Origin: Zhihengliuella halotolerans
GTDB lineage: Bacteria; Actinomycetota; Actinomycetes; Actinomycetales; Micrococcaceae
Direction: 5' to 3'
NCBI RefSeq assembly: GCF_004217565.1
Contig: NZ_SHLA01000001.1
Coordinates: 1,860,001-1,924,000 of the forward strand
DNA length: 64,000 nucleotides
Shown here: one piece after another, positions 1 to 64,000 of the stretch
Layout of the letters: every line of letters begins with the position of its first letter
How positions within the stretch are numbered: position 1 is the first letter of the stretch
The notes under the pieces: generated by a model
What the model was told of the DNA's origin: nothing
Databases searched by the model: none
What the model saw: the letters and a program-made list of their open reading frames with translations, nothing else
Position numbers and translations under genes: made by a program

Positions 1-327
1 GAAGAAGGCCCCGTGGCAGAGCGCAGCCACGATGCGCCCGACCATCATCGCGTCGTAGGTCGGGGCCACAGCGCAGAGCACGTTGCCGGCGATGAAGAGG
101 ACGAGCAGCACCAGGAGTGCGACTTTGCGGTTGACGCGGGTCAGAGCCAGTGTGACGGCGATGGCACCGATGGCGACGGCGAGAGCGTAACCCGAGATGA
201 GGTATCCGGCCTGGGTCTCGGTGACCTCGAAATCACGGGCCACGTTGGGCAGGAGCCCCATGATGACGAACTCGGTCAGGCCGATGCCGAAACCGCCGAG
301 CGCGAGCGCGATGAGTGCTGCGGGCAT
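1..327 (-). CDS. MFS transporter, partial (N-terminal part only)
   Basis: The reading frame starts with ATG at 327 and runs off the left edge, so only about 109 residues are visible. The visible protein begins MPAALIALALGGFGIGLTEF, and its hydrophobic stretches fit the first three or so membrane segments of a 12-TM major facilitator. The LTEFVIMGLLPNVA segment is typical of the AraJ/YdhP-like drug-efflux branch of the DHA1 family. An AAGGGG ribosome binding site precedes the start. It is divergent from a MarR regulator, and a 10-bp inverted repeat lies between them. Efflux under MarR repression is the likely arrangement. The substrate cannot be told. Confidence 0.85.
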   Translation of the reverse strand, partial: MPAALIALALGGFGIGLTEFVIMGLLPNVARDFEVTETQAGYLISGYALAVAIGAIAVTLALTRVNRKVALLVLLVLFIAGNVLCAVAPTYDAMMVGRIVAALCHGAFF

Positions 328-397
328 GAAAAATCCCCTTCTGGATGATGAGCGAGAAACTGGCGACCTGCGGTGATAACCAGCGCATGCAATGATT

Positions 398-425
398 GCG
401 TGTGCAAATAAATAGTTGCACACGC
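398..425. promoter_or_regulatory. Inverted repeat, probable MarR operator
   Basis: GCGTGTGCAA (398-407) and TTGCACACGC (416-425) form a perfect 10-bp inverted repeat around an AT-rich 8-nt spacer. It lies in the divergent gap between the MFS gene and the MarR gene. Size and placement fit a MarR dimer site controlling both directions. That the neighbouring MarR binds here is inference. Confidence 0.65.
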
Positions 426-510
426 CTTATATCGGCGCAAGGTGGTATTGTGTGACGACCACCTCGCCCACTCCGGGATCCGAGGCCGCACGCCACGAGG
501 AGGCAGCCGA

Positions 511-981
511 ATGTCGATCGCCGACGACGCCGTGGAGATCCGTTCCCGAGGCTGGCGCCGGCTGACGGCCCTGCACGCCCTGATCGAGACGGACCTCGAG
601 AAGTGCCTGCAGTCCAGCCACTCGTTGTCGGTCGTCGAGTTCACGGTCCTCGACGCTCTGAGCCGCCAGGACGGCTGGCACATGCGTATGAGCCAGCTGG
701 CCCGCGCAGCGGCACTCTCGAGCAGCGCGACGACGCGCCTCGTGACCCGCCTCGAGAACCGGAACCTCCTGACGCGCATCCTCTGCGCGGACGACCGCCG
801 AGGCATCTACACGGAACTCACCGGCGCAGGCCGGGAGCTGCTCGCGGCGGCGCGTCCGACGCACGACGCCGTCCTGGAGGCCACGCTCGCGCGCGCGCAG
901 GAAGTCCCGGAGCTCGCACCGCTCGTCGAGGCGCTGCACCTCGTGCCCGCCCGACCGCAGACGACTAGCGCCGACGCCTGA
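511..981 (+). CDS. MarR family transcriptional regulator
   Basis: 156 residues, the usual MarR length. The centre carries the winged helix-turn-helix (MRMSQLARAAALSSSATTRLVTRLENRNLLTR is its core, about residues 55-87), followed by the wing with DDRRGIYTELTGAG. The start is the ATG at 511, chosen for the AGGAGG motif about 8 nt upstream; an in-frame start at 442 would add a non-conserved extension. It probably represses the divergent MFS exporter through the inverted repeat at 398-425 and responds to small aromatic or toxic ligands, as family members do. The ligand is unknown. Confidence 0.85.
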   Translation: MSIADDAVEIRSRGWRRLTALHALIETDLEKCLQSSHSLSVVEFTVLDALSRQDGWHMRMSQLARAAALSSSATTRLVTRLENRNLLTRILCADDRRGIYTELTGAGRELLAAARPTHDAVLEATLARAQEVPELAPLVEALHLVPARPQTTSADA

Positions 982-984
982 CGC

Positions 985-1485
985 CTACCCGACGAGCAGG
1001 GCTGCCGCGGTGCCGACGATCATGAACGGGCCGAACGGGATGGACGACTTCAGGTTCGCCTTCTTCGTCAGGACGAGCACCATCGCGTAGAGGCCGCCGA
1101 GCAGGAACGACGCGAACGTGCCGAGCAGCAGGTGCTGCCAACTGGCCAGGCCGAGGTGCATGCCGAGCACGCCGGCCAGCTTCACGTCTCCCATGCCCAT
1201 GCCCTTCGGCTGGATCAAGTGCAGCACCAGGTACACGCCGAAGAGGATCGCCCCGCCGGCGAGCATCCGCCACGCGTCGGAGCCCTGGCCGGCGAACAGG
1301 GCTGCCGAACCCATCAACGCGGCAGCCACCAGGTACCAGGGACCCACGATCCGGTTGGGCAGCCGGTGGGTGCGGGCGTCGATGATCGCCAAGCGCGTGC
1401 CGAGGAAGACGAAGACGACGACGGCGAGCGCCAGCAGCCACAGGGACAGGATGCTGGACGCGTACGCGGAGAACACGGAGACCAT
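985..1485 (-). CDS. A24 family prepilin peptidase, short form
   Basis: About 166 residues, almost all hydrophobic, with five or six membrane segments. The aspartyl-protease motifs of type IV prepilin peptidases are present: IDARTHRLPN near residue 40 and GMGDVKLAGVLG near residue 100, giving the two catalytic aspartates. The N-terminal cytoplasmic methyltransferase domain of PilD is absent, as in the short TadV/CpaA-like forms. The start at 1485 is chosen because a TAGCGT -10 box ends 7 nt upstream; GTG at 1494 is the alternative. No pilin or Tad genes are in the window, so its substrate pilus must be encoded elsewhere. Confidence 0.85.
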   Translation of the reverse strand: MVSVFSAYASSILSLWLLALAVVVFVFLGTRLAIIDARTHRLPNRIVGPWYLVAAALMGSAALFAGQGSDAWRMLAGGAILFGVYLVLHLIQPKGMGMGDVKLAGVLGMHLGLASWQHLLLGTFASFLLGGLYAMVLVLTKKANLKSSIPFGPFMIVGTAAALLVG

Positions 1486-1492
1486 ACCCATC

Positions 1493-1498
1493 ACGCTA
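1493..1498 (-). promoter_or_regulatory. -10 box, leaderless start of prepilin peptidase
   Basis: TAGCGT on the minus strand ends 7 nt before ATG 1485, the spacing expected for a leaderless transcript. Confidence 0.5.
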
Positions 1499-1506
1499 CT
1501 GCACCA

Positions 1507-1522
1507 CCGGTGACGTCACCGG
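1507..1522. promoter_or_regulatory. 16-bp perfect palindrome in a divergent promoter
   Basis: CCGGTGACGTCACCGG is a perfect palindrome. It lies between the -10 boxes of the minus-strand peptidase (1493-1498) and the plus-strand hypothetical gene (1533-1538), covering the likely -35 region of both. It looks like a dimer operator; no regulator gene is adjacent. Confidence 0.45.
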
Positions 1523-1532
1523 CGCGAAGGTT

Positions 1533-1538
1533 TAGGCT
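1533..1538 (+). promoter_or_regulatory. -10 box, leaderless start of hypothetical gene
   Basis: TAGGCT, then 6 nt, then ATG 1545. No Shine-Dalgarno sequence fits, so a leaderless mRNA is likely and it fixes the start. Confidence 0.55.
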
Positions 1539-1544
1539 GTGGAT

Positions 1545-2357
1545 ATGTCCCCCGATGCCGCTACCCCGAATGCTCTGGACGACGTGAACGTCCCGGGCGG
1601 CGACGCCACGCGGTTCCGCCGCCTCTGCCGCTCCTCGCCGTGGCGCTGGGAGTCGCTGCGCTTCAGCGTCGAATGGCGTGCCCCGCACGCGGGGGCCGAC
1701 GACGTCGTGCCGGTCCCCCGGGTGAACGCGTGGCTGCGCCGCCCGGATGCCCTGCGCGTCGAGTCCGACGACGCCCGGCTGCTGTTCAGCACGACGCGCA
1801 TCAACGACTCCAAGGACGCCTTCTACGTCACGGGCTCTCGCTCGCCCTGGCTCCTGCCGCCTCGTCTCGTGGCACCCGTCTACGACGACGAGGGGCTCGT
1901 GCAGCGCCGCCCCGAGGCCAAGTACGGCGACCCGGTCTTCGGCAACGGGCGCTGGGCGGCGATGCTTGACCCCGTGGAGCTGGCCGGCAACTCCGACGTG
2001 CCGGTCGATACCGCGTTCGAGAACGTCGTCGAGTTGCACGGGTTGGCCTCGGTCACGCACGCCGGGCGCCCCGCGATGGAGGCCGTCCTCACTCCGAACC
2101 GATCCTTCGAACCGGCGCACGCGGGCCAGCCGCTGATCGGGCTGGGCACTCCTGCCCCGCGCACCCGCGTGCGCATCGACGCAGCGACGAGCGTCTGCGT
2201 CGAGGCCGAGGTGCTCGACGGCGAGAGTGCGGGCGCGGGGCATTCGCTGAGCATCCACGCCGTCGACGAGTACATGCTCGACGACCTGTTCGTCGAGCAC
2301 TCGGTGGATCTGACGGACGTACGAGACCACATCCCGTGGGTGGTCGGCGAGTGGTGA
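1545..2357 (+). CDS. Conserved-looking hypothetical protein
   Basis: 270 residues, soluble, acidic, with no signal peptide or membrane segment. I do not recognise the family. Segments such as WRWESLRFSVEW, RPEAKYGDPVFGNGRWAAMLDP and DEYMLDDLFVEHSV look structured, which argues for a folded globular protein. The start at 1545 is favoured over GTG 1539 by the TAGGCT box 6 nt upstream. It overlaps the following GNAT gene by 4 nt (GTGA), so the two are probably co-translated. The repeated YDDEGL, EAKYGD and similar segments might be used for substrate binding, but no function should be assigned. Confidence 0.7.
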   Translation: MSPDAATPNALDDVNVPGGDATRFRRLCRSSPWRWESLRFSVEWRAPHAGADDVVPVPRVNAWLRRPDALRVESDDARLLFSTTRINDSKDAFYVTGSRSPWLLPPRLVAPVYDDEGLVQRRPEAKYGDPVFGNGRWAAMLDPVELAGNSDVPVDTAFENVVELHGLASVTHAGRPAMEAVLTPNRSFEPAHAGQPLIGLGTPAPRTRVRIDAATSVCVEAEVLDGESAGAGHSLSIHAVDEYMLDDLFVEHSVDLTDVRDHIPWVVGEW

Positions 2358-2992
2358 CGGGGCACTGGCCGCTCTTCGACCTGGAGCTGAGGACACCGCG
2401 GCTGCGCCTGCGGGTCATCCGCGATGAAGATCTCGAAGCGATGATCGAGGCCGCTCTCTCCGGTATCCACCCGCCCGAGCGCAATCCGTTCTCCTTCCCC
2501 TGGACGTCGGCGACCGCCACCGAGCTGCCGACCAACACGGCCGTACACGTGTGGCGCACCCGCGCAGCAACCGACCCGGACGCGTGGACGCTGCCCCTCG
2601 GGGTCTGGGCGGAGGGCACCTTCGTCGGCGTTCAGGACATCACGGCCACCGGCTTCCGGGCGTTGCGCTGCGTCGGCACCGGCTCCTGGCTGCGCTCTTC
2701 CGCGCAGGGCGCCGGGCTCGGCAAGGAGATGCGCGCGGCAGGGCTGGCCTACGCGTTCGACTATCTCGGGGCGACGGCGGCCGGGTCCGAGGCGGCGGCC
2801 TGGAACGAGGCCTCGCTCGGCGTCTCCCGCTCCCTCGGCTACACCCCGAACGGGGTGCGCCGCGAGCTGTGGGGCGACCAGGTCGAAGACGTGCAGTACG
2901 TGCACGTGAGCCCGGAGACCTTTCGGCGCCCCGACTGGGAGCTCGGGGTCTCAGGCCACGATTCCGTCGCCGCGTTCCTGCGCCTGCCCTGA
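2354..2992 (+). CDS. GNAT family N-acetyltransferase
   Basis: 212 residues. LRTPRLRLRVIRDEDLEAMI near the N-terminus is the start of the RimJ/RimL-type acetyltransferase fold. SSAQGAGLGKEMRAAGLAYAF (near residue 115) supplies the acetyl-CoA pyrophosphate-binding motif A, and NEASLGVSRSLGY matches the conserved N..S..V..KLGF region. The start at GTG 2354 overlaps the stop of the upstream hypothetical gene by 4 nt, suggesting translational coupling; an in-frame start at 2336 is possible. Likely role: acetylation of a protein N-terminus or a small amine. The substrate is unknown. Confidence 0.82.
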   Translation: MTGHWPLFDLELRTPRLRLRVIRDEDLEAMIEAALSGIHPPERNPFSFPWTSATATELPTNTAVHVWRTRAATDPDAWTLPLGVWAEGTFVGVQDITATGFRALRCVGTGSWLRSSAQGAGLGKEMRAAGLAYAFDYLGATAAGSEAAAWNEASLGVSRSLGYTPNGVRRELWGDQVEDVQYVHVSPETFRRPDWELGVSGHDSVAAFLRLP

Positions 2993-3018
2993 CCACGCGG
3001 CCGGGCAGGCGCGGAACG

Positions 3019-4449
3019 TCAGGCCGGCGGACCCTCGAGCAGCTCGGTGACGAGCGCTGCGATCGGCGAACGCTCGGACCGGGTGAGCGTGATGTGCCCG
3101 AAGAGCGGGTGCCCCTTGAGCGTCTCGACGACGGCGGCGACGCCGTCGTGCCGTCCCACCCGGAGGTTGTCGCGCTGGGCGACGTCGTGCGTGAGCACGA
3201 TCTTCGAGTTCTGGCCGATGCGGCTCATGACCGTCAGCAGCACGTTCTTCTCGAGCGACTGGGCCTCGTCGACGATGACGAACGAGTCGTGCAGCGAGCG
3301 CCCGCGGATGTGGGTCAGCGGCAGCACCTCGAGGATGCCGCGTTCCATGACCTCCTCCATGACGTTCGGGCTCACGAGCGCGCCGAGCGTGTCGAAGACC
3401 GCCTGCGCCCAGGGGTTCATCTTCTCGTTCTCGGAGCCGGGCAGGTAGCCGAGCTCCTGGCCGCCGACCGCGTAGAGCGGGCGGAAGACCACGATCTTCT
3501 TGTGCTCGCGCCGCTCGAGCACCGCCTCGAGGCCGGCGCAAAGCGCGAGGGCCGACTTGCCGGTACCGGCGCGGCCGCCGAGGGAGACGATCCCGACCGT
3601 CGGGTCCATGAGCAGGTCGATGGCCAGGCGCTGCTCCGCGGAGCGTCCGTGCACGCCGAAGACCTCCCGGTCCCCGCGCACGAGCCGGGTCAGGCCGTCG
3701 TCGCCGACCCGGCCGAGCGCCGAGCCGCGGCTGGATTGCAGGACCAGACCCGTGTTGGTCGGCATGACGGCGGCTTCGGCGATGTGCACGGCCTCCCCGC
3801 TGTAGAGGTCGTTCACGTCGTCGTCCACGACGGAGACGTCTGCGGTACCGGTCCAGCCGGAGTCGGCGACGAGCTCGTTGCGGTACTCGTCGGCCTGCAG
3901 ACCCATGGCCGAGGCCTTCACGCGCATCGGCAGGTCCTTGGAGACGACCGTGACGTCGCGGCCCTCGTCGGCGAAGTTCTTGGCGACGGCGAGGATACGC
4001 GAGTCGTTGTCGGTGCCGCGGAAACCAACGGGCAGCACCTCGGTCGAGACGTGGTTGAGCTCGACGCGCAGGGACCCGCCGCCGGGCAGGTCGATCGGCT
4101 TGTCGAGACCGCCGGAGCTCACGCGCATCTCGTCGAGCAGCCGCAGCGCCTGCCGGGCGAAGTAGCCGATCTCGCCGTCGTGCCGCTTCTTCTCGAGCTC
4201 CGCGATGACCACGATCGGGACGATCACCTCGTGTTCGGCGAAGCGCAGTAGCGCTTTCGGATCGGAAATCATGACCGACGTATCGAGCACGTACGACTTG
4301 GTGCCGACGCTCTGGCGTTCGGCGACCGAGGCGGCCTCGGCCGCGGCCGCGAGCGGCCCGGTCATCGGATCCGACGCGCCCTGATCCCGGACTTCCCCAT
4401 CCGGCATCGTGCGCTCGTTGGTGGTTTCAGTCTCTGCAGCCACAGTCAC
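3019..4449 (-). CDS. PhoH2: PIN-domain/PhoH ATPase fusion
   Basis: 476 residues. An N-terminal PIN ribonuclease domain ([12 protein letters not shown], Asp56) spans about residues 50-185. A PhoH helicase-like ATPase domain follows, with Walker [10 protein letters not shown] (291-299) and Walker B VIVDEAQ near residue 395. This two-domain form is PhoH2, reported as an RNA helicase/RNase in mycobacteria (Rv1095). The first 45 residues look disordered. The start is uncertain: GTG 4449 or GTG 4443, the latter with GGGGAG just upstream. It follows the cis-prenyltransferase gene on the same strand after a 258-nt gap that contains a 7-bp hairpin (4518-4535) but no other gene. Confidence 0.9.
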
Positions 4450-4707
4450 TCCCCATCTCTCGCCCGCCGAGGGCGCGAGGCCTCCGGCGGCTTGGTTCGG
4501 GTTCGCCGGGCGGCCGTGAGGCCGGGACCGGCCTCCCTGGAGTGCTGAGCAAGATGCAGATGATCGGGCTCTTTCAGGTGGCGTTTCCGGTGGGGCGGCG
4601 TTTTACCGTCCTGACGCCCACGCTAATCCCATGGTTGTAATTTGCCTAGGGTTTTCCGCTGTTTCCGCCGTGAATTCCGCGTAAACGCCCGACGACGCCC
4701 ACGGTCT

Positions 4708-5481
4708 TCAGGAGCCGAAGCGGCGTTGGCGGCGCGCGTAGTCGCGCAGGGCCCGCAGGAAGTCGACCTTGCGGAAGTCGGGCCAGAGGGCCTCGCAGAA
4801 GTAGAACTCGCTGTAGGCGCTCTGCCACGTCATGAAGCCGGAGAGGCGCTGCTCGCCTGAGGTGCGGATGACCAGATCCGGATCCGGCTGGCCGCGGGTG
4901 TAGAGGTAGCGGGAGATGTCGTCGATCACGAGCGCGTCGGCGATCTCCTCGGCGCTGCGCCCCGCAGCCGCCTCGGTGCGCACGTGCTCCCTGATCGCGT
5001 CGACGATCTCCCGGCGCCCGCCGTAGCCGACCGCCATGTTCACGACGAGCCCGCCCGCCCCGTGCGTGCGGTCCGCGAGGTCGCACAGCTTGTCGGCGAG
5101 GTAGTCGGGCAGCAGCTCGAGCGCGCCGACGGGGTGGACCCGGCGGCTCGGGTTCTCCCCCAGCCGGTCCAGCAGGTTCGCGATGATCGAGACCAGCGTC
5201 TCGAGCTCCGCGGTCGAGCGCTTCATGTTGTCAGTCGAGAGCATGTACAGCGTGACGTTGCGTATGCCAAGATCGTCGCACCAGTCCAGGAACTGCAGGA
5301 TGTTGTCGGCTCCGGCCTGGTGTCCGTGCGACGTTGGCGCCCCCGCAAGCTTGGCCCATCGGCGGTTGCCGTCGACCATCATCCCGATATGAGCGGGCAG
5401 CTTGTCGGCAGGGAGCTCGCGGGTGAGGAACTTCGTCAGCCGTCGTTCGTAGTAACGGTAGAGGACCGTCGGCAGTTTCAC
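4708..5481 (-). CDS. Isoprenyl transferase (cis-prenyltransferase family)
   Basis: 257 residues. It has the UppS fold signature MMVDGNRRWAKLAG, with catalytic Asp37, and the C-terminal LVIRTSGEQRLSGFMTWQSAYSEFYF pyrophosphate-binding and dimer motif. The enzyme condenses isopentenyl diphosphate in cis. The variant NRRWA (instead of NGRWA) is what I recall for the short-chain (Z)-farnesyl diphosphate synthase Rv1086 of M. tuberculosis, rather than the longer-chain synthase. It also neighbours hemolysin III as in mycobacteria, so a short-chain product is plausible. The GTG start at 5481 is chosen for GAAGGGGG upstream; ATG 5523 would extend it. Confidence 0.88.
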   Translation of the reverse strand: MKLPTVLYRYYERRLTKFLTRELPADKLPAHIGMMVDGNRRWAKLAGAPTSHGHQAGADNILQFLDWCDDLGIRNVTLYMLSTDNMKRSTAELETLVSIIANLLDRLGENPSRRVHPVGALELLPDYLADKLCDLADRTHGAGGLVVNMAVGYGGRREIVDAIREHVRTEAAAGRSAEEIADALVIDDISRYLYTRGQPDPDLVIRTSGEQRLSGFMTWQSAYSEFYFCEALWPDFRKVDFLRALRDYARRQRRFGS

Positions 5482-5602
5482 GGCGCCCCCTTCCGTCACC
5501 TCGCGCCCGTGGTGCACCCTCATACGCTACCGCCTCCGGGGACCCGAACCGCGTCACGCCCTGATCGAGACGCGCACCACAGATTGTTACCGAATAGTAA
5601 GT

Positions 5603-5608
5603 TAGGCT
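5603..5608 (+). promoter_or_regulatory. -10 box, leaderless start of trhA
   Basis: TAGGCT, then 6 nt, then ATG 5615, with no Shine-Dalgarno sequence. A leaderless transcript is likely. Confidence 0.6.
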
Positions 5609-5614
5609 CGATCC

Positions 5615-6337
5615 ATGCAGAACAGCGCCCCTTCCGGCCGACCGCTGAGCACGGCGTCCGCCCGCCGGCTCCGCAACCGGCTGAAGATCCAGCGGAGCAA
5701 CCTCGACGAGTTCAAGCCACGTCTGCGCGGCTGGATCCACGCGGCCATGGTCCCGATCGCGCTCGCCGCCGGCATCGTGCTCATCGCCCTCGCCCCGGGT
5801 ACTCTCGGCAAGGCCACAACCTCGATCTACGCCCTCACGGGCCTGCTGCTGTTCTCCGTCTCAGCGGTCTACCACCGCGGCAACTGGTCGCCGAAGGTCA
5901 GGCTGGTCCTGAAACGGCTGGACCACACCAACATCATGCTCATCATCGCCGGCAGCTACACGCCGCTGGCGGCCTTCCTGCTGCCCCAGGACAAGGCGAC
6001 CTGGCTGCTCGCCGGCGTCTGGTCGGGCGCGCTGGCCGGCATTGCGTTCCGACTGTTCTTCACGCATGCGCCGCGCTGGCTCTACGTGCCGGTCTACATC
6101 CTGCTCGGGCTGGCGTCCCTGATCTTCATCGGCGACTTCTTCGCCGCGTCGGTCCCGGCCGCCGTGCTCGTCTGCGTCGGCGGCGCCGCCTACATCGCGG
6201 GCGCCATCATCTACGCGCTCAAGCGCCCCAACCTGCATCTCGAGTGGTTCGGCTTCCACGAGCTCTTCCACGCGTTCACGGTCGGCGGCTTCGTCTGCCA
6301 CTACATCGCGATCATGATCGCGGTCGTCGGCACATAG
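5615..6337 (+). CDS. trhA: Hemolysin III / PAQR family membrane protein TrhA
   Basis: 240 residues with seven predicted membrane segments. The conserved metal-site pattern of the PAQR/hemolysin III (CREST) superfamily is visible: SAVYHRGNW in the second segment, LDHTNIMLIIAGSYTP, and HELFHAFTVGGFVCHY near the C-terminus. Family members affect membrane homeostasis and may act as metal-dependent amidases; the exact reaction here is unknown. It is divergent from the cis-prenyltransferase gene, the same arrangement as Rv1085c/Rv1086. Its last 26 nt overlap the convergent DUF255 gene. Confidence 0.88.
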   Translation: MQNSAPSGRPLSTASARRLRNRLKIQRSNLDEFKPRLRGWIHAAMVPIALAAGIVLIALAPGTLGKATTSIYALTGLLLFSVSAVYHRGNWSPKVRLVLKRLDHTNIMLIIAGSYTPLAAFLLPQDKATWLLAGVWSGALAGIAFRLFFTHAPRWLYVPVYILLGLASLIFIGDFFAASVPAAVLVCVGGAAYIAGAIIYALKRPNLHLEWFGFHELFHAFTVGGFVCHYIAIMIAVVGT

Positions 6338-8519
6338 CCGCCTCCAGCGCGGCCGCGTCGCCCACGGGCGCCGCGCACACGTGTGAGCGGCACAGATAGG
6401 CGCGGAGGCCTCCGTCGGCGCCGGGCGTCTTGCCCCGCGCCAGCGCGGGTGCGTCCCGCGTCTCGGGTACGACGTCGGCGTCCGCCTCGAGCGCGATCGC
6501 CCCGCCCCGCACGGCGAGACGAAGGCACGCCGCCCGCTCGGCGTCGGTGCCGCCGGCGACGGCCAGGCTCGCATCCCGCTCTACGCGGACGGCGGCCGCG
6601 AGTGCCGTTCCGAACTGCGCCGGGGCCTTGGCGCCCACGCGCCGCACGTGGTCGACGAGCTCGCCCGCGCGCCCGACCTTCGCGGGCTCCGCTTCGAACC
6701 CGCCCTGGTTCAGCAGGGCCGTGGCGTACAGCGCGAGCGCGCTCGGCGTCGCTGAATCCAGTCCCTCCATCGGGGCCCGGCCACCGCGGGCCGCTGAGAG
6801 CAGCTCAGTCTTCGGGGCGTCCCGCGCCTCCCCGCCGGCGGCCAGCCCGAACCGACCCTCAGCCGCGGCCAGCACCTCACCAGCGCGCCGCACCCACTCG
6901 CCCGGCGCGGTACCGGCCTCCAGATCCGCCCCGCCCGAGACATCCGCGCTGGCGCCCTGCCGCGGCACGTGCCCCGCAACCGTCGCGAGCGCCTGGAAGC
7001 CGAGCGCGACTCCCGCATAGTCCTCGAGCAGGCCGCCGCCGGGGCGGTAGGCGAGCCGGGCCAGTGCGGCGTCTTCGGCGCTGAAGTGCTCGCGCCACAG
7101 GTACTCACCCAACCGCGCGGCGAGGTCCAACATCTCCGGCTCCTCGAGCAGCAGCCCGGCTTCGGCCAGCGCTCGCACGGCGAGCCCGTTCCAGCCGGCG
7201 ACGACCTTCTCGTCCCGCCGCGGCTGGGCCTGCCCTGCCCGCACCTGACGCAGCGTCGGCACGACGGCGTCCCACGCCCGCCACTGCGCGGCGTCGGGGA
7301 CACGCTCGAAGGCCACGGTGACCGGGACGTCGTCGTACCCGGGGGCGTCGACGCGGCCCGCGGGGGCCGCGGGCTCCTCGGGTGAGCGGCCGGCGAGCAG
7401 CGGTTCGAGCGTCTCCCAGACGTCACAGCGCGTTCCGGCCTCGCGTAGCTCAGCCCGGCTGAAGAGGTAGGTGGCGCCCTCGATGTGGGTGCCGTCGTCC
7501 ATCACGGTGTCGGCGTCGAGCGAGGAGGCCAGGCCGGCCGCGCGCCCGTCCGCGTCCGTGAGCAGTAGTTCGCGGCGCATCCAGCCCGCGGTGCCGCGTG
7601 CGAGCCGGGCGCCGAGATCCCGCTGGTCGGGGTCGTCGGAGAGTGCGGCGAACCGGGCGGCATGGCGCAGCAACTGGGCGTTGTCGTAGAGCATCTTCTC
7701 GAAGTGCGGCACGCGCCAGGCGGCGTCGACGCAGTAGCGGGCGAAGCCGCCGCCGACGTGGTCGACGAGGGCTCCGGCGGCCATCGCCTCGAACGTGCGA
7801 CCGGCGAGTTCCAGAGCTTCGGGATGCTCTCCCGCGGAGGCGAGCTCGAGCAGGTAGTCGAGAGTCGACGACGGCGGGAACTTGGGAGCCGGCCCGAACC
7901 CGCCGGTGGTGTCCTCGTCGGCTGCGAGCCGAGCGAGCACGGCGGCGTGCACGGGTTCGAGCGCTCCCGGGGCGGCGTCGTGCAGGGTCGAGAGGCCGAG
8001 GAGGTCGCGCTGGGCGTCGGCCATGTCGCCGAGATGCGCGGCGAGGTGGCCGGCCTGCTCCTCGACGGAGGTGCGGCGCTGACTCCAGGCCTCGTTCACG
8101 CCGGCGAGAACCTGCCCGAAGGACGGCAGGCCGTGACGCGGTGCGGGCGGGAAGTAGGTGCCGGCGTGGAAGGTGCGACCGTCGGGCAGCGCGAAGACGC
8201 TCATGGGCCAGCCGCCTTGGCCGGTGAGGGTCTGCGTGGCCGCCATGTAGACGGCGTCGACGTCGGGGTGCTCCTCGCGGTCGACCTTGACCGCGACGAA
8301 GTTCCGGTTGAGGTAGTCGGCGATCGTCGCATCGTCGAAGCTTTCGGCGGACATGACGTGGCACCAGTGGCAGGCTGCGTAGCCGATGGAGAGGAAGACG
8401 GGCACGTCGCGGCGGTCGGCCTCGGCGAACGCGTCCGACCCGTACTGCCACCAGTCGACTCCCTGATGCGCATGCTGGAGCAGGTAGGCCGAATGCGCGT
8501 CCGCTAGTCGATTCGTCAT
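6312..8519 (-). CDS. DUF255 (YyaL/spermatogenesis-associated 20-like) thioredoxin-domain protein
   Basis: 735 residues, somewhat longer than the usual 600-700. The N-terminal thioredoxin-like domain carries the characteristic CHWCHVM motif (CxxC at 50-53), then NFVAVKVDREEHPDVDAVY and GGWPMSVFALPDG. The rest is an (alpha/alpha)6-barrel-like region resembling cellobiose epimerase (FEKMLYDNAQLL, EKVVAGWNGLAVRAL). Biochemical function is not established for the family. ATG 8519 is the start, because CACAAT ends 6 nt upstream as a weak -10 box. It is the counterpart of Rv1084. It runs 26 nt into the convergent trhA gene. Confidence 0.88.
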   Translation of the reverse strand: MTNRLADAHSAYLLQHAHQGVDWWQYGSDAFAEADRRDVPVFLSIGYAACHWCHVMSAESFDDATIADYLNRNFVAVKVDREEHPDVDAVYMAATQTLTGQGGWPMSVFALPDGRTFHAGTYFPPAPRHGLPSFGQVLAGVNEAWSQRRTSVEEQAGHLAAHLGDMADAQRDLLGLSTLHDAAPGALEPVHAAVLARLAADEDTTGGFGPAPKFPPSSTLDYLLELASAGEHPEALELAGRTFEAMAAGALVDHVGGGFARYCVDAAWRVPHFEKMLYDNAQLLRHAARFAALSDDPDQRDLGARLARGTAGWMRRELLLTDADGRAAGLASSLDADTVMDDGTHIEGATYLFSRAELREAGTRCDVWETLEPLLAGRSPEEPAAPAGRVDAPGYDDVPVTVAFERVPDAAQWRAWDAVVPTLRQVRAGQAQPRRDEKVVAGWNGLAVRALAEAGLLLEEPEMLDLAARLGEYLWREHFSAEDAALARLAYRPGGGLLEDYAGVALGFQALATVAGHVPRQGASADVSGGADLEAGTAPGEWVRRAGEVLAAAEGRFGLAAGGEARDAPKTELLSAARGGRAPMEGLDSATPSALALYATALLNQGGFEAEPAKVGRAGELVDHVRRVGAKAPAQFGTALAAAVRVERDASLAVAGGTDAERAACLRLAVRGGAIALEADADVVPETRDAPALARGKTPGADGGLRAYLCRSHVCAAPVGDAAALEAAMCRRPRS

Positions 8520-8571
8520 GCGGCCATTGTGGCACCCACGCCGCCGGCGCGGCAGAGCCACAATCGGAGCG

Positions 8572-8898
8572 TCAGGAACGCGGGGGCTGCCCCTGCTCGC
8601 CGTTGGCCTCCGCGTCGGTGCCGGCAGCTTTCTCCGCCTCGGGGTCGTACTGCCCGTACGCCTTGCCCTTGTCCATAAGGTCGCTCTGGCGCTGCTCGGC
8701 TTCGCCCTGGTACCGGACGCGGCGGATGCGGCGCACCATGTCGCGGATCAGGAAGATGACGGCGACGACCATGAAGGCCGTCGCGACGAACCCGACGAAG
8801 CCCGGGCCGATGGAACGGGCGGCGTCCCCGGTGGGCGCCTCCATCAGGGACGGATCGGCCGAGGCCAGGACCAGCATGAAGTTCACGGAATTGCTCAC
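8572..8898 (-). CDS. Small single-pass membrane protein
   Basis: 108 residues. There is a short outside segment, one membrane helix (about residues 33-52, FVGFVATAFMVVAVIFLI), then a basic patch DMVRRIRRVRYQGEAEQR and an acidic, Gln-rich C-terminal tail. The positive-inside rule puts the tail in the cytoplasm. It sits between mca and the DUF255 gene as Rv1083 does in M. tuberculosis. The GTG start at 8898 is the first of the frame. A hairpin (8917-8948) separates it from mca, so expression may be partly uncoupled. Function unknown. Confidence 0.75.
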   Translation of the reverse strand: MSNSVNFMLVLASADPSLMEAPTGDAARSIGPGFVGFVATAFMVVAVIFLIRDMVRRIRRVRYQGEAEQRQSDLMDKGKAYGQYDPEAEKAAGTDAEANGEQGQPPRS

Positions 8899-8916
8899 AC
8901 TTTCTCTACAGGGCGC

Positions 8917-8948
8917 GGTGCGGGGCCGACGTCGCGAGGCCCCACACC
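8917..8948 (-). terminator. Hairpin between mca and the small membrane protein
   Basis: GGTGCGGGGCC (8917-8927) pairs with GGCCCCACACC (8938-8948), 11 bp with one G-U. There is no U-tract on the minus strand. It may be an attenuator or weak terminator within the operon. Confidence 0.45.
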
Positions 8949-8990
8949 ATTCTACGCCCGCAGTTCTACTTCACGTCGAAGTGGTTCCGG

Positions 8991-9923
8991 TCAGCGCAGT
9001 CCCTCGAAGAGGTCCGACTCCGGCGCATCGTCGGCGAGCTCGTAGCCCGGAACGCGGCTCCGGGCCAGCGTGAAGTCCTCCCACGGGTAGTGCAGGCCGG
9101 CAACCTCGTTGGGAACGGCGAAGAAGAACCCGTCGGGGTCGATCTGGGTGCGGTGGGACCGTAGCGCGGTATCCCGCGTGTCGAAGAACTCCCCGGCGTA
9201 CACCTTCGTCGTCGTCGGGTGGCTCTTCACCCAGCTGAACAGCTCGTGATCGGGATTCTCCTCGAGGAACTTCACCCGCTCGGCGTAGGGCGATTCCATC
9301 CCGGCGTCGAGCATGCCGCGGTGCAGGGTCAGGAATCGATCGGGTGAGAAGCCGCGGTCGTAGTAGAGCTTCGCCACGCTCCACGGCTCGCCCAGCTCGG
9401 GACGGAACTCCGGGTCGGCCGCGGCCTCGAAGGCGAAGACGGACACGTTGTGGCACTGGATGTGGTCCGGGTGCGGGTAGCCGCCGTTCTCGTCGTAAGT
9501 CGTCATGACCTGCGGCTTGAACTCGCGGATCAGCTTCACCAGGGGCGCCGCGGCCCGCTCGACGGGCTGCAACGCGAAGCACCCCGGCGGCAGCGGGGGC
9601 AGGGGCTCGCCCTCGGGCAGGCCCGAGTCGACGTAGCCGATCCACCGGTGCTCCACGCCGATCGCGGCCGCCGCCTCCGCCATCTCCATGCGCCGGACGC
9701 CGGGCAGATCGCGGTGGGCGTGCGCTAGTTCGCCGACGGCCGCGTTCAGGATGTCGCCGCGCTCGCCGCCGGTGCATGAAGCCACCATAACGCGGGCTCC
9801 CGCGGCGAGGTAGGCGGCCATCGTGGCCGCTCCCTTGCTCGACTCGTCGTCCGGGTGCGCATGCACCGCAAGGAGCCGAAGCCCCGTCGAGTCTGGGACT
9901 GGGATTTTCCGAGAATTGTCCAC
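8991..9923 (-). CDS. mca: Mycothiol S-conjugate amidase
   Basis: 310 residues, the usual Mca length. It has the LmbE/PIG-L deacetylase zinc motif AVHAHPDDES (His23, Asp25/Asp26) and the second ligand region YPHPDHIQCHN (151-154). The segment TYDENGGYPHPDH is shared by Mca and MshB; the length and the C-terminal region ending in DLFEGLR favour Mca. It cleaves mycothiol conjugates into a mercapturic acid and GlcN-inositol, recycling the thiol and removing electrophiles. The start is GTG 9923, with GAGGGAG upstream. It is divergent from a DUF4307 gene, as in Rv1082/Rv1081c. Confidence 0.92.
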   Translation of the reverse strand: MDNSRKIPVPDSTGLRLLAVHAHPDDESSKGAATMAAYLAAGARVMVASCTGGERGDILNAAVGELAHAHRDLPGVRRMEMAEAAAAIGVEHRWIGYVDSGLPEGEPLPPLPPGCFALQPVERAAAPLVKLIREFKPQVMTTYDENGGYPHPDHIQCHNVSVFAFEAAADPEFRPELGEPWSVAKLYYDRGFSPDRFLTLHRGMLDAGMESPYAERVKFLEENPDHELFSWVKSHPTTTKVYAGEFFDTRDTALRSHRTQIDPDGFFFAVPNEVAGLHYPWEDFTLARSRVPGYELADDAPESDLFEGLR

Positions 9924-10019
9924 GCGCGTGCGTCTCCCTCAAACCATGTTCGTCTGTACGCCGTCGGCGTCGCCGGGTGACGCGCGGCTCGCGCGACACC
10001 CTCCTACCCTCCGACAACG

Positions 10020-10025
10020 TAAACT
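10020..10025 (+). promoter_or_regulatory. -10 box, leaderless start of DUF4307 gene
   Basis: TAAACT, then 7 nt, then ATG 10033. No Shine-Dalgarno sequence is seen. Confidence 0.6.
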
Positions 10026-10032
10026 GGTGCCG

Positions 10033-10488
10033 ATGACTTCCCGATCCTCCGAAAACGCGACGACCGCGCCCGCCGGGGCCGGATCCACCGATCCTGCTCC
10101 CAGCCTAGCCAATCGCTATGGCGCCCCCAAGCGGCCCCTGGGCCGGCGCCTGAAAATCGGGCTGGGTGCGGGCGCTCTCGTGGTCGGCGTCGGGCTGGCG
10201 GCCTACGCCGGCATCGCCAACACCCACCAGATCAACTACGACGACGTCGCGTTCCAGATCGAGTCCGAGACCAGTGCCCAGGTGACCTTCCACGTCGAGA
10301 AGAACGCGGCCGACGTCGTGCAGTGCGGGGTGCAGGTGCTGGACGATACGTACGCCGTCGTCGGATGGAAAACGGTGACGCTCGAGGCCAGCGGCGAGAA
10401 CGGACGCGAATCCACGCGGCGCACCGTGGAAGTGCGCACGGAATACCTCGGCGTCTCGGGTAACGTTGGCGATTGCTGGTCGCTGTAG
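10033..10488 (+). CDS. DUF4307 family single-pass membrane protein
   Basis: 151 residues. A 45-residue cytoplasmic N-terminus ends in a basic LGRRLKIG stretch. One membrane helix follows (about 48-66, GAGALVVGVGLAAYAGIA), then an extracytoplasmic beta-rich domain with two cysteines (VVQCGVQVLD, VGDCWSL). This architecture and the place between mca and greA fit DUF4307 (Rv1081c-like). Function unknown. The start at 10033 is set by the -10 box 7 nt upstream; longer in-frame extension into the mca promoter is unlikely. Confidence 0.82.
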   Translation: MTSRSSENATTAPAGAGSTDPAPSLANRYGAPKRPLGRRLKIGLGAGALVVGVGLAAYAGIANTHQINYDDVAFQIESETSAQVTFHVEKNAADVVQCGVQVLDDTYAVVGWKTVTLEASGENGRESTRRTVEVRTEYLGVSGNVGDCWSL

Positions 10489-10580
10489 CGAGCAAAGCGC
10501 CGCGGAGGACTGCGGACTGTAACCACAGCGGACGGCCGACGCACGTTTTGCCCGTTTCCGACACGGTGACGCCGCGTTCT

Positions 10581-10609
10581 TTGGGACTTTCCCCGTATCT
10601 CGCTAAGAT
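10581..10609 (+). promoter_or_regulatory. greA promoter
   Basis: TTGGGA (10581-10586), a 17-bp spacer, and TAAGAT (10604-10609) make a good sigma-70-type promoter. It gives a leader of about 50 nt that carries AAGGAGA before the GTG start of greA. Confidence 0.6.
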
Positions 10610-10665
10610 ACTTCGAATGACTCACGGATATTTTCCGTGATCCATGACATACCAAGGAGAGACAC

Positions 10666-11157
10666 GTGTCTACGAACAACGAAGCCGCAGTGTGGCTCAC
10701 CCAGGAGGCTTTCGACCGCCTCAGCGCTGAGCTCGAGCACCTGCAGGGTCCGGGCCGCCAGGAGATCGTGGACCGCATCGAGCAGGCGCGTTCCGAAGGC
10801 GACCTCAAGGAGAACGGCGGCTACCACGCGGCCCGCGAGGAGCAGTCCAAGGCCGAGGGGCGCATCCTGTACCTGAAGGACCTGCTCGAGAAGGCGCACG
10901 TCGGCGAGTCGCCGGCGAACGACGGCACCGTCGAACCCGGCACGCTCGTCGAGGCGATCATCGCCGGCGAGAAGACCACCTTCCTGCTCGGCAGTCGCGA
11001 GGTGGCTGGAGACACGGACCTCGAGGTCTACAGCGAGAAGTCCCCGATCGGCGCCGCAGTGCACGGCAAGAAGATCGGCGACAAGCTCTCCTACCAGGCG
11101 CCCAACGGCCGCAAGATCGAGGTCGAGATCCTCGCTGCCAAGCCCTTCACGGGCTAG
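10666..11157 (+). CDS. greA: Transcription elongation factor GreA
   Basis: 163 residues. An N-terminal antiparallel coiled coil (about 1-80) holds the tip motif EGDLKENGGYHAAREEQ, whose acidic residues reach into the RNA polymerase secondary channel and trigger cleavage of backtracked RNA. A C-terminal FKBP-like domain follows (TFLLGSREVAGDTDLEVYSEKSPIG, HGKKIGDKLSYQAPNG). The GTG start at 10666 has AAGGAGA 5-6 nt upstream and its own promoter at 10581-10609. A strong hairpin follows the stop. Confidence 0.95.
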   Translation: MSTNNEAAVWLTQEAFDRLSAELEHLQGPGRQEIVDRIEQARSEGDLKENGGYHAAREEQSKAEGRILYLKDLLEKAHVGESPANDGTVEPGTLVEAIIAGEKTTFLLGSREVAGDTDLEVYSEKSPIGAAVHGKKIGDKLSYQAPNGRKIEVEILAAKPFTG

Positions 11158-11180
11158 CCTCCGCGCACCCCAGCACCAAT

Positions 11181-11220
11181 GACGACGGGGCGGTCACCTT
11201 TTCAGGTGGCCGCCCCGTCG
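11181..11220. terminator. greA terminator hairpin
   Basis: ACGACGGGGCGGTCACCT pairs with AGGTGGCCGCCCCGTCGT, about 18 bp with one G-U. There is no real U-tract. The first 20 nt recur exactly at 11491-11510. Confidence 0.75.
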
Positions 11221-11276
11221 TATCCGCCCAGGGAATGCGGCGAATCGCAGCCCACCACAGCCAACGCAAGGCGCGC

Positions 11277-11480
11277 ATGACTCAGAAGCCCTCTCCACAT
11301 TTCATCGGCCCACCGTTCGTGCTGCTGCTCCTCGGCGTGCTCGTGATCCTGCCGAGCGCGGGTCCGCTCGCGAACTTCGCCGGCATCTGCTGGCTCGCAG
11401 GCTTCACGCTCTTCGTCGCGGCCGCCGCGACGGCATTCGCTGCGCACCGACGGAGCGCTAAGGCCTCACAGGACGCCTGA
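11277..11480 (+). CDS. Small two-helix membrane protein
   Basis: 67 residues. Two hydrophobic helices, PFVLLLLGVLVILPSAGP and FAGICWLAGFTLFVAAAATAF, are joined by a short loop, with a basic C-terminal tail HRRSAKASQ. ATG 11277 is chosen because translation from 11235 would add a poorly coding His/Gln/Arg-rich stretch. AAGGCG lies upstream as a weak ribosome binding site. The gene stands alone between two near-identical terminators. Family not recognised. Confidence 0.6.
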   Translation: MTQKPSPHFIGPPFVLLLLGVLVILPSAGPLANFAGICWLAGFTLFVAAAATAFAAHRRSAKASQDA

Positions 11481-11491
11481 CGCGCGACACG

Positions 11492-11532
11492 ACGACGGGG
11501 CGGTCACCTTTCGCAGGTGACCGCCCCGTCGT
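11492..11532. terminator. Bidirectional terminator between small membrane gene and ilvA
   Basis: ACGACGGGGCGGTCACCT and AGGTGACCGCCCCGTCGT form a perfect 18-bp stem with a 5-nt loop. It is convergent between the plus-strand gene ending at 11480 and ilvA ending at 11555, and is nearly a copy of the greA terminator. Confidence 0.8.
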
Positions 11533-11554
11533 CGTTGGTGCTGCCGCTCCCCCG

Positions 11555-12838
11555 CTAGAGCTTGACGATGACCGGCTGGAAGCCCTCGGCCCGGAGGTTG
11601 TTCAACACCGTCTCCGAGTGCACGTGCCCCTTGGTCTCCATGTCGATCGTGATGGCGACGTCCCCCATCGACAGCGAGCCGCCGATGCGGGTGTGGTCGA
11701 CGCGGGTCACGTTGGCGTCCGACTCCGCGATGACGCGGGAGATCGTCGCCAGCTCGCCGGCCCGGTCGTCGAGCATCATCCGGACCGTCAGGTAGCGGCC
11801 GGCCACTGACAGGCCGCGCTGGATGACCTTGAGCATGAGCAGCGGGTCGATGTTGCCGCCTGAGAGGATCACGGCGGTCTTCTTGGAGTCGATGCCGGCC
11901 TCGGCCAGCTTGCCTTCGAGGATCGCGGCGACGCCGACGGCGCCGGCCGGCTCGACGACGAGCTTCGAGCGCTCGAGCAGGAAGACGAGCGCCTGGGCGA
12001 GCGAGTCCTCGGAGACCGTGACGACGTCGTCGACCAGCTCCTTGATGATCTGGAAGGGCAGCTGGCCCGGCGTGCCCACGGCGATGCCGTCGGCGATCGT
12101 GGAGACCTTCTCGAGCGGGACGAGCGCGTCGGCCGCGAGCGAGGGCGGGTACGCGGCCGCGTTTTCGGCCTGCACGCCCACGACCCGGATCTCCCGACCC
12201 AGCTCCCGCGCCTTCTCCTTGATCGCCGTGGCCACGCCGGCGAGCAGTCCGCCGCCCCCGACCCCCATGACCACGGTGTCGACGTCCGGCAGCTGCTCGA
12301 GCAGCTCGAGGCCGATCGTGCCCTGACCGGCGATGATGTCCGGGTTGTCGAAAGGGTGCACGAACACAGCGCCGCTCGAGTCGGCATAGCGCTTGGCCTC
12401 GGCCAACGCCTCGTCGACGTTGTGGCCGTGCAGGATGACCTCCGCCCCGTGGTCCTTGGTCGCGGTGAGCTTGGGCAGGGCGACACCGAGCGGCATGTAG
12501 ATCCGCGCCTTGATGCCGAGGGCGCGTGCCGCCTGGGCGACGCCCTGCGCGTGGTTTCCGGCCGAGGCCGCGACGACGCCGCGGGCCTTCTCGGCCGCGG
12601 AAAGGCGCGCCATACGCACATACGCACCGCGGACCTTAAACGAGCCAGCCCGCTGCAGGTTCTCGCATTTGAGGAACACTTCGGAATCGCTCAGCAGGCC
12701 GAGGGCTCTCGAATGCTGGACCGGCGTCCGATCCACGACGCCGGAGAGCAGTTCGGCGGCGGATTCGACGTCGGACAGGGACACGGGTAGTGCTTCGTGG
12801 GTGCTCATCTGAACTTTCTGGGTGTCGGTGGGGCTCAT
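11555..12838 (-). CDS. ilvA: Threonine ammonia-lyase (threonine deaminase)
   Basis: 427 residues. A PLP-dependent fold-type II domain comes first, with the Schiff-base lysine in GSFKVRGAY (Lys68), SAGNHAQGVA and the phosphate-binding GVGGGGLLAGVA. A C-terminal ACT-like domain of about 80 residues follows (YLTVRMMLDDRAGELATISRVI to VIVKL). It converts threonine to 2-oxobutanoate for isoleucine synthesis; a single ACT domain fits the shorter, actinobacterial IlvA form. Met11 (STHEALPV) is an alternative start. The ATG overlaps the stop of the upstream transporter by 4 nt (ATGA), so it is translationally coupled. The coupling to a sugar epimerase and transporter is odd for isoleucine synthesis. 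Confidence 0.92.
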   Translation of the reverse strand: MSPTDTQKVQMSTHEALPVSLSDVESAAELLSGVVDRTPVQHSRALGLLSDSEVFLKCENLQRAGSFKVRGAYVRMARLSAAEKARGVVAASAGNHAQGVAQAARALGIKARIYMPLGVALPKLTATKDHGAEVILHGHNVDEALAEAKRYADSSGAVFVHPFDNPDIIAGQGTIGLELLEQLPDVDTVVMGVGGGGLLAGVATAIKEKARELGREIRVVGVQAENAAAYPPSLAADALVPLEKVSTIADGIAVGTPGQLPFQIIKELVDDVVTVSEDSLAQALVFLLERSKLVVEPAGAVGVAAILEGKLAEAGIDSKKTAVILSGGNIDPLLMLKVIQRGLSVAGRYLTVRMMLDDRAGELATISRVIAESDANVTRVDHTRIGGSLSMGDVAITIDMETKGHVHSETVLNNLRAEGFQPVIVKL

Positions 12839-14139
12839 GCTCCGTGCCTCTCACTCGGACTTCTGCTGCTGGTCTCTTGTGCGACGGACGGCTCCTCGCC
12901 GTCCAGGTCCGCGGGGGCCGGCCAGTCGTCGACGGACGACGACGACGCGTACGCGGCGTCCGACGCCGGCGGTGCGCCGGCCGCTGGCGCAGGATCGACG
13001 GGTGGTCCCGTCGCCGCGGGCGGTAACACGGGGTCGCGCTCCCAGCCGCGGTCTGCGAGATACTTGATGACGGCGTTCGCGATCGCCAGCAGCGGGACGG
13101 CGAAGAGCGCCCCGGCGATACCGGCGAGCAGAGTTCCGCCGGTCACCGCGAGCACGACGGCCAGAGGGTGCAGGCTGACGGCTTTGCCCATCACAAGCGG
13201 CTGCAGGATGTGCGACTCGGCCTGCTGTACCGCGAGAACGACGATCAGCATGATCAGGGCATTGACCCAGCCGTTGGCCACGAGCGCGAGAAGCACGGCG
13301 ACGGTACCGGTGACGAGAGCGCCGAGGATCGGAATGAAGGAGCCGAGGAACACCAGCACTCCAAGAGGCACGGCGAGCGGTACCCCGAGGATGACCGCGC
13401 CGAGGCCGATGCCGACGGCGTCCACGAACGCGACGAAGAGCTGGACGCGCACGTAGTTCACGAGGCTCTTCCAGCCGCGGCGCCCGGCGCCGTCGACGGG
13501 TCGCCGCGCATCAGCGGGCAGCAGGCGGACGATGAACGCCCAGATCCGCTGCCCCTCGAGCAGGAAGAAGATGAGCGCGAAGAGCGCCAGCAGGATTCCG
13601 GCCACGATGTGGCCAAGCGTCGAACCCCAGGACAGCGCCTCGGAGAGGATCTCGGAGCTGTTGTTGCGCAGCTGCTCGAGGGTCTCGTTGGTCAGGTCGG
13701 CCATGTCGTCGTTGGAGAACTGCAGGGGCCCGGTGAAGATCCACTCCTCGACCGTTTCGAGCCCGGCGACAGCCTGCTGCCAGAGCGGCTCGAACCCGCG
13801 GGCCATCGTCCGGCTGACGATCGTCACGAGCGCCGTGACGAGGCCGAGGAAACCCAGCAGCGTGATCCCGACGGCGATGCCGACGGGCACCCGCAACCGG
13901 CGCAGGCGCGAGACGATCGGACTGAGCAGCCCCGAGAGAAGAGCCGCGATCATCAGCGGGACGACCAGTAAGGAGAGGTGGCCCAGCATCCAGACGAGAA
14001 GGCCGGTAGTGCCGACGACGACGGCCACGCGCCATGCCCAGGACGCGGCGATGCGCACACCGAAGGACACGTAGTCGGCGGAGTCGCGGCGCGGCGGGGC
14101 GCCCGGTTCGGGCGCTACAGCCACGAGGTGATTCCCCAA
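12835..14139 (-). CDS. AI-2E family transporter
   Basis: 434 residues. There are about eight membrane segments, with the long hydrophobic pairs and periplasmic region (PLWQQAVAGLETVEEWIFTG) typical of the AI-2E/PerM family, and the conserved C-terminal LGSFIPILGALVTG and PLVMGKAVSLHPLAVVLAV. Family members include TqsA (AI-2 export) and Na+/H+ antiporters, so the substrate is not assignable. About 60 Pro/Ala/Asp-rich residues form a cytoplasmic tail. A rare TTA leucine codon lies at 13024-13026. The start is GTG 14139, overlapping the epimerase end by 25 nt, or GTG 14124. Confidence 0.85.
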   Translation of the reverse strand: MGNHLVAVAPEPGAPPRRDSADYVSFGVRIAASWAWRVAVVVGTTGLLVWMLGHLSLLVVPLMIAALLSGLLSPIVSRLRRLRVPVGIAVGITLLGFLGLVTALVTIVSRTMARGFEPLWQQAVAGLETVEEWIFTGPLQFSNDDMADLTNETLEQLRNNSSEILSEALSWGSTLGHIVAGILLALFALIFFLLEGQRIWAFIVRLLPADARRPVDGAGRRGWKSLVNYVRVQLFVAFVDAVGIGLGAVILGVPLAVPLGVLVFLGSFIPILGALVTGTVAVLLALVANGWVNALIMLIVVLAVQQAESHILQPLVMGKAVSLHPLAVVLAVTGGTLLAGIAGALFAVPLLAIANAVIKYLADRGWERDPVLPPAATGPPVDPAPAAGAPPASDAAYASSSSVDDWPAPADLDGEEPSVAQETSSRSPSERHGA

Positions 14140-15083
14140 CGTGCGACGAGCTCCTCGCCGGGAGCGAGCCAGGTCAGCCCCTCACCGGTGTTGAAGGTGT
14201 TGGCCGGGGCGGTCATCGGCTCGATCGCGATGGCGGCCTCCCGGCCCGGGAACTTGTCGGTCACGAAGATATGCACATACGGGCATGTGGCGTCGGCCCA
14301 GAGCTCGACTCCCCGGCCGTCGGGGGCGTCGAGGCGGTGGTGGTATCGGCCGTCGTCGTCGAGCTCGAGTCCACTGAAGGCGGTGTCCGTCCGGAAGCCG
14401 CCGAGCGTGCGGCCGGCGCGGAAGTCCATGTCGCCGGCGGCGTCCTCGACGCCGACCGGGATCATCGCCGCGTCGACCGGTAGGAAGGTGGTGGCGGAGG
14501 TCGTCAGGCGCAGATCGTCCGTCGGCACGTCGCCGACGCGCAGGAAGGGGTGGGCCCCGAGGGCCGCGGGGGCCGGGCCGCCGCCGAGAGAGGCGTGGTG
14601 CGCCAGACGCTGGGTGACAGAGAGGTGGCCGTCGGCGTCGAGTTCGTAGCGCGCGGTGTGCGTCAGACGGTAGCCGTAGCCGTGCTGCGGGAAGATCTCC
14701 GCAGCGAGCGTCACCGCGTGGGTCTCATGGGCGAGAGCGCGGTAGCCGGTGTTGCGCAGTAGGCCGTGGATCGCATTTCCGGTGGCGGCCTCGGTGACGT
14801 CGAGCTGCTGGGGCGCGCCGTCGAGATCCCAGACGGCGCCGGCCACGCGATTCGGCCAGGGCGCGAGGAGGATGCCGGAGGCGAACGGCGGAGTCGACTC
14901 CGCGTCGAAGCTCTCGACAAGGTCGACGCCCTCACGGCGGTAGACGCGCAGGGCGCCGGCGAGGGCCGCGATGGTGGCCTCCGCTCCCCCGCGCCGGATG
15001 GAGAACTGCTCGCCGGAGATGCAGGCGCCCGATGGAGTCGAGGGTGCGTACATGCTACTGGGTGAATACTCGCGCGCGGTCAT
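14115..15083 (-). CDS. Aldose 1-epimerase family protein
   Basis: 322 residues, cytoplasmic. It shows the galactose mutarotase-like beta-sandwich with LLAPWPNRVAGAVWDLDG near residue 75, AIHGLLRNTGY (catalytic His region near 110), GAHPFLRVG and the C-terminal catalytic Glu region IAIEPMTAPANTFN near 285. These motifs match the bacterial aldose 1-epimerase group related to YphB/YeaD-like proteins. It interconverts anomers of aldoses; the preferred sugar is unknown. First gene of a three-gene operon with the AI-2E transporter and ilvA. Confidence 0.87.
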   Translation of the reverse strand: MTAREYSPSSMYAPSTPSGACISGEQFSIRRGGAEATIAALAGALRVYRREGVDLVESFDAESTPPFASGILLAPWPNRVAGAVWDLDGAPQQLDVTEAATGNAIHGLLRNTGYRALAHETHAVTLAAEIFPQHGYGYRLTHTARYELDADGHLSVTQRLAHHASLGGGPAPAALGAHPFLRVGDVPTDDLRLTTSATTFLPVDAAMIPVGVEDAAGDMDFRAGRTLGGFRTDTAFSGLELDDDGRYHHRLDAPDGRGVELWADATCPYVHIFVTDKFPGREAAIAIEPMTAPANTFNTGEGLTWLAPGEELVARWGITSWL

Positions 15084-15089
15084 GGCACC

Positions 15090-15095
15090 ACGTTA
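15090..15095 (-). promoter_or_regulatory. -10 box, leaderless start of aldose epimerase operon
   Basis: TAACGT on the minus strand, then 6 nt, then ATG 15083. No Shine-Dalgarno sequence is present. Confidence 0.55.
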
Positions 15096-15205
15096 GCGCT
15101 CAAACGTGAAACGCGCGGAATGCGTGACACCTTCGGGTCGCGGCTGGTCAGATTGACGCATGTTCGCTGGCCACGGCGCGCACGGTGTCGAACGGTCCGG
15201 GAAAC

Positions 15206-15277
15206 ACGACGGCGCCCCGACGCCGGTTTCCCTGCGCCTGGCGGCGGGGGAACACGGACGCGTCGGGGCGCCGTCGT
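15206..15277 (-). terminator. Terminator after the Bax inhibitor-1 gene
   Basis: A 17-bp perfect stem, ACGACGGCGCCCCGACG (15206-15222) with CGTCGGGGCGCCGTCGT (15261-15277). The 38-nt loop can itself pair. It is followed on the minus strand by a short U-rich run. Confidence 0.7.
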
Positions 15278-15293
15278 CGTACTGATGTTGGGA

Positions 15294-16097
15294 CTAGTCG
15301 TCGCCGCGCAGGATCGCGATGATGCGCAGGATCTCGACGTAGAGCCAGACCATGGTCACGGTCAGACCGAAGGCCGCCGACCACGAGTACTTGGCGGGCG
15401 CGCCGTTTTCGACACCCTGCTGGATCGAGGTGAAGTCGAGCACCAGCGCATAGGTGGCCAGCAGCACGGCGAGGGCGCCGATGACGAGGCCGAGGACGCC
15501 ATCGCGCATGCCGAACATGCCCTCGATCGCGCCGAACATCATGAGGCCGAGGTTCACGAGCGAGAACACCAGGTAGGCACCCATCGCGATCATGAAGATC
15601 CGGGTCATCTTCGGCGTCGCGCGGTACTTGCCCGAGCGGTAGAGCACCAGCGTCACGGCGAACACCGAGAGGGTGGCCGCCAGCGCCTGGGTGGCGATGC
15701 CCGGGAACTGCGCGTTGAGCACGCCCGTGAGCCCGCCGAGGAAGAGGCCCTCCGCGACCGCGTAGAGCATGATGAGGGCCGGTGACGGCTCCTTCTTGAA
15801 GCTGTTCACCAGACCCAGGACCAGACCCACGATGAGGCCGATGAGCATCAGGCCCGGCAGCTGCCAGCCGACGACGGCGCCGGCCAGGATGCCGACGAAG
15901 CAGAGAATCGTCTTGTTGATGACGTCGCCGTAGGTCATGCGGCCGGTCTGGGCCGGGGACGCGGACGGCTGGCTGTAGAGATCGCGCAGCTGGTCGGCGC
16001 TCATGTCCTGCGACGAACGCGGGCCGGCGGCCACGCCGCCTCCCGTCTGCTCACGGAAGTTCCGCGAACTGAAGACCGGGTTTCCCCCAAGTGCCAT
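15294..16097 (-). CDS. Bax inhibitor-1/YccA-like membrane protein
   Basis: 267 residues. A 65-residue polar N-terminus (GGGVAAGPRSSQDMSADQLRD region) precedes seven membrane helices of the BI-1 (TMBIM) fold, with GLFLGGLTGV in the middle and the final WLYVEILRIIAILRGDD. Family members are Ca2+-leak or stress-related membrane proteins; the bacterial role is unclear. ATG 16097 is chosen for GAGGAG upstream. A TAGGCT -10 candidate at 16131-16136 would give a short leader. The upstream neighbour is a tRNA gene that ends in its own terminator. Confidence 0.88.
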   Translation of the reverse strand: MALGGNPVFSSRNFREQTGGGVAAGPRSSQDMSADQLRDLYSQPSASPAQTGRMTYGDVINKTILCFVGILAGAVVGWQLPGLMLIGLIVGLVLGLVNSFKKEPSPALIMLYAVAEGLFLGGLTGVLNAQFPGIATQALAATLSVFAVTLVLYRSGKYRATPKMTRIFMIAMGAYLVFSLVNLGLMMFGAIEGMFGMRDGVLGLVIGALAVLLATYALVLDFTSIQQGVENGAPAKYSWSAAFGLTVTMVWLYVEILRIIAILRGDD

Positions 16098-16212
16098 GAG
16101 TGTGCTCCTCGATAGTTGTTCTTGCATCTCAGCCTACCGGTTCAACGGGTGGCAGACATCTCAGGTTCCCGGTGTCGAGCTGCGCCCAGAGCCGAATCGG
16201 TGCGCGGACACG

Positions 16213-16251
16213 AAAAAGCCCCGCGGGCCGGCGTGACCGGTTCGCGGGGCT
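16213..16251 (-). terminator. Intrinsic terminator of the tRNA gene
   Basis: On the minus strand AGCCCCGCG (16251-16243) pairs with CGCGGGGCT (16225-16217) and is followed by TTTTT. It lies just downstream of the tRNA gene. Confidence 0.8.
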
Positions 16252-16277
16252 GATTCGGGAATGCGTTGTTCGCGGCG

Positions 16278-16351
16278 TACCCCCAGTGGGACTCGAACCC
16301 ACAACACAGAGATTTTAAGTCTCCTGCCTCTGCCAATTGGGCTATGGGGGC
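16278..16351 (-). tRNA. tRNA with anticodon UAA (tRNA-Leu by anticodon), short variable arm
   Basis: The minus strand folds into a full cloverleaf of 74 nt. The acceptor is GCCCCCA with TGGGGGT (a G-U closes it); the D arm has GG in the loop. The anticodon stem GGAGA/TCTCT has loop CTTAAAA, giving anticodon TAA, and the T arm GTGGG-TTCGAGT-CCCAC is canonical. The discriminator is A and CCA is not encoded. The anticodon reads UUA (Leu), but the variable region is only 5 nt (GTGTT), whereas bacterial tRNA-Leu normally has a long variable arm. So the isotype is uncertain even though the gene looks intact. Confidence 0.75.
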
Positions 16352-16371
16352 GCCTCGCTATTGTACTCGGA

Positions 16372-17841
16372 TCAGGCGGCGACCTCGGCCTTGTCGGCGG
16401 CCTCGGCGGTCGAGCTCTTCGCCTCGGCCTTCGGCGCCTCGGCCTTGGCGTCGTCCTTCTTGGCCTCCGGCTTCGGCTTCGGCGTCGCAGCCTCGACGAA
16501 CGCGCCGCGCGGATCCTGCAGATCGGAGATCTGCGTGGTGTCGCGGTTGAAGAAGAGGGACAGGAACCAGCCGCCGACGACGCGGAACTTGCGCTCGAAC
16601 GTCGGCATGGCCAGGCCGTGGTAGCCGCGGTGGGCGATCCAGGCCGGTGCGCCCTTCAGCTTGATGCCCATGACCTTGGCGACACCCTTCCAGGAGCCGA
16701 AGCCCGCGACGGCGCCGAGGTTCTTGTGCACGTACTTCTTGATGCGGCCGACGCCATAGCGGTGCGCGTAGATGTTGTTCGCGAGCAGCTTCGCCTGGCG
16801 GACGGCGTGCTGGGCGTTCGGAACGCAGGTCCCGTCCGGCAGGCCGCCGGTCACATCCGGGACGGCGGAGATGTCGCCGGCAGCCCAGGCGCCCTCGATG
16901 ACCTCGGTGCGGTCCTCGTTCGTCAGGCGCAGGTCCTGCCCGGTCACCAGGCGGCCGCGCTGCTCGACGACGAAGTCAGTCGAGCGAACCATCGGGTTCG
17001 CCATGACGCCGGCGGTCCAGATGAGCGTGTCCGCGCCGAAGGTGCCGGCGGAGGACTTGTCCGTCATGTCGGTCAGTTCCAGCTTGCCGTTCTCGGCCTT
17101 GGCGAGCGAGGTGTTCAGCAGGACCTCGATGCCGCGGGAGCGCATGTGGTCCACGACCCATTCGGCCTGCTCGGCGGTGACCTCAGGCATGATGCGGCCC
17201 ATGGCCTCGACCAGCTTGAAGCGGATCTCGTCCTGCTCGACGCGGTCGTTCTTGGAGACGGCCTTGCGGACCATGTCCTCGATCTCGGTGATGGCCTCGA
17301 TGCCGGCGAACCCGCCGCCGACGACGACGAACGTCAGCGCGCTCTCGCGCTCCGGACCGGCCGGCAGCATCGATGCGGTCTCGACGCGCTCGAGGACCTG
17401 GTTGCGCAGCGCGACGGCCTCTTCGATCGTCTTCAGGCCGATGCCGCTCTCGGCGAGGCCCGGGATCGGGAAGGTGCGGGTCACGGCGCCTGCGGCCATG
17501 ACGACGTCCTGGTACTCGAGCTCGAAGGGCTCGCCCTCGGTCGGCACGACGACGGCCTTGCGGTTATCGTGATCGACGGCCGTGACGCGGCCGGTGACGA
17601 GCTCGGCGTCGCCCAGGTGGGTGCGGTGGGAGACGATCGCGTGGCGCGGCTCGATCTGCCCGCCGGCGACCTCCGGCAGGAACGGCTGGTAGGTCATGTA
17701 CGGCAGCGGGTCGACAACGGTCACGATGCCGCCGTGGGCCTTGACCTTCTTCTGCAGTTTCTTCGCCACGTAGAGACCGACGTAGCCACCGCCAACGACG
17801 AGGATGCGCGGACGGTCGGAAAGCTGGTGAGTGTTAGGCAT
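16372..17841 (-). CDS. ndh: Type II NADH dehydrogenase (NDH-2)
   Basis: 489 residues. Two Rossmann folds are seen: the FAD site VVGGGYVGLYVAKKL at about 15-30 and the NADH site VVVGGGFAGIEAITE at about 172-186. AAGDISAVPD (near 318) and NAQHAVRQAKLLANN are the usual C-terminal FAD/quinone motifs. The C-terminal 45 residues are Lys/Ala/Glu-rich and look disordered. It transfers electrons from NADH to quinone without proton pumping, at the inner face of the membrane. TATGCT 6 nt before ATG 17841 indicates a leaderless start. Confidence 0.9.
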   Translation of the reverse strand: MPNTHQLSDRPRILVVGGGYVGLYVAKKLQKKVKAHGGIVTVVDPLPYMTYQPFLPEVAGGQIEPRHAIVSHRTHLGDAELVTGRVTAVDHDNRKAVVVPTEGEPFELEYQDVVMAAGAVTRTFPIPGLAESGIGLKTIEEAVALRNQVLERVETASMLPAGPERESALTFVVVGGGFAGIEAITEIEDMVRKAVSKNDRVEQDEIRFKLVEAMGRIMPEVTAEQAEWVVDHMRSRGIEVLLNTSLAKAENGKLELTDMTDKSSAGTFGADTLIWTAGVMANPMVRSTDFVVEQRGRLVTGQDLRLTNEDRTEVIEGAWAAGDISAVPDVTGGLPDGTCVPNAQHAVRQAKLLANNIYAHRYGVGRIKKYVHKNLGAVAGFGSWKGVAKVMGIKLKGAPAWIAHRGYHGLAMPTFERKFRVVGGWFLSLFFNRDTTQISDLQDPRGAFVEAATPKPKPEAKKDDAKAEAPKAEAKSSTAEAADKAEVAA

Positions 17842-17847
17842 ACGTCC

Positions 17848-17853
17848 AGCATA
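17848..17853 (-). promoter_or_regulatory. -10 box, leaderless start of ndh
   Basis: TATGCT on the minus strand, then 6 nt, then ATG 17841. Confidence 0.6.
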
Positions 17854-17927
17854 GCGCGGTTTCGGCCTTTTGTGAAAACATTCACTTGGGCTGGGTGAAA
17901 AAGTTCACGAGGCGACGGGGCCGGGCC

Positions 17928-19424
17928 TCACTTGATCTTCTCGGGCAGATCATCGAAAGGGTCGTGCCCCCGCCCCACCTTCCATTCCGCATCCGCGATC
18001 GTGCCCTCGCTGACCCGCTGCGCCTGCAGCAGCCGGCGGGTCCGCGCCATTCGGGCGCCGCCGAAGGCGACGACGAACAGCGCCAGCGCACCGAACCCGA
18101 ACAGCAGCGCAGGCGCCAGCACTTCTCCCCGTTCGGGCGGGGCTGCGGCACGCGGAGCATCGACGGGGTCGATGCTGGAGGTAGCTTCCTGGTCGGGTGC
18201 CGCGGGCTCCGTACTGGGGTCCGTGTCCGCGCGGCGATGTACGCGAATCCACTCGGCGATCGTGCCGAGCGGATTGGACTCCACGGGCGGGACGTCGGTG
18301 GTCAACGCGGCCTCGGCGTCGAGGATCCCGTACCCGTAGATGTTGTCGAAACCCGGGTCCCCCGCGTCGTCGGCGGTCGCGAGGATCCGGTTGATGACGT
18401 CGGCGGCGGGCAGGTCGGGCTCGGCGGAGCGGATCAGTGCCGCGACGCCGGCCACGAGCGGCGCGGCCCCGGAGGAGCCCGACCAACCCGCGTAGCCGCC
18501 GCCCGGCAGCCCGCCCACAAGCGGGTCAGCGGGGGCCGAGACTCCGATCGTGATGCCCTGCGTCGAGGCGTCCCAGCTGGCCTCGCGCTCGCGATCCACA
18601 CCCGCCACGGTCAGCACGCCGGGGATGGTCGCGGGGGCGCCGACCTGCGTCATGCCGCCGGCACGGTTTCCGGCCGCGGCGACCACGACGACGTCGTGCT
18701 CCTCGGCGTACAGGAACGCTTCATCCCATGACTGGGGCCAGGAGGTGCTCGTCGACCCCATCGAGAGGTTGATGACGTCGGCACCCTGGTCGACGGCCCA
18801 GCGCACCGCGTTCGGGATCTGCTCCTCGATCCCCACCCCCGCGGGGTTCTCGGCGCCGAGCCACACCGAGGCCGTGAGTAGCTCGGCCTTGGGTGCGACA
18901 CCGATGATGCCGTCGTCGCCGGGGCCCGGTTCGGGGATCTCGATGGGCTCAGGCTTCTCCGGCGGGTCCTCGTCCTCCTCCTCGGCCTTCTTCTTGGCGC
19001 GTTTGTAGGCGATGTCCTGCCGTTCGGCGTCGGCCTCGGCCCGCTTGATCTCGGTCTCGTTGTTCCCGCGCCCGGCGAGCATGGTGGCGACGAGCGTGCC
19101 GTGCTCGGGCAGCGGGCCGATCGCCTCGGTTCCGTCGGACGACCCGGCGCCCGAGGAGTCGGTGCCGCCCACGACGGCACCCCGGAGGTCGGGGTGCGAA
19201 TCGTCGACCCCGGTGTCGATGACGGCGACCTTCACGCCCTCGCCGCGACTGGTCTTCCAGGCCTCCTCGATGCCGTAGTCCTCGAGCCAGTACTGGCTGT
19301 CACGCGGATGAGCGGCGTTCGCCGGCGGGCCGATCAGGACCGTACCGGCGGCGACGGCCAGGACGGCAAGCGCGCCCAGGGGGCGGCGCATGCCCCGACT
19401 CGATCGGGCGGCGTGCTGGGCCAT
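17928..19424 (-). CDS. S8 (subtilisin/mycosin-like) serine protease, membrane-anchored
   Basis: 498 residues. A signal peptide is followed by a catalytic domain with Asp70 (AVIDTGVDD), His108 (EHGTLVATM), oxyanion Asn253 (AAAGN) and Ser318 in GSSGAAPLVAG, a GSS variant of the usual GTS. A highly charged insertion (about 121-172, KKKAEEEDEDPPEKPEP) interrupts the domain between His and Asn. One membrane helix near residues 440-460 leaves a short basic cytoplasmic tail. This layout resembles mycosins, but no type VII secretion genes are nearby. The start at 19424 has GAGGAG upstream. It lies just downstream of Ppx/GppA. Confidence 0.88.
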   Translation of the reverse strand: MAQHAARSSRGMRRPLGALAVLAVAAGTVLIGPPANAAHPRDSQYWLEDYGIEEAWKTSRGEGVKVAVIDTGVDDSHPDLRGAVVGGTDSSGAGSSDGTEAIGPLPEHGTLVATMLAGRGNNETEIKRAEADAERQDIAYKRAKKKAEEEDEDPPEKPEPIEIPEPGPGDDGIIGVAPKAELLTASVWLGAENPAGVGIEEQIPNAVRWAVDQGADVINLSMGSTSTSWPQSWDEAFLYAEEHDVVVVAAAGNRAGGMTQVGAPATIPGVLTVAGVDREREASWDASTQGITIGVSAPADPLVGGLPGGGYAGWSGSSGAAPLVAGVAALIRSAEPDLPAADVINRILATADDAGDPGFDNIYGYGILDAEAALTTDVPPVESNPLGTIAEWIRVHRRADTDPSTEPAAPDQEATSSIDPVDAPRAAAPPERGEVLAPALLFGFGALALFVVAFGGARMARTRRLLQAQRVSEGTIADAEWKVGRGHDPFDDLPEKIK

Positions 19425-19474
19425 CCATACTCCTCACAGGTGCGGCTCGGCGGGTGGTCCGCCGGCCGGCGCGG

Positions 19475-20437
19475 CTACTGCGCGACGACGGGGACACTCA
19501 AAGCGATCCCGTCGAGAATATCGTGTTCGCTCGTCGCGGCCGCGACGACCCGGCCGCCAGTCGCGGTCGCGAGGTGACGCACGACCGACCGCCAGATCAA
19601 CGCGCCGGCGCCGATGACGTCGACCCGCCCCGGGTGCATGAAGGGAAGAGCGGCCCGTCGCTCGCGCGGCAGCTCCAGGAGCTCGGTGGCCGCCGCCGCG
19701 ACGACGCCCAGCGGCAGCGCGGCGCCGTCGATCTCCTCGGGGACGTATTCGTCCAGGTCGAGCGCGTGCGCCGTGATGGTCGTGATGGTGCCGGCAACGC
19801 CGATCAGGCGGTCCACGCGCGTGAGGTCGACGTCCCGCTGGACCTCGATGATGAAGCGGGCGACCTCGCTCTCGGCCGCGGCGATCTCCTCGTCGGTGGG
19901 CGGGTCCCCGTGCAGGAACCGCTCGGTGAACCGGACGCAGCCCATGTCGATGCTGCGGGCGGCGGAGACGCCCTTTTCGTCGCCGAGAACGAACTCGGTG
20001 GAGCCGCCGCCGAGGTCGACGACGAGCACCTGCTCGCCGGCCCGGGGCGGGTGCACCGAAACGGCGCCGGCGAAGCTCAACCCGGCCTCGTCGTCACCCG
20101 TGACGACTTCGGGTTCCACACCGATGCGCTCGCGCACGCCGTCGATGAACTCCTGGCGGTTCTCGGCGTCGCGGGTCGCGCTCGTGGCGACGAAACGCAC
20201 AGCGGTCGCCGGCACATCGTGCCGCGTCATCAGCTCCTGGTATTCGTCGAGAGCCGCGAACGTCCGCTCGAGCGCCGAATCGTCGAACCGGCCCGTCGCG
20301 TCGACGCCCTGGCCGAGTCGCACGACGCGCATCTCGCGCGCCACGTCCTCGAGGCGGGCGACGCCGTCGTCGTGGATCACGTCGGCGATGAGCAGACGGA
20401 TGGAGTTCGTTCCGCAGTCGATGGCGGCGACGCGCAT
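19475..20437 (-). CDS. Ppx/GppA exopolyphosphatase family protein
   Basis: 320 residues, the short actinobacterial form (Ppx2/Rv1026-like). It carries the ASKHA phosphate motifs: AAIDCGTNSIRLL at the N-terminus, FVATSATRDA near 98, VVDLGGGSTEFVLG near 145 and GVAGTITT near 220. It hydrolyses polyphosphate or pppGpp; which is used cannot be told. ATG 20437 is chosen for AGGAGG upstream. It is part of the eno - FtsB-like - DUF501 - ppx gene string. Confidence 0.9.
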   Translation of the reverse strand: MRVAAIDCGTNSIRLLIADVIHDDGVARLEDVAREMRVVRLGQGVDATGRFDDSALERTFAALDEYQELMTRHDVPATAVRFVATSATRDAENRQEFIDGVRERIGVEPEVVTGDDEAGLSFAGAVSVHPPRAGEQVLVVDLGGGSTEFVLGDEKGVSAARSIDMGCVRFTERFLHGDPPTDEEIAAAESEVARFIIEVQRDVDLTRVDRLIGVAGTITTITAHALDLDEYVPEEIDGAALPLGVVAAAATELLELPRERRAALPFMHPGRVDVIGAGALIWRSVVRHLATATGGRVVAAATSEHDILDGIALSVPVVAQ

Positions 20438-20504
20438 GGGTGACCTCCTGGTCGGTTCGGCCGGTCCGGGACCCGGGCGGCGCGGATTCGCTTCGGTCCG
20501 GAGT

Positions 20505-21230
20505 CTACTCGGCCCCGGAGTCTTCCTGCTCCTGTTCGGCACGACGGCGGCGCGCCTCGGCCCGGTCGCGCTTCTTCGCCTCCACGTCCTGCTGCTCCTG
20601 GGTCTTGACGTGGCGGCTCCGATCGCGGTTCGGAGCCTCGCCCGTGGTCGGCCAGGCGCCGCCGCAATAGCAGCGATCTGCAGTCCACCACTCGGCGATG
20701 CCGGCGATGGCCTCGTCCCCGAGCGGGTTCACGCCGGGGCCGGCGGCGAGCGAGTGCCCCACCAGCACGTGCAGGCACTTCACGCGGCTGGGCATGCCGC
20801 CGGCGCTGACCCCGGCGATCTCCGGGACCTCGCCCACGCCGGTGCGTGCGCCGATGGCGTCGCGTGCGGCGAGATAGTCCTCGTGGGCGGCGCGGTAGGC
20901 CGCCGCCAGCTGTTCGTCACCTTCGAGCCGCTCGCTCATCTCGGCCATGAGGCCGGCCGCCTCCAGCCGGGACACCGCGGAGGTGATCACCGGGTGGGAC
21001 AGATAGAACGTCGTCGGGAAAGGGATGCCCGAGCTCAGCCGCGGGGCCGTCGTCGCGACGAGCGGGTTCCCGCACACGCAGCGGGCCCCGATTTCGACGA
21101 CGTCGCGCACGGGGCGCCCCAACTGCCGGCTCAGCGTGTCCAGATCCTGCTCGGTCGGCACGCGCTGTTCGGCGTCGAGGGTCTCGTGGCGTTCGGTCGG
21201 CTGACCGCCGTTTCCGGGCGTCTCGGGCAC
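20505..21230 (-). CDS. DUF501 domain protein
   Basis: 241 residues. The core spans residues 25-190 and has Cys residues in GARCVCGNPLV, KCLHVLVGHSLAAGPGVNPLGDEA and RCYCGGAW, which suggest metal binding or a redox role. The C-terminal 45 residues are a highly charged Glu/Arg/Lys helix. Function is unknown, but DUF501 genes sit between the FtsB-like and ppx genes in many actinobacteria (Rv1025 in M. tuberculosis). GGAGAC precedes the GTG/ATG start. Confidence 0.85.
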   Translation of the reverse strand: MPETPGNGGQPTERHETLDAEQRVPTEQDLDTLSRQLGRPVRDVVEIGARCVCGNPLVATTAPRLSSGIPFPTTFYLSHPVITSAVSRLEAAGLMAEMSERLEGDEQLAAAYRAAHEDYLAARDAIGARTGVGEVPEIAGVSAGGMPSRVKCLHVLVGHSLAAGPGVNPLGDEAIAGIAEWWTADRCYCGGAWPTTGEAPNRDRSRHVKTQEQQDVEAKKRDRAEARRRRAEQEQEDSGAE

Positions 21231-21254
21231 GGGTCTCCTTCTGGAAGGTCGTCT

Positions 21255-21986
21255 TTAGTCGGTTGCCGCCCGCTTGACGGAGTCCCACAGCGCGTCGACC
21301 CACGGCAGATCGGTGCGCACCTCGGACGGGCTGGCGTTCTCCGGCAGCGGGGACTCCTCGGGTGCCGGTTCCCCGACGACCATGTACTTGCGTTCGCCGG
21401 GCATCACCAAGTTTATCCGCTCGCGCGCCTGCTGACGTATGTAGGCCGGGTCCTCCCAACGCGCGATGAGTGTCTCGAGCCCGTCCTGCTCCTCCTCGAG
21501 CTGCGCGATGTTGGCCCGCAGCTCCTGGAGCTCCTCGCGCTGGTCCATGTAGACCCCGACGGTCGGCAGCAGCATGATCGTGACAGCAGCCAGGACGACC
21601 GCGAGCGCGATCAGCCGGCCGGAGAAGCTGCGCATCGGCACCGGGTCGACGTTGTCGCGGGCCGTTGGCGGTTCACCTCCAGAGCGCGGACCGCCGGAGC
21701 GGATCCCGTCGGAGAGCGCGGCGCGCTCGCGCAGCCGGGCCTGGGACTTGGGGAGCTTGACGACCTTGGCGCCGCCGCGGGCCGCACTGGCAGGCTTCTT
21801 CTTCGCGGACTCCCGCCGGGCCCGCTCCTCGGCTGCCTCTCGCTCCGCGGCGCGCGCCTCGGCCGCCCGCTCCTCGGCCGCCCGGCGCTCGGCGGCACGC
21901 TGCGCATCGCGGTTCACGCGCGGCATGTTCGGGCGGCGGGTCGACACGGCTGGCTCCTGACGGGACTCGGCAACAGTAGGGGACAC
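21255..21986 (-). CDS. FtsB/DivIC-like septum formation initiator
   Basis: 243 residues. A long basic, Ala/Glu/Arg-rich N-terminus (about 1-120, with RAAERRAAEERAAEARAAER) is predicted to be helical and cytoplasmic. One membrane helix follows (about 123-146, LIALAVVLAAVTIMLLPTVG). Then comes a periplasmic coiled coil (DQREELQELRANIAQLEEEQDG) and the DivIC signature DPAYIRQQARERINLVMPGER. It should bridge FtsL/FtsQ in the divisome. The start is uncertain (21986 or a later Met such as MPRVNRD). It follows eno, the usual actinobacterial order. Confidence 0.87.
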   Translation of the reverse strand: MSPTVAESRQEPAVSTRRPNMPRVNRDAQRAAERRAAEERAAEARAAEREAAEERARRESAKKKPASAARGGAKVVKLPKSQARLRERAALSDGIRSGGPRSGGEPPTARDNVDPVPMRSFSGRLIALAVVLAAVTIMLLPTVGVYMDQREELQELRANIAQLEEEQDGLETLIARWEDPAYIRQQARERINLVMPGERKYMVVGEPAPEESPLPENASPSEVRTDLPWVDALWDSVKRAATD

Positions 21987-22029
21987 TTCGACTATGCCTC
22001 GGGCAGCCGCCCTGCTCCGGGGACGCCTG

Positions 22030-22059
22030 AGGGGAGCCGCCCCAACGGACGACTCCCCT
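22030..22059 (-). terminator. Hairpin between eno and the FtsB-like gene
   Basis: AGGGGAGCCGCCC and GGACGACTCCCCT form a 13-bp stem with G-U pairs and a 4-nt loop. There is no U-tract, so partial termination or attenuation after eno is more likely than a full stop. Confidence 0.55.
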
Positions 22060-22085
22060 TAGACTTTACGCGTTGAGACCGGCTG

Positions 22086-23378
<1,293 letters not shown>

Positions 23379-23431
23379 TCAAACAGGTTGTATTTGGCCG
23401 AAACACTGGGCACACCGGTGGGCCACATCAC

Positions 23432-24124
23432 CTAGCCTAGCGCGCGTGTGACGTCCTCGGTAAAGCGTGCGACGGCGCCGCGCAACGCGCGCTCCGCGTC
23501 CCAGCCGTTTCGCCTAGCCAGATCCACGGTCCGCAGCAGCTGCTCGCCCAGTTCCGCCTCCGTCGACGGGGTAACACTTCCGGGCGCGTCGGCACCCGCC
23601 GCTCCCCCGCCGACCGCGGGTACGACGGCGTCGTCCGCGCCGGCGCGTCCGGCCCGCCCGAGCGTCTTGTCGGCGAGCGTCAGCGCAGGCAGGTGCCGCG
23701 GCAGCGACGCGAACGGGTCCCTCCGCTCCGGGCGTTCGGCCCGCTTGGCCGCGTCCCAGGAGGCGATGATCTCCTCGATGGAGTCGGGGTAGTCCCCCAG
23801 CAGCGAACCGTCGGCGGCGAAGACGTGCCGGTTGCGGCGGATGAGTTTCTCGCTCAGCGTGTTCACGACGCCCTCCATCGTGAAGGACCCGCGCTCGGCG
23901 GCGATGGCGGAGTGCAGCACCACCTGATACAGGACGTCGCCGAGCTCGCCGCGAAGTTCATCGTCCGGGTGCCGCTCCTCGATGGCCTCGACGAGTTCGT
24001 AGCTCTCCTCGACGAGGTACTCGACGAGCGACTCGTGCGTCAGCGCCCGCGTCCAGACGCAATGCTGGCGCAACTCGGCGATGATCTGCACGAGCCGCTC
24101 GACGGCTCCCGGCTGCTGGGCCAT
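23432..24124 (-). CDS. mazG: MazG family nucleotide pyrophosphohydrolase
   Basis: 230 residues. It has the MazG motif THESLVEYLVEESYELVEAIEE (metal-binding Glu residues) and ELRGELGDVLYQVVLHSAIAAE, then FTMEGVVNTLSEKLIRRNRHVF. The usual CPWD before THESL is CVWT here. The C-terminal part has a Gly/Ala-rich linker and a second, weaker helical unit. It hydrolyses (d)NTPs to monophosphates as housecleaning. ATG 24124 is preferred over ATG 24151 because a TAGCCT box ends 7 nt upstream; that box overlaps the add stop codon. Confidence 0.87.
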   Translation of the reverse strand: MAQQPGAVERLVQIIAELRQHCVWTRALTHESLVEYLVEESYELVEAIEERHPDDELRGELGDVLYQVVLHSAIAAERGSFTMEGVVNTLSEKLIRRNRHVFAADGSLLGDYPDSIEEIIASWDAAKRAERPERRDPFASLPRHLPALTLADKTLGRAGRAGADDAVVPAVGGGAAGADAPGSVTPSTEAELGEQLLRTVDLARRNGWDAERALRGAVARFTEDVTRALG

Positions 24125-24131
24125 GGCGGGG

Positions 24132-24137
24132 AGGCTA
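24132..24137 (-). promoter_or_regulatory. -10 box, leaderless start of mazG
   Basis: TAGCCT on the minus strand, then 7 nt, then ATG 24124. The box includes the TAG stop codon of add. Confidence 0.5.
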
Positions 24138-25313
24138 CTCGTCGTCCGCATCCTCGTCGTCGCCGGCCCCGAGCGCAGCGTAGGCCTGGTTCACGTAGTC
24201 GACGAGCACCTCGCGCTCCTCGAGCGGAAGGAACGCGGCCTCGGCGGCGTTGAGCGTCAGCTCGAGGAAGTCGTCGAGGTCGTAGTCGAAGGCCTCCACG
24301 AGCAGCTCGAACTCGTCCGAGAGCCCGACGCCGGACATGAGGCGGTTGTCGGTGTTGATCGTGACGTTGAAACCCGTCTGGTACAGCAGGTCGATCGGGT
24401 GCGATTCGATGCTGTCGCCGAACTCGGCGATCGCGCCGGTCTGCAGATTGGAGGACGGGCAGACCTCGAGCGCGATACCGCGGTCGCGCACCCAGTTCGC
24501 CACCGGACCCAGCGAAACCAGACCGGTGGACTCGTCGACTGGTTCGCCGTCGTCGTCTACTCCCCCGAACTCGATCTCGATATCCTCGGCGACGCGCACA
24601 CCGTGGCCGAGCCGGGTCGCGTGGCCGGTGACGAGGGCCTCGCGGATGGAGTCGAGGCCGGCGGCCTCGCCCGCGTGCACCGTGGCCGGGAACATGTTCT
24701 CGGCGAGGAGCGTGAAGGCCTCGGCGTGGCGGGAGGGCGGGAAGCCGTTCTCCGCGCCGGCGATGTCGAAGCCGACGACGCCGCGGGAGCGGTGGCGCAG
24801 GGCCAGCTGGGCAATCTCGGTGCTGCGCTCGGCGTGACGCATCGCCGTGATGATCTGGCCGACCTGGATCGGAGTGCCAGCAGACTCGGCGTCGGCCATG
24901 CCGGCCTCGAGCCCGGCCTGCACCGCCTCCACGGCGTCGTCCAGGCTGAGCCCCTCGCGCAGGTGCTGCTCCGGTGCCCAGCGCACCTCGCCGTAGATCA
25001 CGCCGTCTGCGACGAGGTCCTCGACGAACTCGCGGGCGACGCGGGTCAGGGCCTCGCGTGTCTGCATGACGGCGACGGTGTGGTCGAACGTCTCGAGGTA
25101 GCGCTCGAGGGAACCGGAATCCGCGGACTCGAAGAACCAGCGGCCGAGCTCCTCCGCCTCGGTGGCGGGCAGTTCGTGGCCGATCTCGGCGGCCAGTTCG
25201 ATGATCGTGGCAGGTCGCAGTCCACCGTCGAGGTGGTCGTGCAGCGAGACCTTGGGGAGGGTTCGGAAGTCGAATTCGGGCGAGTACACGGTGTGGATCA
25301 TCTCGTTGGTCAC
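24135..25313 (-). CDS. add: Adenosine deaminase
   Basis: 392 residues. The N-terminal KVSLHDHLDGGLRP gives the zinc histidines (HxH), followed by GEVRWAPEQHL, the catalytic TVHAGEAAG near residue 217, LGHGVRVAED and the zinc ligand in NTDNRLMSG (near 315). It converts adenosine and deoxyadenosine to inosine compounds, feeding purine salvage. The C-terminus is very acidic (GAGDDEDADDE). The GTG start at 25313 lies 7 nt after a TACACT -10 box. Confidence 0.92.
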   Translation of the reverse strand: MTNEMIHTVYSPEFDFRTLPKVSLHDHLDGGLRPATIIELAAEIGHELPATEAEELGRWFFESADSGSLERYLETFDHTVAVMQTREALTRVAREFVEDLVADGVIYGEVRWAPEQHLREGLSLDDAVEAVQAGLEAGMADAESAGTPIQVGQIITAMRHAERSTEIAQLALRHRSRGVVGFDIAGAENGFPPSRHAEAFTLLAENMFPATVHAGEAAGLDSIREALVTGHATRLGHGVRVAEDIEIEFGGVDDDGEPVDESTGLVSLGPVANWVRDRGIALEVCPSSNLQTGAIAEFGDSIESHPIDLLYQTGFNVTINTDNRLMSGVGLSDEFELLVEAFDYDLDDFLELTLNAAEAAFLPLEEREVLVDYVNQAYAALGAGDDEDADDE

Positions 25314-25320
25314 AACTCCA

Positions 25321-25326
25321 AGTGTA
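25321..25326 (-). promoter_or_regulatory. -10 box, leaderless start of add
   Basis: TACACT on the minus strand, then 7 nt, then GTG 25313. Confidence 0.55.
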
Positions 25327-25332
25327 GGGGTG

Positions 25333-25365
25333 GGCCGGGTCGCACGGGGACCCCGCGACCCGGCC
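25333..25365 (-). terminator. Terminator after the nucleoside hydrolase gene
   Basis: GGCCGGGTCGC and GCGACCCGGCC form a perfect 11-bp stem with an 11-nt loop, just after the nucleoside hydrolase stop and before the add promoter. Confidence 0.7.
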
Positions 25366-25371
25366 GCGAGC

Positions 25372-26355
25372 TCACGCCGCGGCGGGCGAAGGTGCCGACG
25401 TCGCCGGCTCGGTCAGGGACAGGGTGAGGTGCTCGCAGAAGTCCGCGTCGACCCGCAGGACGACCCTGCACGTCGCCCCGCGGCGGTCCTCGTATCCGCG
25501 GTACTTGCCACGCAGGTCGCACACCGTCTGCCCGCGGCCTGGCCCGTCACTCGTGTCGACGACGACGGGCACCCGCGGGGCGGACTCCGCGACGACGCTG
25601 CCCAAGGCGATTGCGACGGCGAGCGGATCGTGCATGGCCGAACAGCCGCGGCCGAAGATGTCCCGGTAGAACTCGAAGTAATGCCCGAGCATCGAGGCGA
25701 GCACCTGGGCCGCGGGCCGCTCGGACTCCGCGAGCCGCTGCCGGTGCGGCTCCTCCAAGAGGTGCGCCATGGTGACGTCGAGGGGGACGAGGTTCACGGG
25801 CCAGCCGGCGGTCAGCACGGCGTGGGCGGCCTCGGGATCGTTGGCGATGTTGGCTTCGGCGACGGCGGTGACATTGCCCGGGGCCAGCGCCGCGCCGCCC
25901 ATGACGGTGACTGAATGGACCATCCCGGGCAGGCGCGGTTCGAGTTCGAGAGCGCGCGCGAGGTTCGTCAAGGGCCCGATGGCGATCACGCGCAGCGTGC
26001 CGGCGGAGGCGCGGGCGAGCGAGACGAGCATCTCCGCGGCGCTCTCGGCCTCGACCTGACGATCGGCCGGCGCGAGCTGCACCCCGCCGATGCCGTTGGC
26101 GCCGTGCACGTGGGGGGCGCCTCCCGCGTAGGGGGCAGCCAAGAAGTCATGCTCGCCGACGGCGACGGGGACGTCGTCGTGCCCCAGCAGGGCGAGGAGG
26201 TCCAGCGTGTTGCGCGCGGCCGTGCCGGAGTCGGTGTTGCCGCTGACGGTGCCGATGCCGCGCACGTCGGCCTCCGGCTGGGCCATGAGGTAAGCGAGGG
26301 CGAGGGCGTCGTCGATGCCCGTGTCGCAGTCGAGGTAGACGGGGAGGGTGTCCAT
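25372..26355 (-). CDS. Nucleoside hydrolase (IunH family)
   Basis: 327 residues. The DCDTGIDDALAL motif at 9-20 supplies the Ca2+-binding aspartates. VSGNTDSGTAARNTLDLL, ANGIGGVQL, IAIGPLTNLARAL and the C-terminal HDPLAVAIAL also fit the family. It splits the N-glycosidic bond of ribonucleosides to base and ribose. ATG 26355 has AAGGA upstream. It follows an MFS gene by 25 nt, an arrangement like uriT-uriH (uridine importer and hydrolase) of Corynebacterium glutamicum, so uridine is a reasonable guess for the substrate. Confidence 0.9.
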   Translation of the reverse strand: MDTLPVYLDCDTGIDDALALAYLMAQPEADVRGIGTVSGNTDSGTAARNTLDLLALLGHDDVPVAVGEHDFLAAPYAGGAPHVHGANGIGGVQLAPADRQVEAESAAEMLVSLARASAGTLRVIAIGPLTNLARALELEPRLPGMVHSVTVMGGAALAPGNVTAVAEANIANDPEAAHAVLTAGWPVNLVPLDVTMAHLLEEPHRQRLAESERPAAQVLASMLGHYFEFYRDIFGRGCSAMHDPLAVAIALGSVVAESAPRVPVVVDTSDGPGRGQTVCDLRGKYRGYEDRRGATCRVVLRVDADFCEHLTLSLTEPATSAPSPAAA

Positions 26356-26380
26356 GTCGGGTCCTTTCACAGGGAGGGTA

Positions 26381-27829
26381 TTAGGCGGCGGCCGGCTTCG
26401 GCACCAGCAGGGCCACGACGAAAGCGAGGGCGGCGATGCTCACGGAGATCCAGAGCGCGGGTCCGTAGCCGCCGTCGGCGGCGCGAGCCACGGTCGGGGC
26501 GACGAGGACGACGCCGAGGCTCGCCCCGATGCCGAACGAGGCGCCGTTGATCCCGGGCAGCGTTCCGGGCGCCTCCTTCGGCGACAGGAGCGCCGAGAGC
26601 CCGTTGATGGCCGTGAGGAAGAACCCGTTGTAGGTGATGCCCAGGGCGGCGACTGCTGCGAGGACAAGCCAGCGGTCCTCCACGAAGAACGCGGCCGACG
26701 CGGCGGCCAGCAACGTGGCGCCGGAACCGATGCGCAGGGTCGTGATCCATCCGATGCGAGCGGTCAGCCAGCCGGCGAAGGGCGCGGCGAAGACGCCGAT
26801 CAGGGCCGCCGGCGTGAGGTACAGGAGCGCGGCCGTTGACGGCTCGAGCCCGAACCCGTAGTCGGAGTCCTGGCTGAGGACCACGATCGTGAAGTTCATG
26901 GTCGCGAAGATGCCCGCCAGTGTCAGGACCGTGCAGGCGACGACGGTCCACACGGGACGGGAACGCAAGTGGTGCACGGCGATCAGGGGGCTGCTCCGGC
27001 GCTTCTCGACGAAGACGAAGGCGGCGAACGCGGCACCGGTGACCGCGAGCAGAGTGAGAGCCTTCGGCGAGCCCCAGCCGGATTCGGAACCGCTGTTAAC
27101 GAAGTACGTGAGGGCGATGAGGAAAGCGGAGAGCAGCGCCGCGCCCCACCAGTCCATACGTCCTGTGGAGGCCTGGGCGTGCTTGGCGGGCACGACGCGG
27201 ACGATGGCGACCGCCGCGACGACGGCCAGAGCGAGGATGACCCAGAAGATCGAGCGGAACCCGAAGGCCTCCGTCATCAAACCGCCCAGGTAGCCGTCGA
27301 AGCCGGCGACCCCGCCGTTGATGGAGGCCAGGACGCCCACCGAGGTGCCGAAGGCGGCGCGGGACAGGTTCTCCTGCATGACGATATAGCTCAGCCCGAA
27401 GATCGCGCTCGAGAAGCCCTGGAGGAAACGCCCGGCGACGAGGACCGGCAGCGTCGGGGCCAGCAGGCAGAGCACGGTGCCCAGCGACATGACGCCGATG
27501 ACCAGCAGCAGCGCCGTGCGCCGGCCGATGAAGTCGCTCCAGCGGCCCATCAGCGGGCCCGAGATCGCGCCGGCGAGGAAGAAGAGGGACTGCACCGGGG
27601 CGACGGATTCGGGGCCGACGCCGAAGTGCCGGGCGATATCGGGAAGCGCCGGCGTCACCATGGACGCGTTCAGCTGGAAGGAAACGACCCCCAGCAGCAG
27701 GACGGCCACGAGGACGGCGGTGGCCCGGCGTCCGCCGCTGCCGGCACCGTTCTCGGTTCCAGTCGCCGCGGCGCGCGCTGCGGCGACGGCTCCCCGGTCT
27801 GCACTCTGCGCGGTCACTGGTTCTGGCAC
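26381..27829 (-). CDS. MFS transporter, probable nucleoside importer
   Basis: 482 residues, 14 or so membrane segments with a polar 35-residue N-terminus. MGRWSDFIGRRTALL is the conserved loop 2-3 motif and GRFLQGFSSAIFG is in segment 4. The fold belongs to the DHA2-like MFS branch, usually drug efflux. Even so, the tight coupling to a nucleoside hydrolase and the shared promoter element point to nucleoside uptake, as for UriT of C. glutamicum. The start is GTG 27829 with GGAGAG upstream. The promoter and operator are at 27877-27911. Confidence 0.85.
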   Translation of the reverse strand: MPEPVTAQSADRGAVAAARAAATGTENGAGSGGRRATAVLVAVLLLGVVSFQLNASMVTPALPDIARHFGVGPESVAPVQSLFFLAGAISGPLMGRWSDFIGRRTALLLVIGVMSLGTVLCLLAPTLPVLVAGRFLQGFSSAIFGLSYIVMQENLSRAAFGTSVGVLASINGGVAGFDGYLGGLMTEAFGFRSIFWVILALAVVAAVAIVRVVPAKHAQASTGRMDWWGAALLSAFLIALTYFVNSGSESGWGSPKALTLLAVTGAAFAAFVFVEKRRSSPLIAVHHLRSRPVWTVVACTVLTLAGIFATMNFTIVVLSQDSDYGFGLEPSTAALLYLTPAALIGVFAAPFAGWLTARIGWITTLRIGSGATLLAAASAAFFVEDRWLVLAAVAALGITYNGFFLTAINGLSALLSPKEAPGTLPGINGASFGIGASLGVVLVAPTVARAADGGYGPALWISVSIAALAFVVALLVPKPAAA

Positions 27830-27849
27830 GGCTCTCCACTCCTTCGTGA

Positions 27850-27915
27850 GGTGATGTCCAACACTCTTGCGTGTGAGTTGTTATACAACCATGAATGACA
27901 ACTAAGTGCAATGCC
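27850..27915 (-). promoter_or_regulatory. Promoter plus GntR-type operator, copy A
   Basis: Read on the minus strand: TTGCAC (27911-27906), 17-bp spacer, TTGTAT (27888-27883). The perfect palindrome GTTGTATAACAAC (27889-27877) overlaps the -10 box. The whole 66-nt stretch is close to copy B at 36729-36794, with about 54 identical positions by hand count and 23 consecutive identical bases. It drives the MFS/nucleoside hydrolase operon. Binding by the adjacent GntR protein is inferred. Confidence 0.75.
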
Positions 27916-27987
27916 GTGACCGGACTTCTCGGTCCTCCTCACCTAGACTGAATGTGACCGCACCAACATTCGACGACTCGAGGTGGC

Positions 27988-28758
27988 ATGTACTCTCCCG
28001 GCGACTTCCCCTGGGCGCAGCCCGTCCAAGCGACCCCTGGGGTGCCCTTGCGTGTCGCCGCCTACTCGCGCATCTCCGAGGCGATCCGCGACGGCCAGCT
28101 GGCGCCGGGGGCACTCCTGCCGACGGAAAGCGAACTCGGCCAGCTGATGAGCGTCTCCCGGACCGTCGTCCGCGAGGCCCTCATGCTGCTCGAGGAAGAC
28201 GGCCTGGTGCGCGCCCGCCGCGGCGTCGGACGGTTCGTCTCCCCCTCGCTGCCCCGCATCGGCATCGAACGCGTCCACCCCTACGAGGACGTTTTCTCCC
28301 ACGAGGGCCGGCCCGCGGAGCTCGTCTCCCAGACGATCGCCCACCAGCCCGCGTCCGACTTCGTCTCCCAGCGGATCGGCCTCGCCAACGGCGCGGCGTC
28401 GATCCTGTTCGAATCCGTGCTCGCCCGCGCCGGAGAACCGGTCGCGCATCTGCAGGAGCACGTCGCCCTCTCATCAGTCGAGGGACCCGAGGCGATCATC
28501 GCTGCGACAACCGAGACCGAGTCTGAATCCACCCTGCTGGCGCGGCTCATCCGAGCCTTGGGACCGGGCTTCGGACGCGGGACGTGCGAGATCTCGGCGG
28601 CGCCAGTAGGGGCGACACGGGCCGAGCCGCTCGCCCTGGCCGCCGACGACCCGGTGCTCGTCCTGACGCAGACCGTGGCGCGCGGAAACGCCGGTTTCTA
28701 CCTCTCCAAGTGCGTGGTCCCCGCCCGCGCGGGGCACTTGACCCTCAAGCAGACCTGA
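27988..28758 (+). CDS. GntR family regulator (HutC/UTRA type), probable nucleoside repressor
   Basis: 256 residues. The N-terminal winged helix (about 25-95) is AYSRISEAIRDGQLAPGALL to VSRTVVREALMLLEEDGLVRARRGVGRFV. The C-terminal effector domain resembles UTRA (SILFESVLARAGEPVAHLQEHV; VLTQTVARGNAGFYLSKCVVP). It is divergent from the MFS/nucleoside hydrolase operon. Two matching GT-N3-AC palindromes in nucleoside-gene promoters suggest it senses a nucleoside or its metabolite. ATG 27988 has GAGGTG upstream, and TAGACT at 27944-27949 is a candidate -10 box. Confidence 0.88.
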   Translation: MYSPGDFPWAQPVQATPGVPLRVAAYSRISEAIRDGQLAPGALLPTESELGQLMSVSRTVVREALMLLEEDGLVRARRGVGRFVSPSLPRIGIERVHPYEDVFSHEGRPAELVSQTIAHQPASDFVSQRIGLANGAASILFESVLARAGEPVAHLQEHVALSSVEGPEAIIAATTETESESTLLARLIRALGPGFGRGTCEISAAPVGATRAEPLALAADDPVLVLTQTVARGNAGFYLSKCVVPARAGHLTLKQT

Positions 28759-28768
28759 CGGTCGCGGG

Positions 28769-29416
28769 TCAGGACTCGACCCCGTCGGGTGCCGGGCCGT
28801 GGGCCAGGCGACGGACCTGACGGCGCCGCAGCAGCGCGTAGATGATCCGGTCGATGAGGTAGCCGATCACGAAGGCGACCAGCACGGACACGACGACGGC
28901 GACCAGCTTGTGCTCCTCGAACCAGCGACCGGCGAGTGCGCCGATCGCCACCGAGTACGCAGCCCAGACGGTGCAGGCGATCGCATCGAGCATCGCGAAC
29001 CGGCGCCACGGGTATTTCGTCGCCCCGGCCGTGAAGTTCACCGCCGTGCGGCCCAGCGGGATGAACCGCGCGGTGAAGATGAGCAGTGCCCCGCGAACCA
29101 CGAGCTCCCTCCGCGCGAAGGCGAGCACCTTCCGCGCGCGCGGCCCCCGCATCCAGCGGACCCTGTCGACGCCGATGGCGGCTCCCATCCGGTAGGCCAC
29201 CTGATCGCCGATGAAGGCCCCGACGCCGCCGAGAACGGCGAGCAGCACGAGGTCCTGCGTTCCCGCCGTCACGGCGACGCTGGCGAGCCCGACGAGCAGC
29301 GACTCGCTGGGAACGATCGGGAAGAAGGCGTCGATCCCGCAGAAGAGGAAGACGACGCCGAGGACCCACCATTCCCCGGACGCGGCCATGATCGCGTCGT
29401 TGATCACCTCGAGCAC
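28769..29416 (-). CDS. DedA family membrane protein
   Basis: 215 residues, about five membrane segments. DedA (SNARE-associated) motifs are FFPIVPSESLLV near residue 32, GAFIGDQVAYRMGAAIG and FTARFIPLGRTAVNFTAG with the conserved Arg in the amphipathic region. Members are undecaprenyl-phosphate or phospholipid flippases. The GTG start at 29416 has AAAGGGG upstream. It is convergent with the GntR gene, with 10 nt between the stops. It may be read through from the deoA operon 148 nt upstream, but no functional link is obvious. Confidence 0.85.
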   Translation of the reverse strand: MLEVINDAIMAASGEWWVLGVVFLFCGIDAFFPIVPSESLLVGLASVAVTAGTQDLVLLAVLGGVGAFIGDQVAYRMGAAIGVDRVRWMRGPRARKVLAFARRELVVRGALLIFTARFIPLGRTAVNFTAGATKYPWRRFAMLDAIACTVWAAYSVAIGALAGRWFEEHKLVAVVVSVLVAFVIGYLIDRIIYALLRRRQVRRLAHGPAPDGVES

Positions 29417-29564
29417 GCGTGCCCCTTTGCTACTCGCCTGTGTCCTACAGCGCCTGCGCCCGATGCGGGCGGCGCCTCTCCTCTATTCTGACGCGTCACG
29501 GCCGCTTTCGGTTCCCCCTCAGGAAGGATTCAGGGGCGAGCCCGGGTCATCCCCCAGGTGCAGA

Positions 29565-30872
<1,308 letters not shown>

Positions 30873-30890
30873 GATGTGCCTTTCGGTGGG

Positions 30891-31301
30891 TCAGTACTCG
30901 ACGAGATCGTCCGGGCCGAACGCGTCCGGCAGGACCTGGTCCATGGTCTTGATCCCGCTGACGGTCATCAGCTCCATGCCCGGCGCGCGGTGCTCGAAGA
31001 GCAGCTGCCGGCACCGGCCGCACGGCATCAGGACCGCGCCGTCGCCGCCGACGCAGTAGAACGCGCGCAGTCGGCCGCCGCCCGTCATGTGCAGCTGCCC
31101 GATCATCGTGCACTCCGCGCAGAGGACGACGCCGTAGGCCGCGTTCTCGACGTTGCAGCCGCTGATGAGGCGCCCGTCGTCGGTCAGCGCGGCCGCTCCG
31201 ACGGGGAACTTCGAGTAGGGCGCATAGGCCCTGCGCATCGCGTCGACGGCGGCCTCCTGGAGGCGCCCCCAATCGGCGTCGGTCATCGTCTCGGTTTCCA
31301 C
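30891..31301 (-). CDS. cdd: Cytidine deaminase
   Basis: 136 residues, the short homotetrameric type. Motifs: APYSKFPVGAAALTDDG, NVENAAYGVVLCAECTMIG (catalytic Cys-Ala-Glu) and MPCGRCRQLLFE (zinc cysteines). It deaminates cytidine and deoxycytidine to uridine forms, the step before DeoA. It starts 3 nt after the stop of the upstream permease. Confidence 0.94.
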   Translation of the reverse strand: METETMTDADWGRLQEAAVDAMRRAYAPYSKFPVGAAALTDDGRLISGCNVENAAYGVVLCAECTMIGQLHMTGGGRLRAFYCVGGDGAVLMPCGRCRQLLFEHRAPGMELMTVSGIKTMDQVLPDAFGPDDLVEY

Positions 31302-31304
31302 GGG

Positions 31305-32576
31305 CTAATCCTTCACATACGGTTGGCCGGACGCCGCCGGAGCTCGCGAGGCCCCCACGAGCCCCGCGACAGCGAAGATCGTGATGACGTAGGGCAACAT
31401 CGCCAGGAACTGGCTCGGCACGTCGGTGCCGGCCTGGCTGAGCACGTATTGGAGGTTCGTCGCGAAGCCGAAGAGCAGCGAGGCGAAGAACGCCCCGATC
31501 GGATTCCAGCGCCCGAAGATCAGCGCGGCGAGGGCGATGAAGCCGGTGCCGGCCGTCATGTCGCGCGAGAACTGCGAGACGGAGACGAGCGTGTAGAAGC
31601 TGCCGCCGAGTCCCGCGACGGCACCGCCGATGAGCACGTTGATCACGCGGGTGCGGTTCACGTTGATGCCGACGGTGTCAGCCGCCTTGGGGTGCTCGCC
31701 GACGGCGCGCACGCGCAGGCCCCAGCGGGTCTTGTAGAGGCCGAACCACAACACGCCGACGGCGACGAACATCAAGTAGCCGAGGATCGTCTGGTTGAAC
31801 AGCAGCGGCCCCAGAATGGGGATCTCGCTCAGGCCCGGGATCGCGAACGAGGACAGGCGCGGCGGCGAGTTGAGGGCCCGGTTGCTTGAGAGGAGGGTTC
31901 CGAAGAGGAAGCCGGTGAGGCCGGAGACGAGCACGTTGAGCACGACGCCGACGATGATCTGATTCACACGGTATTTCACCGCGAACAGCGTCAGCAGGCT
32001 GGAGACGACGACGCCGCCGAGCGCCGCGGAGACCATCGCCCCGACCACCGAGCCGGAAAGCGAACCGCCCAGGGCCGCGGCGAAAGCGCCGAGGAGCAGC
32101 TGGCCCTCGATCGCGATGTTCACGACGCCGGAGCGCTCTGCCAGCACGCCGCCGAGCGATCCGTAGACCATCGGCAGCGCAAGGGCGAGCGAGCCAGTGA
32201 GCAGCGACAGCAGGGAGATGGCCGAGGCCCGGGAGGAACCGACGAGCCAGACGAGGATTCCGATCACGAACAGGAGCGCGAAGATCGCGGGAACCCATCC
32301 GGCCAGTCGTCGGGCCGTCTTCTCGCTCCAGAACGCGTAGGCCGCGCCGGCGACGAGCAGGATCGCGATGAGCCACCCGGTCGCGGTGACCGGAAGGGTC
32401 AGCAGCGGCAGCTGGACCGCGTCGCCTGCCGAGGAGAGGCGGAACGAAGCCGTCCCGCCCGGAGACAGGAAGCCGAAGAGCACGAGGGCGACGGCGGCGC
32501 CGAGCCCGTAGAGGGCGAGGGCCCGCTTGTTCATGACGTGGACCGCGCCGGTCGCGGAGGCGGTTGCAGTACTCAC
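31305..32576 (-). CDS. ABC transporter permease, nucleoside (BMP) type, second
   Basis: 423 residues with about ten membrane segments. It is of the RbsC-like BPD_transp_2 fold: SLGGVLAERSGVVNIAIEGQLLLGAF, GVVLNVLVSGLTGFLFG and RWGLRVRAVGEHPKAADTVGINV are the family signatures, shared with YufQ/NupC-type nucleoside permeases. GTG 32576 is chosen because it overlaps the stop of the preceding permease (GTGA); an internal ATG (MNKRALAL) is an alternative. It forms the heterodimeric channel with the other permease. Confidence 0.88.
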   Translation of the reverse strand: MSTATASATGAVHVMNKRALALYGLGAAVALVLFGFLSPGGTASFRLSSAGDAVQLPLLTLPVTATGWLIAILLVAGAAYAFWSEKTARRLAGWVPAIFALLFVIGILVWLVGSSRASAISLLSLLTGSLALALPMVYGSLGGVLAERSGVVNIAIEGQLLLGAFAAALGGSLSGSVVGAMVSAALGGVVVSSLLTLFAVKYRVNQIIVGVVLNVLVSGLTGFLFGTLLSSNRALNSPPRLSSFAIPGLSEIPILGPLLFNQTILGYLMFVAVGVLWFGLYKTRWGLRVRAVGEHPKAADTVGINVNRTRVINVLIGGAVAGLGGSFYTLVSVSQFSRDMTAGTGFIALAALIFGRWNPIGAFFASLLFGFATNLQYVLSQAGTDVPSQFLAMLPYVITIFAVAGLVGASRAPAASGQPYVKD

Positions 32577-33784
32577 TTCTCTCCTCCTCCGGTGGTGGCG
32601 GCGACCGCAACGGGCGCTTTCGGTTTCTTCCGTTTCCGCTGTCCGAGCCCGAACATCGAGCGCACGAGCGGCGGCGCCGCGATGAAGAGCACGATCAGAG
32701 ACTGCACGACGAGGACGATGTCGATCGGCGTACCGGTCGCGATCTGCATCGCACCGCCTCCGGCGCGGAAAGCGCCGAAGAGCAGCGACGCGAAGAACAC
32801 GCCGATCGGATTGGAGCGGCCGAGCAGCGCAACCGTGATTGCGTCGAAACCGATGGACGCCGCCACCGACTCGGTGAGGAAGCGCTCGGTGCCGTTGACC
32901 TGCGCGGCACCGGCGAGGCCGGCCATGGCACCCGCGATGACCATGGCCAGCACGGTGACCTTGAACGTGTTGATGCCGGCGGTGCGCGCGGCGTGGTGGT
33001 TGGAGCCGACCGCCTTGATCTCGAAGCCGAGCGTCGAGCGGTTCATGAGCCACCAGACGAACGCCGTGGCGGCCAGAGCGACGAGGAATCCGGCGTGCAG
33101 GCGGAAGTCCGGCCCGAGCAGCTCCGGGTACATCGCGGATTCATGCATGCGCGGGCTGACCGGGTTCGTCGAGCCGGGCCGCTGGAGCGCCGGGGTGCTC
33201 AGCAGGTAGCCGACGAGATTCAGCGCCACGTAGTTGAGCATGATCGTCAGGATCACCTCGTGCGCGCCCGTTCGCGCTTTGATCCAGCCGACGATCCCGC
33301 CCCAGAGCGCGCCGCCGAGAATGGAGCCGATGACGACGATCAGCAAGTGCACGGGCCAGGCGAGGTCGAGCGTGAAGCCGATCCACGTCGCGAAGATCGC
33401 GCCAAGGATGATCTGGCCCTGCGCGCCGATGTTGAACAGGCCCGCGCGGAACGCGACGGCCACACCAAGCGACGCCGTCAGCAGCGGGGTCGCGTAGGTG
33501 AGGGTCTCGGTCAGCGGCTTGATCATCGCCGCGAACGTGCCGGCGTCGTAGTTGAAGACCGCTCCCCGGAACATGGCCGCGTAGGAGCTCGCGGCCGCGT
33601 CCCACGCGGCGGCGAGCGTGTCGAGCGGGCGGGCGAAGAAGTAGGACGCGGACGACGCCGTCTTCTCGTCGGTGATGGCGATGAGGATGCCGCCGACGAC
33701 GAACGAGGCGAAGATCGCCAGCACGGAGATGAACGCGTTGGACCGACGCAACCGGTCGGTCAGAGATGGGGTGGTGGAACTCAT
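32573..33784 (-). CDS. ABC transporter permease, nucleoside (BMP) type, first
   Basis: 403 residues. A short basic N-terminus is followed by about ten membrane segments. GVAVAFRAGLFNIGAQGQIILGAI, GAHEVILTIMLNYVALNLVGYLL and LGFEIKAVGSNHHAARTAGIN match the YufP/NupB-type permease. A Lys/Ala-rich cytoplasmic tail ends the protein. ATG 33784 overlaps the ATPase stop (ATGA) and its own stop overlaps the next start (GTGA), so the three transporter genes are chained by 4-nt overlaps. Confidence 0.9.
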   Translation of the reverse strand: MSSTTPSLTDRLRRSNAFISVLAIFASFVVGGILIAITDEKTASSASYFFARPLDTLAAAWDAAASSYAAMFRGAVFNYDAGTFAAMIKPLTETLTYATPLLTASLGVAVAFRAGLFNIGAQGQIILGAIFATWIGFTLDLAWPVHLLIVVIGSILGGALWGGIVGWIKARTGAHEVILTIMLNYVALNLVGYLLSTPALQRPGSTNPVSPRMHESAMYPELLGPDFRLHAGFLVALAATAFVWWLMNRSTLGFEIKAVGSNHHAARTAGINTFKVTVLAMVIAGAMAGLAGAAQVNGTERFLTESVAASIGFDAITVALLGRSNPIGVFFASLLFGAFRAGGGAMQIATGTPIDIVLVVQSLIVLFIAAPPLVRSMFGLGQRKRKKPKAPVAVAATTGGGEK

Positions 33785-35361
33785 GCGATGCCTCCGGGCA
33801 GCTGCGGCTCGTCGTCTTCTTTCGTGGCCAGGTTGGCCGCTTCGGCCTCCGCGAAGGCCTCCTCGGCCGTCGAGCCGGCCATCATCAGGCCCAGCACGTC
33901 GCGGCTGGTGTTGCCGGGGACCAGGCCCATGACCTTGCCGTGGAAGAGCACGGCGATCCGGTCGCCGAGCTCGGCAACCTCGTCGAGCTCGGTCGAGACC
34001 ACGACGACGGGCACGTCCTTGTCGCGCTCGGCGAGGATGCGCCGGTGCAGGAACTCGATCGAGCCGACGTCGACGCCGCGCGTGGGCTGCGCCGCGATGA
34101 AGAGACTCAGATCGCGAGAGAACTCGCGGGCCAGGACGACCTTCTGCTGGTTTCCGCCGGAGAGTTGGCTGGCCGTGTGCATCGCCGACTGGGTCCGGAT
34201 GTCGAACTCCTCGATCTTTGCGTCGGCGTTCTCGGCGATGAACTTCGGCTGCAGGGAACCGCCCTTGGCGACCGGGGCGCGGTCGTAGCGGTTGAGCACG
34301 AGATTGTCGGCGATGGTGAAGTCGCCGATCACGCCGTCGGTGCTGCGGTCCTCGGGCACGTAGCCCACCCCGGAGTTGATGATCTCCTTCGTTGAGCGGC
34401 CGAGCAGTTCGCGTCCGTCGAGGCGGATGGAGCCCGTGGTGCGCTCGGTCAGGCCCATGATGGCCTCGACGAGTTCGGTCTGGCCGTTGCCCTGGACGCC
34501 GGCGACGGCGAGGATCTCGCCCCTCTTCACGTCGAGCGAGACATGGTCGAGGGTCGGGACGCCGAGGTCGTCGATGACGGTCAGATCGCGGATCTCGAGG
34601 GCGACGTCGCTGCCGTCCGAGTGCTGGCGGCCGAGCGAGAGGTCCACGGCGCGGCCGACCATGAGCGAGGCCAGTTCCATGGCGTCGGCGGTCGGGTCCG
34701 CGTTGCCGACGACCTTGCCGCGGCGGATCACCGTGATGTCGTCGGAGATGGCCTTGACCTCGCGCAGCTTGTGCGAGATGAAGATGATCGAGGTGCCGTC
34801 GGCCTTGAGCTGGCGGATGATGTCCATCAGCTCGTCGGTCTCCTTCGGCGTGAGCACCGCCGTCGGCTCGTCGAGGATGAGCAGGTCGGCCTTGCGGACG
34901 AGCGCCTTGATGATCTCGACGCGCTGCTGGACGCCGACGGGCAGCTCTTCGACGAGCGCGTCCGGGTCGACGTGGAATCCGTACTTCTCCGAGATCTCGC
35001 GGATCGCCTGGCGGGTCTTGTCGAGATCGAGGATGCCGGCCGCTTTGGTCCGTTCGTCGCCGAGGGCGACGTTCTCGGCGACCGTGAACACCGGAACGAG
35101 CATGAAGTGCTGGTGCACCATGCCGATACCCGCGGCCATCGCGTCCCCGGGGCCGCGGAAGTGCACCGGGGCGCCGTTGACGAGGATCTCGCCGGCGGTC
35201 GGCTCGTAGAGCCCGTAGAGCACGTTCATCAGTGTCGATTTGCCGGCGCCGTTCTCGCCGAGGAGGGTGTGCACTTTGCCCTCGTCGACGACCAGGTCGA
35301 TGCCGTCGTTGGCTACGAAGTCGCCGAAGGCCTTCGTGATGCCTTTGAGTTCCAGTTTCAT
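33781..35361 (-). CDS. ABC transporter ATP-binding protein, nucleoside type (two ATPase domains)
   Basis: 526 residues, two ABC domains in tandem as in YufO/RbsA. Domain 1 has Walker A GENGAGKSTLMN (near 36-47), a degenerate signature LPVGVQQRVEI and Walker B LLILDEPTAVL. Domain 2 has a degenerate Walker A GVQGNGQTEL and a full signature LSGGNQQKVVLARE near 395. One catalytic site per pair is thus probably impaired, usual for this family. It energises the two permeases. The upstream BMP gene is separated by a strong hairpin. Confidence 0.93.
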   Translation of the reverse strand: MKLELKGITKAFGDFVANDGIDLVVDEGKVHTLLGENGAGKSTLMNVLYGLYEPTAGEILVNGAPVHFRGPGDAMAAGIGMVHQHFMLVPVFTVAENVALGDERTKAAGILDLDKTRQAIREISEKYGFHVDPDALVEELPVGVQQRVEIIKALVRKADLLILDEPTAVLTPKETDELMDIIRQLKADGTSIIFISHKLREVKAISDDITVIRRGKVVGNADPTADAMELASLMVGRAVDLSLGRQHSDGSDVALEIRDLTVIDDLGVPTLDHVSLDVKRGEILAVAGVQGNGQTELVEAIMGLTERTTGSIRLDGRELLGRSTKEIINSGVGYVPEDRSTDGVIGDFTIADNLVLNRYDRAPVAKGGSLQPKFIAENADAKIEEFDIRTQSAMHTASQLSGGNQQKVVLAREFSRDLSLFIAAQPTRGVDVGSIEFLHRRILAERDKDVPVVVVSTELDEVAELGDRIAVLFHGKVMGLVPGNTSRDVLGLMMAGSTAEEAFAEAEAANLATKEDDEPQLPGGIA

Positions 35362-35419
35362 GGGGTCTTCCCGAGCGTTGTTGCCATGGCCTGTGTGAGT
35401 TGCCGCCGCCGAGACGTGC

Positions 35420-35456
35420 GTGCGGCCGGGGGCGATCCATTCGCCCCCGGCCGCAC
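35420..35456 (-). terminator. Intra-operon hairpin after the BMP lipoprotein gene
   Basis: GTGCGGCCGGGGGCGA and TCGCCCCCGGCCGCAC form a perfect 16-bp stem with a 5-nt loop, right after the BMP stop. It probably reduces read-through or protects the mRNA 3' end, so the binding protein is made in excess over the ABC subunits. Confidence 0.75.
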
Positions 35457-35476
35457 GCCGTCGTCCGGACGGTGGA

Positions 35477-36538
35477 TCAGTCGAGCGGGTCGACCTCGCC
35501 GGCGATGATCTCCGCGCGCAGCGCGTCGAGCTCGCCCTGCAGGCCGTCGGGCAGGTCGGCCTCGAAGTCGTAGAACGGGGCGATGCCGACGCCCTCGTTC
35601 TCCAAGGTGCCGACGTACGCCTCGGAGGCGAACTCCTCGTTGACGTCCTGCTCGATGGACTCGAACACGGTCAGGCCCATGTTCTTCATGACGGAGGTCA
35701 GCACCGCGGTGTCGCCGCCGTTGGCGTACTCGTGGCCGTCGGTGTCGACCCAGACGACGGCGTCGTCTTCGCTGGCCGACTCGTTCACGGCATCGACCGC
35801 GGTCTGGCCCAGCGGACCGGCGACGGGCATCAGCACGTCCACGCCGGACTGCAGGAAGTTCTCCGAGATCTGCTTGGCCTTGACGGTGTTCGAGAAGTCG
35901 CCGACGAAGGTGTCCACACCCTCGACCTCGACGTCGGCGTCGTTGTCCTCGTTGTAGCGTTCGACGCCATTCTCGAAGCCGAACATGAAGTCGGTCACCG
36001 TGCTGATCTCGGCACCGCCGAAGGTTCCGACCTTGCCGGACTTCGAGTAAGCGGCCGCAACATAGCCGGCCAGGTAGGCTGCCTCAGCCGTGTTGTAGTT
36101 CAGGGTGCGCATGTTCTCCGGGACCGTTTCGTAGCCGTAGTCCACGACCGCGAACTTGGTCTCCGGGTTGGCTTCCGCAGCATTGAGCGGTAGATCCTCG
36201 AACATGAAGCCGGCCGTGATGATCATGTTGCAGCCGGCGTCGACCATCTGGTCGATGTTCGGGCCCATGTCGGTCGAGGCGTTCGACTCCGCCTCGCGGG
36301 TCTCGACGCCGAGCTCGTCCTTGGCCCGGGTGAGGCCCTCGTGGGACGCCTGGTTGAACGAACCGTCGTCGAAGCCGCCTTCATCGGAGACCATGCACGC
36401 GGTGTAGTCGATCGGCTCGACGTCGCCCCCGTTGCCCTCCTCGGGTGCGGCGCCACAGGCCGACAGGACCAGCGCGGAGACGCCGAGAACGGCGGCGGCG
36501 ACGCCAGTGGACCTCTTGATACGCAGTGAATTCTTCAA
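35477..36538 (-). CDS. BMP family nucleoside-binding lipoprotein
   Basis: 353 residues. The lipoprotein signal peptide ends in LSAC (Cys28). The mature BMP/PnrA fold shows VSDEGGFDDGSFNQASHEGL, FAVVDYGYETVPENMRTLNYNTAEAAYLAGYVAA and GTFGGAEISTVTDFMFGFENGV. It captures nucleosides outside the membrane for the ABC transporter encoded downstream. The start codon is TTG at 36538, five nt after GGAGG, an unusual start for such a highly used protein. The 5' leader is long and structured, with a GntR-type operator at its promoter. Confidence 0.92.
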   Translation of the reverse strand: MKNSLRIKRSTGVAAAVLGVSALVLSACGAAPEEGNGGDVEPIDYTACMVSDEGGFDDGSFNQASHEGLTRAKDELGVETREAESNASTDMGPNIDQMVDAGCNMIITAGFMFEDLPLNAAEANPETKFAVVDYGYETVPENMRTLNYNTAEAAYLAGYVAAAYSKSGKVGTFGGAEISTVTDFMFGFENGVERYNEDNDADVEVEGVDTFVGDFSNTVKAKQISENFLQSGVDVLMPVAGPLGQTAVDAVNESASEDDAVVWVDTDGHEYANGGDTAVLTSVMKNMGLTVFESIEQDVNEEFASEAYVGTLENEGVGIAPFYDFEADLPDGLQGELDALRAEIIAGEVDPLD

Positions 36539-36555
36539 TGTTCCTCCGTTGAACT

Positions 36556-36654
36556 AGCCCCTCATGACCACCTTCCGGAACGGGTCTCGGGACACCGGTG
36601 CGAGTCGGCGGGAGACCCGGCAGGGGCTGCGGATGCGTCCCCACCGAAGGTGGT
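36556..36654 (-). promoter_or_regulatory. Structured 5' leader with crossing inverted repeats (candidate riboswitch)
   Basis: Three complementary pairs are seen: AGCCCCT 36556-36562 with AGGGGCT 36622-36628, ACCACCTTC 36567-36575 with GAAGGTGGT 36646-36654, and CGGGTCTC 36581-36588 with GAGACCCG 36612-36619. The first two cross each other, so they are either mutually exclusive or form a pseudoknot; the third nests inside both. The region lies in the transcribed leader, ending 17 nt before the TTG start. It matches no riboswitch class that I know. Confidence 0.5.
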
Positions 36655-36728
36655 GAATGTAACAAAGAGTAACGCCCTTGCGTGCGTCCTGTCAGCCTAT
36701 CGCCGCGGAAAACGGGCGATCCGATGTT

Positions 36729-36794
36729 GGTGATGTGCACCACTCTTCGCTGTGACTTGTTATACAACCATGAATGACAGTTGCATGCAATACC
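36729..36794 (-). promoter_or_regulatory. Promoter plus GntR-type operator, copy B
   Basis: On the minus strand: TTGCAT (36790-36785), 17-bp spacer, TTGTAT (36767-36762), with TTGTATAACAA (36767-36757) over the -10 box. It is nearly the same as copy A at 27850-27915, including about 27 nt past the predicted transcription start. It drives the BMP - ABC - cdd - deoA operon. Confidence 0.75.
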
Positions 36795-36943
36795 CCGGAG
36801 TAGCCCTGCCGCCCGCCCGGGCAGTAGCGGAGTTGGCGGTTCCGGCGCTGACCTGCGCGTCAGTGCGCCAACGGGGCCCGCGCCAGCTCGTACCCCGACG
36901 AGAGGATTCTCCGGGCGGGGCCACCGACGGCGCGAAATCCGCC

Positions 36944-38206
36944 CTACTCCGCGAGCCGCCCGGTCGCGGCCTCGAGCGCGGCGCGCACGGCTGCAGCCGC
37001 CATGACCCGCACGCCGATGCCGATCGCCCGCTCGTCCGGGGCGTAGTCGCCGCGGTGCAGGTCGTAGGTCTCGCCGCCGGGCGTGCGTGTGCCGAGGCGA
37101 AGCATCGCCCCCGGGACCTTCTGCGTCATCCAGGCGAAGTCCTCGCCTCCCATGGACTGCGGCGTCAGGACGATCGCGTGGGCGCCGATCTCGGCGCGCG
37201 CGGCTGATTCGATGAGTTCGGTCTCCGCGGGGGCGTTCATGACCGGTGGCACGCCGCGCAAGTGCTCGAGTTTGACGTCGACGCCGAACGGCTGGGCCAC
37301 CTGCTGAACGACGTCGTCGAGCATGTCGCCGGCGGCTTCCCACGCCTCGGCGTCAAGGCAGCGCATCGTGCCGGCCAGATACCCGGCGGAGGGGATGGCG
37401 TTGGGTGCAGACCCGCCGCTGATTTGCCCCCACACGACCGAGACGCCGCTGCGCACGTCGACGCGGCGGTTCAAGACGGCCGGCACGTCGACGGCGACCT
37501 TGGAGAGCGCGAACACGAGGTCCTCAGTCAGGTGCGGGCGCGAGGTGTGCCCGCCGCGCCCGGTGAGCTCGAGCTTGATGGTGTCGGCGGCGGAAGTGAT
37601 GGCGCCGATGCGGGTGCCGATCGTGCCGGCGTCGATGCGCGGGTCGCAGTGCAGCGCCAGCACGCGCGGGACGTCGTCGAGCACACCCTGCTCGATCACG
37701 GCCAGGGCGCCACCCGGCATCCGCTCTTCCGCGGGCTGGAAGATCACGCGCACGCGGGAGGCGAGCTTGCCGGCGTCGTGCATCTTCTTCAGCGTGAGCG
37801 CGACGCCGAGCGCGACGGTCGTGTGAATATCGTGGCCGCACGCGTGGCACACGCCCCGGGTAACCGAGGCGTAGTCGAGCCCCGTCTCCTCGACGACGGG
37901 AAGCGCGTCGATGTCGGCCCGCAAGCCGAGCGCGACCGGGCCGTCCCCGACGTCGACCCACGCGCCCGTCCCCTCGAGCCGCTGCGGGTCAAGGCCCGCA
38001 TCGGTGAGGATGTCGACGACCCTCTCCGTGGTGCGGTGCTCCTGGAATGAGAGCTCCGGGTTCGCATGCACGTCGCGCCGGAAGGCGACGAGGTCCTCGA
38101 GGAGCGGGTCCACCCACGGGCCAACCGCGGGCACGCCCGCGGTGGTCAGGGCGCGGCCGGGCGCGCCTTCCGGATGCTTGGTTGCGTTCTCGCCTGAGCC
38201 ATTCAC
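36944..38206 (-). CDS. M20 family amidohydrolase
   Basis: About 420 residues. The M20D peptidase/aminoacylase fold shows FRRDVHANPELSFQEHRTT, LRADIDALPV (metal Asp), HACGHDIHTTVALG, FQPAEERMPGGALAVI (catalytic Glu) and the dimerisation domain GRGGHTSRPHLTEDLVFAL. Likely action is hydrolysis of an N-acyl amino acid or similar amide in the cytoplasm. GTG 38206 is favoured by AAGG at the right distance; GTG 38215 or an earlier start is possible. Its stop lies 150 nt upstream of the nucleoside transporter promoter, so the two are probably separate units. Confidence 0.88.
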   Translation of the reverse strand: MNGSGENATKHPEGAPGRALTTAGVPAVGPWVDPLLEDLVAFRRDVHANPELSFQEHRTTERVVDILTDAGLDPQRLEGTGAWVDVGDGPVALGLRADIDALPVVEETGLDYASVTRGVCHACGHDIHTTVALGVALTLKKMHDAGKLASRVRVIFQPAEERMPGGALAVIEQGVLDDVPRVLALHCDPRIDAGTIGTRIGAITSAADTIKLELTGRGGHTSRPHLTEDLVFALSKVAVDVPAVLNRRVDVRSGVSVVWGQISGGSAPNAIPSAGYLAGTMRCLDAEAWEAAGDMLDDVVQQVAQPFGVDVKLEHLRGVPPVMNAPAETELIESAARAEIGAHAIVLTPQSMGGEDFAWMTQKVPGAMLRLGTRTPGGETYDLHRGDYAPDERAIGIGVRVMAAAAVRAALEAATGRLAE

Positions 38207-38233
38207 AGTCCACACCTTAATACGTACGACGGC

Positions 38234-38264
38234 GGCGGGCCGCTTTTGATTTCGCCGGCCCGCC
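38234..38264 (-). terminator. Hairpin after the mannose-1-phosphate guanylyltransferase gene
   Basis: GGCGGGCC (38234-38241) and GGCCCGCC (38257-38264) form an 8-bp stem with a 15-nt loop between the stop of manC and the amidohydrolase start. No U-tract follows. Confidence 0.5.
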
Positions 38265-38278
38265 ATGTGCGGGTTGCA

Positions 38279-39391
38279 TCAGAGGACGTCGACCTCGCCG
38301 GAGGCCTTGAGCGCCTCGACGGCCTGCTTGACCTGCTGGGCGTGGTCCCTGGTCGTCACGAGCAGGGCGTCAGGGGTGTCGACGATGACGACGTCGTCGA
38401 TGCCGATCAGCGCGATCACGCGCTTGGAATCGGAGACGACGACGCCCGAGGCCTGATCCGAGTAGACCCGCGCGCCCTCGCCGAGGACCGTGAGGTCGCT
38501 GTTCTCGCTCGCCGGGTTGAGGCGCCCGATCGCGGCGAAGTCGCCGACGTCGTCCCACGTGAAGACCCCGGGCACCATGGCGACGTCGCCCGCGGCGGCT
38601 GCCGGCTCGGCGACCGCGTAGTCGATGGCGATCTTCGGCAGCGTCGGCCAGACGCGCTCGACGACGGCGTCGCGTTCGTCCGTGTCCCACGCGTCGGCGA
38701 TTTCGCATAGCCCCGCGTACAGCTCCGGCTGGTTGAGCTCGAGATGCGAGAGCATCAGGGCGGTCGGGGCGACGAACATTCCCGCGTTCCAGAGGTAGTC
38801 GCCACTGGCGAGGTAGGAGCGGGCGACGTCCTCACTGGGCTTCTCGACGAATTCGGCGACTTCCGTTGCGCTCGGAGCCCCCGCGATGTTCAGCCGCGCG
38901 CCCGCCCGGATGTAGCCGAAACCCGTGGCGGGAAGGGTCGGCCGGATCCCGATCGTGACGATCTTCCCGCTCGCCGCGGTGTACACGGCCTCGCGTACGG
39001 CCTCGAGGAAGACCTCGAGCGGGCCCACGACCTGATCCGCCGCGAACGATCCCATGATCGTCTCCGGGTCTCGGCGGTGCAGGATGGCCGCGGCGAGGCC
39101 GATGGCGGCAGCGGAATCCTTGGGCTCGCTCTCGAGCAGCAGGTTGTTCTCGCCCAGCTCGGGGAGCTGCTCGCAGACGGCGCCGCGGTGCGCCGTACCG
39201 GTCACGACCATGATCCGCTCCCCCGCCAGCGGGGTGAGCCGGTCGTAGGTGGCGCGGATCAGCGTGCTGCCGCTGCCGGTGAGGTCGTGCAGGAACTTCG
39301 GTGCCGCAGCGCGGGAGAGCGGCCAGAGTCGGGTGCCGACCCCGCCTGCGGGAATAACGCCGTAGAAACGATCAAGAATGTCAGTGGCCAT
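38279..39391 (-). CDS. manC: Mannose-1-phosphate guanylyltransferase
   Basis: 370 residues. The nucleotidyltransferase N-terminus FYGVIPAGGVGTRLWPLSR carries the GTP-binding motif. ATGFGYIRAG, EFVEKPSEDVARSYLASGDYLWNAGMFV and FTWDDVGDF are ManC/CpsB signatures. It lacks the C-terminal isomerase domain of the bifunctional ManC, so it only makes GDP-mannose from mannose-1-phosphate and GTP, for mannolipid or glycan synthesis. ATG 39391 follows a TAGCCT -10 box by 7 nt, indicating a leaderless start. It is divergent from sdhCDAB. Confidence 0.9.
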   Translation of the reverse strand: MATDILDRFYGVIPAGGVGTRLWPLSRAAAPKFLHDLTGSGSTLIRATYDRLTPLAGERIMVVTGTAHRGAVCEQLPELGENNLLLESEPKDSAAAIGLAAAILHRRDPETIMGSFAADQVVGPLEVFLEAVREAVYTAASGKIVTIGIRPTLPATGFGYIRAGARLNIAGAPSATEVAEFVEKPSEDVARSYLASGDYLWNAGMFVAPTALMLSHLELNQPELYAGLCEIADAWDTDERDAVVERVWPTLPKIAIDYAVAEPAAAAGDVAMVPGVFTWDDVGDFAAIGRLNPASENSDLTVLGEGARVYSDQASGVVVSDSKRVIALIGIDDVVIVDTPDALLVTTRDHAQQVKQAVEALKASGEVDVL

Positions 39392-39398
39392 GCCTAAA

Positions 39399-39404
39399 AG
39401 GCTA
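39399..39404 (-). promoter_or_regulatory. -10 box, leaderless start of manC
   Basis: TAGCCT on the minus strand, then 7 nt, then ATG 39391. Confidence 0.55.
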
Positions 39405-39567
39405 AACGACGCAGTTTCGTTTTCGGTGCAGGCTGGCCGCTATTTAGCACATGCTTTTGTTGCGGAATTGCCCTGAAGATCCGCGGATTACCGCGGGTTC
39501 CCCCGCATCGGCGTGAGCCTCGTCACATGCCGTGCGGGAATGGATGAGGGGGATTATGTTCGTGCAC

Positions 39568-39573
39568 TAAGAT
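39568..39573 (+). promoter_or_regulatory. Candidate -10 box of the sdh operon
   Basis: TAAGAT, the same hexamer as at the greA promoter, 84 nt before the sdhC start. No good -35 box is seen (TGAGGG at 17 bp), so activation may be needed. Confidence 0.4.
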
Positions 39574-39608
39574 CGGGGCAAGAACGCTCACGCACCGGCG
39601 TTAATTCT

Positions 39609-39627
39609 TTGTGCGGAAGCCGCACAA
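39609..39627 (+). promoter_or_regulatory. Hairpin/palindrome in the sdh leader
   Basis: TTGTGCGG-AAG-CCGCACAA is a perfect 8-bp inverted repeat with a 3-nt loop. It lies between the candidate -10 box and the GGAGG ribosome binding site of sdhC. It could be an operator or an mRNA hairpin. Confidence 0.5.
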
Positions 39628-39656
39628 GCGCCCTGCGATGCATGGAGGTTATTTCA

Positions 39657-40037
39657 GTGTCGAAGACTTCGTCAGGCACCCTCTACCGCGGCCGCGAAGG
39701 CATGTGGTCCTGGGTCGGGCATCGGATTACCGGTGTTGTCATTTTTTTCTTCCTCTTGGTACACGTCCTGGACACCTCCCTCGTGCGAGTGTCCCCGGGC
39801 GCCTATGACGCAGTCATCGGCACGTACCAGAACCCGCTCATGGCCTTCGGCGAGACCGCTCTCGTCGCAGCCATCCTGTTCCACGCCTTCAACGGCCTGC
39901 GCCTGATCCTCGTCGACTTCTGGAAGCAGGGGCCCAAGTTCCACCGCCAGCTGCTCTGGGGCGTCCTCATCGTCTGGGCGGTCGCGACCATCGGATTCAG
40001 CATCCGCCACCTCACCCTCGCGCTCGGAGGTCACTAA
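39657..40037 (+). CDS. sdhC: Succinate dehydrogenase, cytochrome b556 subunit
   Basis: 126 residues with three membrane helices. WSWVGHRITGVVIFFFLLVHVLDTSLV holds the start of the fold, and ILFHAFNGLRLILVDF carries the heme-ligand His in the second helix. It anchors SdhAB to the membrane and helps form the quinone site. GTG 39657 is chosen for GGAGG 9 nt upstream; the frame is open to 39513 but without support. It is followed 3 nt later by sdhD. Confidence 0.92.
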   Translation: MSKTSSGTLYRGREGMWSWVGHRITGVVIFFFLLVHVLDTSLVRVSPGAYDAVIGTYQNPLMAFGETALVAAILFHAFNGLRLILVDFWKQGPKFHRQLLWGVLIVWAVATIGFSIRHLTLALGGH

Positions 40038-40040
40038 GCC

Positions 40041-40493
40041 ATGTCGACGACGACAGAATTCGTTCCTCCTCGTTCCGGCCGGATCGACAAGAAGTACAAC
40101 CGGGTCCCCGGCAAGAAGGGCAACTTCGAGATGCTCGCGTGGCTCTTCATGCGCATCTCCGGCCTCTTCCTGATCGTCCTGATCTTCGGCCACCTGATCA
40201 CCAACCTCCTCATGGGCGACGGCATCCACGCCATCGACTTCGGCTTCGTCGCCGGCAAATGGGCCAACCCCGTCTGGCAGTTCTGGGACCTCGCCATGCT
40301 CTGGCTGGCCATGCTGCACGGCACCAACGGCGTCCGCACGATCATCAACGACTACGCCGACAAGGACCGCACCCGCTTCTGGCTGAAGGCCGTCCTGTAC
40401 TTCTCGACGATCGTCATCATCGTGCTGGGCACCCTGGTGATCTTCACGTTCGACCCGTGCATTCCGGGCTCCCCGCTCGAGGTCTGCAAGTAA
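40041..40493 (+). CDS. sdhD: Succinate dehydrogenase hydrophobic membrane anchor
   Basis: 150 residues, three membrane helices after a basic N-terminus. FEMLAWLFMRISGLFLIVLIFGHLITNLL supplies a conserved Arg/Ser and heme-side His, and MLHGTNGVRTIINDYADKD is the quinone-side motif of actinobacterial SdhD. It pairs with SdhC in the same operon. Confidence 0.92.
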   Translation: MSTTTEFVPPRSGRIDKKYNRVPGKKGNFEMLAWLFMRISGLFLIVLIFGHLITNLLMGDGIHAIDFGFVAGKWANPVWQFWDLAMLWLAMLHGTNGVRTIINDYADKDRTRFWLKAVLYFSTIVIIVLGTLVIFTFDPCIPGSPLEVCK

Positions 40494-40541
40494 TCCCGGC
40501 CTCCGGCCGAACCAGCTTTTAGAAAAGAGAGAGCAACCGGT

Positions 40542-42329
40542 ATGCAGGTACACAAGTACGACGTCGTCATCGTCGGCGCCGGCGGCGCCGGCATGCGCGC
40601 GGCCATCGAATCCGGCCAGCGCGCGCGCACGGCGGTACTCACCAAGCTTTACCCCACGCGTTCCCACACGGGCGCCGCGCAGGGCGGCATGTGCGCTGCA
40701 CTCGCCAATGTCGAGGAAGACAACTGGGAGTGGCACACGTTCGACACCATCAAGGGCGGGGACTACCTCGTCGACCAGGACGCAGCAGAGGTCATGGCCA
40801 AGGAGGCCATCGACGCGGTGCTCGACCTGGAGAAGATGGGTCTGCCGTTCAACCGCACGCCCGAGGGCAAGATCGACCAGCGCCGCTTCGGCGGCCACAC
40901 CCGCGACCACGGCAAGGCTCCGGTGCGCCGCGCGTGCTACGCAGCCGACCGCACGGGTCACATGATCCTGCAGACCCTCTACCAGAACTGCGTCAAGCAC
41001 AACGTCGAGTTCTACAACGAGTACTACGCACTCGACCTGCTCACCGTCGAGGAAGAGGCCACCCGCGAGGATGGTTCGACCTACCTGCAGAAGCGTGTGG
41101 CCGGCGTCGTGTCCTACGACCTGGCGACCGGCGAACTGCACGTCTTCCAGGCCAAGTCCGTCGTCTTCGCCTCCGGCGGCGCCGGCAAGGTCTTCAAGAC
41201 GACGTCGAACGCCCACACCCTCACGGGCGACGGCATGGGCATCGCCCTGCGCCGCGGCATCCCGCTCGAGGACATGGAGTTCGTGCAGTTCCACCCGACC
41301 GGCCTCGCCGGCCTCGGCATCCTCCTCTCCGAGGCGGCCCGCGGCGAAGGCGGCATCCTGCGCAACTCCGAGGGCGAGCGCTTCATGGAGCGCTACGCCC
41401 CGACCATCAAGGACCTCGCGCCGCGCGACATCGTCGCCCGCTCGATGGCCAACGAGGTCCGCGAGGGTCGCGGCTGCGGCCCGGAGAAGGACTACGTCCT
41501 GCTCGACCTGACGCACCTGGAGCCGGCGCACATCGACGCCAAGCTCCCGGACATCACCGAGTTCGCGCGCACCTACCTCGGCGTCGAGCCGTACACCGAG
41601 CCGGTCCCCGTCTTCCCGACGGCCCACTACGTCATGGGCGGCATCCCGACCAACATCCAGGGTGAAGTCCTTCAGGACAACGACACCACGGTGCCCGGCC
41701 TGTATGCCGCTGGCGAGGTGGCCTGCGTTTCGGTGCACGGCTCCAACCGCCTGGGCACGAACTCGCTGCTGGACATCAACGTGTTCGGCAAGCGCGCCGG
41801 CATCTACGCGGCCGAGTACGCGAAGACCGCCGAGTTCGTCGAGATCCCGGAGAACCCGCTGGGCGACACCGAGGCCCTCCTCGAGACCGTCCGCCAGGGC
41901 AACGGCACCGAGCGCATCGCCGCGATCCGCAAGGACCTGCAGGACACGATGGACGCCAACATGCAGGTCTTCCGCACCGGAGAGACCATCAAGAAGGCCG
42001 TCCAGGACATCGAGGACCTGCGCGCGCGTTACAAGAACATCAGCATCCAGGACAAGGGCAAGCGCTTCAACCTGGATCTACTCGAGGCAGTGGAGCTCGG
42101 CTTCCTGCTCGACCTCGCCGAGGTCATGTCCGTGTCCGCTCTGGGGCGCGAGGAATCGCGCGGCGGTCACTTCCGCGAGGACTTCCCGGATCGAGACGAC
42201 GAGAAGTTCATGAAGCACTCGATGGTGTACAAGGACGAGACCGCTGAGATGCAGGGCATTAAGGGCCTGCGCTTCGACACCAAGCCGGTCACCTTCACCC
42301 GTTACCAGCCGATGGAGCGTAAGTACTAA
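40542..42329 (+). CDS. sdhA: Succinate dehydrogenase flavoprotein subunit
   Basis: 595 residues. The FAD dinucleotide fold [17 protein letters not shown] (8-24) leads to the covalent FAD histidine, His42 in [47 protein letters not shown], catalytic [11 protein letters not shown] and [12 protein letters not shown] follow. It oxidises succinate to fumarate and passes electrons to SdhB. AGAGAGAG lies upstream of ATG 40542. Its stop and the sdhB start share one base (TAATG). Confidence 0.96.
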
Positions 42330-43108
42330 TGACCACTGAAGCAGCAGAACCAGCATCCAAGATCGACCTCGCGGCCAGCGCTGGCGGCGGCGAGATCCCC
42401 CAGTTCGACATCACGCTGCGCGTCCGTCGGTACAACCCCGAGGTCTCCGAGGAGGCCGAGTGGGAGGACTTCCAGCTGACGATGTTCGGCACGGACCGCG
42501 TGCTCGACGCCCTGCACAAGGTCAAGTGGGAGCACGACGGCTCGCTCTCCTTCCGTCGCTCCTGCGCCCACGGCATCTGCGGATCCGACGCCATGCGCAT
42601 CAACGGCCGCAACCGCCTCGCCTGCAAGACCCTGCTCAAGGACCTGGACACGGACAAGCCGATCACGGTCGAGGCCATCAAGGGCCTGCCGGTCGAGAAG
42701 GACCTGATCGTGGACATGGAGCCGTTCTTCCAGTCCTACCGCGAGATCATGCCGTTCCTCGTCTCCAAGGGCCACGAACCCTCGGGCGAGCGCTACCAGT
42801 CCCCTGAGGACCGTGAGCGCTACGACGACACGACCAAGTGCATCCTCTGCGCTGCGTGCACGTCCTCGTGCCCGGTGTTCTGGACCGACGGGCAGTACTT
42901 CGGCCCGGCTGCGATCGTGAACGCGCACCGCTTCATCTTCGACAGCCGCGACGACGCCGGCGACATGCGCCTGGAGATCCTCAACGACAAGGAAGGCGTG
43001 TGGCGCTGCCGCACCACCTTCAACTGCACCGAGGCGTGCCCGCGCGGCATCCAGGTGACCAAGGCCATCGCCGAGGTCAAGCAGGCCGTCCTGGCCCGCT
43101 CCATCTAG
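42329..43108 (+). CDS. sdhB: Succinate dehydrogenase iron-sulfur subunit
   Basis: 259 residues. The N-terminal 2Fe-2S ferredoxin domain has SCAHGICGSDAMRINGRNRLAC. The C-terminal 4Fe-4S and 3Fe-4S clusters are bound by CILCAACTSSCPVFW and CRTTFNCTEACPRGI. It carries electrons from SdhA to quinone. The operon ends in a strong hairpin at 43129. Confidence 0.96.
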   Translation: MTTEAAEPASKIDLAASAGGGEIPQFDITLRVRRYNPEVSEEAEWEDFQLTMFGTDRVLDALHKVKWEHDGSLSFRRSCAHGICGSDAMRINGRNRLACKTLLKDLDTDKPITVEAIKGLPVEKDLIVDMEPFFQSYREIMPFLVSKGHEPSGERYQSPEDRERYDDTTKCILCAACTSSCPVFWTDGQYFGPAAIVNAHRFIFDSRDDAGDMRLEILNDKEGVWRCRTTFNCTEACPRGIQVTKAIAEVKQAVLARSI

Positions 43109-43128
43109 CCCGGAGCCGCTGAAGTACC

Positions 43129-43169
43129 GGCGGGGCCGGCGGACTCATCGCGAGTCCGCCGGCCCCGCC
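43129..43169 (+). terminator. sdh operon terminator
   Basis: GGCGGGGCCGGCGGACTC and GAGTCCGCCGGCCCCGCC form a perfect 18-bp stem with loop ATCGC, followed by GTCGTCGTTTG. Confidence 0.85.
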
Positions 43170-43202
43170 GTCGTCGTTTGGGCTCCCCACCCGCCGGAGA
43201 CC

Positions 43203-43208
43203 TAGACT
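43203..43208 (+). promoter_or_regulatory. -10 box, leaderless start of the alpha/beta hydrolase
   Basis: TAGACT, then 6 nt, then GTG 43215. GTG 43209 directly abuts the box, so 43215 is preferred. Confidence 0.55.
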
Positions 43209-43214
43209 GTGTGC

Positions 43215-43979
43215 GTGGCAAGCGAAAAAATCACCTTCACCAGCGCGTCCGGCGCGACACTGACCGCCGCGATCGACGAGCCCGTGGGCCCCGTCAAAGG
43301 CTGGGGCATCATGTCCCACGGCTTCACGCTCGGGAAGGATTCGCTGGCGACGGCCCGGGTCTGCCGCGGGTTGGCCCAGCACGGGATCGGCATGCTGCGT
43401 TTCGACAACCTGGGGCTCGGCGAATCCGAGGGCGACTTCGCCGACACCTCGTTCAGCCTCAAAGTGCAGGACACCGTCCGGGCCGCGCAGGCGCTGCGCG
43501 ATCTCGGCCACGAGCCGGAATTGCTCGTCGGGCACTCGATGGGAGGGGCCGCCGTCATCGCGGCGGCCCGGGAGATCCAGCCGAACGCGGTCGCCACGAT
43601 CGGCGCCCCGTTCGACCCCGGGCACGTGATCCACAACTTCGAGCACCTGATGGAGGAGATCGAGTCCTCCGGTAGCGCCGAACTCAAGCTGGGCCCGCGC
43701 CGGCTCGAGATCACGCGGGCCTTCATCCAGGACGTCCAGGCCCACGACCTGACCGCCTCGATCGCCAGCCTGCGCGCCCCGCTCATGGTGATCCACGCCC
43801 CGACCGACAACACCGTCGGCCTCGAGAACGCGGGCAAGATCTTCGTCAAGGTCAAGCACCCCAAATCGTTCTTCTCCCTCGACGGCGCCGACCACCTGCT
43901 CACCCAGCGCGTGCACGGCCAGCGGGCCGCGAACATGATCGCGGCGTGGGCCGAGCAGTACTTCGCAGCCTCGGAGTAA
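43215..43979 (+). CDS. Alpha/beta hydrolase
   Basis: 254 residues. The fold is complete: oxyanion region MSHGFTLGKD near 35, LRFDNLGLGESEG, nucleophile elbow GHSMGG (Ser108), catalytic Asp region VIHAPTDNTVGLENA and His in LDGADHLLTQ. It resembles the serine aminopeptidase S33/OsmC-associated hydrolase group. The substrate is unknown. It stands alone between the sdh terminator and the convergent ThDP-enzyme gene. Confidence 0.87.
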   Translation: MASEKITFTSASGATLTAAIDEPVGPVKGWGIMSHGFTLGKDSLATARVCRGLAQHGIGMLRFDNLGLGESEGDFADTSFSLKVQDTVRAAQALRDLGHEPELLVGHSMGGAAVIAAAREIQPNAVATIGAPFDPGHVIHNFEHLMEEIESSGSAELKLGPRRLEITRAFIQDVQAHDLTASIASLRAPLMVIHAPTDNTVGLENAGKIFVKVKHPKSFFSLDGADHLLTQRVHGQRAANMIAAWAEQYFAASE

Positions 43980-44006
43980 CCGCCGCCGCCCGGCCCGCGC
44001 TCCGTC

Positions 44007-45656
44007 TCAGACGGCGAAGAGTTCTGCCGGCGCGTGGATCATCCGCACCCCGCCCCCGGCGATTGCGGCCTCGATCTCGGGTGCAAGTTCGTCCGCGCGC
44101 GAAATGCGCACGCCGCGCCCGCCGAAAGCACCGGCCAGCGCCACCCAATCCGGCTGCACCAGGTCCACTCCGACCGGCGCGATCCCGCGGTCGGTCTCGT
44201 TCGCGCGGATCTCGCCGTAACCACCGTTGTCGACGCACACCAGGACCAGGTCCAGCCGCTGTTCGACAGCCGTCGCGAGCTCCTGAACAGCGAACATGAG
44301 TGCACCGTCGCCGATGACACACACCACCGGCCGCTCGGGCGCGGCGATCTTCGCGCCGATGGAGGCGGGCAGCCCGTACCCGAGCGTCGCGTAGGCGGGC
44401 GTGTACAAGAAGGAATGCGGCCGTTGCTGCGGCACGAAACTCGCCGTGCCCAAGTAGGTGACCTGCGAGGAGTCGCCGCCGATGATCGCGTCGGCCGGAA
44501 CCGCAGCGGCCACCTGGCCGGCGAGCGCCGCGAACTCGGGCGACAGGGCCCGAGCAGTCTCCCGCAGCTCTGCCCGCAGCCCACCCAGCGCGGGCGCCGG
44601 GCCGGGCTCGTGGCCCTCCAGCCCCGCCAGCAGTTGCGGTACGACGGCGGCGCTGTCGCCGACGAGACCGATGTCGCACCGGGTGTTCTTCTCCAGCTGT
44701 GTCTCGAGGATGTCCACTCGGATCACGGTGCCGCCCGGCTCCAGCTCCCGGAACCACAGCTCGGCCTCGCCGACCTTCGAGCCCAGGATCAGCAGCACGT
44801 CAGCCCGTTCCAGCAGGTGCTGGGCGGCCTGAAGCCGGACGTCGGACCCGAGGGAGAGCGCATGCGTCTCCGGGATCGCCGCCTTCCCGTTCAGCGTGGT
44901 CACGACGGGCGCCTGCAGCGCCTCGGCGAGGCGGGTGACATCGGCACCGGCGCGTAGCGCCCCGCCTCCGGCCAGGATCGCCGGGTTCCGGGCACCACGC
45001 AGGGCGGCAACGGCGTCGTGCACTTTCGCGGGCTCGGCGGCCCGCGGCGGGCGCGGCGGGCGCGCGACCAGATCGCCGTTCGGAACGCGTGACGGCCCCT
45101 CCAGCACGTCGAGTGGTATCTCGAGGTGCACAGGGCGTGGGCGGCCGTGCCGGAAGAGCTCGAACGCGTCGTGGATTCCCTGCACCGCCTCCGCCCCGTT
45201 GGTCACGCGGCGCGACCACTCGACGATCGCCCCGGCGGCCCCCGTCGCGTCCTTGGTCTCGTGCAGCGCACCCTTGTCCGCGAACTCCTGGCCCTGCGGC
45301 ACGCCCGGCGACAGCAGGATGAGCGGACGCGATTCGCAGTAGGCGGTGCCGGCGGCGGAGAGCGCGTTGAGCAGCCCCGGGCCGCTCGTCGTGATCACGA
45401 CGCCCGGCAGACCCGTCTGCTGGGCCCAGCCGTCGGCGGCGTAGCCGGCACCCTGTTCGTGGCGGGCGGTGACCGCCCGGAAGCCAAGCGGCTCCAGGTG
45501 CCGGTAGAACTCGAGGTTGTGGGTGCCGGGGATGCCGAAGATCGTGTCCACCCCGTAGTCCCGCAGGAGCGTGAGCACGTCGAGCCCCACGTTCTCGCGC
45601 ACGACGCCGGCCGGCAGGTCCATCACCCCGGTCGCCTCCTGCTGCTGCTCAGACAT
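44007..45656 (-). CDS. Thiamine diphosphate-dependent 2-oxoacid decarboxylase-like enzyme
   Basis: 549 residues. The N-terminal Pyr domain has the catalytic Glu67 in TARHEQGAGYAADGWA, after GVDTIFGIPGTHNLEFY. A middle domain follows, then the PP domain with GDGALMFAVQEL to VDNGGYGEIRAN, the ThDP/Mg2+ motif. It resembles 5-guanidino-2-oxopentanoate decarboxylase (AruI) and ALS-type enzymes more than true acetolactate synthase: no regulatory subunit gene is near. The ATG lies 8 nt inside the upstream amidohydrolase gene, with AAGGAGG before it. It probably cleaves a 2-oxoacid arising from the transaminase encoded nearby. Confidence 0.85.
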   Translation of the reverse strand: MSEQQQEATGVMDLPAGVVRENVGLDVLTLLRDYGVDTIFGIPGTHNLEFYRHLEPLGFRAVTARHEQGAGYAADGWAQQTGLPGVVITTSGPGLLNALSAAGTAYCESRPLILLSPGVPQGQEFADKGALHETKDATGAAGAIVEWSRRVTNGAEAVQGIHDAFELFRHGRPRPVHLEIPLDVLEGPSRVPNGDLVARPPRPPRAAEPAKVHDAVAALRGARNPAILAGGGALRAGADVTRLAEALQAPVVTTLNGKAAIPETHALSLGSDVRLQAAQHLLERADVLLILGSKVGEAELWFRELEPGGTVIRVDILETQLEKNTRCDIGLVGDSAAVVPQLLAGLEGHEPGPAPALGGLRAELRETARALSPEFAALAGQVAAAVPADAIIGGDSSQVTYLGTASFVPQQRPHSFLYTPAYATLGYGLPASIGAKIAAPERPVVCVIGDGALMFAVQELATAVEQRLDLVLVCVDNGGYGEIRANETDRGIAPVGVDLVQPDWVALAGAFGGRGVRISRADELAPEIEAAIAGGGVRMIHAPAELFAV

Positions 45657-47364
45657 GCTGTGCCTCCTTCGTCGTCGTGCTGGGTGTGGGGTCCGCGGCG
45701 AAGCGGCGCACCCCGTCGACCCACGTCTGTCGGACCGGTATCTGGGACATGAGTTCCGGGTCGGCCGCGAGCGGGTCGGCGGCAAGCACCGCGAAGTCCG
45801 CGCGCTTGCCGGGGCTCAGCGAGCCCAGATCGTCCTCGCGGCCGAGCGCGCGGGCCGCGTTGATCGTGTGCGCCTCGAGCGCCTGCCGCGCGGTGATGCG
45901 CAGGCCGTCGGGACCGAGCCGGTGGCCGTTGCGGGTCACGCGGGTCACGGCGGCCTGCATGGCCTCGAGCGGGAGCGGCTCGGCGACAGGCGCGTCGGAA
46001 CTGATGGTCACGGGCACCCCGGCATCCACGAACTCGCCCAGCGGATTGAACCGCTCCCCCGGCGTGCCAACGGCGTCCTTCACGCCCTCGCCCCAGTTGT
46101 AGTAGTGCTGCGGCTGATTGACCGGCAGGATCCCCGCGGCGGACATCCGCCGGATCTGCTCCGGGGTCGGCAGGCCGCAGTGCTCGATCCGGTGCCGAGC
46201 GTCGGCGTCGGGCCGCTCGCCCTGGGCGCGCTCGATCGCTCCGATCACCATCTCGAGCGCCGTCGGCGATTGCGCGTGGGTCGCGGTCTGTAGGCCCAGC
46301 CCGTGGGCCTTGGAGATCAGGTCGGCGTAGTCGGCGGGGTCGTGATAGAGCTGCCCGGTGCGGCACGGGTCGCCCACGTACCCGTCCGGGAAATAGGCGG
46401 TCCAGCCGCCGAGGGTCCCGTCGGCGTAGAACTTGAACCCGGCGAAGCTCAGGAAGGCGTTGCCGAACTGGCCGTGCAGGCCCATGTCCGCGGCCTCGTC
46501 GAGCAGATGGGAAAGCAGGTACATGTTGACCCGGACCTTGAGCTGATTCTCTTCGGCCAATCGCAGGTACATGTCGAACTCGCGGCGGGAGACCTGGCAG
46601 TCGCCGATCGTCGTCACGCCGCCGGCCAGGAACGATTCCTGTGCGATGCGCAGCTGGCGCAGGTGCTCCTCGGGTGCGTCCGCCAGATGGAAGTTGGGCC
46701 CGTGGTGGCCGACCTTGACCCCCTCGATCCCGGTGAGGATGTTGCAGGCCGCGTCGGAGAGCTCGCCCGTCAGTTGCCCGTGCTCATCGCGGAAGTACTC
46801 GCCGCCGGCGGGGTTCGGGGTCTGATCAGTGACGCCGTGCAGCTCGAATGTGAAGGAGTTGACGACGCCGCCGTGTCCAGACGCGTTCATCAGGTAGACC
46901 TCCCGGTCGGTCGCCACCTGATCCAGCTCGTGGCGGGTCGGGTGCCGGCCCTCGGCCAGATTCACGTGCTCGTAGCCGTAGCCGCGCACCGGCAGCCCGT
47001 TGGGAGTCTCGGCAGCGCGTTCGCGCAGCAACTCGATGATCTCGGGGATCGACGCGGCCCGGCCCGGGCCGCAGTCCACCCAGGTCTTGAGCTGGCCGTA
47101 CATCAGCGGGTGGGCGTGCGCGTCGACGAATCCCGGCACGACGACGGCGTCGCCCAGGTCCTGCTCGGTCGGCGCGGGCAGCCCGAGGCCGGTGGCGGCC
47201 GCGTAGCAGTCGGTCGCGTCCCCCACGGCGAGGAGGCGGCCGGCATGGATCAGCATCGCGGTGGCGCGGGGGCGGCCGGGATCCATCGTGTGGATCGTCG
47301 CGGCGCGAACCAACTGCGGCACATAGTCGACTGGCGACGATTCGAACGTGCGGAGCTTTCTCAC
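45649..47364 (-). CDS. YtcJ-type amidohydrolase (amidohydrolase_3 family)
   Basis: 571 residues. The metal-dependent hydrolase fold starts with VVVPGFVDAHAHPLMYG (HxH). GFKFYADGTLGGWTAYFP carries a conserved Lys/Asp region, then ATHAQSPTALEMVIGA, RHRIEHCGLPTPEQI and PVTISSDAPVAEPLP complete the site. LGSLSPGKRADFAVLAADPL is the usual C-terminal end. Relatives include the N-substituted formamide deformylase of Arthrobacter. The GTG start at 47364 has GGAGGAA upstream. Substrate unknown; it lies between a transporter and a ThDP enzyme in one operon. Confidence 0.85.
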   Translation of the reverse strand: MRKLRTFESSPVDYVPQLVRAATIHTMDPGRPRATAMLIHAGRLLAVGDATDCYAAATGLGLPAPTEQDLGDAVVVPGFVDAHAHPLMYGQLKTWVDCGPGRAASIPEIIELLRERAAETPNGLPVRGYGYEHVNLAEGRHPTRHELDQVATDREVYLMNASGHGGVVNSFTFELHGVTDQTPNPAGGEYFRDEHGQLTGELSDAACNILTGIEGVKVGHHGPNFHLADAPEEHLRQLRIAQESFLAGGVTTIGDCQVSRREFDMYLRLAEENQLKVRVNMYLLSHLLDEAADMGLHGQFGNAFLSFAGFKFYADGTLGGWTAYFPDGYVGDPCRTGQLYHDPADYADLISKAHGLGLQTATHAQSPTALEMVIGAIERAQGERPDADARHRIEHCGLPTPEQIRRMSAAGILPVNQPQHYYNWGEGVKDAVGTPGERFNPLGEFVDAGVPVTISSDAPVAEPLPLEAMQAAVTRVTRNGHRLGPDGLRITARQALEAHTINAARALGREDDLGSLSPGKRADFAVLAADPLAADPELMSQIPVRQTWVDGVRRFAADPTPSTTTKEAQHV

Positions 47365-47402
47365 AAGTTCCTCCGGTGGGGGTAGGTGTGGTGGGTGTGA
47401 GG

Positions 47403-48749
47403 TCAGACGCCGAGTTCGGCGGACTCGTCGTTCGCGTCCCGGCGCTCTCCGGCGTCGGGGGCGGGGTCGATGTGCTGCGGTGCCAGGTGCAGGCAAACCG
47501 CGGAGACGGCGACCATCCCGAGGAAGAGGACGATGACGGACCAGATCGTGCCGGTCTGGACGTACAGCCAGGTCGCCGTCACCGGGCCGAGGCCGCCCCA
47601 GATGGCAGCGGCGATGCCGTTGGAGAGGGACATGCTCGTGTAGCGGGCCTGCGGCCGGAACATCTGCGCCATCACGGTGGCGACCGGGGCGTAGGTGGCG
47701 GTCATGGCAAGCCGCATGGCGATGAAGGCCGCGAAGATCGCCCACACCGAGCCGCCGCCGAGCGTCAGGAACTGCGGGACGATCAGCGCTCCCGAGCCGA
47801 GGACCCCGATCATGACGACCCGCTTGCGTCCGTACCGGTCGCCGAGCCAGGCGATGGCCAGGGTGGTCACGAATTCTACGAAAGCCGCCGCAGCCAGCGC
47901 GTTCAGCACGAGCGTCTCGCTCAGTCCCACAGCGGGGTCGGTCGCGTACGCCGTCGCAAAGGACGTGACGATGTAGTACCCGCCCGTGGAGACGCCCGCC
48001 ATGCCGATGCCGAGCAGCATTGGATGCCAGTTGGTCTTGAGCGCGTACGTCAGTGGGAGCTGCTGCGGCTGGTCGTCGCGCGACTGGTCGAAGACCGGCG
48101 ACTCCTCGAGCCGGTAGCGCACCCAGAAGCCGAGCAGGATCAGCGGCATCGAGAGCAGGAACGGGATCCGCCAGCCGCCGTCGATCAGAAAGTCGTCGCC
48201 CTGTACGGACAGCACCGAGAAGGTGCCGGTCGCGGCCAGCGCGCCGGCCGAGTTGCCGAGCTGCGGGAAGCCGCCGTAGAAGGTCTTGTGCTTCTCCGGG
48301 GCGTGTTCCACGGCCATGAGCACGGCGCCGCCCCACTCACCCCCGACAGCCAGGCCCTGCACCACGCGCAGCGCCAGGAGGAGCACCGGCGCCCACACGC
48401 CAACTTGGTCGTACGTCGGCAGCACGCCCACCAGGACGGTGGCCAGACCCATCGCGAGCAGGGTGATGACCAGCGACGGGCGGCGCCCGAAGCGGTCTCC
48501 GATGTGTCCGAAGATGATCGCGCCGAGGGGCCGGACGAAGAAGCCGACGGCGTAGGTCGCGAAGGCCGCCGCGATCCCGACCATCCGATCGGATTCGGGG
48601 AAGAAGAGCGGCCCGAAGACGAGTGCCGCAGCCGTAGCGTAGATGTAGAAGTCGTACCACTCGATCGCCGTACCGACGAACGCGGCGGTGCCGGCCCGGC
48701 GCGCCTGCCGGTGATCGAATCCGGACTTCGTTCTGGGGTTCGCATCCAT
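47403..48749 (-). CDS. MFS transporter of the metabolite:H+ symporter (MHS) family
   Basis: 448 residues, 12 membrane segments. GTAIEWYDFYIYATAAALVF and FFVRPLGAIIFGHIGDRFGRRPSLVI are the MHS signature, shared with ShiA, ProP and KgtP. The second half starts with YALKTNWHPMLLGIGMAGVS. ATG 48749 has GAGGAG upstream. It probably imports the organic acid or amino-acid-like substrate handled by the downstream amidohydrolase and ThDP enzyme. The regulator gene is divergent. Confidence 0.88.
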   Translation of the reverse strand: MDANPRTKSGFDHRQARRAGTAAFVGTAIEWYDFYIYATAAALVFGPLFFPESDRMVGIAAAFATYAVGFFVRPLGAIIFGHIGDRFGRRPSLVITLLAMGLATVLVGVLPTYDQVGVWAPVLLLALRVVQGLAVGGEWGGAVLMAVEHAPEKHKTFYGGFPQLGNSAGALAATGTFSVLSVQGDDFLIDGGWRIPFLLSMPLILLGFWVRYRLEESPVFDQSRDDQPQQLPLTYALKTNWHPMLLGIGMAGVSTGGYYIVTSFATAYATDPAVGLSETLVLNALAAAAFVEFVTTLAIAWLGDRYGRKRVVMIGVLGSGALIVPQFLTLGGGSVWAIFAAFIAMRLAMTATYAPVATVMAQMFRPQARYTSMSLSNGIAAAIWGGLGPVTATWLYVQTGTIWSVIVLFLGMVAVSAVCLHLAPQHIDPAPDAGERRDANDESAELGV

Positions 48750-48872
48750 TGCATTCTCCTCAAGGGGACCGCCCCGTTCGGCCGGGGCTGTGCGACAACC
48801 ATAGGAGCGCGTGACACAGCCCACAACACGCATAATACGTCCAACCACGCCCGGGACTTTCTTTCTGTTTCA

Positions 48873-48891
48873 CATCGACGAATAATCGATG
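48873..48891. promoter_or_regulatory. Inverted repeat in the MHS/Lrp divergent region
   Basis: CATCGA - 7 nt (CGAATAA) - TCGATG. A 6-bp inverted repeat around an AT-rich centre fits an Lrp/AsnC-type site. Binding by the neighbouring regulator is inference. Confidence 0.4.
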
Positions 48892-48961
48892 CAGAACTGG
48901 GCCATTTGGCCTCCGCTGCCTATTGCTTCTCTTCCGAGCGAAGCAGAACGGGGTTTTTCGG

Positions 48962-49861
48962 ATGATTTCGGAGCGTGACACCTCACTCGATGCCCGCCTG
49001 ATCCGCGCTCTCCAGCGCGACGGCCGGGCTACCATCCAGCAGCTGGCCGCAGAACTCGACGCGCCACGCTCCCTCGTCTCCGATCGCCTGCGCGCGCTGA
49101 CCGGGGGCGGCACCGTCCGCGTTCTCGCCGCCTACGACCCGGCGTTCGTCGGGCAGACGGTCATCGCCCACCTCTCCATCGCCATCGACCGCGCGGCGCG
49201 GCCCGTCGCCCGGGCCCTCGCCGGCATCGAGGAGGCAGTGCTCGTCTCCTGCGTCGGCGGATTGCACGACATCGTGCTCGAGGTCCGCGTGGACTCGAAC
49301 GAGGCGCTCGGCGCCGCCCTGCACCGCGTCCGCTCGACCCCCGGCGTGACCGAGGTGCGCACCCAGCGCTACACCGGAATCCTCAAGGGGCTCTTCATCC
49401 CCCGGTACGACGGCGTCTCCGGCACCGACGCGATCGACCGGCACCTCGTCGAGCTGCTGCAGCGCGATGGCCGCGCGAGCTACACCTCGCTGGCCCGTGC
49501 GGTCAGCCTGTCCGCGCCGGCGGTACGCGCACGAGTGCAGCGGCTGCTCGCCACGGGAATCGTCACCATCAGCGCCGTGGAGACCCGCGGCGCGCTGGGC
49601 CGCCAGCTCTCGATGGGGTTGGGCATCACGCTCGGGGCGGACTCTTCCGATGTCCTTCGCGCCCTGCAGGAGGATCCGGCGATCGAGTTCGCCGCAGAAT
49701 GCATCGGGTCGTTCGACGTCGTCGCCACGATCGCGGCCGCCACGTCGAGCGACCTGCTGGGACGCCTCGACACCCTGCGCGCACTCCCGGGCGTCCTGCG
49801 CCTGACGGCGTGGCAGCACCTCGAGCTGGTCAAGGAGGACTACTACCGGCAGATGGCCTGA
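48962..49861 (+). CDS. Tandem Lrp/AsnC family regulator
   Basis: 299 residues made of two Lrp units. Unit 1 has LDARLIRALQRDGRATIQQLA as its helix-turn-helix; unit 2 begins at about residue 155 with IDRHLVELLQRDGRASYTSLARAVSLS. Each is followed by a RAM ligand-binding domain (VLVSCVGGLHDIVLEVRV; IEFAAECIGSFDVVATIAA). Ordinary Lrp proteins have one unit. ATG 48962 is the likely start. It is divergent from the transporter operon and likely controls the transport/catabolic genes on both sides in response to an amino-acid-like ligand. Confidence 0.87.
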   Translation: MISERDTSLDARLIRALQRDGRATIQQLAAELDAPRSLVSDRLRALTGGGTVRVLAAYDPAFVGQTVIAHLSIAIDRAARPVARALAGIEEAVLVSCVGGLHDIVLEVRVDSNEALGAALHRVRSTPGVTEVRTQRYTGILKGLFIPRYDGVSGTDAIDRHLVELLQRDGRASYTSLARAVSLSAPAVRARVQRLLATGIVTISAVETRGALGRQLSMGLGITLGADSSDVLRALQEDPAIEFAAECIGSFDVVATIAAATSSDLLGRLDTLRALPGVLRLTAWQHLELVKEDYYRQMA

Positions 49862-49967
49862 AGGGAAACCCCGTGACAGCCTGTTGATAATTTCAATACA
49901 AGCAACTTATGCTGTGGTCCCCACCCGTGGGCCGTTCTCGACGGCCCCGACCTCAAGGAGACCTCCG

Positions 49968-51185
49968 GTGTCCCACTTGTTCCTGTCCGACGCCGCCGTC
50001 GGATACCTGCCCTCTCCAGTCCGCGACGTCTGGGAGCTGTCGATGCAACCCGGCATGATCTCGTTGGCCGGCGGCAACCCCGATCTCCGCCTCAGCGATA
50101 CGCGCTGGATGGCCGAGGCCGCTGCCCGCGCCATCACGGACCACGGAGACGAGGTGCTCCAGTACGGCTCCGGCACGGGTCTCTCCGGGCTGCGCGAGGC
50201 GATCGTCGAGCTCATGGCTGCCGAGGCGGTGACCGCGCCCGCCGACTCGGTCCAGGTCACCGCCGGATCGCAGATGGCGCTGGATCTGATCACCAAACTG
50301 CTCTTCACCCGTGGCGACACGATCCTCGCCGAGGGCCCGACCTACGTCGGCGCCCTCGGGGTCTTCGGCGGCGCCGGCGTGCGCGTCGAGCACGTCGACA
50401 TGGACGACGACGGCCTGCGCCCTGACGCCCTGCGCGAACGGATCGACGAGCTCACCCGGCAGGGCCGGGCCCCGCGCGCCCTGTACACGATCCCGAACTT
50501 CCACAACCCGACGGGCATCTCTCTGGCCGCCGAGCGCCGGCCGGAGATCGTCGAGATCTGCCGGGAAGCCGGGGTGCCCATCATCGAGGACAACCCCTAC
50601 GGGCTGCTGCGCTTCGAAGAGCGGCAGGTGCCGCCGCTGCACTCCTTCGATCCGGAGCTCGTGATCTACCTGGGTTCCTTCTCGAAGATCATTGCTCCCG
50701 GCCTGCGGGTCGGCTGGGCCTCCGCCCCGACCTGGCTGCGCCGCCCCCTGCAGCTGGCCAGCGAGGCGAACGTCATCTGCGCGTCCGTGCTGAGCCAGGA
50801 CCTGGCCCGCACCTTCGTCACCCGCGGCGGATGGCGCGAGGGCGTCGCCGGCGCCGCCGCCGAATACGCTCTCCGCGCGCGGGCGCTCAACGACACGCTC
50901 TCGCCGCTGTTGCCAGCCGGCGCCGAGCTCACACGCCCCGCCGGCGGCTTCTTCAGCTGGGTGACCCTCCCCGAAGGCTGGAGCGCCGTGGACCTGCTCG
51001 AGAACGCCGTCGACGAACACGTGGTCTTCGTCCCGGGCGCTTCCTTCTACGCGGACGGCACCGGATCCCGGCGGCTCCGGCTCGCCTACTCGCTGGAAGC
51101 CCCGCTGCAGCTGGAGGAGGGCGCGCGCCGCCTCGGCCGCGCACTCGAACGCTACGGCAGCGTCCTCGCGGGGACCCGGCGCTGA
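49968..51185 (+). CDS. PLP-dependent aminotransferase, class I/II (2-aminoadipate type)
   Basis: 405 residues. Fold-type I: the N-terminal MISLAGGNPDLRL, YGSGTGLSGLREAI, NFHNPTGISL, IIEDNPYGLLRF and the Schiff-base Lys240 in YLGSFSKIIAPGLRVGW. It looks like the MocR-related LysN group but without a DNA-binding domain. It likely makes a 2-oxoacid from an amino acid, which could feed the ThDP enzyme at 44007. GTG 49968 has AAGGAG upstream. Its stop overlaps the TetR start by one base (TGATG). Confidence 0.87.
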   Translation: MSHLFLSDAAVGYLPSPVRDVWELSMQPGMISLAGGNPDLRLSDTRWMAEAAARAITDHGDEVLQYGSGTGLSGLREAIVELMAAEAVTAPADSVQVTAGSQMALDLITKLLFTRGDTILAEGPTYVGALGVFGGAGVRVEHVDMDDDGLRPDALRERIDELTRQGRAPRALYTIPNFHNPTGISLAAERRPEIVEICREAGVPIIEDNPYGLLRFEERQVPPLHSFDPELVIYLGSFSKIIAPGLRVGWASAPTWLRRPLQLASEANVICASVLSQDLARTFVTRGGWREGVAGAAAEYALRARALNDTLSPLLPAGAELTRPAGGFFSWVTLPEGWSAVDLLENAVDEHVVFVPGASFYADGTGSRRLRLAYSLEAPLQLEEGARRLGRALERYGSVLAGTRR

Positions 51186-51829
51186 TGCCGGGCCCGGACG
51201 ACGACGGGCGCCGCCGGTACGCGGTTTCCGCCACCCAGATCGACACCCGGCGCCGCACGATCCTCGAGGCGGCGGCGCAGGTCATCGCCGGCTCCGGGGA
51301 GGCGGGCTGCACACTGTCCGCGGTATCGAAGGCCAGCGGCTGCAGCGTCGGCATGATCCAGCACCACTTCGGCACGCGCTCGGAGCTGATCGTCGCCGCC
51401 GCCCGGCAGCGCATCCACGAGTCGGAGCAGGAGTGGCTCGCGATTTCCCGGGCGGAAACCGGCCCGATGGAGCGGATCCGGCGCTTACTGGTCTTCGCTG
51501 TTCATGGCGAGCGCCCCTTCGCGGAGGCCTGGTCGTTCTGGCTCGAGCTATACGCGGCGGCGCGCCGCGACGCGCTTCTGCGACAGGAGATCAACACGGC
51601 GCTCGAGGTGTGGCGCCGTTTCTTCCTGGACGTGCTCGAGGAGGCGCACGCCGCGGGGCTCGTCCGGGCCACCCGGCCCGCTGACCGTCAGGCCCAGCTG
51701 CTGCTCGCGCTCGTCGACGGGCTGGCACTGCAGGCAGCCAATGAAACCTACGGCCTCACGGGCGACGACATGCTGGCGCTGCTGGTCGATGCCGCGTCTG
51801 ACCTGCTCGGCCACGGTTTCGACAGCTAG
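51185..51829 (+). CDS. TetR family transcriptional regulator (BetI-like)
   Basis: 214 residues. The helix-turn-helix is at about 22-68 (TILEAAAQVIAGSGEAGCTLSAVSKASGCSVGMIQHHFGTRSELI). The C-terminal ligand-binding domain matches the TetR_C_6/BetI type (WSFWLELYAAARRDALLR). It overlaps the aminotransferase stop by one base, so the two are co-expressed. Leu101 is encoded by TTA (51485-51487), a codon rare in this GC-rich DNA. The gene ends with a 4-nt overlap to the convergent YihY gene. Confidence 0.87.
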   Translation: MPGPDDDGRRRYAVSATQIDTRRRTILEAAAQVIAGSGEAGCTLSAVSKASGCSVGMIQHHFGTRSELIVAAARQRIHESEQEWLAISRAETGPMERIRRLLVFAVHGERPFAEAWSFWLELYAAARRDALLRQEINTALEVWRRFFLDVLEEAHAAGLVRATRPADRQAQLLLALVDGLALQAANETYGLTGDDMLALLVDAASDLLGHGFDS

Positions 51830-52947
51830 CCGCTCCACCCTTCGTCGGCCGTCGACGGGGACGACTGGGACTTGCGCAGCTGCGCCTGCTGGCGCAGGCT
51901 CAGCGCCCGCGCTCCGCCGTTCGCAGCCCGTTCCGCCTCGATATCCACGGAGCGCACCGCTCCCCACGAGGTGGCGATGAGAAAGACCTGGCTGAGCAGG
52001 AAGAACCAGATGAAGAGGCCCAGGATCACCGCGTAGGAGGCGAGCAGCGGGTTCCTGCCCGCGCTGCCGAGGAGTTCGGAGGAGAAGTACCGCAGCACCG
52101 TCGAGCCGAGTCCCGCGAAGAGCGAGGCCTCCAGCAGGGCACGCCGCGGCATCTCGATCGAGGACGCGAACCGGAAGAGGATCACGGCGACGAGCATGTC
52201 CAGAAGCAGCATGACGAACAGCGGCGTCACACGGGTCACGATCTGGCCGAACGAGGAAGCGATGTTCAGCAGCTCGATAATCCAGTCCAGGGCCGCGCCG
52301 GCCACGAAGCCGAGACCGCTGGTGAGCACGAGCGCGATGCCGAGGACCAGCAGGACGCCGAGATCCCGCGCCTTGGCGACGACGGGGTTCATCGCCACGG
52401 GGGCCAGCCCGGAGACGCCGCGCATGCCCTCGCGCAGGCCGTTGATCCACCCCAGAGAGGTCACCAGCATGGCGGCGGTGGAGATCACGAGCGCCCACCC
52501 GAACCCGCGCTGGCTGCGGAAAAGCTCCTCCGGCTTCGCCAGGCCACAGCTGTCGCGGCCGCAGTCCCCGGTGTCGATCAGCCCCGGCGTGCTCTCGGCG
52601 ACGGTGTTGATGATCGTGTCCTGGAGCTCCTTGTTGCCCGAGGCGATGATGCCGAAGATCGAGAAGCCCGCTACGAGCAGCGCCGCGATGGAGAAGAACA
52701 TGCGGTAGGAGGCGCCCGCGGCCATGAGCGGCCCGTGGCGCTTGCTGTAGACGGTCCAGACCCGCATCGGCCGGAGGGCGTTGAGCTCGGCCAGCAGCCA
52801 CATCACCACGGCCAGCACGCGCTTGACGAGGGGCCGCCCTTCGCGCCTGGCCCGGCCGACGTCGGTGCGTTTGCTCAGGGCCTCGCGGCGCAGATGTGCC
52901 CGGTCCAGGGCCTCGATCTCGGCGGAGGAGGCCCGTGCCGTGCTCAT
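51826..52947 (-). CDS. YihY/virulence factor BrkB family membrane protein
   Basis: 373 residues. A long charged N-terminus (about 60 residues) is followed by six membrane segments with the YihY motifs: GASYRMFFSIAALLVAGFSIFG, and RRALLEASLFAGLGSTVLRYFSSEL. It was once called ribonuclease BN, which is no longer held; function unknown, likely a transporter-like protein. ATG 52947 lies 7 nt after the stop of the upstream 2H phosphoesterase gene. The C-terminal 40 residues are polar and cytoplasmic. Confidence 0.85.
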   Translation of the reverse strand: MSTARASSAEIEALDRAHLRREALSKRTDVGRARREGRPLVKRVLAVVMWLLAELNALRPMRVWTVYSKRHGPLMAAGASYRMFFSIAALLVAGFSIFGIIASGNKELQDTIINTVAESTPGLIDTGDCGRDSCGLAKPEELFRSQRGFGWALVISTAAMLVTSLGWINGLREGMRGVSGLAPVAMNPVVAKARDLGVLLVLGIALVLTSGLGFVAGAALDWIIELLNIASSFGQIVTRVTPLFVMLLLDMLVAVILFRFASSIEMPRRALLEASLFAGLGSTVLRYFSSELLGSAGRNPLLASYAVILGLFIWFFLLSQVFLIATSWGAVRSVDIEAERAANGGARALSLRQQAQLRKSQSSPSTADEGWSG

Positions 52948-52954
52948 CGACTTC

Positions 52955-53515
52955 TTAGAGTTCGCGTCCGTCCGTGCCAAGAGCCAGCTCCTCGGTTAGC
53001 GTCCAGTATCCGTCGTGGTCTGTCGTGAAGAGCCCGATGCGGTCGACGAGGAATTCGACGTCGAAATCCGCCAGCTCGTGCAGGGCACGCTCCATTCCCT
53101 CCGCCGGCGCGTCGTGCGCAACGGTCAGGTGCGGGTGGTAATCGAACGCGACCTGGTGTTCCAGCGGGCCGTCGCAGAGCTGCGCGTGCAGCGCTCGGCA
53201 CGCCTCGGCCCCTTGCGCGATCTTGAGGTAGACGACCTCGCTCGCTGGGCGGAAGCTAGCGGTGCCGTGCAGCCGGACCGTGAACGCGTCGGCGGCTGCA
53301 GCGACCCGCTGCGCGTGCCGGCGCGCCTCGGACCACGGCCCGCGAGCGGCCCCCGAGACGAGGGTGATGTGGGGCGATTCGAAATCGGCGAACGGGTCGC
53401 CGAAGCCGGACCGCAACCTGCCGATGCGCCGACCCAGCGCAGGCGGCAGCGAAATCACGATGCCCAGACTGAACCGGGATCCCCCGTGCCCGGTTCGCTC
53501 GTCGCGTTGCTCCAT
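52955..53515 (-). CDS. 2'-5' RNA ligase family (2H phosphoesterase) protein
   Basis: 186 residues. It carries the two HxT motifs of the 2H superfamily: SPHITLV (His49/Thr51) and YHPHLTVAH (His129/Thr131). This suggests a 2',3'-cyclic phosphodiesterase or a 2'-5' ligase-like activity on RNA ends or nucleotides. ATG 53515 lies 7 nt after a TATGCT -10 box, so it is taken as a leaderless start instead of ATG 53527. It is followed by the YihY gene at 7 nt. Confidence 0.83.
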   Translation of the reverse strand: MEQRDERTGHGGSRFSLGIVISLPPALGRRIGRLRSGFGDPFADFESPHITLVSGAARGPWSEARRHAQRVAAAADAFTVRLHGTASFRPASEVVYLKIAQGAEACRALHAQLCDGPLEHQVAFDYHPHLTVAHDAPAEGMERALHELADFDVEFLVDRIGLFTTDHDGYWTLTEELALGTDGREL

Positions 53516-53522
53516 ATCAGCC

Positions 53523-53528
53523 AGCATA
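53523..53528 (-). promoter_or_regulatory. -10 box, leaderless start of the 2H phosphoesterase gene
   Basis: TATGCT on the minus strand, then 7 nt, then ATG 53515. Confidence 0.55.
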
Positions 53529-53551
53529 GTGATTCCGGCTTCCCTTGTGGG

Positions 53552-54622
53552 TCAGGCGGTGGCCGCACCGGCGCGGCTGACGACGGCAGCCGCGTCCTTG
53601 CCGAGCTGGAGGAAGCCGACGTTGCGGTACACGTCGTCGAGGGTCTGCGCCGCGACGGCCCGCGCCTTCGAGGCACCGACGGCGAGCAGGCGGTCGAGCT
53701 CCGCCGGGTCGTCCAGCAGCTCGAACGTGCGCTCGCGCACCGGCTCGACCTCGGCCACGACCGCGTCGGCGACGTCGACCTTGAGGTGCCCATACATCTT
53801 GCCCTCGTACTCGGGCACGATCTGCTCGACGCTACGGCCGGTCACCGCGGCCAGGATGTCAAGCAGATTGGAGACGCCCGGCTTCTTCTCGCGGTCGTAG
53901 GCGACGACCGTCTCGTCGTCGGTCACGGCCGATTTGATGCGCTTGGCGATCGTCTTGGAGGGGTCCAGGACGTTGATCAGGCCGTTGGGGCTCTCGGCCG
54001 ACTTGGACATCTTCTTCGTCGGGTTCTGCAGGTCGTAGATACGCGCGCCCTCGCCCGGGATGAACGCCTCCGGCACGCGGAAGGTCTCGCCAAAGCGGTG
54101 GTTGAACCGGTTGGCCAGCGTGCGGGCCAGCTCGACGTGCTGGCGCTGGTCGTCACCGACCGGGACGCCGTGCGGCTGGTACATCAGGATGTCCGCGGCC
54201 ATGAGCATCGGGTAGGTGAACAGGCCGACGCCGGCGTTCTCCACGCCGCCCTTGGCCGACTTGTCCTTGAACTGCGTCATGCGCGAGGCCTCGCCGAACC
54301 CGGTGATGCAGTTCAGGACCCAGGCCAGCTGGGCGTGCTCCGGCACGTGCGACTGGACGAAGAGCGTGTTCTTCTCGACGTCGATGCCGCCGGCGATGTA
54401 CTGCGCCGCGGTCCGGCGGGTGCGTTCGCGCAGCGCGGCCGGATCGTGCGGGGCGGTGATCGCGTGCATGTCCGGGACGAAGAAGAACGCGTCGTAGTCG
54501 TCCTGCGCCTTGACCCAGTTCACGAGGGCGCCCAGGTAGTTGCCCAGGTGCAGGGACTCGGCGGAGGGCTGCATCCCGGACAGGACGCGGGGACGGTGGG
54601 TGCTGGTCGCTTCAGCGGTCAT
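53552..54622 (-). CDS. trpS: Tryptophanyl-tRNA synthetase
   Basis: 356 residues, class I synthetase of normal length. The HIGH-like motif is [10 protein letters not shown] near residue 23, the KMSKS motif is KKMSKSAES near 208. [32 protein letters not shown] is the conserved tryptophan/adenylate region. It charges tRNA-Trp. ATG 54622 has GAGGAA upstream. It follows xth by 19 nt, likely in one operon. Confidence 0.96.
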
Positions 54623-54641
54623 GGTTTCCTCGGTGCGTGGC

Positions 54642-55493
54642 TTAGAACTGGTAATCGACGACCACGGGGGCGTGGTCGGAGAAGCGCGTGTCGTAGCTCG
54701 GGGCGCGGTCGACGACGGCGTTGCCTGCCTTGGCCAGCAGGCCCGGCGTCGCCATGTGGTAGTCGATGCGCCAACCCGCGTTGTTGTCGAACGCCTGGCC
54801 GCGGTAAGACCACCAGCTGTAGGGTCCGTCGACGTCGCCGGCGAGTTCACGGGCCACGTCCTTGAAGCCGATCTCCTCGCCGAAGAAGCGGTCGAAGTAG
54901 GCGATCTCCTCGTCCATGACGCCGGCCCGCTTGTTGTGGTTCGGCTTCCAGTTCTTGATGTCCCGCGGCGTGTGGCACACGTTGAGGTCGCCGGTGACGA
55001 GCACGTGGTCGCTCGCGGCCTTCAGCTGCGGCAGCCGCACGATCATGGCCTCGAGGAACTTGTACTTGTCGTCCTGCTTCTGCGTCCCGAGCTCACCGGA
55101 GTTCACGTACGCACTCGCGACGGTCAGCGTCTCGCCGCCGATCTGGAAGTCGGCCTCCACCCAGCGACCTGCATCAGCGAAGTAGACCTCGCCGATGTGC
55201 TCGCGCACCGCCACGGGCTCGTCCCGGGAGGCGACCGCGACGCCGGCGCGCCCCTTGGCCGAGGCCTCGGCGTGCACGACGTGCCAGCCTTCGCCGATCA
55301 GCTCGCGGACGATCGCGTCGGGGGCGCGGACCTCCTGCAGGTTCAGCACGTCGACGTCGCGGTCGACGAGCCAATCGGCCATGCCCTTCTTGTAGGCGGC
55401 CCGGATTCCGTTGACGTTCACGGACGCCACACGCAGGGCGCCGGCGGGCTTGGCGGAGTACTTCACGGTTTCAGCGGTTTCGACGTCACTCAC
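54642..55493 (-). CDS. xth: Exodeoxyribonuclease III
   Basis: 283 residues. The EEP fold has [20 protein letters not shown], catalytic Glu in [10 protein letters not shown], the [11 protein letters not shown] region and final [12 protein letters not shown] (catalytic Asp-His). It is an AP endonuclease/3' exonuclease of base excision repair. GTG 55493 lies 7 nt after a TAATGT -10 box, so leaderless translation is likely; GTG 55502 would begin inside the box. Confidence 0.93.
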
Positions 55494-55500
55494 CTGGACC

Positions 55501-55506
55501 ACATTA
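55501..55506 (-). promoter_or_regulatory. -10 box, leaderless start of xth
   Basis: TAATGT on the minus strand, then 7 nt, then GTG 55493. Confidence 0.55.
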
Positions 55507-55524
55507 CCGGTTCCGCAACGTGGA

Positions 55525-56079
55525 CTAGTCCACGATGTCGCCGGAGATCGGCTCGCCGTCCCCAGCCTTCGAACCCTTGCCGTCCTTCATCATTCCCCGG
55601 GCGTTGTGCGCGGTGATCTCGATGGTTTCGAGGGCGCGATCGACCATGCCGCGAGCCTCGTCACCGTCCTGGTCCAGGTACTCCTTGACGACGCCGACCT
55701 GCACCTCGACGATCTTGAACGAGTGGTCCAGCTTCATGTCGCGCGCCTTGGTCGACTCGTCGACCACGGTGGTCGACCCGCCACCCTGCTTGGCCATGTC
55801 GGCACGCACGCCCGCCACCTGCTCGTGAACCTTCTTGGCCCCGCGGGAGATTCCGAAGACGAGGAACGCCGAGAGCAGCAGCCAGCCCAGGGAGATGATG
55901 ACGACGAGCCAGCCGATCACATCGTTCTGGTTGGCGGCGAAGACGACAGCCACGAGGAACACCGTCACCATGACCGCGAGGGCGAGCGTGCTGGCTTTGA
56001 TGGTGAGCTTGCGTTCCTGCATGGTCCTGTTCTTTCCAGCCGCGTTGGTCGCGGCCGATCCGCCGGGAAGAGTTTGCAT
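55525..56079 (-). CDS. Hypothetical two-helix membrane protein
   Basis: 184 residues. Two membrane helices (KASTLALAVMVTVFLVAVVF and VIGWLVVIISLGWLLLSAF) follow a 20-residue polar start. A cytoplasmic helical tail rich in Lys, Asp and Glu (EYLDQDGDEARGMVDRALETIE) follows. No known family recognised. ATG 56079 or Met20 (MQERKLT) could be the start; the former has GACAAT 6 nt upstream. It lies upstream of xth on the same strand. Confidence 0.65.
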   Translation of the reverse strand: MQTLPGGSAATNAAGKNRTMQERKLTIKASTLALAVMVTVFLVAVVFAANQNDVIGWLVVIISLGWLLLSAFLVFGISRGAKKVHEQVAGVRADMAKQGGGSTTVVDESTKARDMKLDHSFKIVEVQVGVVKEYLDQDGDEARGMVDRALETIEITAHNARGMMKDGKGSKAGDGEPISGDIVD

Positions 56080-56261
56080 GCCCCCATTGTCTCAAACCCT
56101 GGCGGCGTATCCCTCCGGTTGGGCCGCAGGCGAACACGGTGCGACTCGTCCAACCGGGACACCGATTCACGTCGCTCTGCTAATCTCAGGTGCCGGCCCC
56201 GGCAGCGCAGCGGCCCTCGTTCGGGCCGAATCTACGCGGACGACTCAGAAGGAAAAGCGCC

Positions 56262-57872
56262 ATGACCGACCTGACGACGTCGTACCCCCTCCTGACGCTG
56301 GTCCCGCCGGTGCTGGCGCTCACGCTCGTGATCATCACCAAGCGGGTGCTGATCAGCCTGGGCGCTGGCGTCGTCGCCGCGGCCCTGCTGGTCCACGATC
56401 TCAACCCGCTCGACGCCCTGGGCGCGGTGTGGCGCTCGTTCGCCGCGATCTTCTGGGCCGACGGCGCGGTGAACACCTGGTCCGTCTACATTCTGGTGTT
56501 CCTGCTGCTGCTCGGCGTCATCGCCGCGTTCGTGCTGATGTCCGGCGGCACGACGGCGTTCGCCGCCTGGGCGCTGCGGCGCATCCGCGCACGGCCGGGA
56601 TCGATGGTTCTGCCCGCCGTCCTGGGTGTCGTCATCTTCATCGACGACTACTTCAACGCACTCGCCGTCGGCCAGATCTCGCGGCCGGTGACCGACCAGC
56701 ACCGCGTCTCGCGCGCCAAGCTGGCGTACATCATCGATTCGACGTCGGCGCCGGTCTCCGTACTGTCGCCGTTTTCCAGCTGGGGCGCCTACATCATGGG
56801 CATCCTCGCTCCGATCCTGGCGGCGTCGACGTTGTCGCTGAGCAGCGTGCAGGCGTTCCTCGGGGCCGCGGTGGCCAACTTCTACGCGATCGCCGCGGCG
56901 CTGATGGTCTGGCTCGTGATCTTCTTCCGGATCGATCTCGGCGCGATGCGGACCGAAGAGCGCCGGGCGATCACCGACGGCCACGTCTTCGACCCGGCGG
57001 CGACCGTCCCCGGCCACCTCTCCGATGATCTCCCGGTGCACTGCCCGGGGGCGCTCCGGGCGCTCTTCGTGCCGTTCGCCCTACTGGTGGTCGGCGTGTT
57101 CGCCGGCATCGTCTGGACCGGCCAGCGCGCTTCCGGATCCTGGAATGTCATCGACATCCTCGCGGCCACGGACGCCAGTGCCGCGCTCATCTTCGGCGGC
57201 GCGCTCGGCCTCGCCTCCGCGGTCTACTACTACCTGCGGAACACGCGGAGGAATCCGGAGTTCGTGGTCTCGACGTTCGGCCGCGGCTGGGTCGAGGGCA
57301 TCAAGTCGATGCTGCCGGCGATCGCCATCCTGCTTCCCGCCTGGATGCTGGGCGACCTCATCTCCCAAGTCGGCACCGGCGACTACCTCGGACAGCTCGT
57401 CGAGGCCTCGAGCCTCTCGGCCGCCGGCCTCGTGCCGGTCGTCTTCCTCGTCGCCGCCGCGATGTCCTTCGCGACCGGCACCTCGTGGGGCTCGTTCGGC
57501 CTGCTGCTTCCGATCGCCGGCGGCATCATCAACAGCATGGACGAGCCGGCCTTCCTGCTGCCGGTTCTCGGCGCCGTGCTGGCCGGAGCCGTCGCCGGCG
57601 ACCACGCCTCCCCGATCTCCGACACGACAATCCTCTCGGCCACCGGCTCGGGCTGCAACGTCATCACGCACGTGGTCACCCAGCTGCCGTACGTTCTCAG
57701 CGCGACGGCATGCGCGACGCTCGGCTACCTGGCGCTGGCCCTGACCGGCAGCACGCTGGTCGGTCTGGCCGTCGTCGTCGCCGCGCTGGCCGTCTTCGTC
57801 ATCGTCGCACGGTCGGTCACCGCACCGATTTCGGGCACCGCCCCGGGGACAGACCCGGCGATCACCACTTGA
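56262..57872 (+). CDS. NhaC-family Na+/H+ antiporter-like membrane protein
   Basis: 536 residues, about twelve membrane segments. GTTAFAAWALRRIRARPGSMVLPAVLGVVIFIDDYFNALAVGQ, SAPVSVLSPFSSWGAYIMGIL and FATGTSWGSFGLLLPIAGG, with GDHASPISDTTILSATGSGCN, are the conserved NhaC/YheL-type motifs. It exchanges Na+ or organic ions for protons. ATG 56262 has AAGGAAA upstream. TAATCT at 56181-56186 is a candidate -10 box. Its last 11 nt overlap the convergent VOC gene. Confidence 0.87.
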   Translation: MTDLTTSYPLLTLVPPVLALTLVIITKRVLISLGAGVVAAALLVHDLNPLDALGAVWRSFAAIFWADGAVNTWSVYILVFLLLLGVIAAFVLMSGGTTAFAAWALRRIRARPGSMVLPAVLGVVIFIDDYFNALAVGQISRPVTDQHRVSRAKLAYIIDSTSAPVSVLSPFSSWGAYIMGILAPILAASTLSLSSVQAFLGAAVANFYAIAAALMVWLVIFFRIDLGAMRTEERRAITDGHVFDPAATVPGHLSDDLPVHCPGALRALFVPFALLVVGVFAGIVWTGQRASGSWNVIDILAATDASAALIFGGALGLASAVYYYLRNTRRNPEFVVSTFGRGWVEGIKSMLPAIAILLPAWMLGDLISQVGTGDYLGQLVEASSLSAAGLVPVVFLVAAAMSFATGTSWGSFGLLLPIAGGIINSMDEPAFLLPVLGAVLAGAVAGDHASPISDTTILSATGSGCNVITHVVTQLPYVLSATACATLGYLALALTGSTLVGLAVVVAALAVFVIVARSVTAPISGTAPGTDPAITT

Positions 57873-58218
57873 CGAGGCAGAACGGGTGTCGCTGCGGGTC
57901 GAGGTAGACCCGGAAGCTCTCGCTGCCGGCGTTCATCGATGTCGCCCCCAGCTTGAGCACCTGCTCCTCCCCCAGATCCAGGTCTCGGACCTTGATGTCC
58001 AGGTGGGCCTGCTGCGGGTGCACGTGGCCGGGCCACTCGGGCGGGACGTACACGTCGACACGCTGGAACGCGATGGCCGGCCGGTCCGGGCCGTCGCCGA
58101 TGGTGATCCAGTCGGGGTCCGTCTGGACTCGCACCATGCCGAGGACCTCTTCGTAGAATGATGCGAGCACCTCCGGGTCCTCGCAATCGAACACCACCGA
58201 TTCCCATGCACCGATCAT
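57862..58218 (-). CDS. VOC family (glyoxalase/bleomycin-resistance fold) protein
   Basis: 118 residues, one VOC module pair. SVVFDCEDPEVLASFYEEVLGM begins the fold; HLDIKVRDLDLGEEQVLKLGA and VYLDPQRHPFCLVKW complete it. His and Glu residues typical of a metal site are present, but the reaction is unknown. AAGGAG precedes ATG 58218. The 108 nt on to the next gene (58219-58326) show no feature. Confidence 0.83.
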   Translation of the reverse strand: MIGAWESVVFDCEDPEVLASFYEEVLGMVRVQTDPDWITIGDGPDRPAIAFQRVDVYVPPEWPGHVHPQQAHLDIKVRDLDLGEEQVLKLGATSMNAGSESFRVYLDPQRHPFCLVKW

Positions 58219-58326
58219 GGCCTGCTCCTTACTGGTCGTCGCGCGCCGGTCGTGGTTTCACGCTACTCCGGACGGCCGGCGCTGAGAAGGCCTGCGGCGG
58301 GCGCGACGACTGATCCGGCGCCGGCG

Positions 58327-59133
58327 TCAGGGAGTGTCTCCGGGCGGAAAGAGCTCGTGCTCGCCCACCAGCCGGAGCGCATGCTCGTCTGGTGTCTCGA
58401 ACGCGCCGACGCGCAGCTTCGTGAACATCCCGATGTCGATCGACAGGGGCTCCCCCGGCGCCATGGGGTCCTGCGGATCCTCGACGATCGCCTGCCGATC
58501 CATCGGAACGGCGACGGGCGTCGCGTCGCGATCGGTCTGGACGTAGAGCGTCTGCGCCCATTCGGACCCCGAGCCGGCGAGGGCGCCGGTCCATTCGAGG
58601 TAGGCCTCGGCGATCTCCCCCGGCGCCAACGTCACGGGAGGCGGCGCCTCGCCGTCGACGTCCCGCGCGAGGTGCTCCTTCGGCCGATGATAGAGCTCCT
58701 GCTCAGCTTCCACGTGGAACTTGTTGCCCCACTCCCCGCGCGCCCCCAGACCTGGAAAGCCGGAGAGCGTGCAGTCGGTGTCGGCGTCGTTGCGCAACAG
58801 GATCGAACCGAACCGATGCCCCAGCGCCGCGTCCCAATACCGCAGCTGCCCGGTCAGGTCTTCCGGGCGGCAGGACGCCGGGCCCGCGGCGTCGGTCGCC
58901 GGCAGGCGCAGGAACTCCGCTCGCTCGGCGTCGCTCAGGTCGGCTTCGTCGGGAATCGGCGTGTCCGGGACCTCGTCCCAGCCGGCGCCCACCTCCTCCT
59001 CGGTGGCTTGCCCGACGGCGCCCGGAGGATTCGGTGTCGGGCTCGACGCCACCGGTGCCGACGGCCCCGTCTGCGAACAGGCGGTCAGCAGCAGGAGGCC
59101 GGCCAGCGGCAGTGACATCACGAGGCGCTTCAT
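58327..59133 (-). CDS. DUF4232 lipoprotein
   Basis: 268 residues. The signal peptide with lipobox LLLTAC (Cys at about 19) is followed by a Pro/Ser-rich linker. A DUF4232 beta-sandwich domain then spans residues 85-260 (TGQLRYWDAALGHRFGSILLRNDADTDCTLSGFPG). Function unknown; members are exported surface lipoproteins of actinobacteria. ATG 59133 lies 7 nt after a TACGTT -10 box. Confidence 0.83.
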   Translation of the reverse strand: MKRLVMSLPLAGLLLLTACSQTGPSAPVASSPTPNPPGAVGQATEEEVGAGWDEVPDTPIPDEADLSDAERAEFLRLPATDAAGPASCRPEDLTGQLRYWDAALGHRFGSILLRNDADTDCTLSGFPGLGARGEWGNKFHVEAEQELYHRPKEHLARDVDGEAPPPVTLAPGEIAEAYLEWTGALAGSGSEWAQTLYVQTDRDATPVAVPMDRQAIVEDPQDPMAPGEPLSIDIGMFTKLRVGAFETPDEHALRLVGEHELFPPGDTP

Positions 59134-59140
59134 ACGACAC

Positions 59141-59146
59141 AACGTA
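59141..59146 (-). promoter_or_regulatory. -10 box, leaderless start of the DUF4232 gene
   Basis: TACGTT on the minus strand, then 7 nt, then ATG 59133. Confidence 0.55.
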
Positions 59147-59188
59147 CCCTGACCCGTGGCGCCGCGGCGACCGAACGCCGTCGTCCGG

Positions 59189-60010
59189 CTAGGTCAGGAA
59201 CAGCTTGCGCAGACGGGCGGTCGTCAAGACGACGCCGACGACGATCATGACCACGTAGTAGGCCACGTGCCCGAGCATCGCCGTCGTGAAGTAGCCGACG
59301 GAGAGCGAGCGCATGAGCTCGACCCCGTGCCAGAGCGGCATCGCCTGGATGAACAGCTGGATGCCCTCCGGGTACACCGACAGCGGGTACAGGGTCGCTG
59401 AGAAGAGAAACATCGGCAGCAGCGCGAAGTTGACCCAATCCAGATGCTGGAAACGCTTCATGAAGCTCGCGATGCCCATCCCGAGGGCGGCGAAGCCGAA
59501 CGCCACCAGCACCGACGCCGGGATCATCAGCAGGGCCCACGGCGTGGTGACCAGGCCCATCGAGCTCATGACGATCATGAATCCGGTTGCGTAGAGGAAT
59601 CCGCGCTGCAGGGCCAGGTAGATCTCGCCGATCGCGACGTCGAGCGGCCCCAGCGACGTGTAGAGCATGTTCTGGTAGAGCTTGGAAAAGCGCAGCTTGA
59701 AGAACACGTTGTTCGTGGAGTCGTAGATGGCGCCGTTCATCGCGGAGACCGCGAGCAGGGCCGGCGCGATGTAGGCGCCGTAGCTCATCTCGGCGCCGCC
59801 GGGACCTGCGACCGCCCCGATGAGCGGCCCGAGCCCGATGCCCATGGCTGCCAGGAAGAGCACCGGCTCTACGAACCCGGAGACAAAGACGGCCCAGTTG
59901 TTGGTCTTCAGCGCCATCAGTCCGCGGGCGACGACGGCGCGCACGTTCCCGGAGTAGAGCCCGGCGAAGGGGCGGCGGCTGGGGGAAAGCAGGATCGTCT
60001 GCTGCGCCAT
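59189..60010 (-). CDS. ABC-2 type transporter permease, second
   Basis: 273 residues, six membrane segments of the ABC-2 (NodJ/DrrB) type. SGFVEPVLFLAAMGIGLGPL, FKLRFSKLYQNMLYTSLGPLDVAIGE and FSATLYPLSVYPEGIQLFIQAMPLWHGVELMRSL are the family marks. It pairs with the next permease (1 nt apart) and the ATPase at 60856 to form an exporter of lipid, glycan or drug. Substrate unknown. Confidence 0.87.
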   Translation of the reverse strand: MAQQTILLSPSRRPFAGLYSGNVRAVVARGLMALKTNNWAVFVSGFVEPVLFLAAMGIGLGPLIGAVAGPGGAEMSYGAYIAPALLAVSAMNGAIYDSTNNVFFKLRFSKLYQNMLYTSLGPLDVAIGEIYLALQRGFLYATGFMIVMSSMGLVTTPWALLMIPASVLVAFGFAALGMGIASFMKRFQHLDWVNFALLPMFLFSATLYPLSVYPEGIQLFIQAMPLWHGVELMRSLSVGYFTTAMLGHVAYYVVMIVVGVVLTTARLRKLFLT

Positions 60011-60011
60011 C

Positions 60012-60863
60012 TCAGTCCACCAACCGTTTCCGATAGGTCCGGAACGCCAGAGCCAGTCCCCCGGCGGCGAGCGCGGCGAGGTAGACCACGTGCACGGTCG
60101 AGAGCCAGAGCGGCTCGTCGTACCCGTAGCTGAAGACGCGCCCGATCTCGCTGGCGTGCCACAGCGGCGAGAGCCAGCCGATCGGCTGCAGGAAGATCGG
60201 CAGATTGGTCAGCGGGAAGAAGGTTCCGGAGAAAAGCATGAGCGGCATGACGCCGAAGCGCTGGATCATGACGAACTGGGCCTTCTCCTCGCGAATGGTC
60301 GCCGCGTAGGCCATGAGCGGGGTGCCGATGGCCAGTCCGGCCAGCGTCGCGGTGAGCACGCCGAGGATGCCGAAGCCGCTCGGGACCGCGCCGAAGGCGG
60401 CCACGATGAGGTAGTAGACCAGCGACTGGGAGAAGAGGCGGATGGTCACCGCGAGCGTGTGTCCGGCCGCGATCTGCCACGGCCGCAGGGAGCTCACCAG
60501 AGGGCCGTAGTAGAGGCGGTGCCACTTGAAGCCGTCCATGATGGGCCAGGTGAACTCGTTCGAGGCCGCCATGAACGCCCCCGAGGCCAGCAGCGCGGGG
60601 ACGATGAAGACCAGGTAGTCCACGCCGCCGAAATCTCCGCCGCCGTTGGCGTCGACGAGGGAAGCGAGCCCGACCCCCATCGCCACGAGGTACAGCAGCG
60701 GATGGCCGATCGAGTAGGCGATGATCACCGAGAGGTAACTGCGCATGGCCAGCAGCTGGTGCTCGGCGAAGTACCAGACCCCGAAGATCGCGCTGCGACG
60801 GGCGAGCACCTCGGCCGGGGGCGCCGGGCGGGCCGATCCCGCCGCCGTCGTCGTGCTAGTCAA
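60012..60863 (-). CDS. ABC-2 type transporter permease, first
   Basis: 283 residues, ABC-2 type. YSIGHPLLYLVAMGVGLASL, GFKWHRLYYGPLVSSLRPWQIAAGH and LFSGTFFPLTNLPIFLQPIGWLSPLWHASEI match NodJ-like permeases. The start codon appears to be TTG 60863 with GGGGAGG upstream, overlapping the ATPase stop by 8 nt. The protein is similar in layout to the downstream permease. Confidence 0.87.
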   Translation of the reverse strand: MTSTTTAAGSARPAPPAEVLARRSAIFGVWYFAEHQLLAMRSYLSVIIAYSIGHPLLYLVAMGVGLASLVDANGGGDFGGVDYLVFIVPALLASGAFMAASNEFTWPIMDGFKWHRLYYGPLVSSLRPWQIAAGHTLAVTIRLFSQSLVYYLIVAAFGAVPSGFGILGVLTATLAGLAIGTPLMAYAATIREEKAQFVMIQRFGVMPLMLFSGTFFPLTNLPIFLQPIGWLSPLWHASEIGRVFSYGYDEPLWLSTVHVVYLAALAAGGLALAFRTYRKRLVD

Positions 60864-61845
60864 CGAGGGACCTCCCCGTCAGCTTGAGGAAGACGTCCTC
60901 CAGCGAGCTGCGGCGCACGAGCGAGGTCACGGGGTGCAGTCCGCGCGCGGCGACGGCCTCGAGCACCGCCTCGCCCTCGTGCGCGTAGACCAGGACGCGG
61001 TCCGGCAGGGCCTCGACGCGTTCGCCGAGATCCTCGATCCGGCGTGCGACGGCGGCGTTGCGGTCTGCGCCGAAGCGCAGCTCGACGACCTCGCGCGTGG
61101 AGAAGCGGCGGATCAACTCGGCCGGCGAGCCCTCGGCCATGATGCGGCCGGCGTCGACGACGATGATGCGGTCGCACAGCTGCTCGGCCTCGTCCATGTG
61201 GTGCGTGGTCAGCACGAGGGTCACGCCCTGCTCTTTGAGCCGGAAGAGCCGGTCCCAGAGCACGTGGCGGGCCTGCGGGTCGAGACCCGTGGTCGGCTCG
61301 TCGAGCAGCAGGATCTTCGGTTCGTTCACCAGGGAGCGGGCGATGGTCAGGCGACGCTTCATGCCGCCGGAGAGGTCGTCGACGCGCGCATCCGCCTTGT
61401 CGACGAGCTGGGCGAAGTCGAGCAGCTCGGCGATCTTCGGCTTCAGGTAGGCGCGTGAGAGCCCGAAGTAGCGGCCGTAAACCATGAGGTTGTCGCGGAC
61501 CCGCAGCTCCTCGTCCAGGTTGTCCTGCTGCGGGACGACGCCGAGGTGGGCGCGGACCACAGGGCCCTGCTCCTCGGGATCGAGCCCCATGATCTCCAGG
61601 TGGCCCGAGGTGCGCTGCGAGACGCCGCCGATCATCCGCATGGTGGTCGACTTGCCGGCGCCGTTGGGCCCGAGCAGGCCGAACGATTCCCCCGCGGGCA
61701 CCTCGAAGGAGATGCCGTCGACGGCGGTGAAGTCGCCGTAGCGCTTGACCAGGTTCTCGGCGCGGATCACGACGGGCGGGGCCTCGGTCGGCTGTGTGGC
61801 GGAGCCGGCGGGCGACGGGCGAAGTGAAGGAGTGGTTTCGGACAC
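60856..61845 (-). CDS. ABC transporter ATP-binding protein (ABC-2 exporter)
   Basis: 329 residues. Walker A LLGPNGAGKSTTMR near 57, Q-loop VVPQQDNL, signature DLSGGMKRRLTIARSL, Walker B ILLLDEPTTGLD and H-loop TTHHMDEAE, all intact. A NodI/DrrA-like C-terminal domain follows (VELRFGADRNAAVARRIEDLG). GTG 61845 lies 6 nt after TACGCT, so the start is probably leaderless. It powers the two ABC-2 permeases. Confidence 0.93.
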   Translation of the reverse strand: MSETTPSLRPSPAGSATQPTEAPPVVIRAENLVKRYGDFTAVDGISFEVPAGESFGLLGPNGAGKSTTMRMIGGVSQRTSGHLEIMGLDPEEQGPVVRAHLGVVPQQDNLDEELRVRDNLMVYGRYFGLSRAYLKPKIAELLDFAQLVDKADARVDDLSGGMKRRLTIARSLVNEPKILLLDEPTTGLDPQARHVLWDRLFRLKEQGVTLVLTTHHMDEAEQLCDRIIVVDAGRIMAEGSPAELIRRFSTREVVELRFGADRNAAVARRIEDLGERVEALPDRVLVYAHEGEAVLEAVAARGLHPVTSLVRRSSLEDVFLKLTGRSLVD

Positions 61846-61851
61846 ACAGCG

Positions 61852-61857
61852 AGCGTA
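61852..61857 (-). promoter_or_regulatory. -10 box, leaderless start of the ABC-2 ATPase
   Basis: TACGCT on the minus strand, then 6 nt, then GTG 61845. Confidence 0.55.
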
Positions 61858-62006
61858 CGCCGAGTCACTGATTGATACAAGCCAATCGGACGCCGACGTC
61901 ACATCGAGCGGCCCTGACGCATATCGTCCTCAGGACTGACGCTCAAGGGGCGCCCATCTGCGATACTAACCGCAGAGTACCGGAACAAACGGAAGGAATA
62001 GAACCC

Positions 62007-62528
62007 ATGAGCAACTACCCCGTGGCGCCCGAGCCCCAGGAAACCGCCGCACCCGAGCCCTCGAAGTTCGCGATGTTGAAGAAGCTGACACTCGTTTCGG
62101 CGGCCCTTTACCTGATCTCGACACTCGTCTCCCTGCCGGCCGCGATGGACAACAGCGCCATACGTGAGCAGATGGAGATGTCCGGAACGACCGTCGACGA
62201 CGCCATGCTCCAGGCCGCACAGGGCGTGGCGATCGGCACCGCAATCGCCACGCTCGTCGTCGGACTGGGCCTCTACGCGCTGGTGATCATCGGCCTCTAC
62301 AAGCGCAAGAACTGGGCACGCGTCCTCGGCATCATCTTTGCGATCCTCTCGCTGGTCGGCTTCCTGATCGGCCTCTTCGCGAGCGGACTCATGCCGACCG
62401 TCGCCAGCACGTCCGTCTTCACCACGATCCTGGGCATCGTCTCCGCCCTCGTGACCGTCTACTGGCTGGTGCTCGCCTTCAGCTCGCAGGTGGCCGAGTA
62501 CCTGCGCAAGCCGAGCCCTCTGGCCTAG
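62007..62528 (+). CDS. Four-helix membrane protein, paralogue 1
   Basis: 173 residues. A polar N-terminus is followed by four membrane helices. The conserved segment GLYKRKNWARVLGIIFAILSLV sits between helices 2 and 3, and YWLVLAFSSQVAEYLRKPSPLA ends the protein. Function unknown; similar small membrane proteins are common in actinobacteria. ATG 62007 has GGAAGGA upstream. It is the first of a tandem pair of equal length. Confidence 0.8.
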   Translation: MSNYPVAPEPQETAAPEPSKFAMLKKLTLVSAALYLISTLVSLPAAMDNSAIREQMEMSGTTVDDAMLQAAQGVAIGTAIATLVVGLGLYALVIIGLYKRKNWARVLGIIFAILSLVGFLIGLFASGLMPTVASTSVFTTILGIVSALVTVYWLVLAFSSQVAEYLRKPSPLA

Positions 62529-62540
62529 GCCACCGGCACA

Positions 62541-62601
62541 TCCAGCACGACGGCGTCCCCGCACCGAACCGCGTTCGGTGCGGGGACGCCGTCGTGCTGG
62601 A
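62541..62601 (+). terminator. Perfect 29-bp hairpin between the two paralogues
   Basis: Arms 62541-62569 and 62573-62601 are perfectly complementary, with a 3-nt loop CGC. It begins 13 nt after the stop of paralogue 1. It most likely terminates or protects that transcript, though it is unusually long. Confidence 0.8.
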
Positions 62602-62694
62602 GTGATCGGCGCGTCCACATCGTCCTCAAGGCTGACGCCCGAACCCCGCGCGTCTGAAAGACTCGCCGGAAGGAGAACGGAAGGACACGCACCG

Positions 62695-63216
62695 ATGAGC
62701 GATCATCCCGTGGCACCGGAAGCGCGCCAGACGGCCGGCGGCGAGCCGGCGGAGTTCACCCGGCTGAAGCGGCTCACGATCGCCTCGCTGCTCCTCTTCA
62801 TGATCGCCGTGGCCGCGGGCGTCCTCGGTGCGCTGGACGCGGACACGATGCGCGAACAGCTCGATTCCGCCGGTTCGCCCACCGACGAGACGGCGGTGCA
62901 GTTGGCTCAGGCGGTCGCGCTCGCCATCGCGGGCGGCAGCGCCGTCGGCGGCCTTGCCGCCTATGTGCTCGTGATCAAGGGCCTCTATCACCGCAGGAAC
63001 TGGGCGCGTGTCCTCGGCATGGTGTTCGCGGTCCTCTCCATCATCACCTACGCCTTCAGCCTGACCACCTCCGCGCCGTTGCTCGCCACCGGCGGACTCG
63101 CCGTGGCCTCCCTCGCTGTCGAGGGCCTGGCACTGCTCGTGAGCGGCTACTGGCTGGTCCTCGGCTTCAACGCGCAGGTCGCCGAATACCTGCGCAGGCC
63201 ACGCAACCTCGCCTGA
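62695..63216 (+). CDS. Four-helix membrane protein, paralogue 2
   Basis: 173 residues, the same length and layout as paralogue 1: GLYHRRNWARVLGMVFAVLSII matches its conserved segment, and YWLVLGFNAQVAEYLRRPRNLA its C-terminus. The start (MSDHPVAPEARQTAGGEPAEF against MSNYPVAPEP) is also alike. ATG 62695 has GGAAGGA upstream. The leader shares an ATCGTCCTCA motif with that of paralogue 1, so the duplication includes the leader. Confidence 0.82.
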   Translation: MSDHPVAPEARQTAGGEPAEFTRLKRLTIASLLLFMIAVAAGVLGALDADTMREQLDSAGSPTDETAVQLAQAVALAIAGGSAVGGLAAYVLVIKGLYHRRNWARVLGMVFAVLSIITYAFSLTTSAPLLATGGLAVASLAVEGLALLVSGYWLVLGFNAQVAEYLRRPRNLA

Positions 63217-63225
63217 TGCGCTCGC

Positions 63226-64000
63226 TCAGCCGGCGTCGAGGAAGGCCTGGGCAGCCTCGCGGTGTTGCTGCTCGCCCGTCAGGAGCGCGAATTCGACGTA
63301 GGCGAGCGCGCTGGCCGACAGCAGCGCCGTTCCCCGTTCGGCCAGCCGTTCAGGCACCGCTCCCCCGGCCTCCCGGTAAGCGTCCAGGAGGATGCCGAAC
63401 TCCTCCGGCGTGGACAACGACTGCTGCAGGGCGAAATCGGCCACCGGGTCGGTGACCTTGGCCGTCGTCCAGTCGAGGACCGCGAGGATCCCGGCGTCGG
63501 CCCCGAGCAAAAGGTGCGCCGGGTAGAGCTCGCCGTGGCTGAACCGCATGTCCTCGGGCCACATCGAGTCATCGTCGATCCACCGGTCCCAGCGTTCGCG
63601 GGCGTCAGTCGGGACGTCGAATTCGGCCACTGCGGCGTCGAAGCGGTCACGCCAGGCGGAGCGGACGATCTCAGACGTCTCGACGACGAGGCCCGCACCA
63701 CGCGCTTCCTCCACGTCCGCGGTGTGCAGCTCGGCGAGCAGCCGGCCGAAGGACCGCAGGTAGGCCGGCGCGTCCGAGTCGAAGTGCATGACGGGCGCGC
63801 CGTCGTCGTCGAGGGTCAGGCCCGGCTCTCCGGGCAGCAGCGGGTACGCGATGAGCTCCCCGGTGGCAATCCGCCAATCCGGGATCGCGACGCTGAGGTG
63901 CGGGGCCGCAAAGTCGAGGATGCGCCGCTCGTCCTGGATCTTCGCCGCCACATCGGCACGCCGCGGCACGCGCAGCACCCAGCCGTCACCATCGTCGTCC
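63226..64000 (-). CDS. Phosphotransferase (macrolide 2'-phosphotransferase-like), partial
   Basis: The frame runs off the right edge; about 257 C-terminal residues are visible, starting with DGDGWVLRVPRR, a region typical of Mph proteins. FGRLLAELHT, FSHGELYPAHLLLGADAG and AVLDWTTAKVTDPVADF match the kinase-like catalytic and metal motifs. In the catalytic HxD position the sequence is HGE, a Glu instead of the usual Asp. It may modify macrolides or an unknown substrate; the N-terminus is needed to judge. It is convergent with the paralogue pair, with 9 nt between the stops. Confidence 0.8.
   Translation of the reverse strand, partial: DDDGDGWVLRVPRRADVAAKIQDERRILDFAAPHLSVAIPDWRIATGELIAYPLLPGEPGLTLDDDGAPVMHFDSDAPAYLRSFGRLLAELHTADVEEARGAGLVVETSEIVRSAWRDRFDAAVAEFDVPTDARERWDRWIDDDSMWPEDMRFSHGELYPAHLLLGADAGILAVLDWTTAKVTDPVADFALQQSLSTPEEFGILLDAYREAGGAVPERLAERGTALLSASALAYVEFALLTGEQQHREAAQAFLDAG

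Follow-up and report, generated by a model that had tools for sequence, protein, structure and literature searches.

A GntR/HutC-type candidate repressor of nucleoside uptake and cleavage, and a promoter copy before a second operon, in Zhihengliuella halotolerans

Within a stretch of 64,000 nucleotides from the Zhihengliuella halotolerans genome (hereafter the window), a GntR/HutC-type regulator appears to repress the uptake and cleavage of nucleosides locally, and its target promoter would later have been copied before a BMP/ABC/cdd/deoA operon (a reading to which we give a probability of about 0.8). The GntR protein very probably switches the uriT-type operon via a palindrome, and this single switch may now control both operons in this bacterium and in one close relative. 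The features on which the argument draws are collected in Table 1.

Table 1. Coordinates of the two operons, their promoter features and the regulator gene in the window
Feature	Position	Strand	Basis or remark
Operator 1, TTGT-ATA-ACAA, over -10 region of uriT-type operon	27878..27888	-	Exact-site search; conserved in relatives
-35 TTGCAC of uriT-type promoter	27906..27911	-	17 bp from TTGTAT
uriT-like MFS nucleoside transporter	26381..27829	-	PF07690; best NCBIfam match UriT, 320.5 bits, cutoff 600
Nucleoside hydrolase (UriH/Rih type)	25372..26370	-	PF01156 2.4e-82; NCBIfam RihA, RihC, UriH all below cutoff
Adenosine deaminase	24135..25313	-	NF006847 above cutoff; next downstream, possibly co-transcribed
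gntR, 256-aa GntR/HutC-type regulator (GntR wHTH + UTRA effector domain)	27988..28758	+	Pfam PF00392 1.2e-18, PF07702 4.4e-07
Operator 2, TTGT-ATA-ACAA, in copied promoter P1 of BMP operon	36757..36767	-	218 bp before BMP start
-35 TTGCAT of copied promoter P1	36785..36790	-
-35-like CTGACA of older BMP promoter P2	36690..36695	-	Putative promoter role
-10-like TACTCT of P2	36666..36671	-	18 bp from CTGACA; putative role
BMP/PnrA-like substrate-binding protein	35477..36538	-	PF02608 7.8e-52
ABC transporter ATPase	33781..35361	-	PF00005 5.1e-52
Two ABC permeases (about 32573-33787 and 31305-32579)	31305..33787	-	Second: PF02653; first: position, reading frame, homologs in L003-L005
cdd, cytidine deaminase	30891..31301	-	NF004064, TIGR01354 above cutoff
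deoA/pdp, thymidine or pyrimidine-nucleoside phosphorylase	29565..30872	-	NF004490, TIGR02644 above cutoff

The original prediction had described two similar promoter elements of about 66 bp, and these were recovered at 27850-27915 and 36729-36794 (both on the minus strand), where 54 of their 66 positions are identical and a run of 23 bases (TGTCATTCATGGTTGTATAACAA) is common to both; the next best ungapped 66-mer on either strand of the window reaches 31/66 with the BMP copy as query and 30/66 with the uriT copy. Both elements read TTGCAY-17 bp-TTGTAT and hold a palindrome of the GT-N3-AC type that overlies the -10 region. Their placement is also as had been proposed, the first preceding the uriT-like/nucleoside hydrolase operon (with gntR beside it) and the second the BMP/ABC/cdd/deoA operon. 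When the -35 box and the operator are left out, the two are still identical at 38 of 49 positions, and on this agreement the pair is, judging by its letters, a copied promoter and not merely a common operator. Operator 1 lies 48 bp before the start of the uriT-type operon and 99 bp before gntR. The operon has the uriT-uriH architecture (i.e. a UriT-type MFS transporter, then an IU-type hydrolase), with NCBIfam scores below the equivalog cutoffs (320.5 of 600 and 163.4 of 450 bits, respectively), and the adenosine deaminase gene that follows keeps the same order in L003, L004 and L005. No RNA families were found at 24000-37000.

The GntR protein might instead act as an activator at both elements: a strict sigma-70 scan of element 1 and its surroundings (27700-29560) reported no promoter, and the -10 sequence TTGTAT is weak, as is common for activated promoters. 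We regard this as very improbable, since the palindrome covers the -10 hexamer and a protein bound there would block the polymerase, and since the HutC proteins NagR, DasR and NupR are described as repressors in papers.

The gntR product combines an N-terminal GntR winged helix (PF00392, 66.9 bits, cutoff 27) with a C-terminal UTRA domain (PF07702, 30.2 bits, cutoff 23.8), and as these are the only domains found, the earlier statement that it differs from the LacI-type UriR holds. None of the named HutC members (HutC, PhnF and others) among the NCBIfam equivalogs scored above cutoff (best TIGR02018, 62.6 of 220 bits). In the aligned orthologs the helix MxVSRTVxREALMLLEEDG is nearly invariant, and the place of the Arg-[VLI]-Arg phosphate motif (assigned against the RLR of 2ra5 through profile alignment) is taken by E142-S143-V144-L145 (ESVL), which is invariant in 18 orthologs and recurs in a separate alignment of 11. 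The motif, located in the effector pocket, is widely shared among GntR/HutC proteins and not defining for them, some HutC members being without it (PMC4918961). The NagR/YvoA and DasR chains were retrieved with the profile, and the UTRA part alone as query gave no significant solved structure. By sequence alignment, the replacement of Arg-x-Arg by ESVL leans towards an unphosphorylated effector.

In a profile search of 395 family genomes, GntR orthologs were found in 51 at E<=1e-60, of which 48 at E<=1e-100 (G269, G189 and G343, with best E of 6.2e-83, 2.0e-78 and 9.9e-65, are left out of the ortholog count); an apparent rarity of the ortholog (5/149 genomes by single-sequence search) was rejected as an artefact in view of these 51 genomes. 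The association between regulator and site is strict: the exact site stands before uriT or gntR in 47 of the 395 genomes, all 47 with the ortholog, and in none of the 347 without it, although 38 of the 47 belong to one genus (g10) and the genomes of this two-by-two table are not phylogenetically independent. The single genome that has the ortholog and lacks such a site has lost the uriT promoter. Viewed from the transporter, 49 genomes hold 51 copies of uriT, and 47 of these copies have the exact site, with TTGYAY at the 17-bp spacing in 46 of 47 uriT promoters; the link spans five genera, is kept in L027/L065 though the -35 differs there, and is absent at the diverged GntR/uriT pairs of G269 and G189 and at the second pair of G163. 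Because uriT and GntR nearly always co-occur (together in 47 genomes, GntR only in 1, uriT only in 2), co-occurrence alone cannot separate them, and the argument is carried by the sites at gntR only (four sites flank the gene without uriT, one of them, L119, before a nucleoside hydrolase). Furthermore, TTGT-N3-ACAA (TTGTNNNACAA) was found upstream in 26 of 30 orthologs (absent in L141, L148, L149 and L152) versus 0.18% of letter-shuffled upstream stretches, where the count takes only loci from the protein search (10 of the 44 loci in all having been chosen for holding or adjoining the site) and the background is computed over all 44.

It could be argued that the palindrome is bound by some other regulator (a LacI-type UriR or another GntR) and that the ortholog is incidental, given that 29 sites are found in the uriT-rbsK interval, with no gntR next to uriT or divergent from the site, and that many GntR proteins share sites of the GT-N3-AC type. 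Yet the genomes holding these 29 sites all carry the ortholog elsewhere (several on the same contig), the 347 genomes without it have no site in either position, and the same palindrome class recurs upstream of most orthologs, so that we consider a different binder very improbable. Outside the genus, 26 of 73 sites are located elsewhere than at uriT or gntR (for L088 and L125 the contig ends nearby and a neighbour is possibly cut off), and the exact site occurs by chance in 24 of the 347 genomes without GntR. On these comparisons, the GntR/uriT half of the predicted regulon is well supported at the level of sequence.

The BMP-operon copy is distributed more narrowly. Of five genus genomes, it is present in two (the window genome and L003/G072) and absent in L004/G020, L005/G092 and G048, and of 35 BMP loci recovered by tblastn, just those of the window genome and G072 hold operator 2. 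At the BMP-homolog loci of other GntR-bearing genomes the copy was seen in 0 of 30 (the search took in 30 of the 48 genomes with the ortholog, of which 29 matched; the homologs are 40-51% identical and of uncertain orthology, and the promoter of one locus, L224, is not in view, its match to BMP starting only at residue 107), which argues that the second operon is not part of an old regulon. Judging by this distribution, the BMP-operon site is a lineage-specific promoter duplication and the copy is young; we infer a gain of the second copy, the alternative being that it was lost in three genus genomes.

In the window, a P2-like sequence lies between operator 2 and BMP, i.e. downstream of P1, and its form CTGRCA-N18-TACNCT was found upstream of BMP in 5/5 genus genomes and at 0/30 other loci. 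As P1 precedes an older promoter-like sequence that all five genus genomes retain, GntR probably controls one of two BMP promoters arranged in tandem. This conservation of P2, together with its presence in G048 (in which no GntR was found at E<=1e-60), would suit a regulator that controls uriT-uriH only, the BMP copy being bound but of little effect and P2 driving the operon. We hold this to be unlikely, if a serious competitor: between the window and L003 the BMP copies are 63/66 identical and the uriT copies 56/66, which suggests that the BMP copy was kept for use. The original claim of one regulon therefore divides, its first half being well supported by sequence (all 47 genomes with the exact site before uriT or gntR carry the ortholog) and its second being narrowed, as the BMP site is young and lineage-specific; the ‘one regulon’ is lineage-specific in turn, with probably partial control of the BMP operon.

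On the favoured reading of a local repressor with a copied promoter, a GntR dimer would bind TTGT-N3-ACAA where this covers the -10 region of uriT-uriH (and, if the standalone orthologs are a guide, may damp its own gene too). Its release would come from an effector derived from a nucleoside, with uridine or another unphosphorylated ribonucleoside the most likely. In the lineage of G072 and this species, the whole promoter, within a segment of 66 bp or more, would have been copied to a place ahead of both the BMP/ABC/cdd/deoA operon and its older promoter, so that ABC uptake, cytidine deamination and phosphorolysis would have come partly under GntR. The promoter spacer also contains, 13 bp upstream of TTGTATAACAA, a GTMATAC core that may form a double operator with it. 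A bolder version of the proposal, which we put forward tentatively and with some doubt, would see a new UTRA clade in the role of UriR, sensing an unphosphorylated ribonucleoside via this double operator, and a regulon that grew in one lineage by the copying of a whole repressible promoter before a second operon with its old promoter kept, the empty site being visible in three sister genomes.

A genome-wide motif search, proposed earlier as a check, placed exact TTGTATAACAA at 2 positions in 3.58 Mb, both within the two elements (0 for the reversed control), and in the window two matches with at most one mismatch were found versus 0.01 expected. Loosened TTGTNNNACAA gave 12 genome places versus 12 for the control and at most two mismatches gave 49 versus 80; therefore only the exact sequence stands out. 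With the exact 11-mer found in the family at 79 places versus about 95 for the reversed control (hand count), raw motif enrichment was rejected as an argument, and the link between GntR and site uses position and co-occurrence only. The 10 other TTGTNNNACAA places of the genome (L074-L083) were dropped as regulon members, no nucleoside gene being visible alongside by eye; eight sit within longer open frames (not necessarily genes). One of these eight, L078, is possibly just before a start, and the pair L082/L083 is intergenic.

If the proposal is true, a regulator-operator pair is named for nucleoside catabolism in relatives of Arthrobacter, Paenarthrobacter and Zhihengliuella; one pathway is served by unrelated repressors, since UriR, acting on the same genes in another actinobacterium, is of another family; and a natural experiment is at hand in a regulon gaining an operon, with the promoter twice in two genomes and the second place vacant in three other genomes of the genus. 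In the open-licence literature we found no paper apparently about the present regulator.

Among known systems, that of Corynebacterium glutamicum reportedly has the gene order uriR-rbsK1-uriT-uriH. UriT and UriH of its UriR regulon (PMC3350403) are the same kind of target as here (an MFS uridine transporter and a nucleoside hydrolase), and the likeness extends to the neighbouring rbsK in Arthrobacter-type genomes; UriR is a LacI/GalR protein with cre-like sites, in contrast to GntR/UTRA with TTGT-N3-ACAA. In bifidobacteria, RbsR paralogs control rihC/iunH nucleoside genes and are, like the present regulator, predicted for actinobacterial nucleoside hydrolase/transporter genes, but belong to the LacI family and use another motif (PMC4746261). 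NagR and DasR (GntR/HutC, GlcNAc metabolism; PMC4333415, PMC4918961) have the same wHTH and UTRA domains and are effector-released repressors, but own the Arg-[VLI]-Arg phosphate-binding motif where the present orthologs have ESVL. NupR of Bacillus thuringiensis, for which zinc is reported as effector (PMC9430930), is likewise a GntR/HutC protein over nucleoside transport (a likeness of function only) and differs in its NupC-type permease targets and in the flanks of its sites; by our own count on the published table (PMC9430930), 10 of the 13 sites listed hold GT-N3-AC (e.g. GTCAGAC).

The pair of similar promoter elements anticipated by the original prediction was recovered by alignment: both elements lie on the minus strand, agree at 54 of 66 positions (longest identical run 23 bases), and carry, exactly as predicted, a TTGCAY -35 box, a 17-bp gap and TTGTAT, with the palindrome TTGTATAACAA (an 11-mer of the TTGT-N3-ACAA class, with a GT-N3-AC core) on the -10 region. 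The genome-wide motif search that had been proposed placed the exact 11-mer at 2 sites in the 3,583,060-base genome (0 for its reversed control), and a one-mismatch version (TTGTATGACAA) at 1 more, within an open frame (L075). Even with the -35 box and operator set aside, the elements share 38 of 49 positions, and BLAST with the 66-bp sequence gave no third copy in this genome or in G072 (a genome of the same genus; nothing above a 14-base match); judging by sequence, they are therefore copies of a single promoter. The operon reading from element 1 comprises an MFS transporter gene (uriT; UriT is the best NCBIfam match), an IU-type nucleoside hydrolase (both scoring under the equivalog cutoff) and, next, an adenosine deaminase that is possibly co-transcribed, and the one from element 2 comprises BMP protein (a BMP/PnrA-like substrate-binding protein), ABC ATPase, permeases, cdd and deoA.

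Coordinates of the features discussed (window positions, or whole-genome positions where prefixed G000)
Feature	Position	Remark
Element 1 (holds operator 1)	27850-27915	uriT side
TAGACTG-like element	27942-27990	between operator 1 and gntR
gntR	27988-28758	GntR helix and UTRA domain, HutC type
CTGRCA-N18-TACNCT	36690-36695 and 36666-36671	between copy and BMP; conserved in genus
Element 2 (holds operator 2)	36729-36794	BMP side
Palindrome pair (L082/L083)	G000:C1:2879148-2879182	intergenic
Single palindrome (L078)	G000:C1:2294995-2295005	

Comparison of the promoters in related genomes, as had been suggested, revealed that the site in front of uriT or gntR tracks the GntR ortholog (48 genomes by profile search, E<=1e-100): among 395 family genomes, 47 have both, 1 (G385) the ortholog only, none the site only and 347 neither. 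As 38 of these 47 genomes (five genera in all) belong to one genus, the Fisher value of 2e-60 is not to be taken as independent evidence. By its distribution the palindrome belongs with GntR. The 395 genomes hold 79 exact sites (6 within the genus), and the 73 outside it fall directly upstream of uriT (43, with gntR as divergent neighbour in 14 and rbsK in 29), beside gntR without uriT (4, of which L119 has a nucleoside hydrolase downstream) or elsewhere (26). Conversely, 47 of the 51 uriT copies (in 49 genomes) have the exact site upstream. It is lacking at the uriT of G385 and at one diverged copy each in G269, G189 and G163, these three being 43-55% identical. Signs of decay of the system were observed in G385 (L187), where the rbsK-uriT gap is short and the promoter block gone, and in G380 and G343, with a stop within the GntR match.

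Of the 47 uriT promoters, 4 belong to the genus and the remaining 43 do not; all were found by the 11-mer, so that its conservation there is built in and only its surroundings are informative. TTGYAY stands 17 bp ahead of TTGTAT in 46 of the 47, and the spacer holds a conserved GTMATACATG, i.e. another GT-N3-AC core, set 13 bp further upstream (GTCATTC in both window promoters), possibly a second, weaker operator.

The prediction that both operons share this promoter type held for the window genome and G072 (L003); in L004/G020, L005/G092 and G048 the BMP-side copy is absent, the block being missing from the intergenic region (a match for GntR at E<=1e-60, or for uriT at E<=1e-100, is likewise missing from G048). 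Outside the genus, 29 of 30 other GntR-bearing genomes had a BMP homolog (30 loci), and TNGTNNNACNA occurred within 500 bp upstream at 0 of the 30, one locus having no promoter in view. The uriT site appears to be old and the BMP site young, for which reason the simplest reading is copying from uriT to BMP, with loss elsewhere as the alternative. Furthermore, CTGRCA-N18-TACNCT, which in the window lies downstream of the copy and ahead of BMP, is conserved before BMP in 5/5 genus genomes (0/30 other loci) and looks like the older promoter. Loss of gntR may therefore increase transcription of BMP only partially. Among named records the nearest come from Zhihengliuella (L004, Z. salsuginis; L005, a MAG of that genus). 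Record L003 (MLDA01000006.1, a contig of G072), titled Kocuria polaris MS50-16, groups with these two: kinship puts it in one genus with Z. salsuginis and the window, whose proteins match it at 92-100%, and its name is probably wrong.

Where gntR stands apart, a palindrome of this class but with a different centre mostly accompanies it: TTGTNNNACAA lies within 300 bp upstream in 26 of the 30 orthologs that a protein search gave (letter-shuffle background 0.18%), as TTGTTATACAA in 12, TTGTCCAACAA in 13 and TTGTCCGACAA in 1. These sites point to autoregulation of gntR, and to the outer TTGT/ACAA as putative contacts around a free centre. In the window, the TAGACTG-like element (~55 bp from the operator; also in L003 and L004) could be the gntR promoter.

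GntR/HutC control of nucleoside transport is already described for NupR of B. thuringiensis, whose sites share the GT-N3-AC core in 10 of the 13 listed (PMC9430930), and a search of open-licence papers brought up none that seemed to concern the present regulator; the lineage-specific promoter duplication is the more unusual part. The predicted difference from UriR of C. glutamicum, described as a LacI-type regulator of uridine utilisation (PMC3350403), is confirmed by the domains of the GntR/HutC protein. In many HutC proteins an Arg-[VLI]-Arg motif grips the effector phosphate (PMC4918961; Arg133 and Arg135 in NagR, PMC4333415), with the caution that other arginines may stand in (PMC4918961). 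The present clade has ESVL at the aligned positions (invariant in 18 orthologs; register set by profile alignment to 2ra5), and we lean, with low confidence, towards an unphosphorylated ribonucleoside as effector.

Other palindromes were also seen. L082/L083 holds TTGTTCAACAA and TTGTTGAACAA, 24 bp apart and flanked (by eye) by transporter-like and aldolase-like genes, a possible operator for some other GntR-type regulator. At L078, TTGTCGGACAA lies a short way before what may be a gene start; another GntR-like frame follows downstream (by eye), and the two may form a regulator-operator pair of their own. Elsewhere in the family, at L104, L106 and L088 (three other genomes), the 11-mer is embedded in a long palindrome (AACAAGGCTTGTATAACAAGCCTTGTT twice, CTGCTTCCCTTGTATAACAAGGGAAGCAG once), which the GntR sites are not; these are perhaps terminators or recombination sites.
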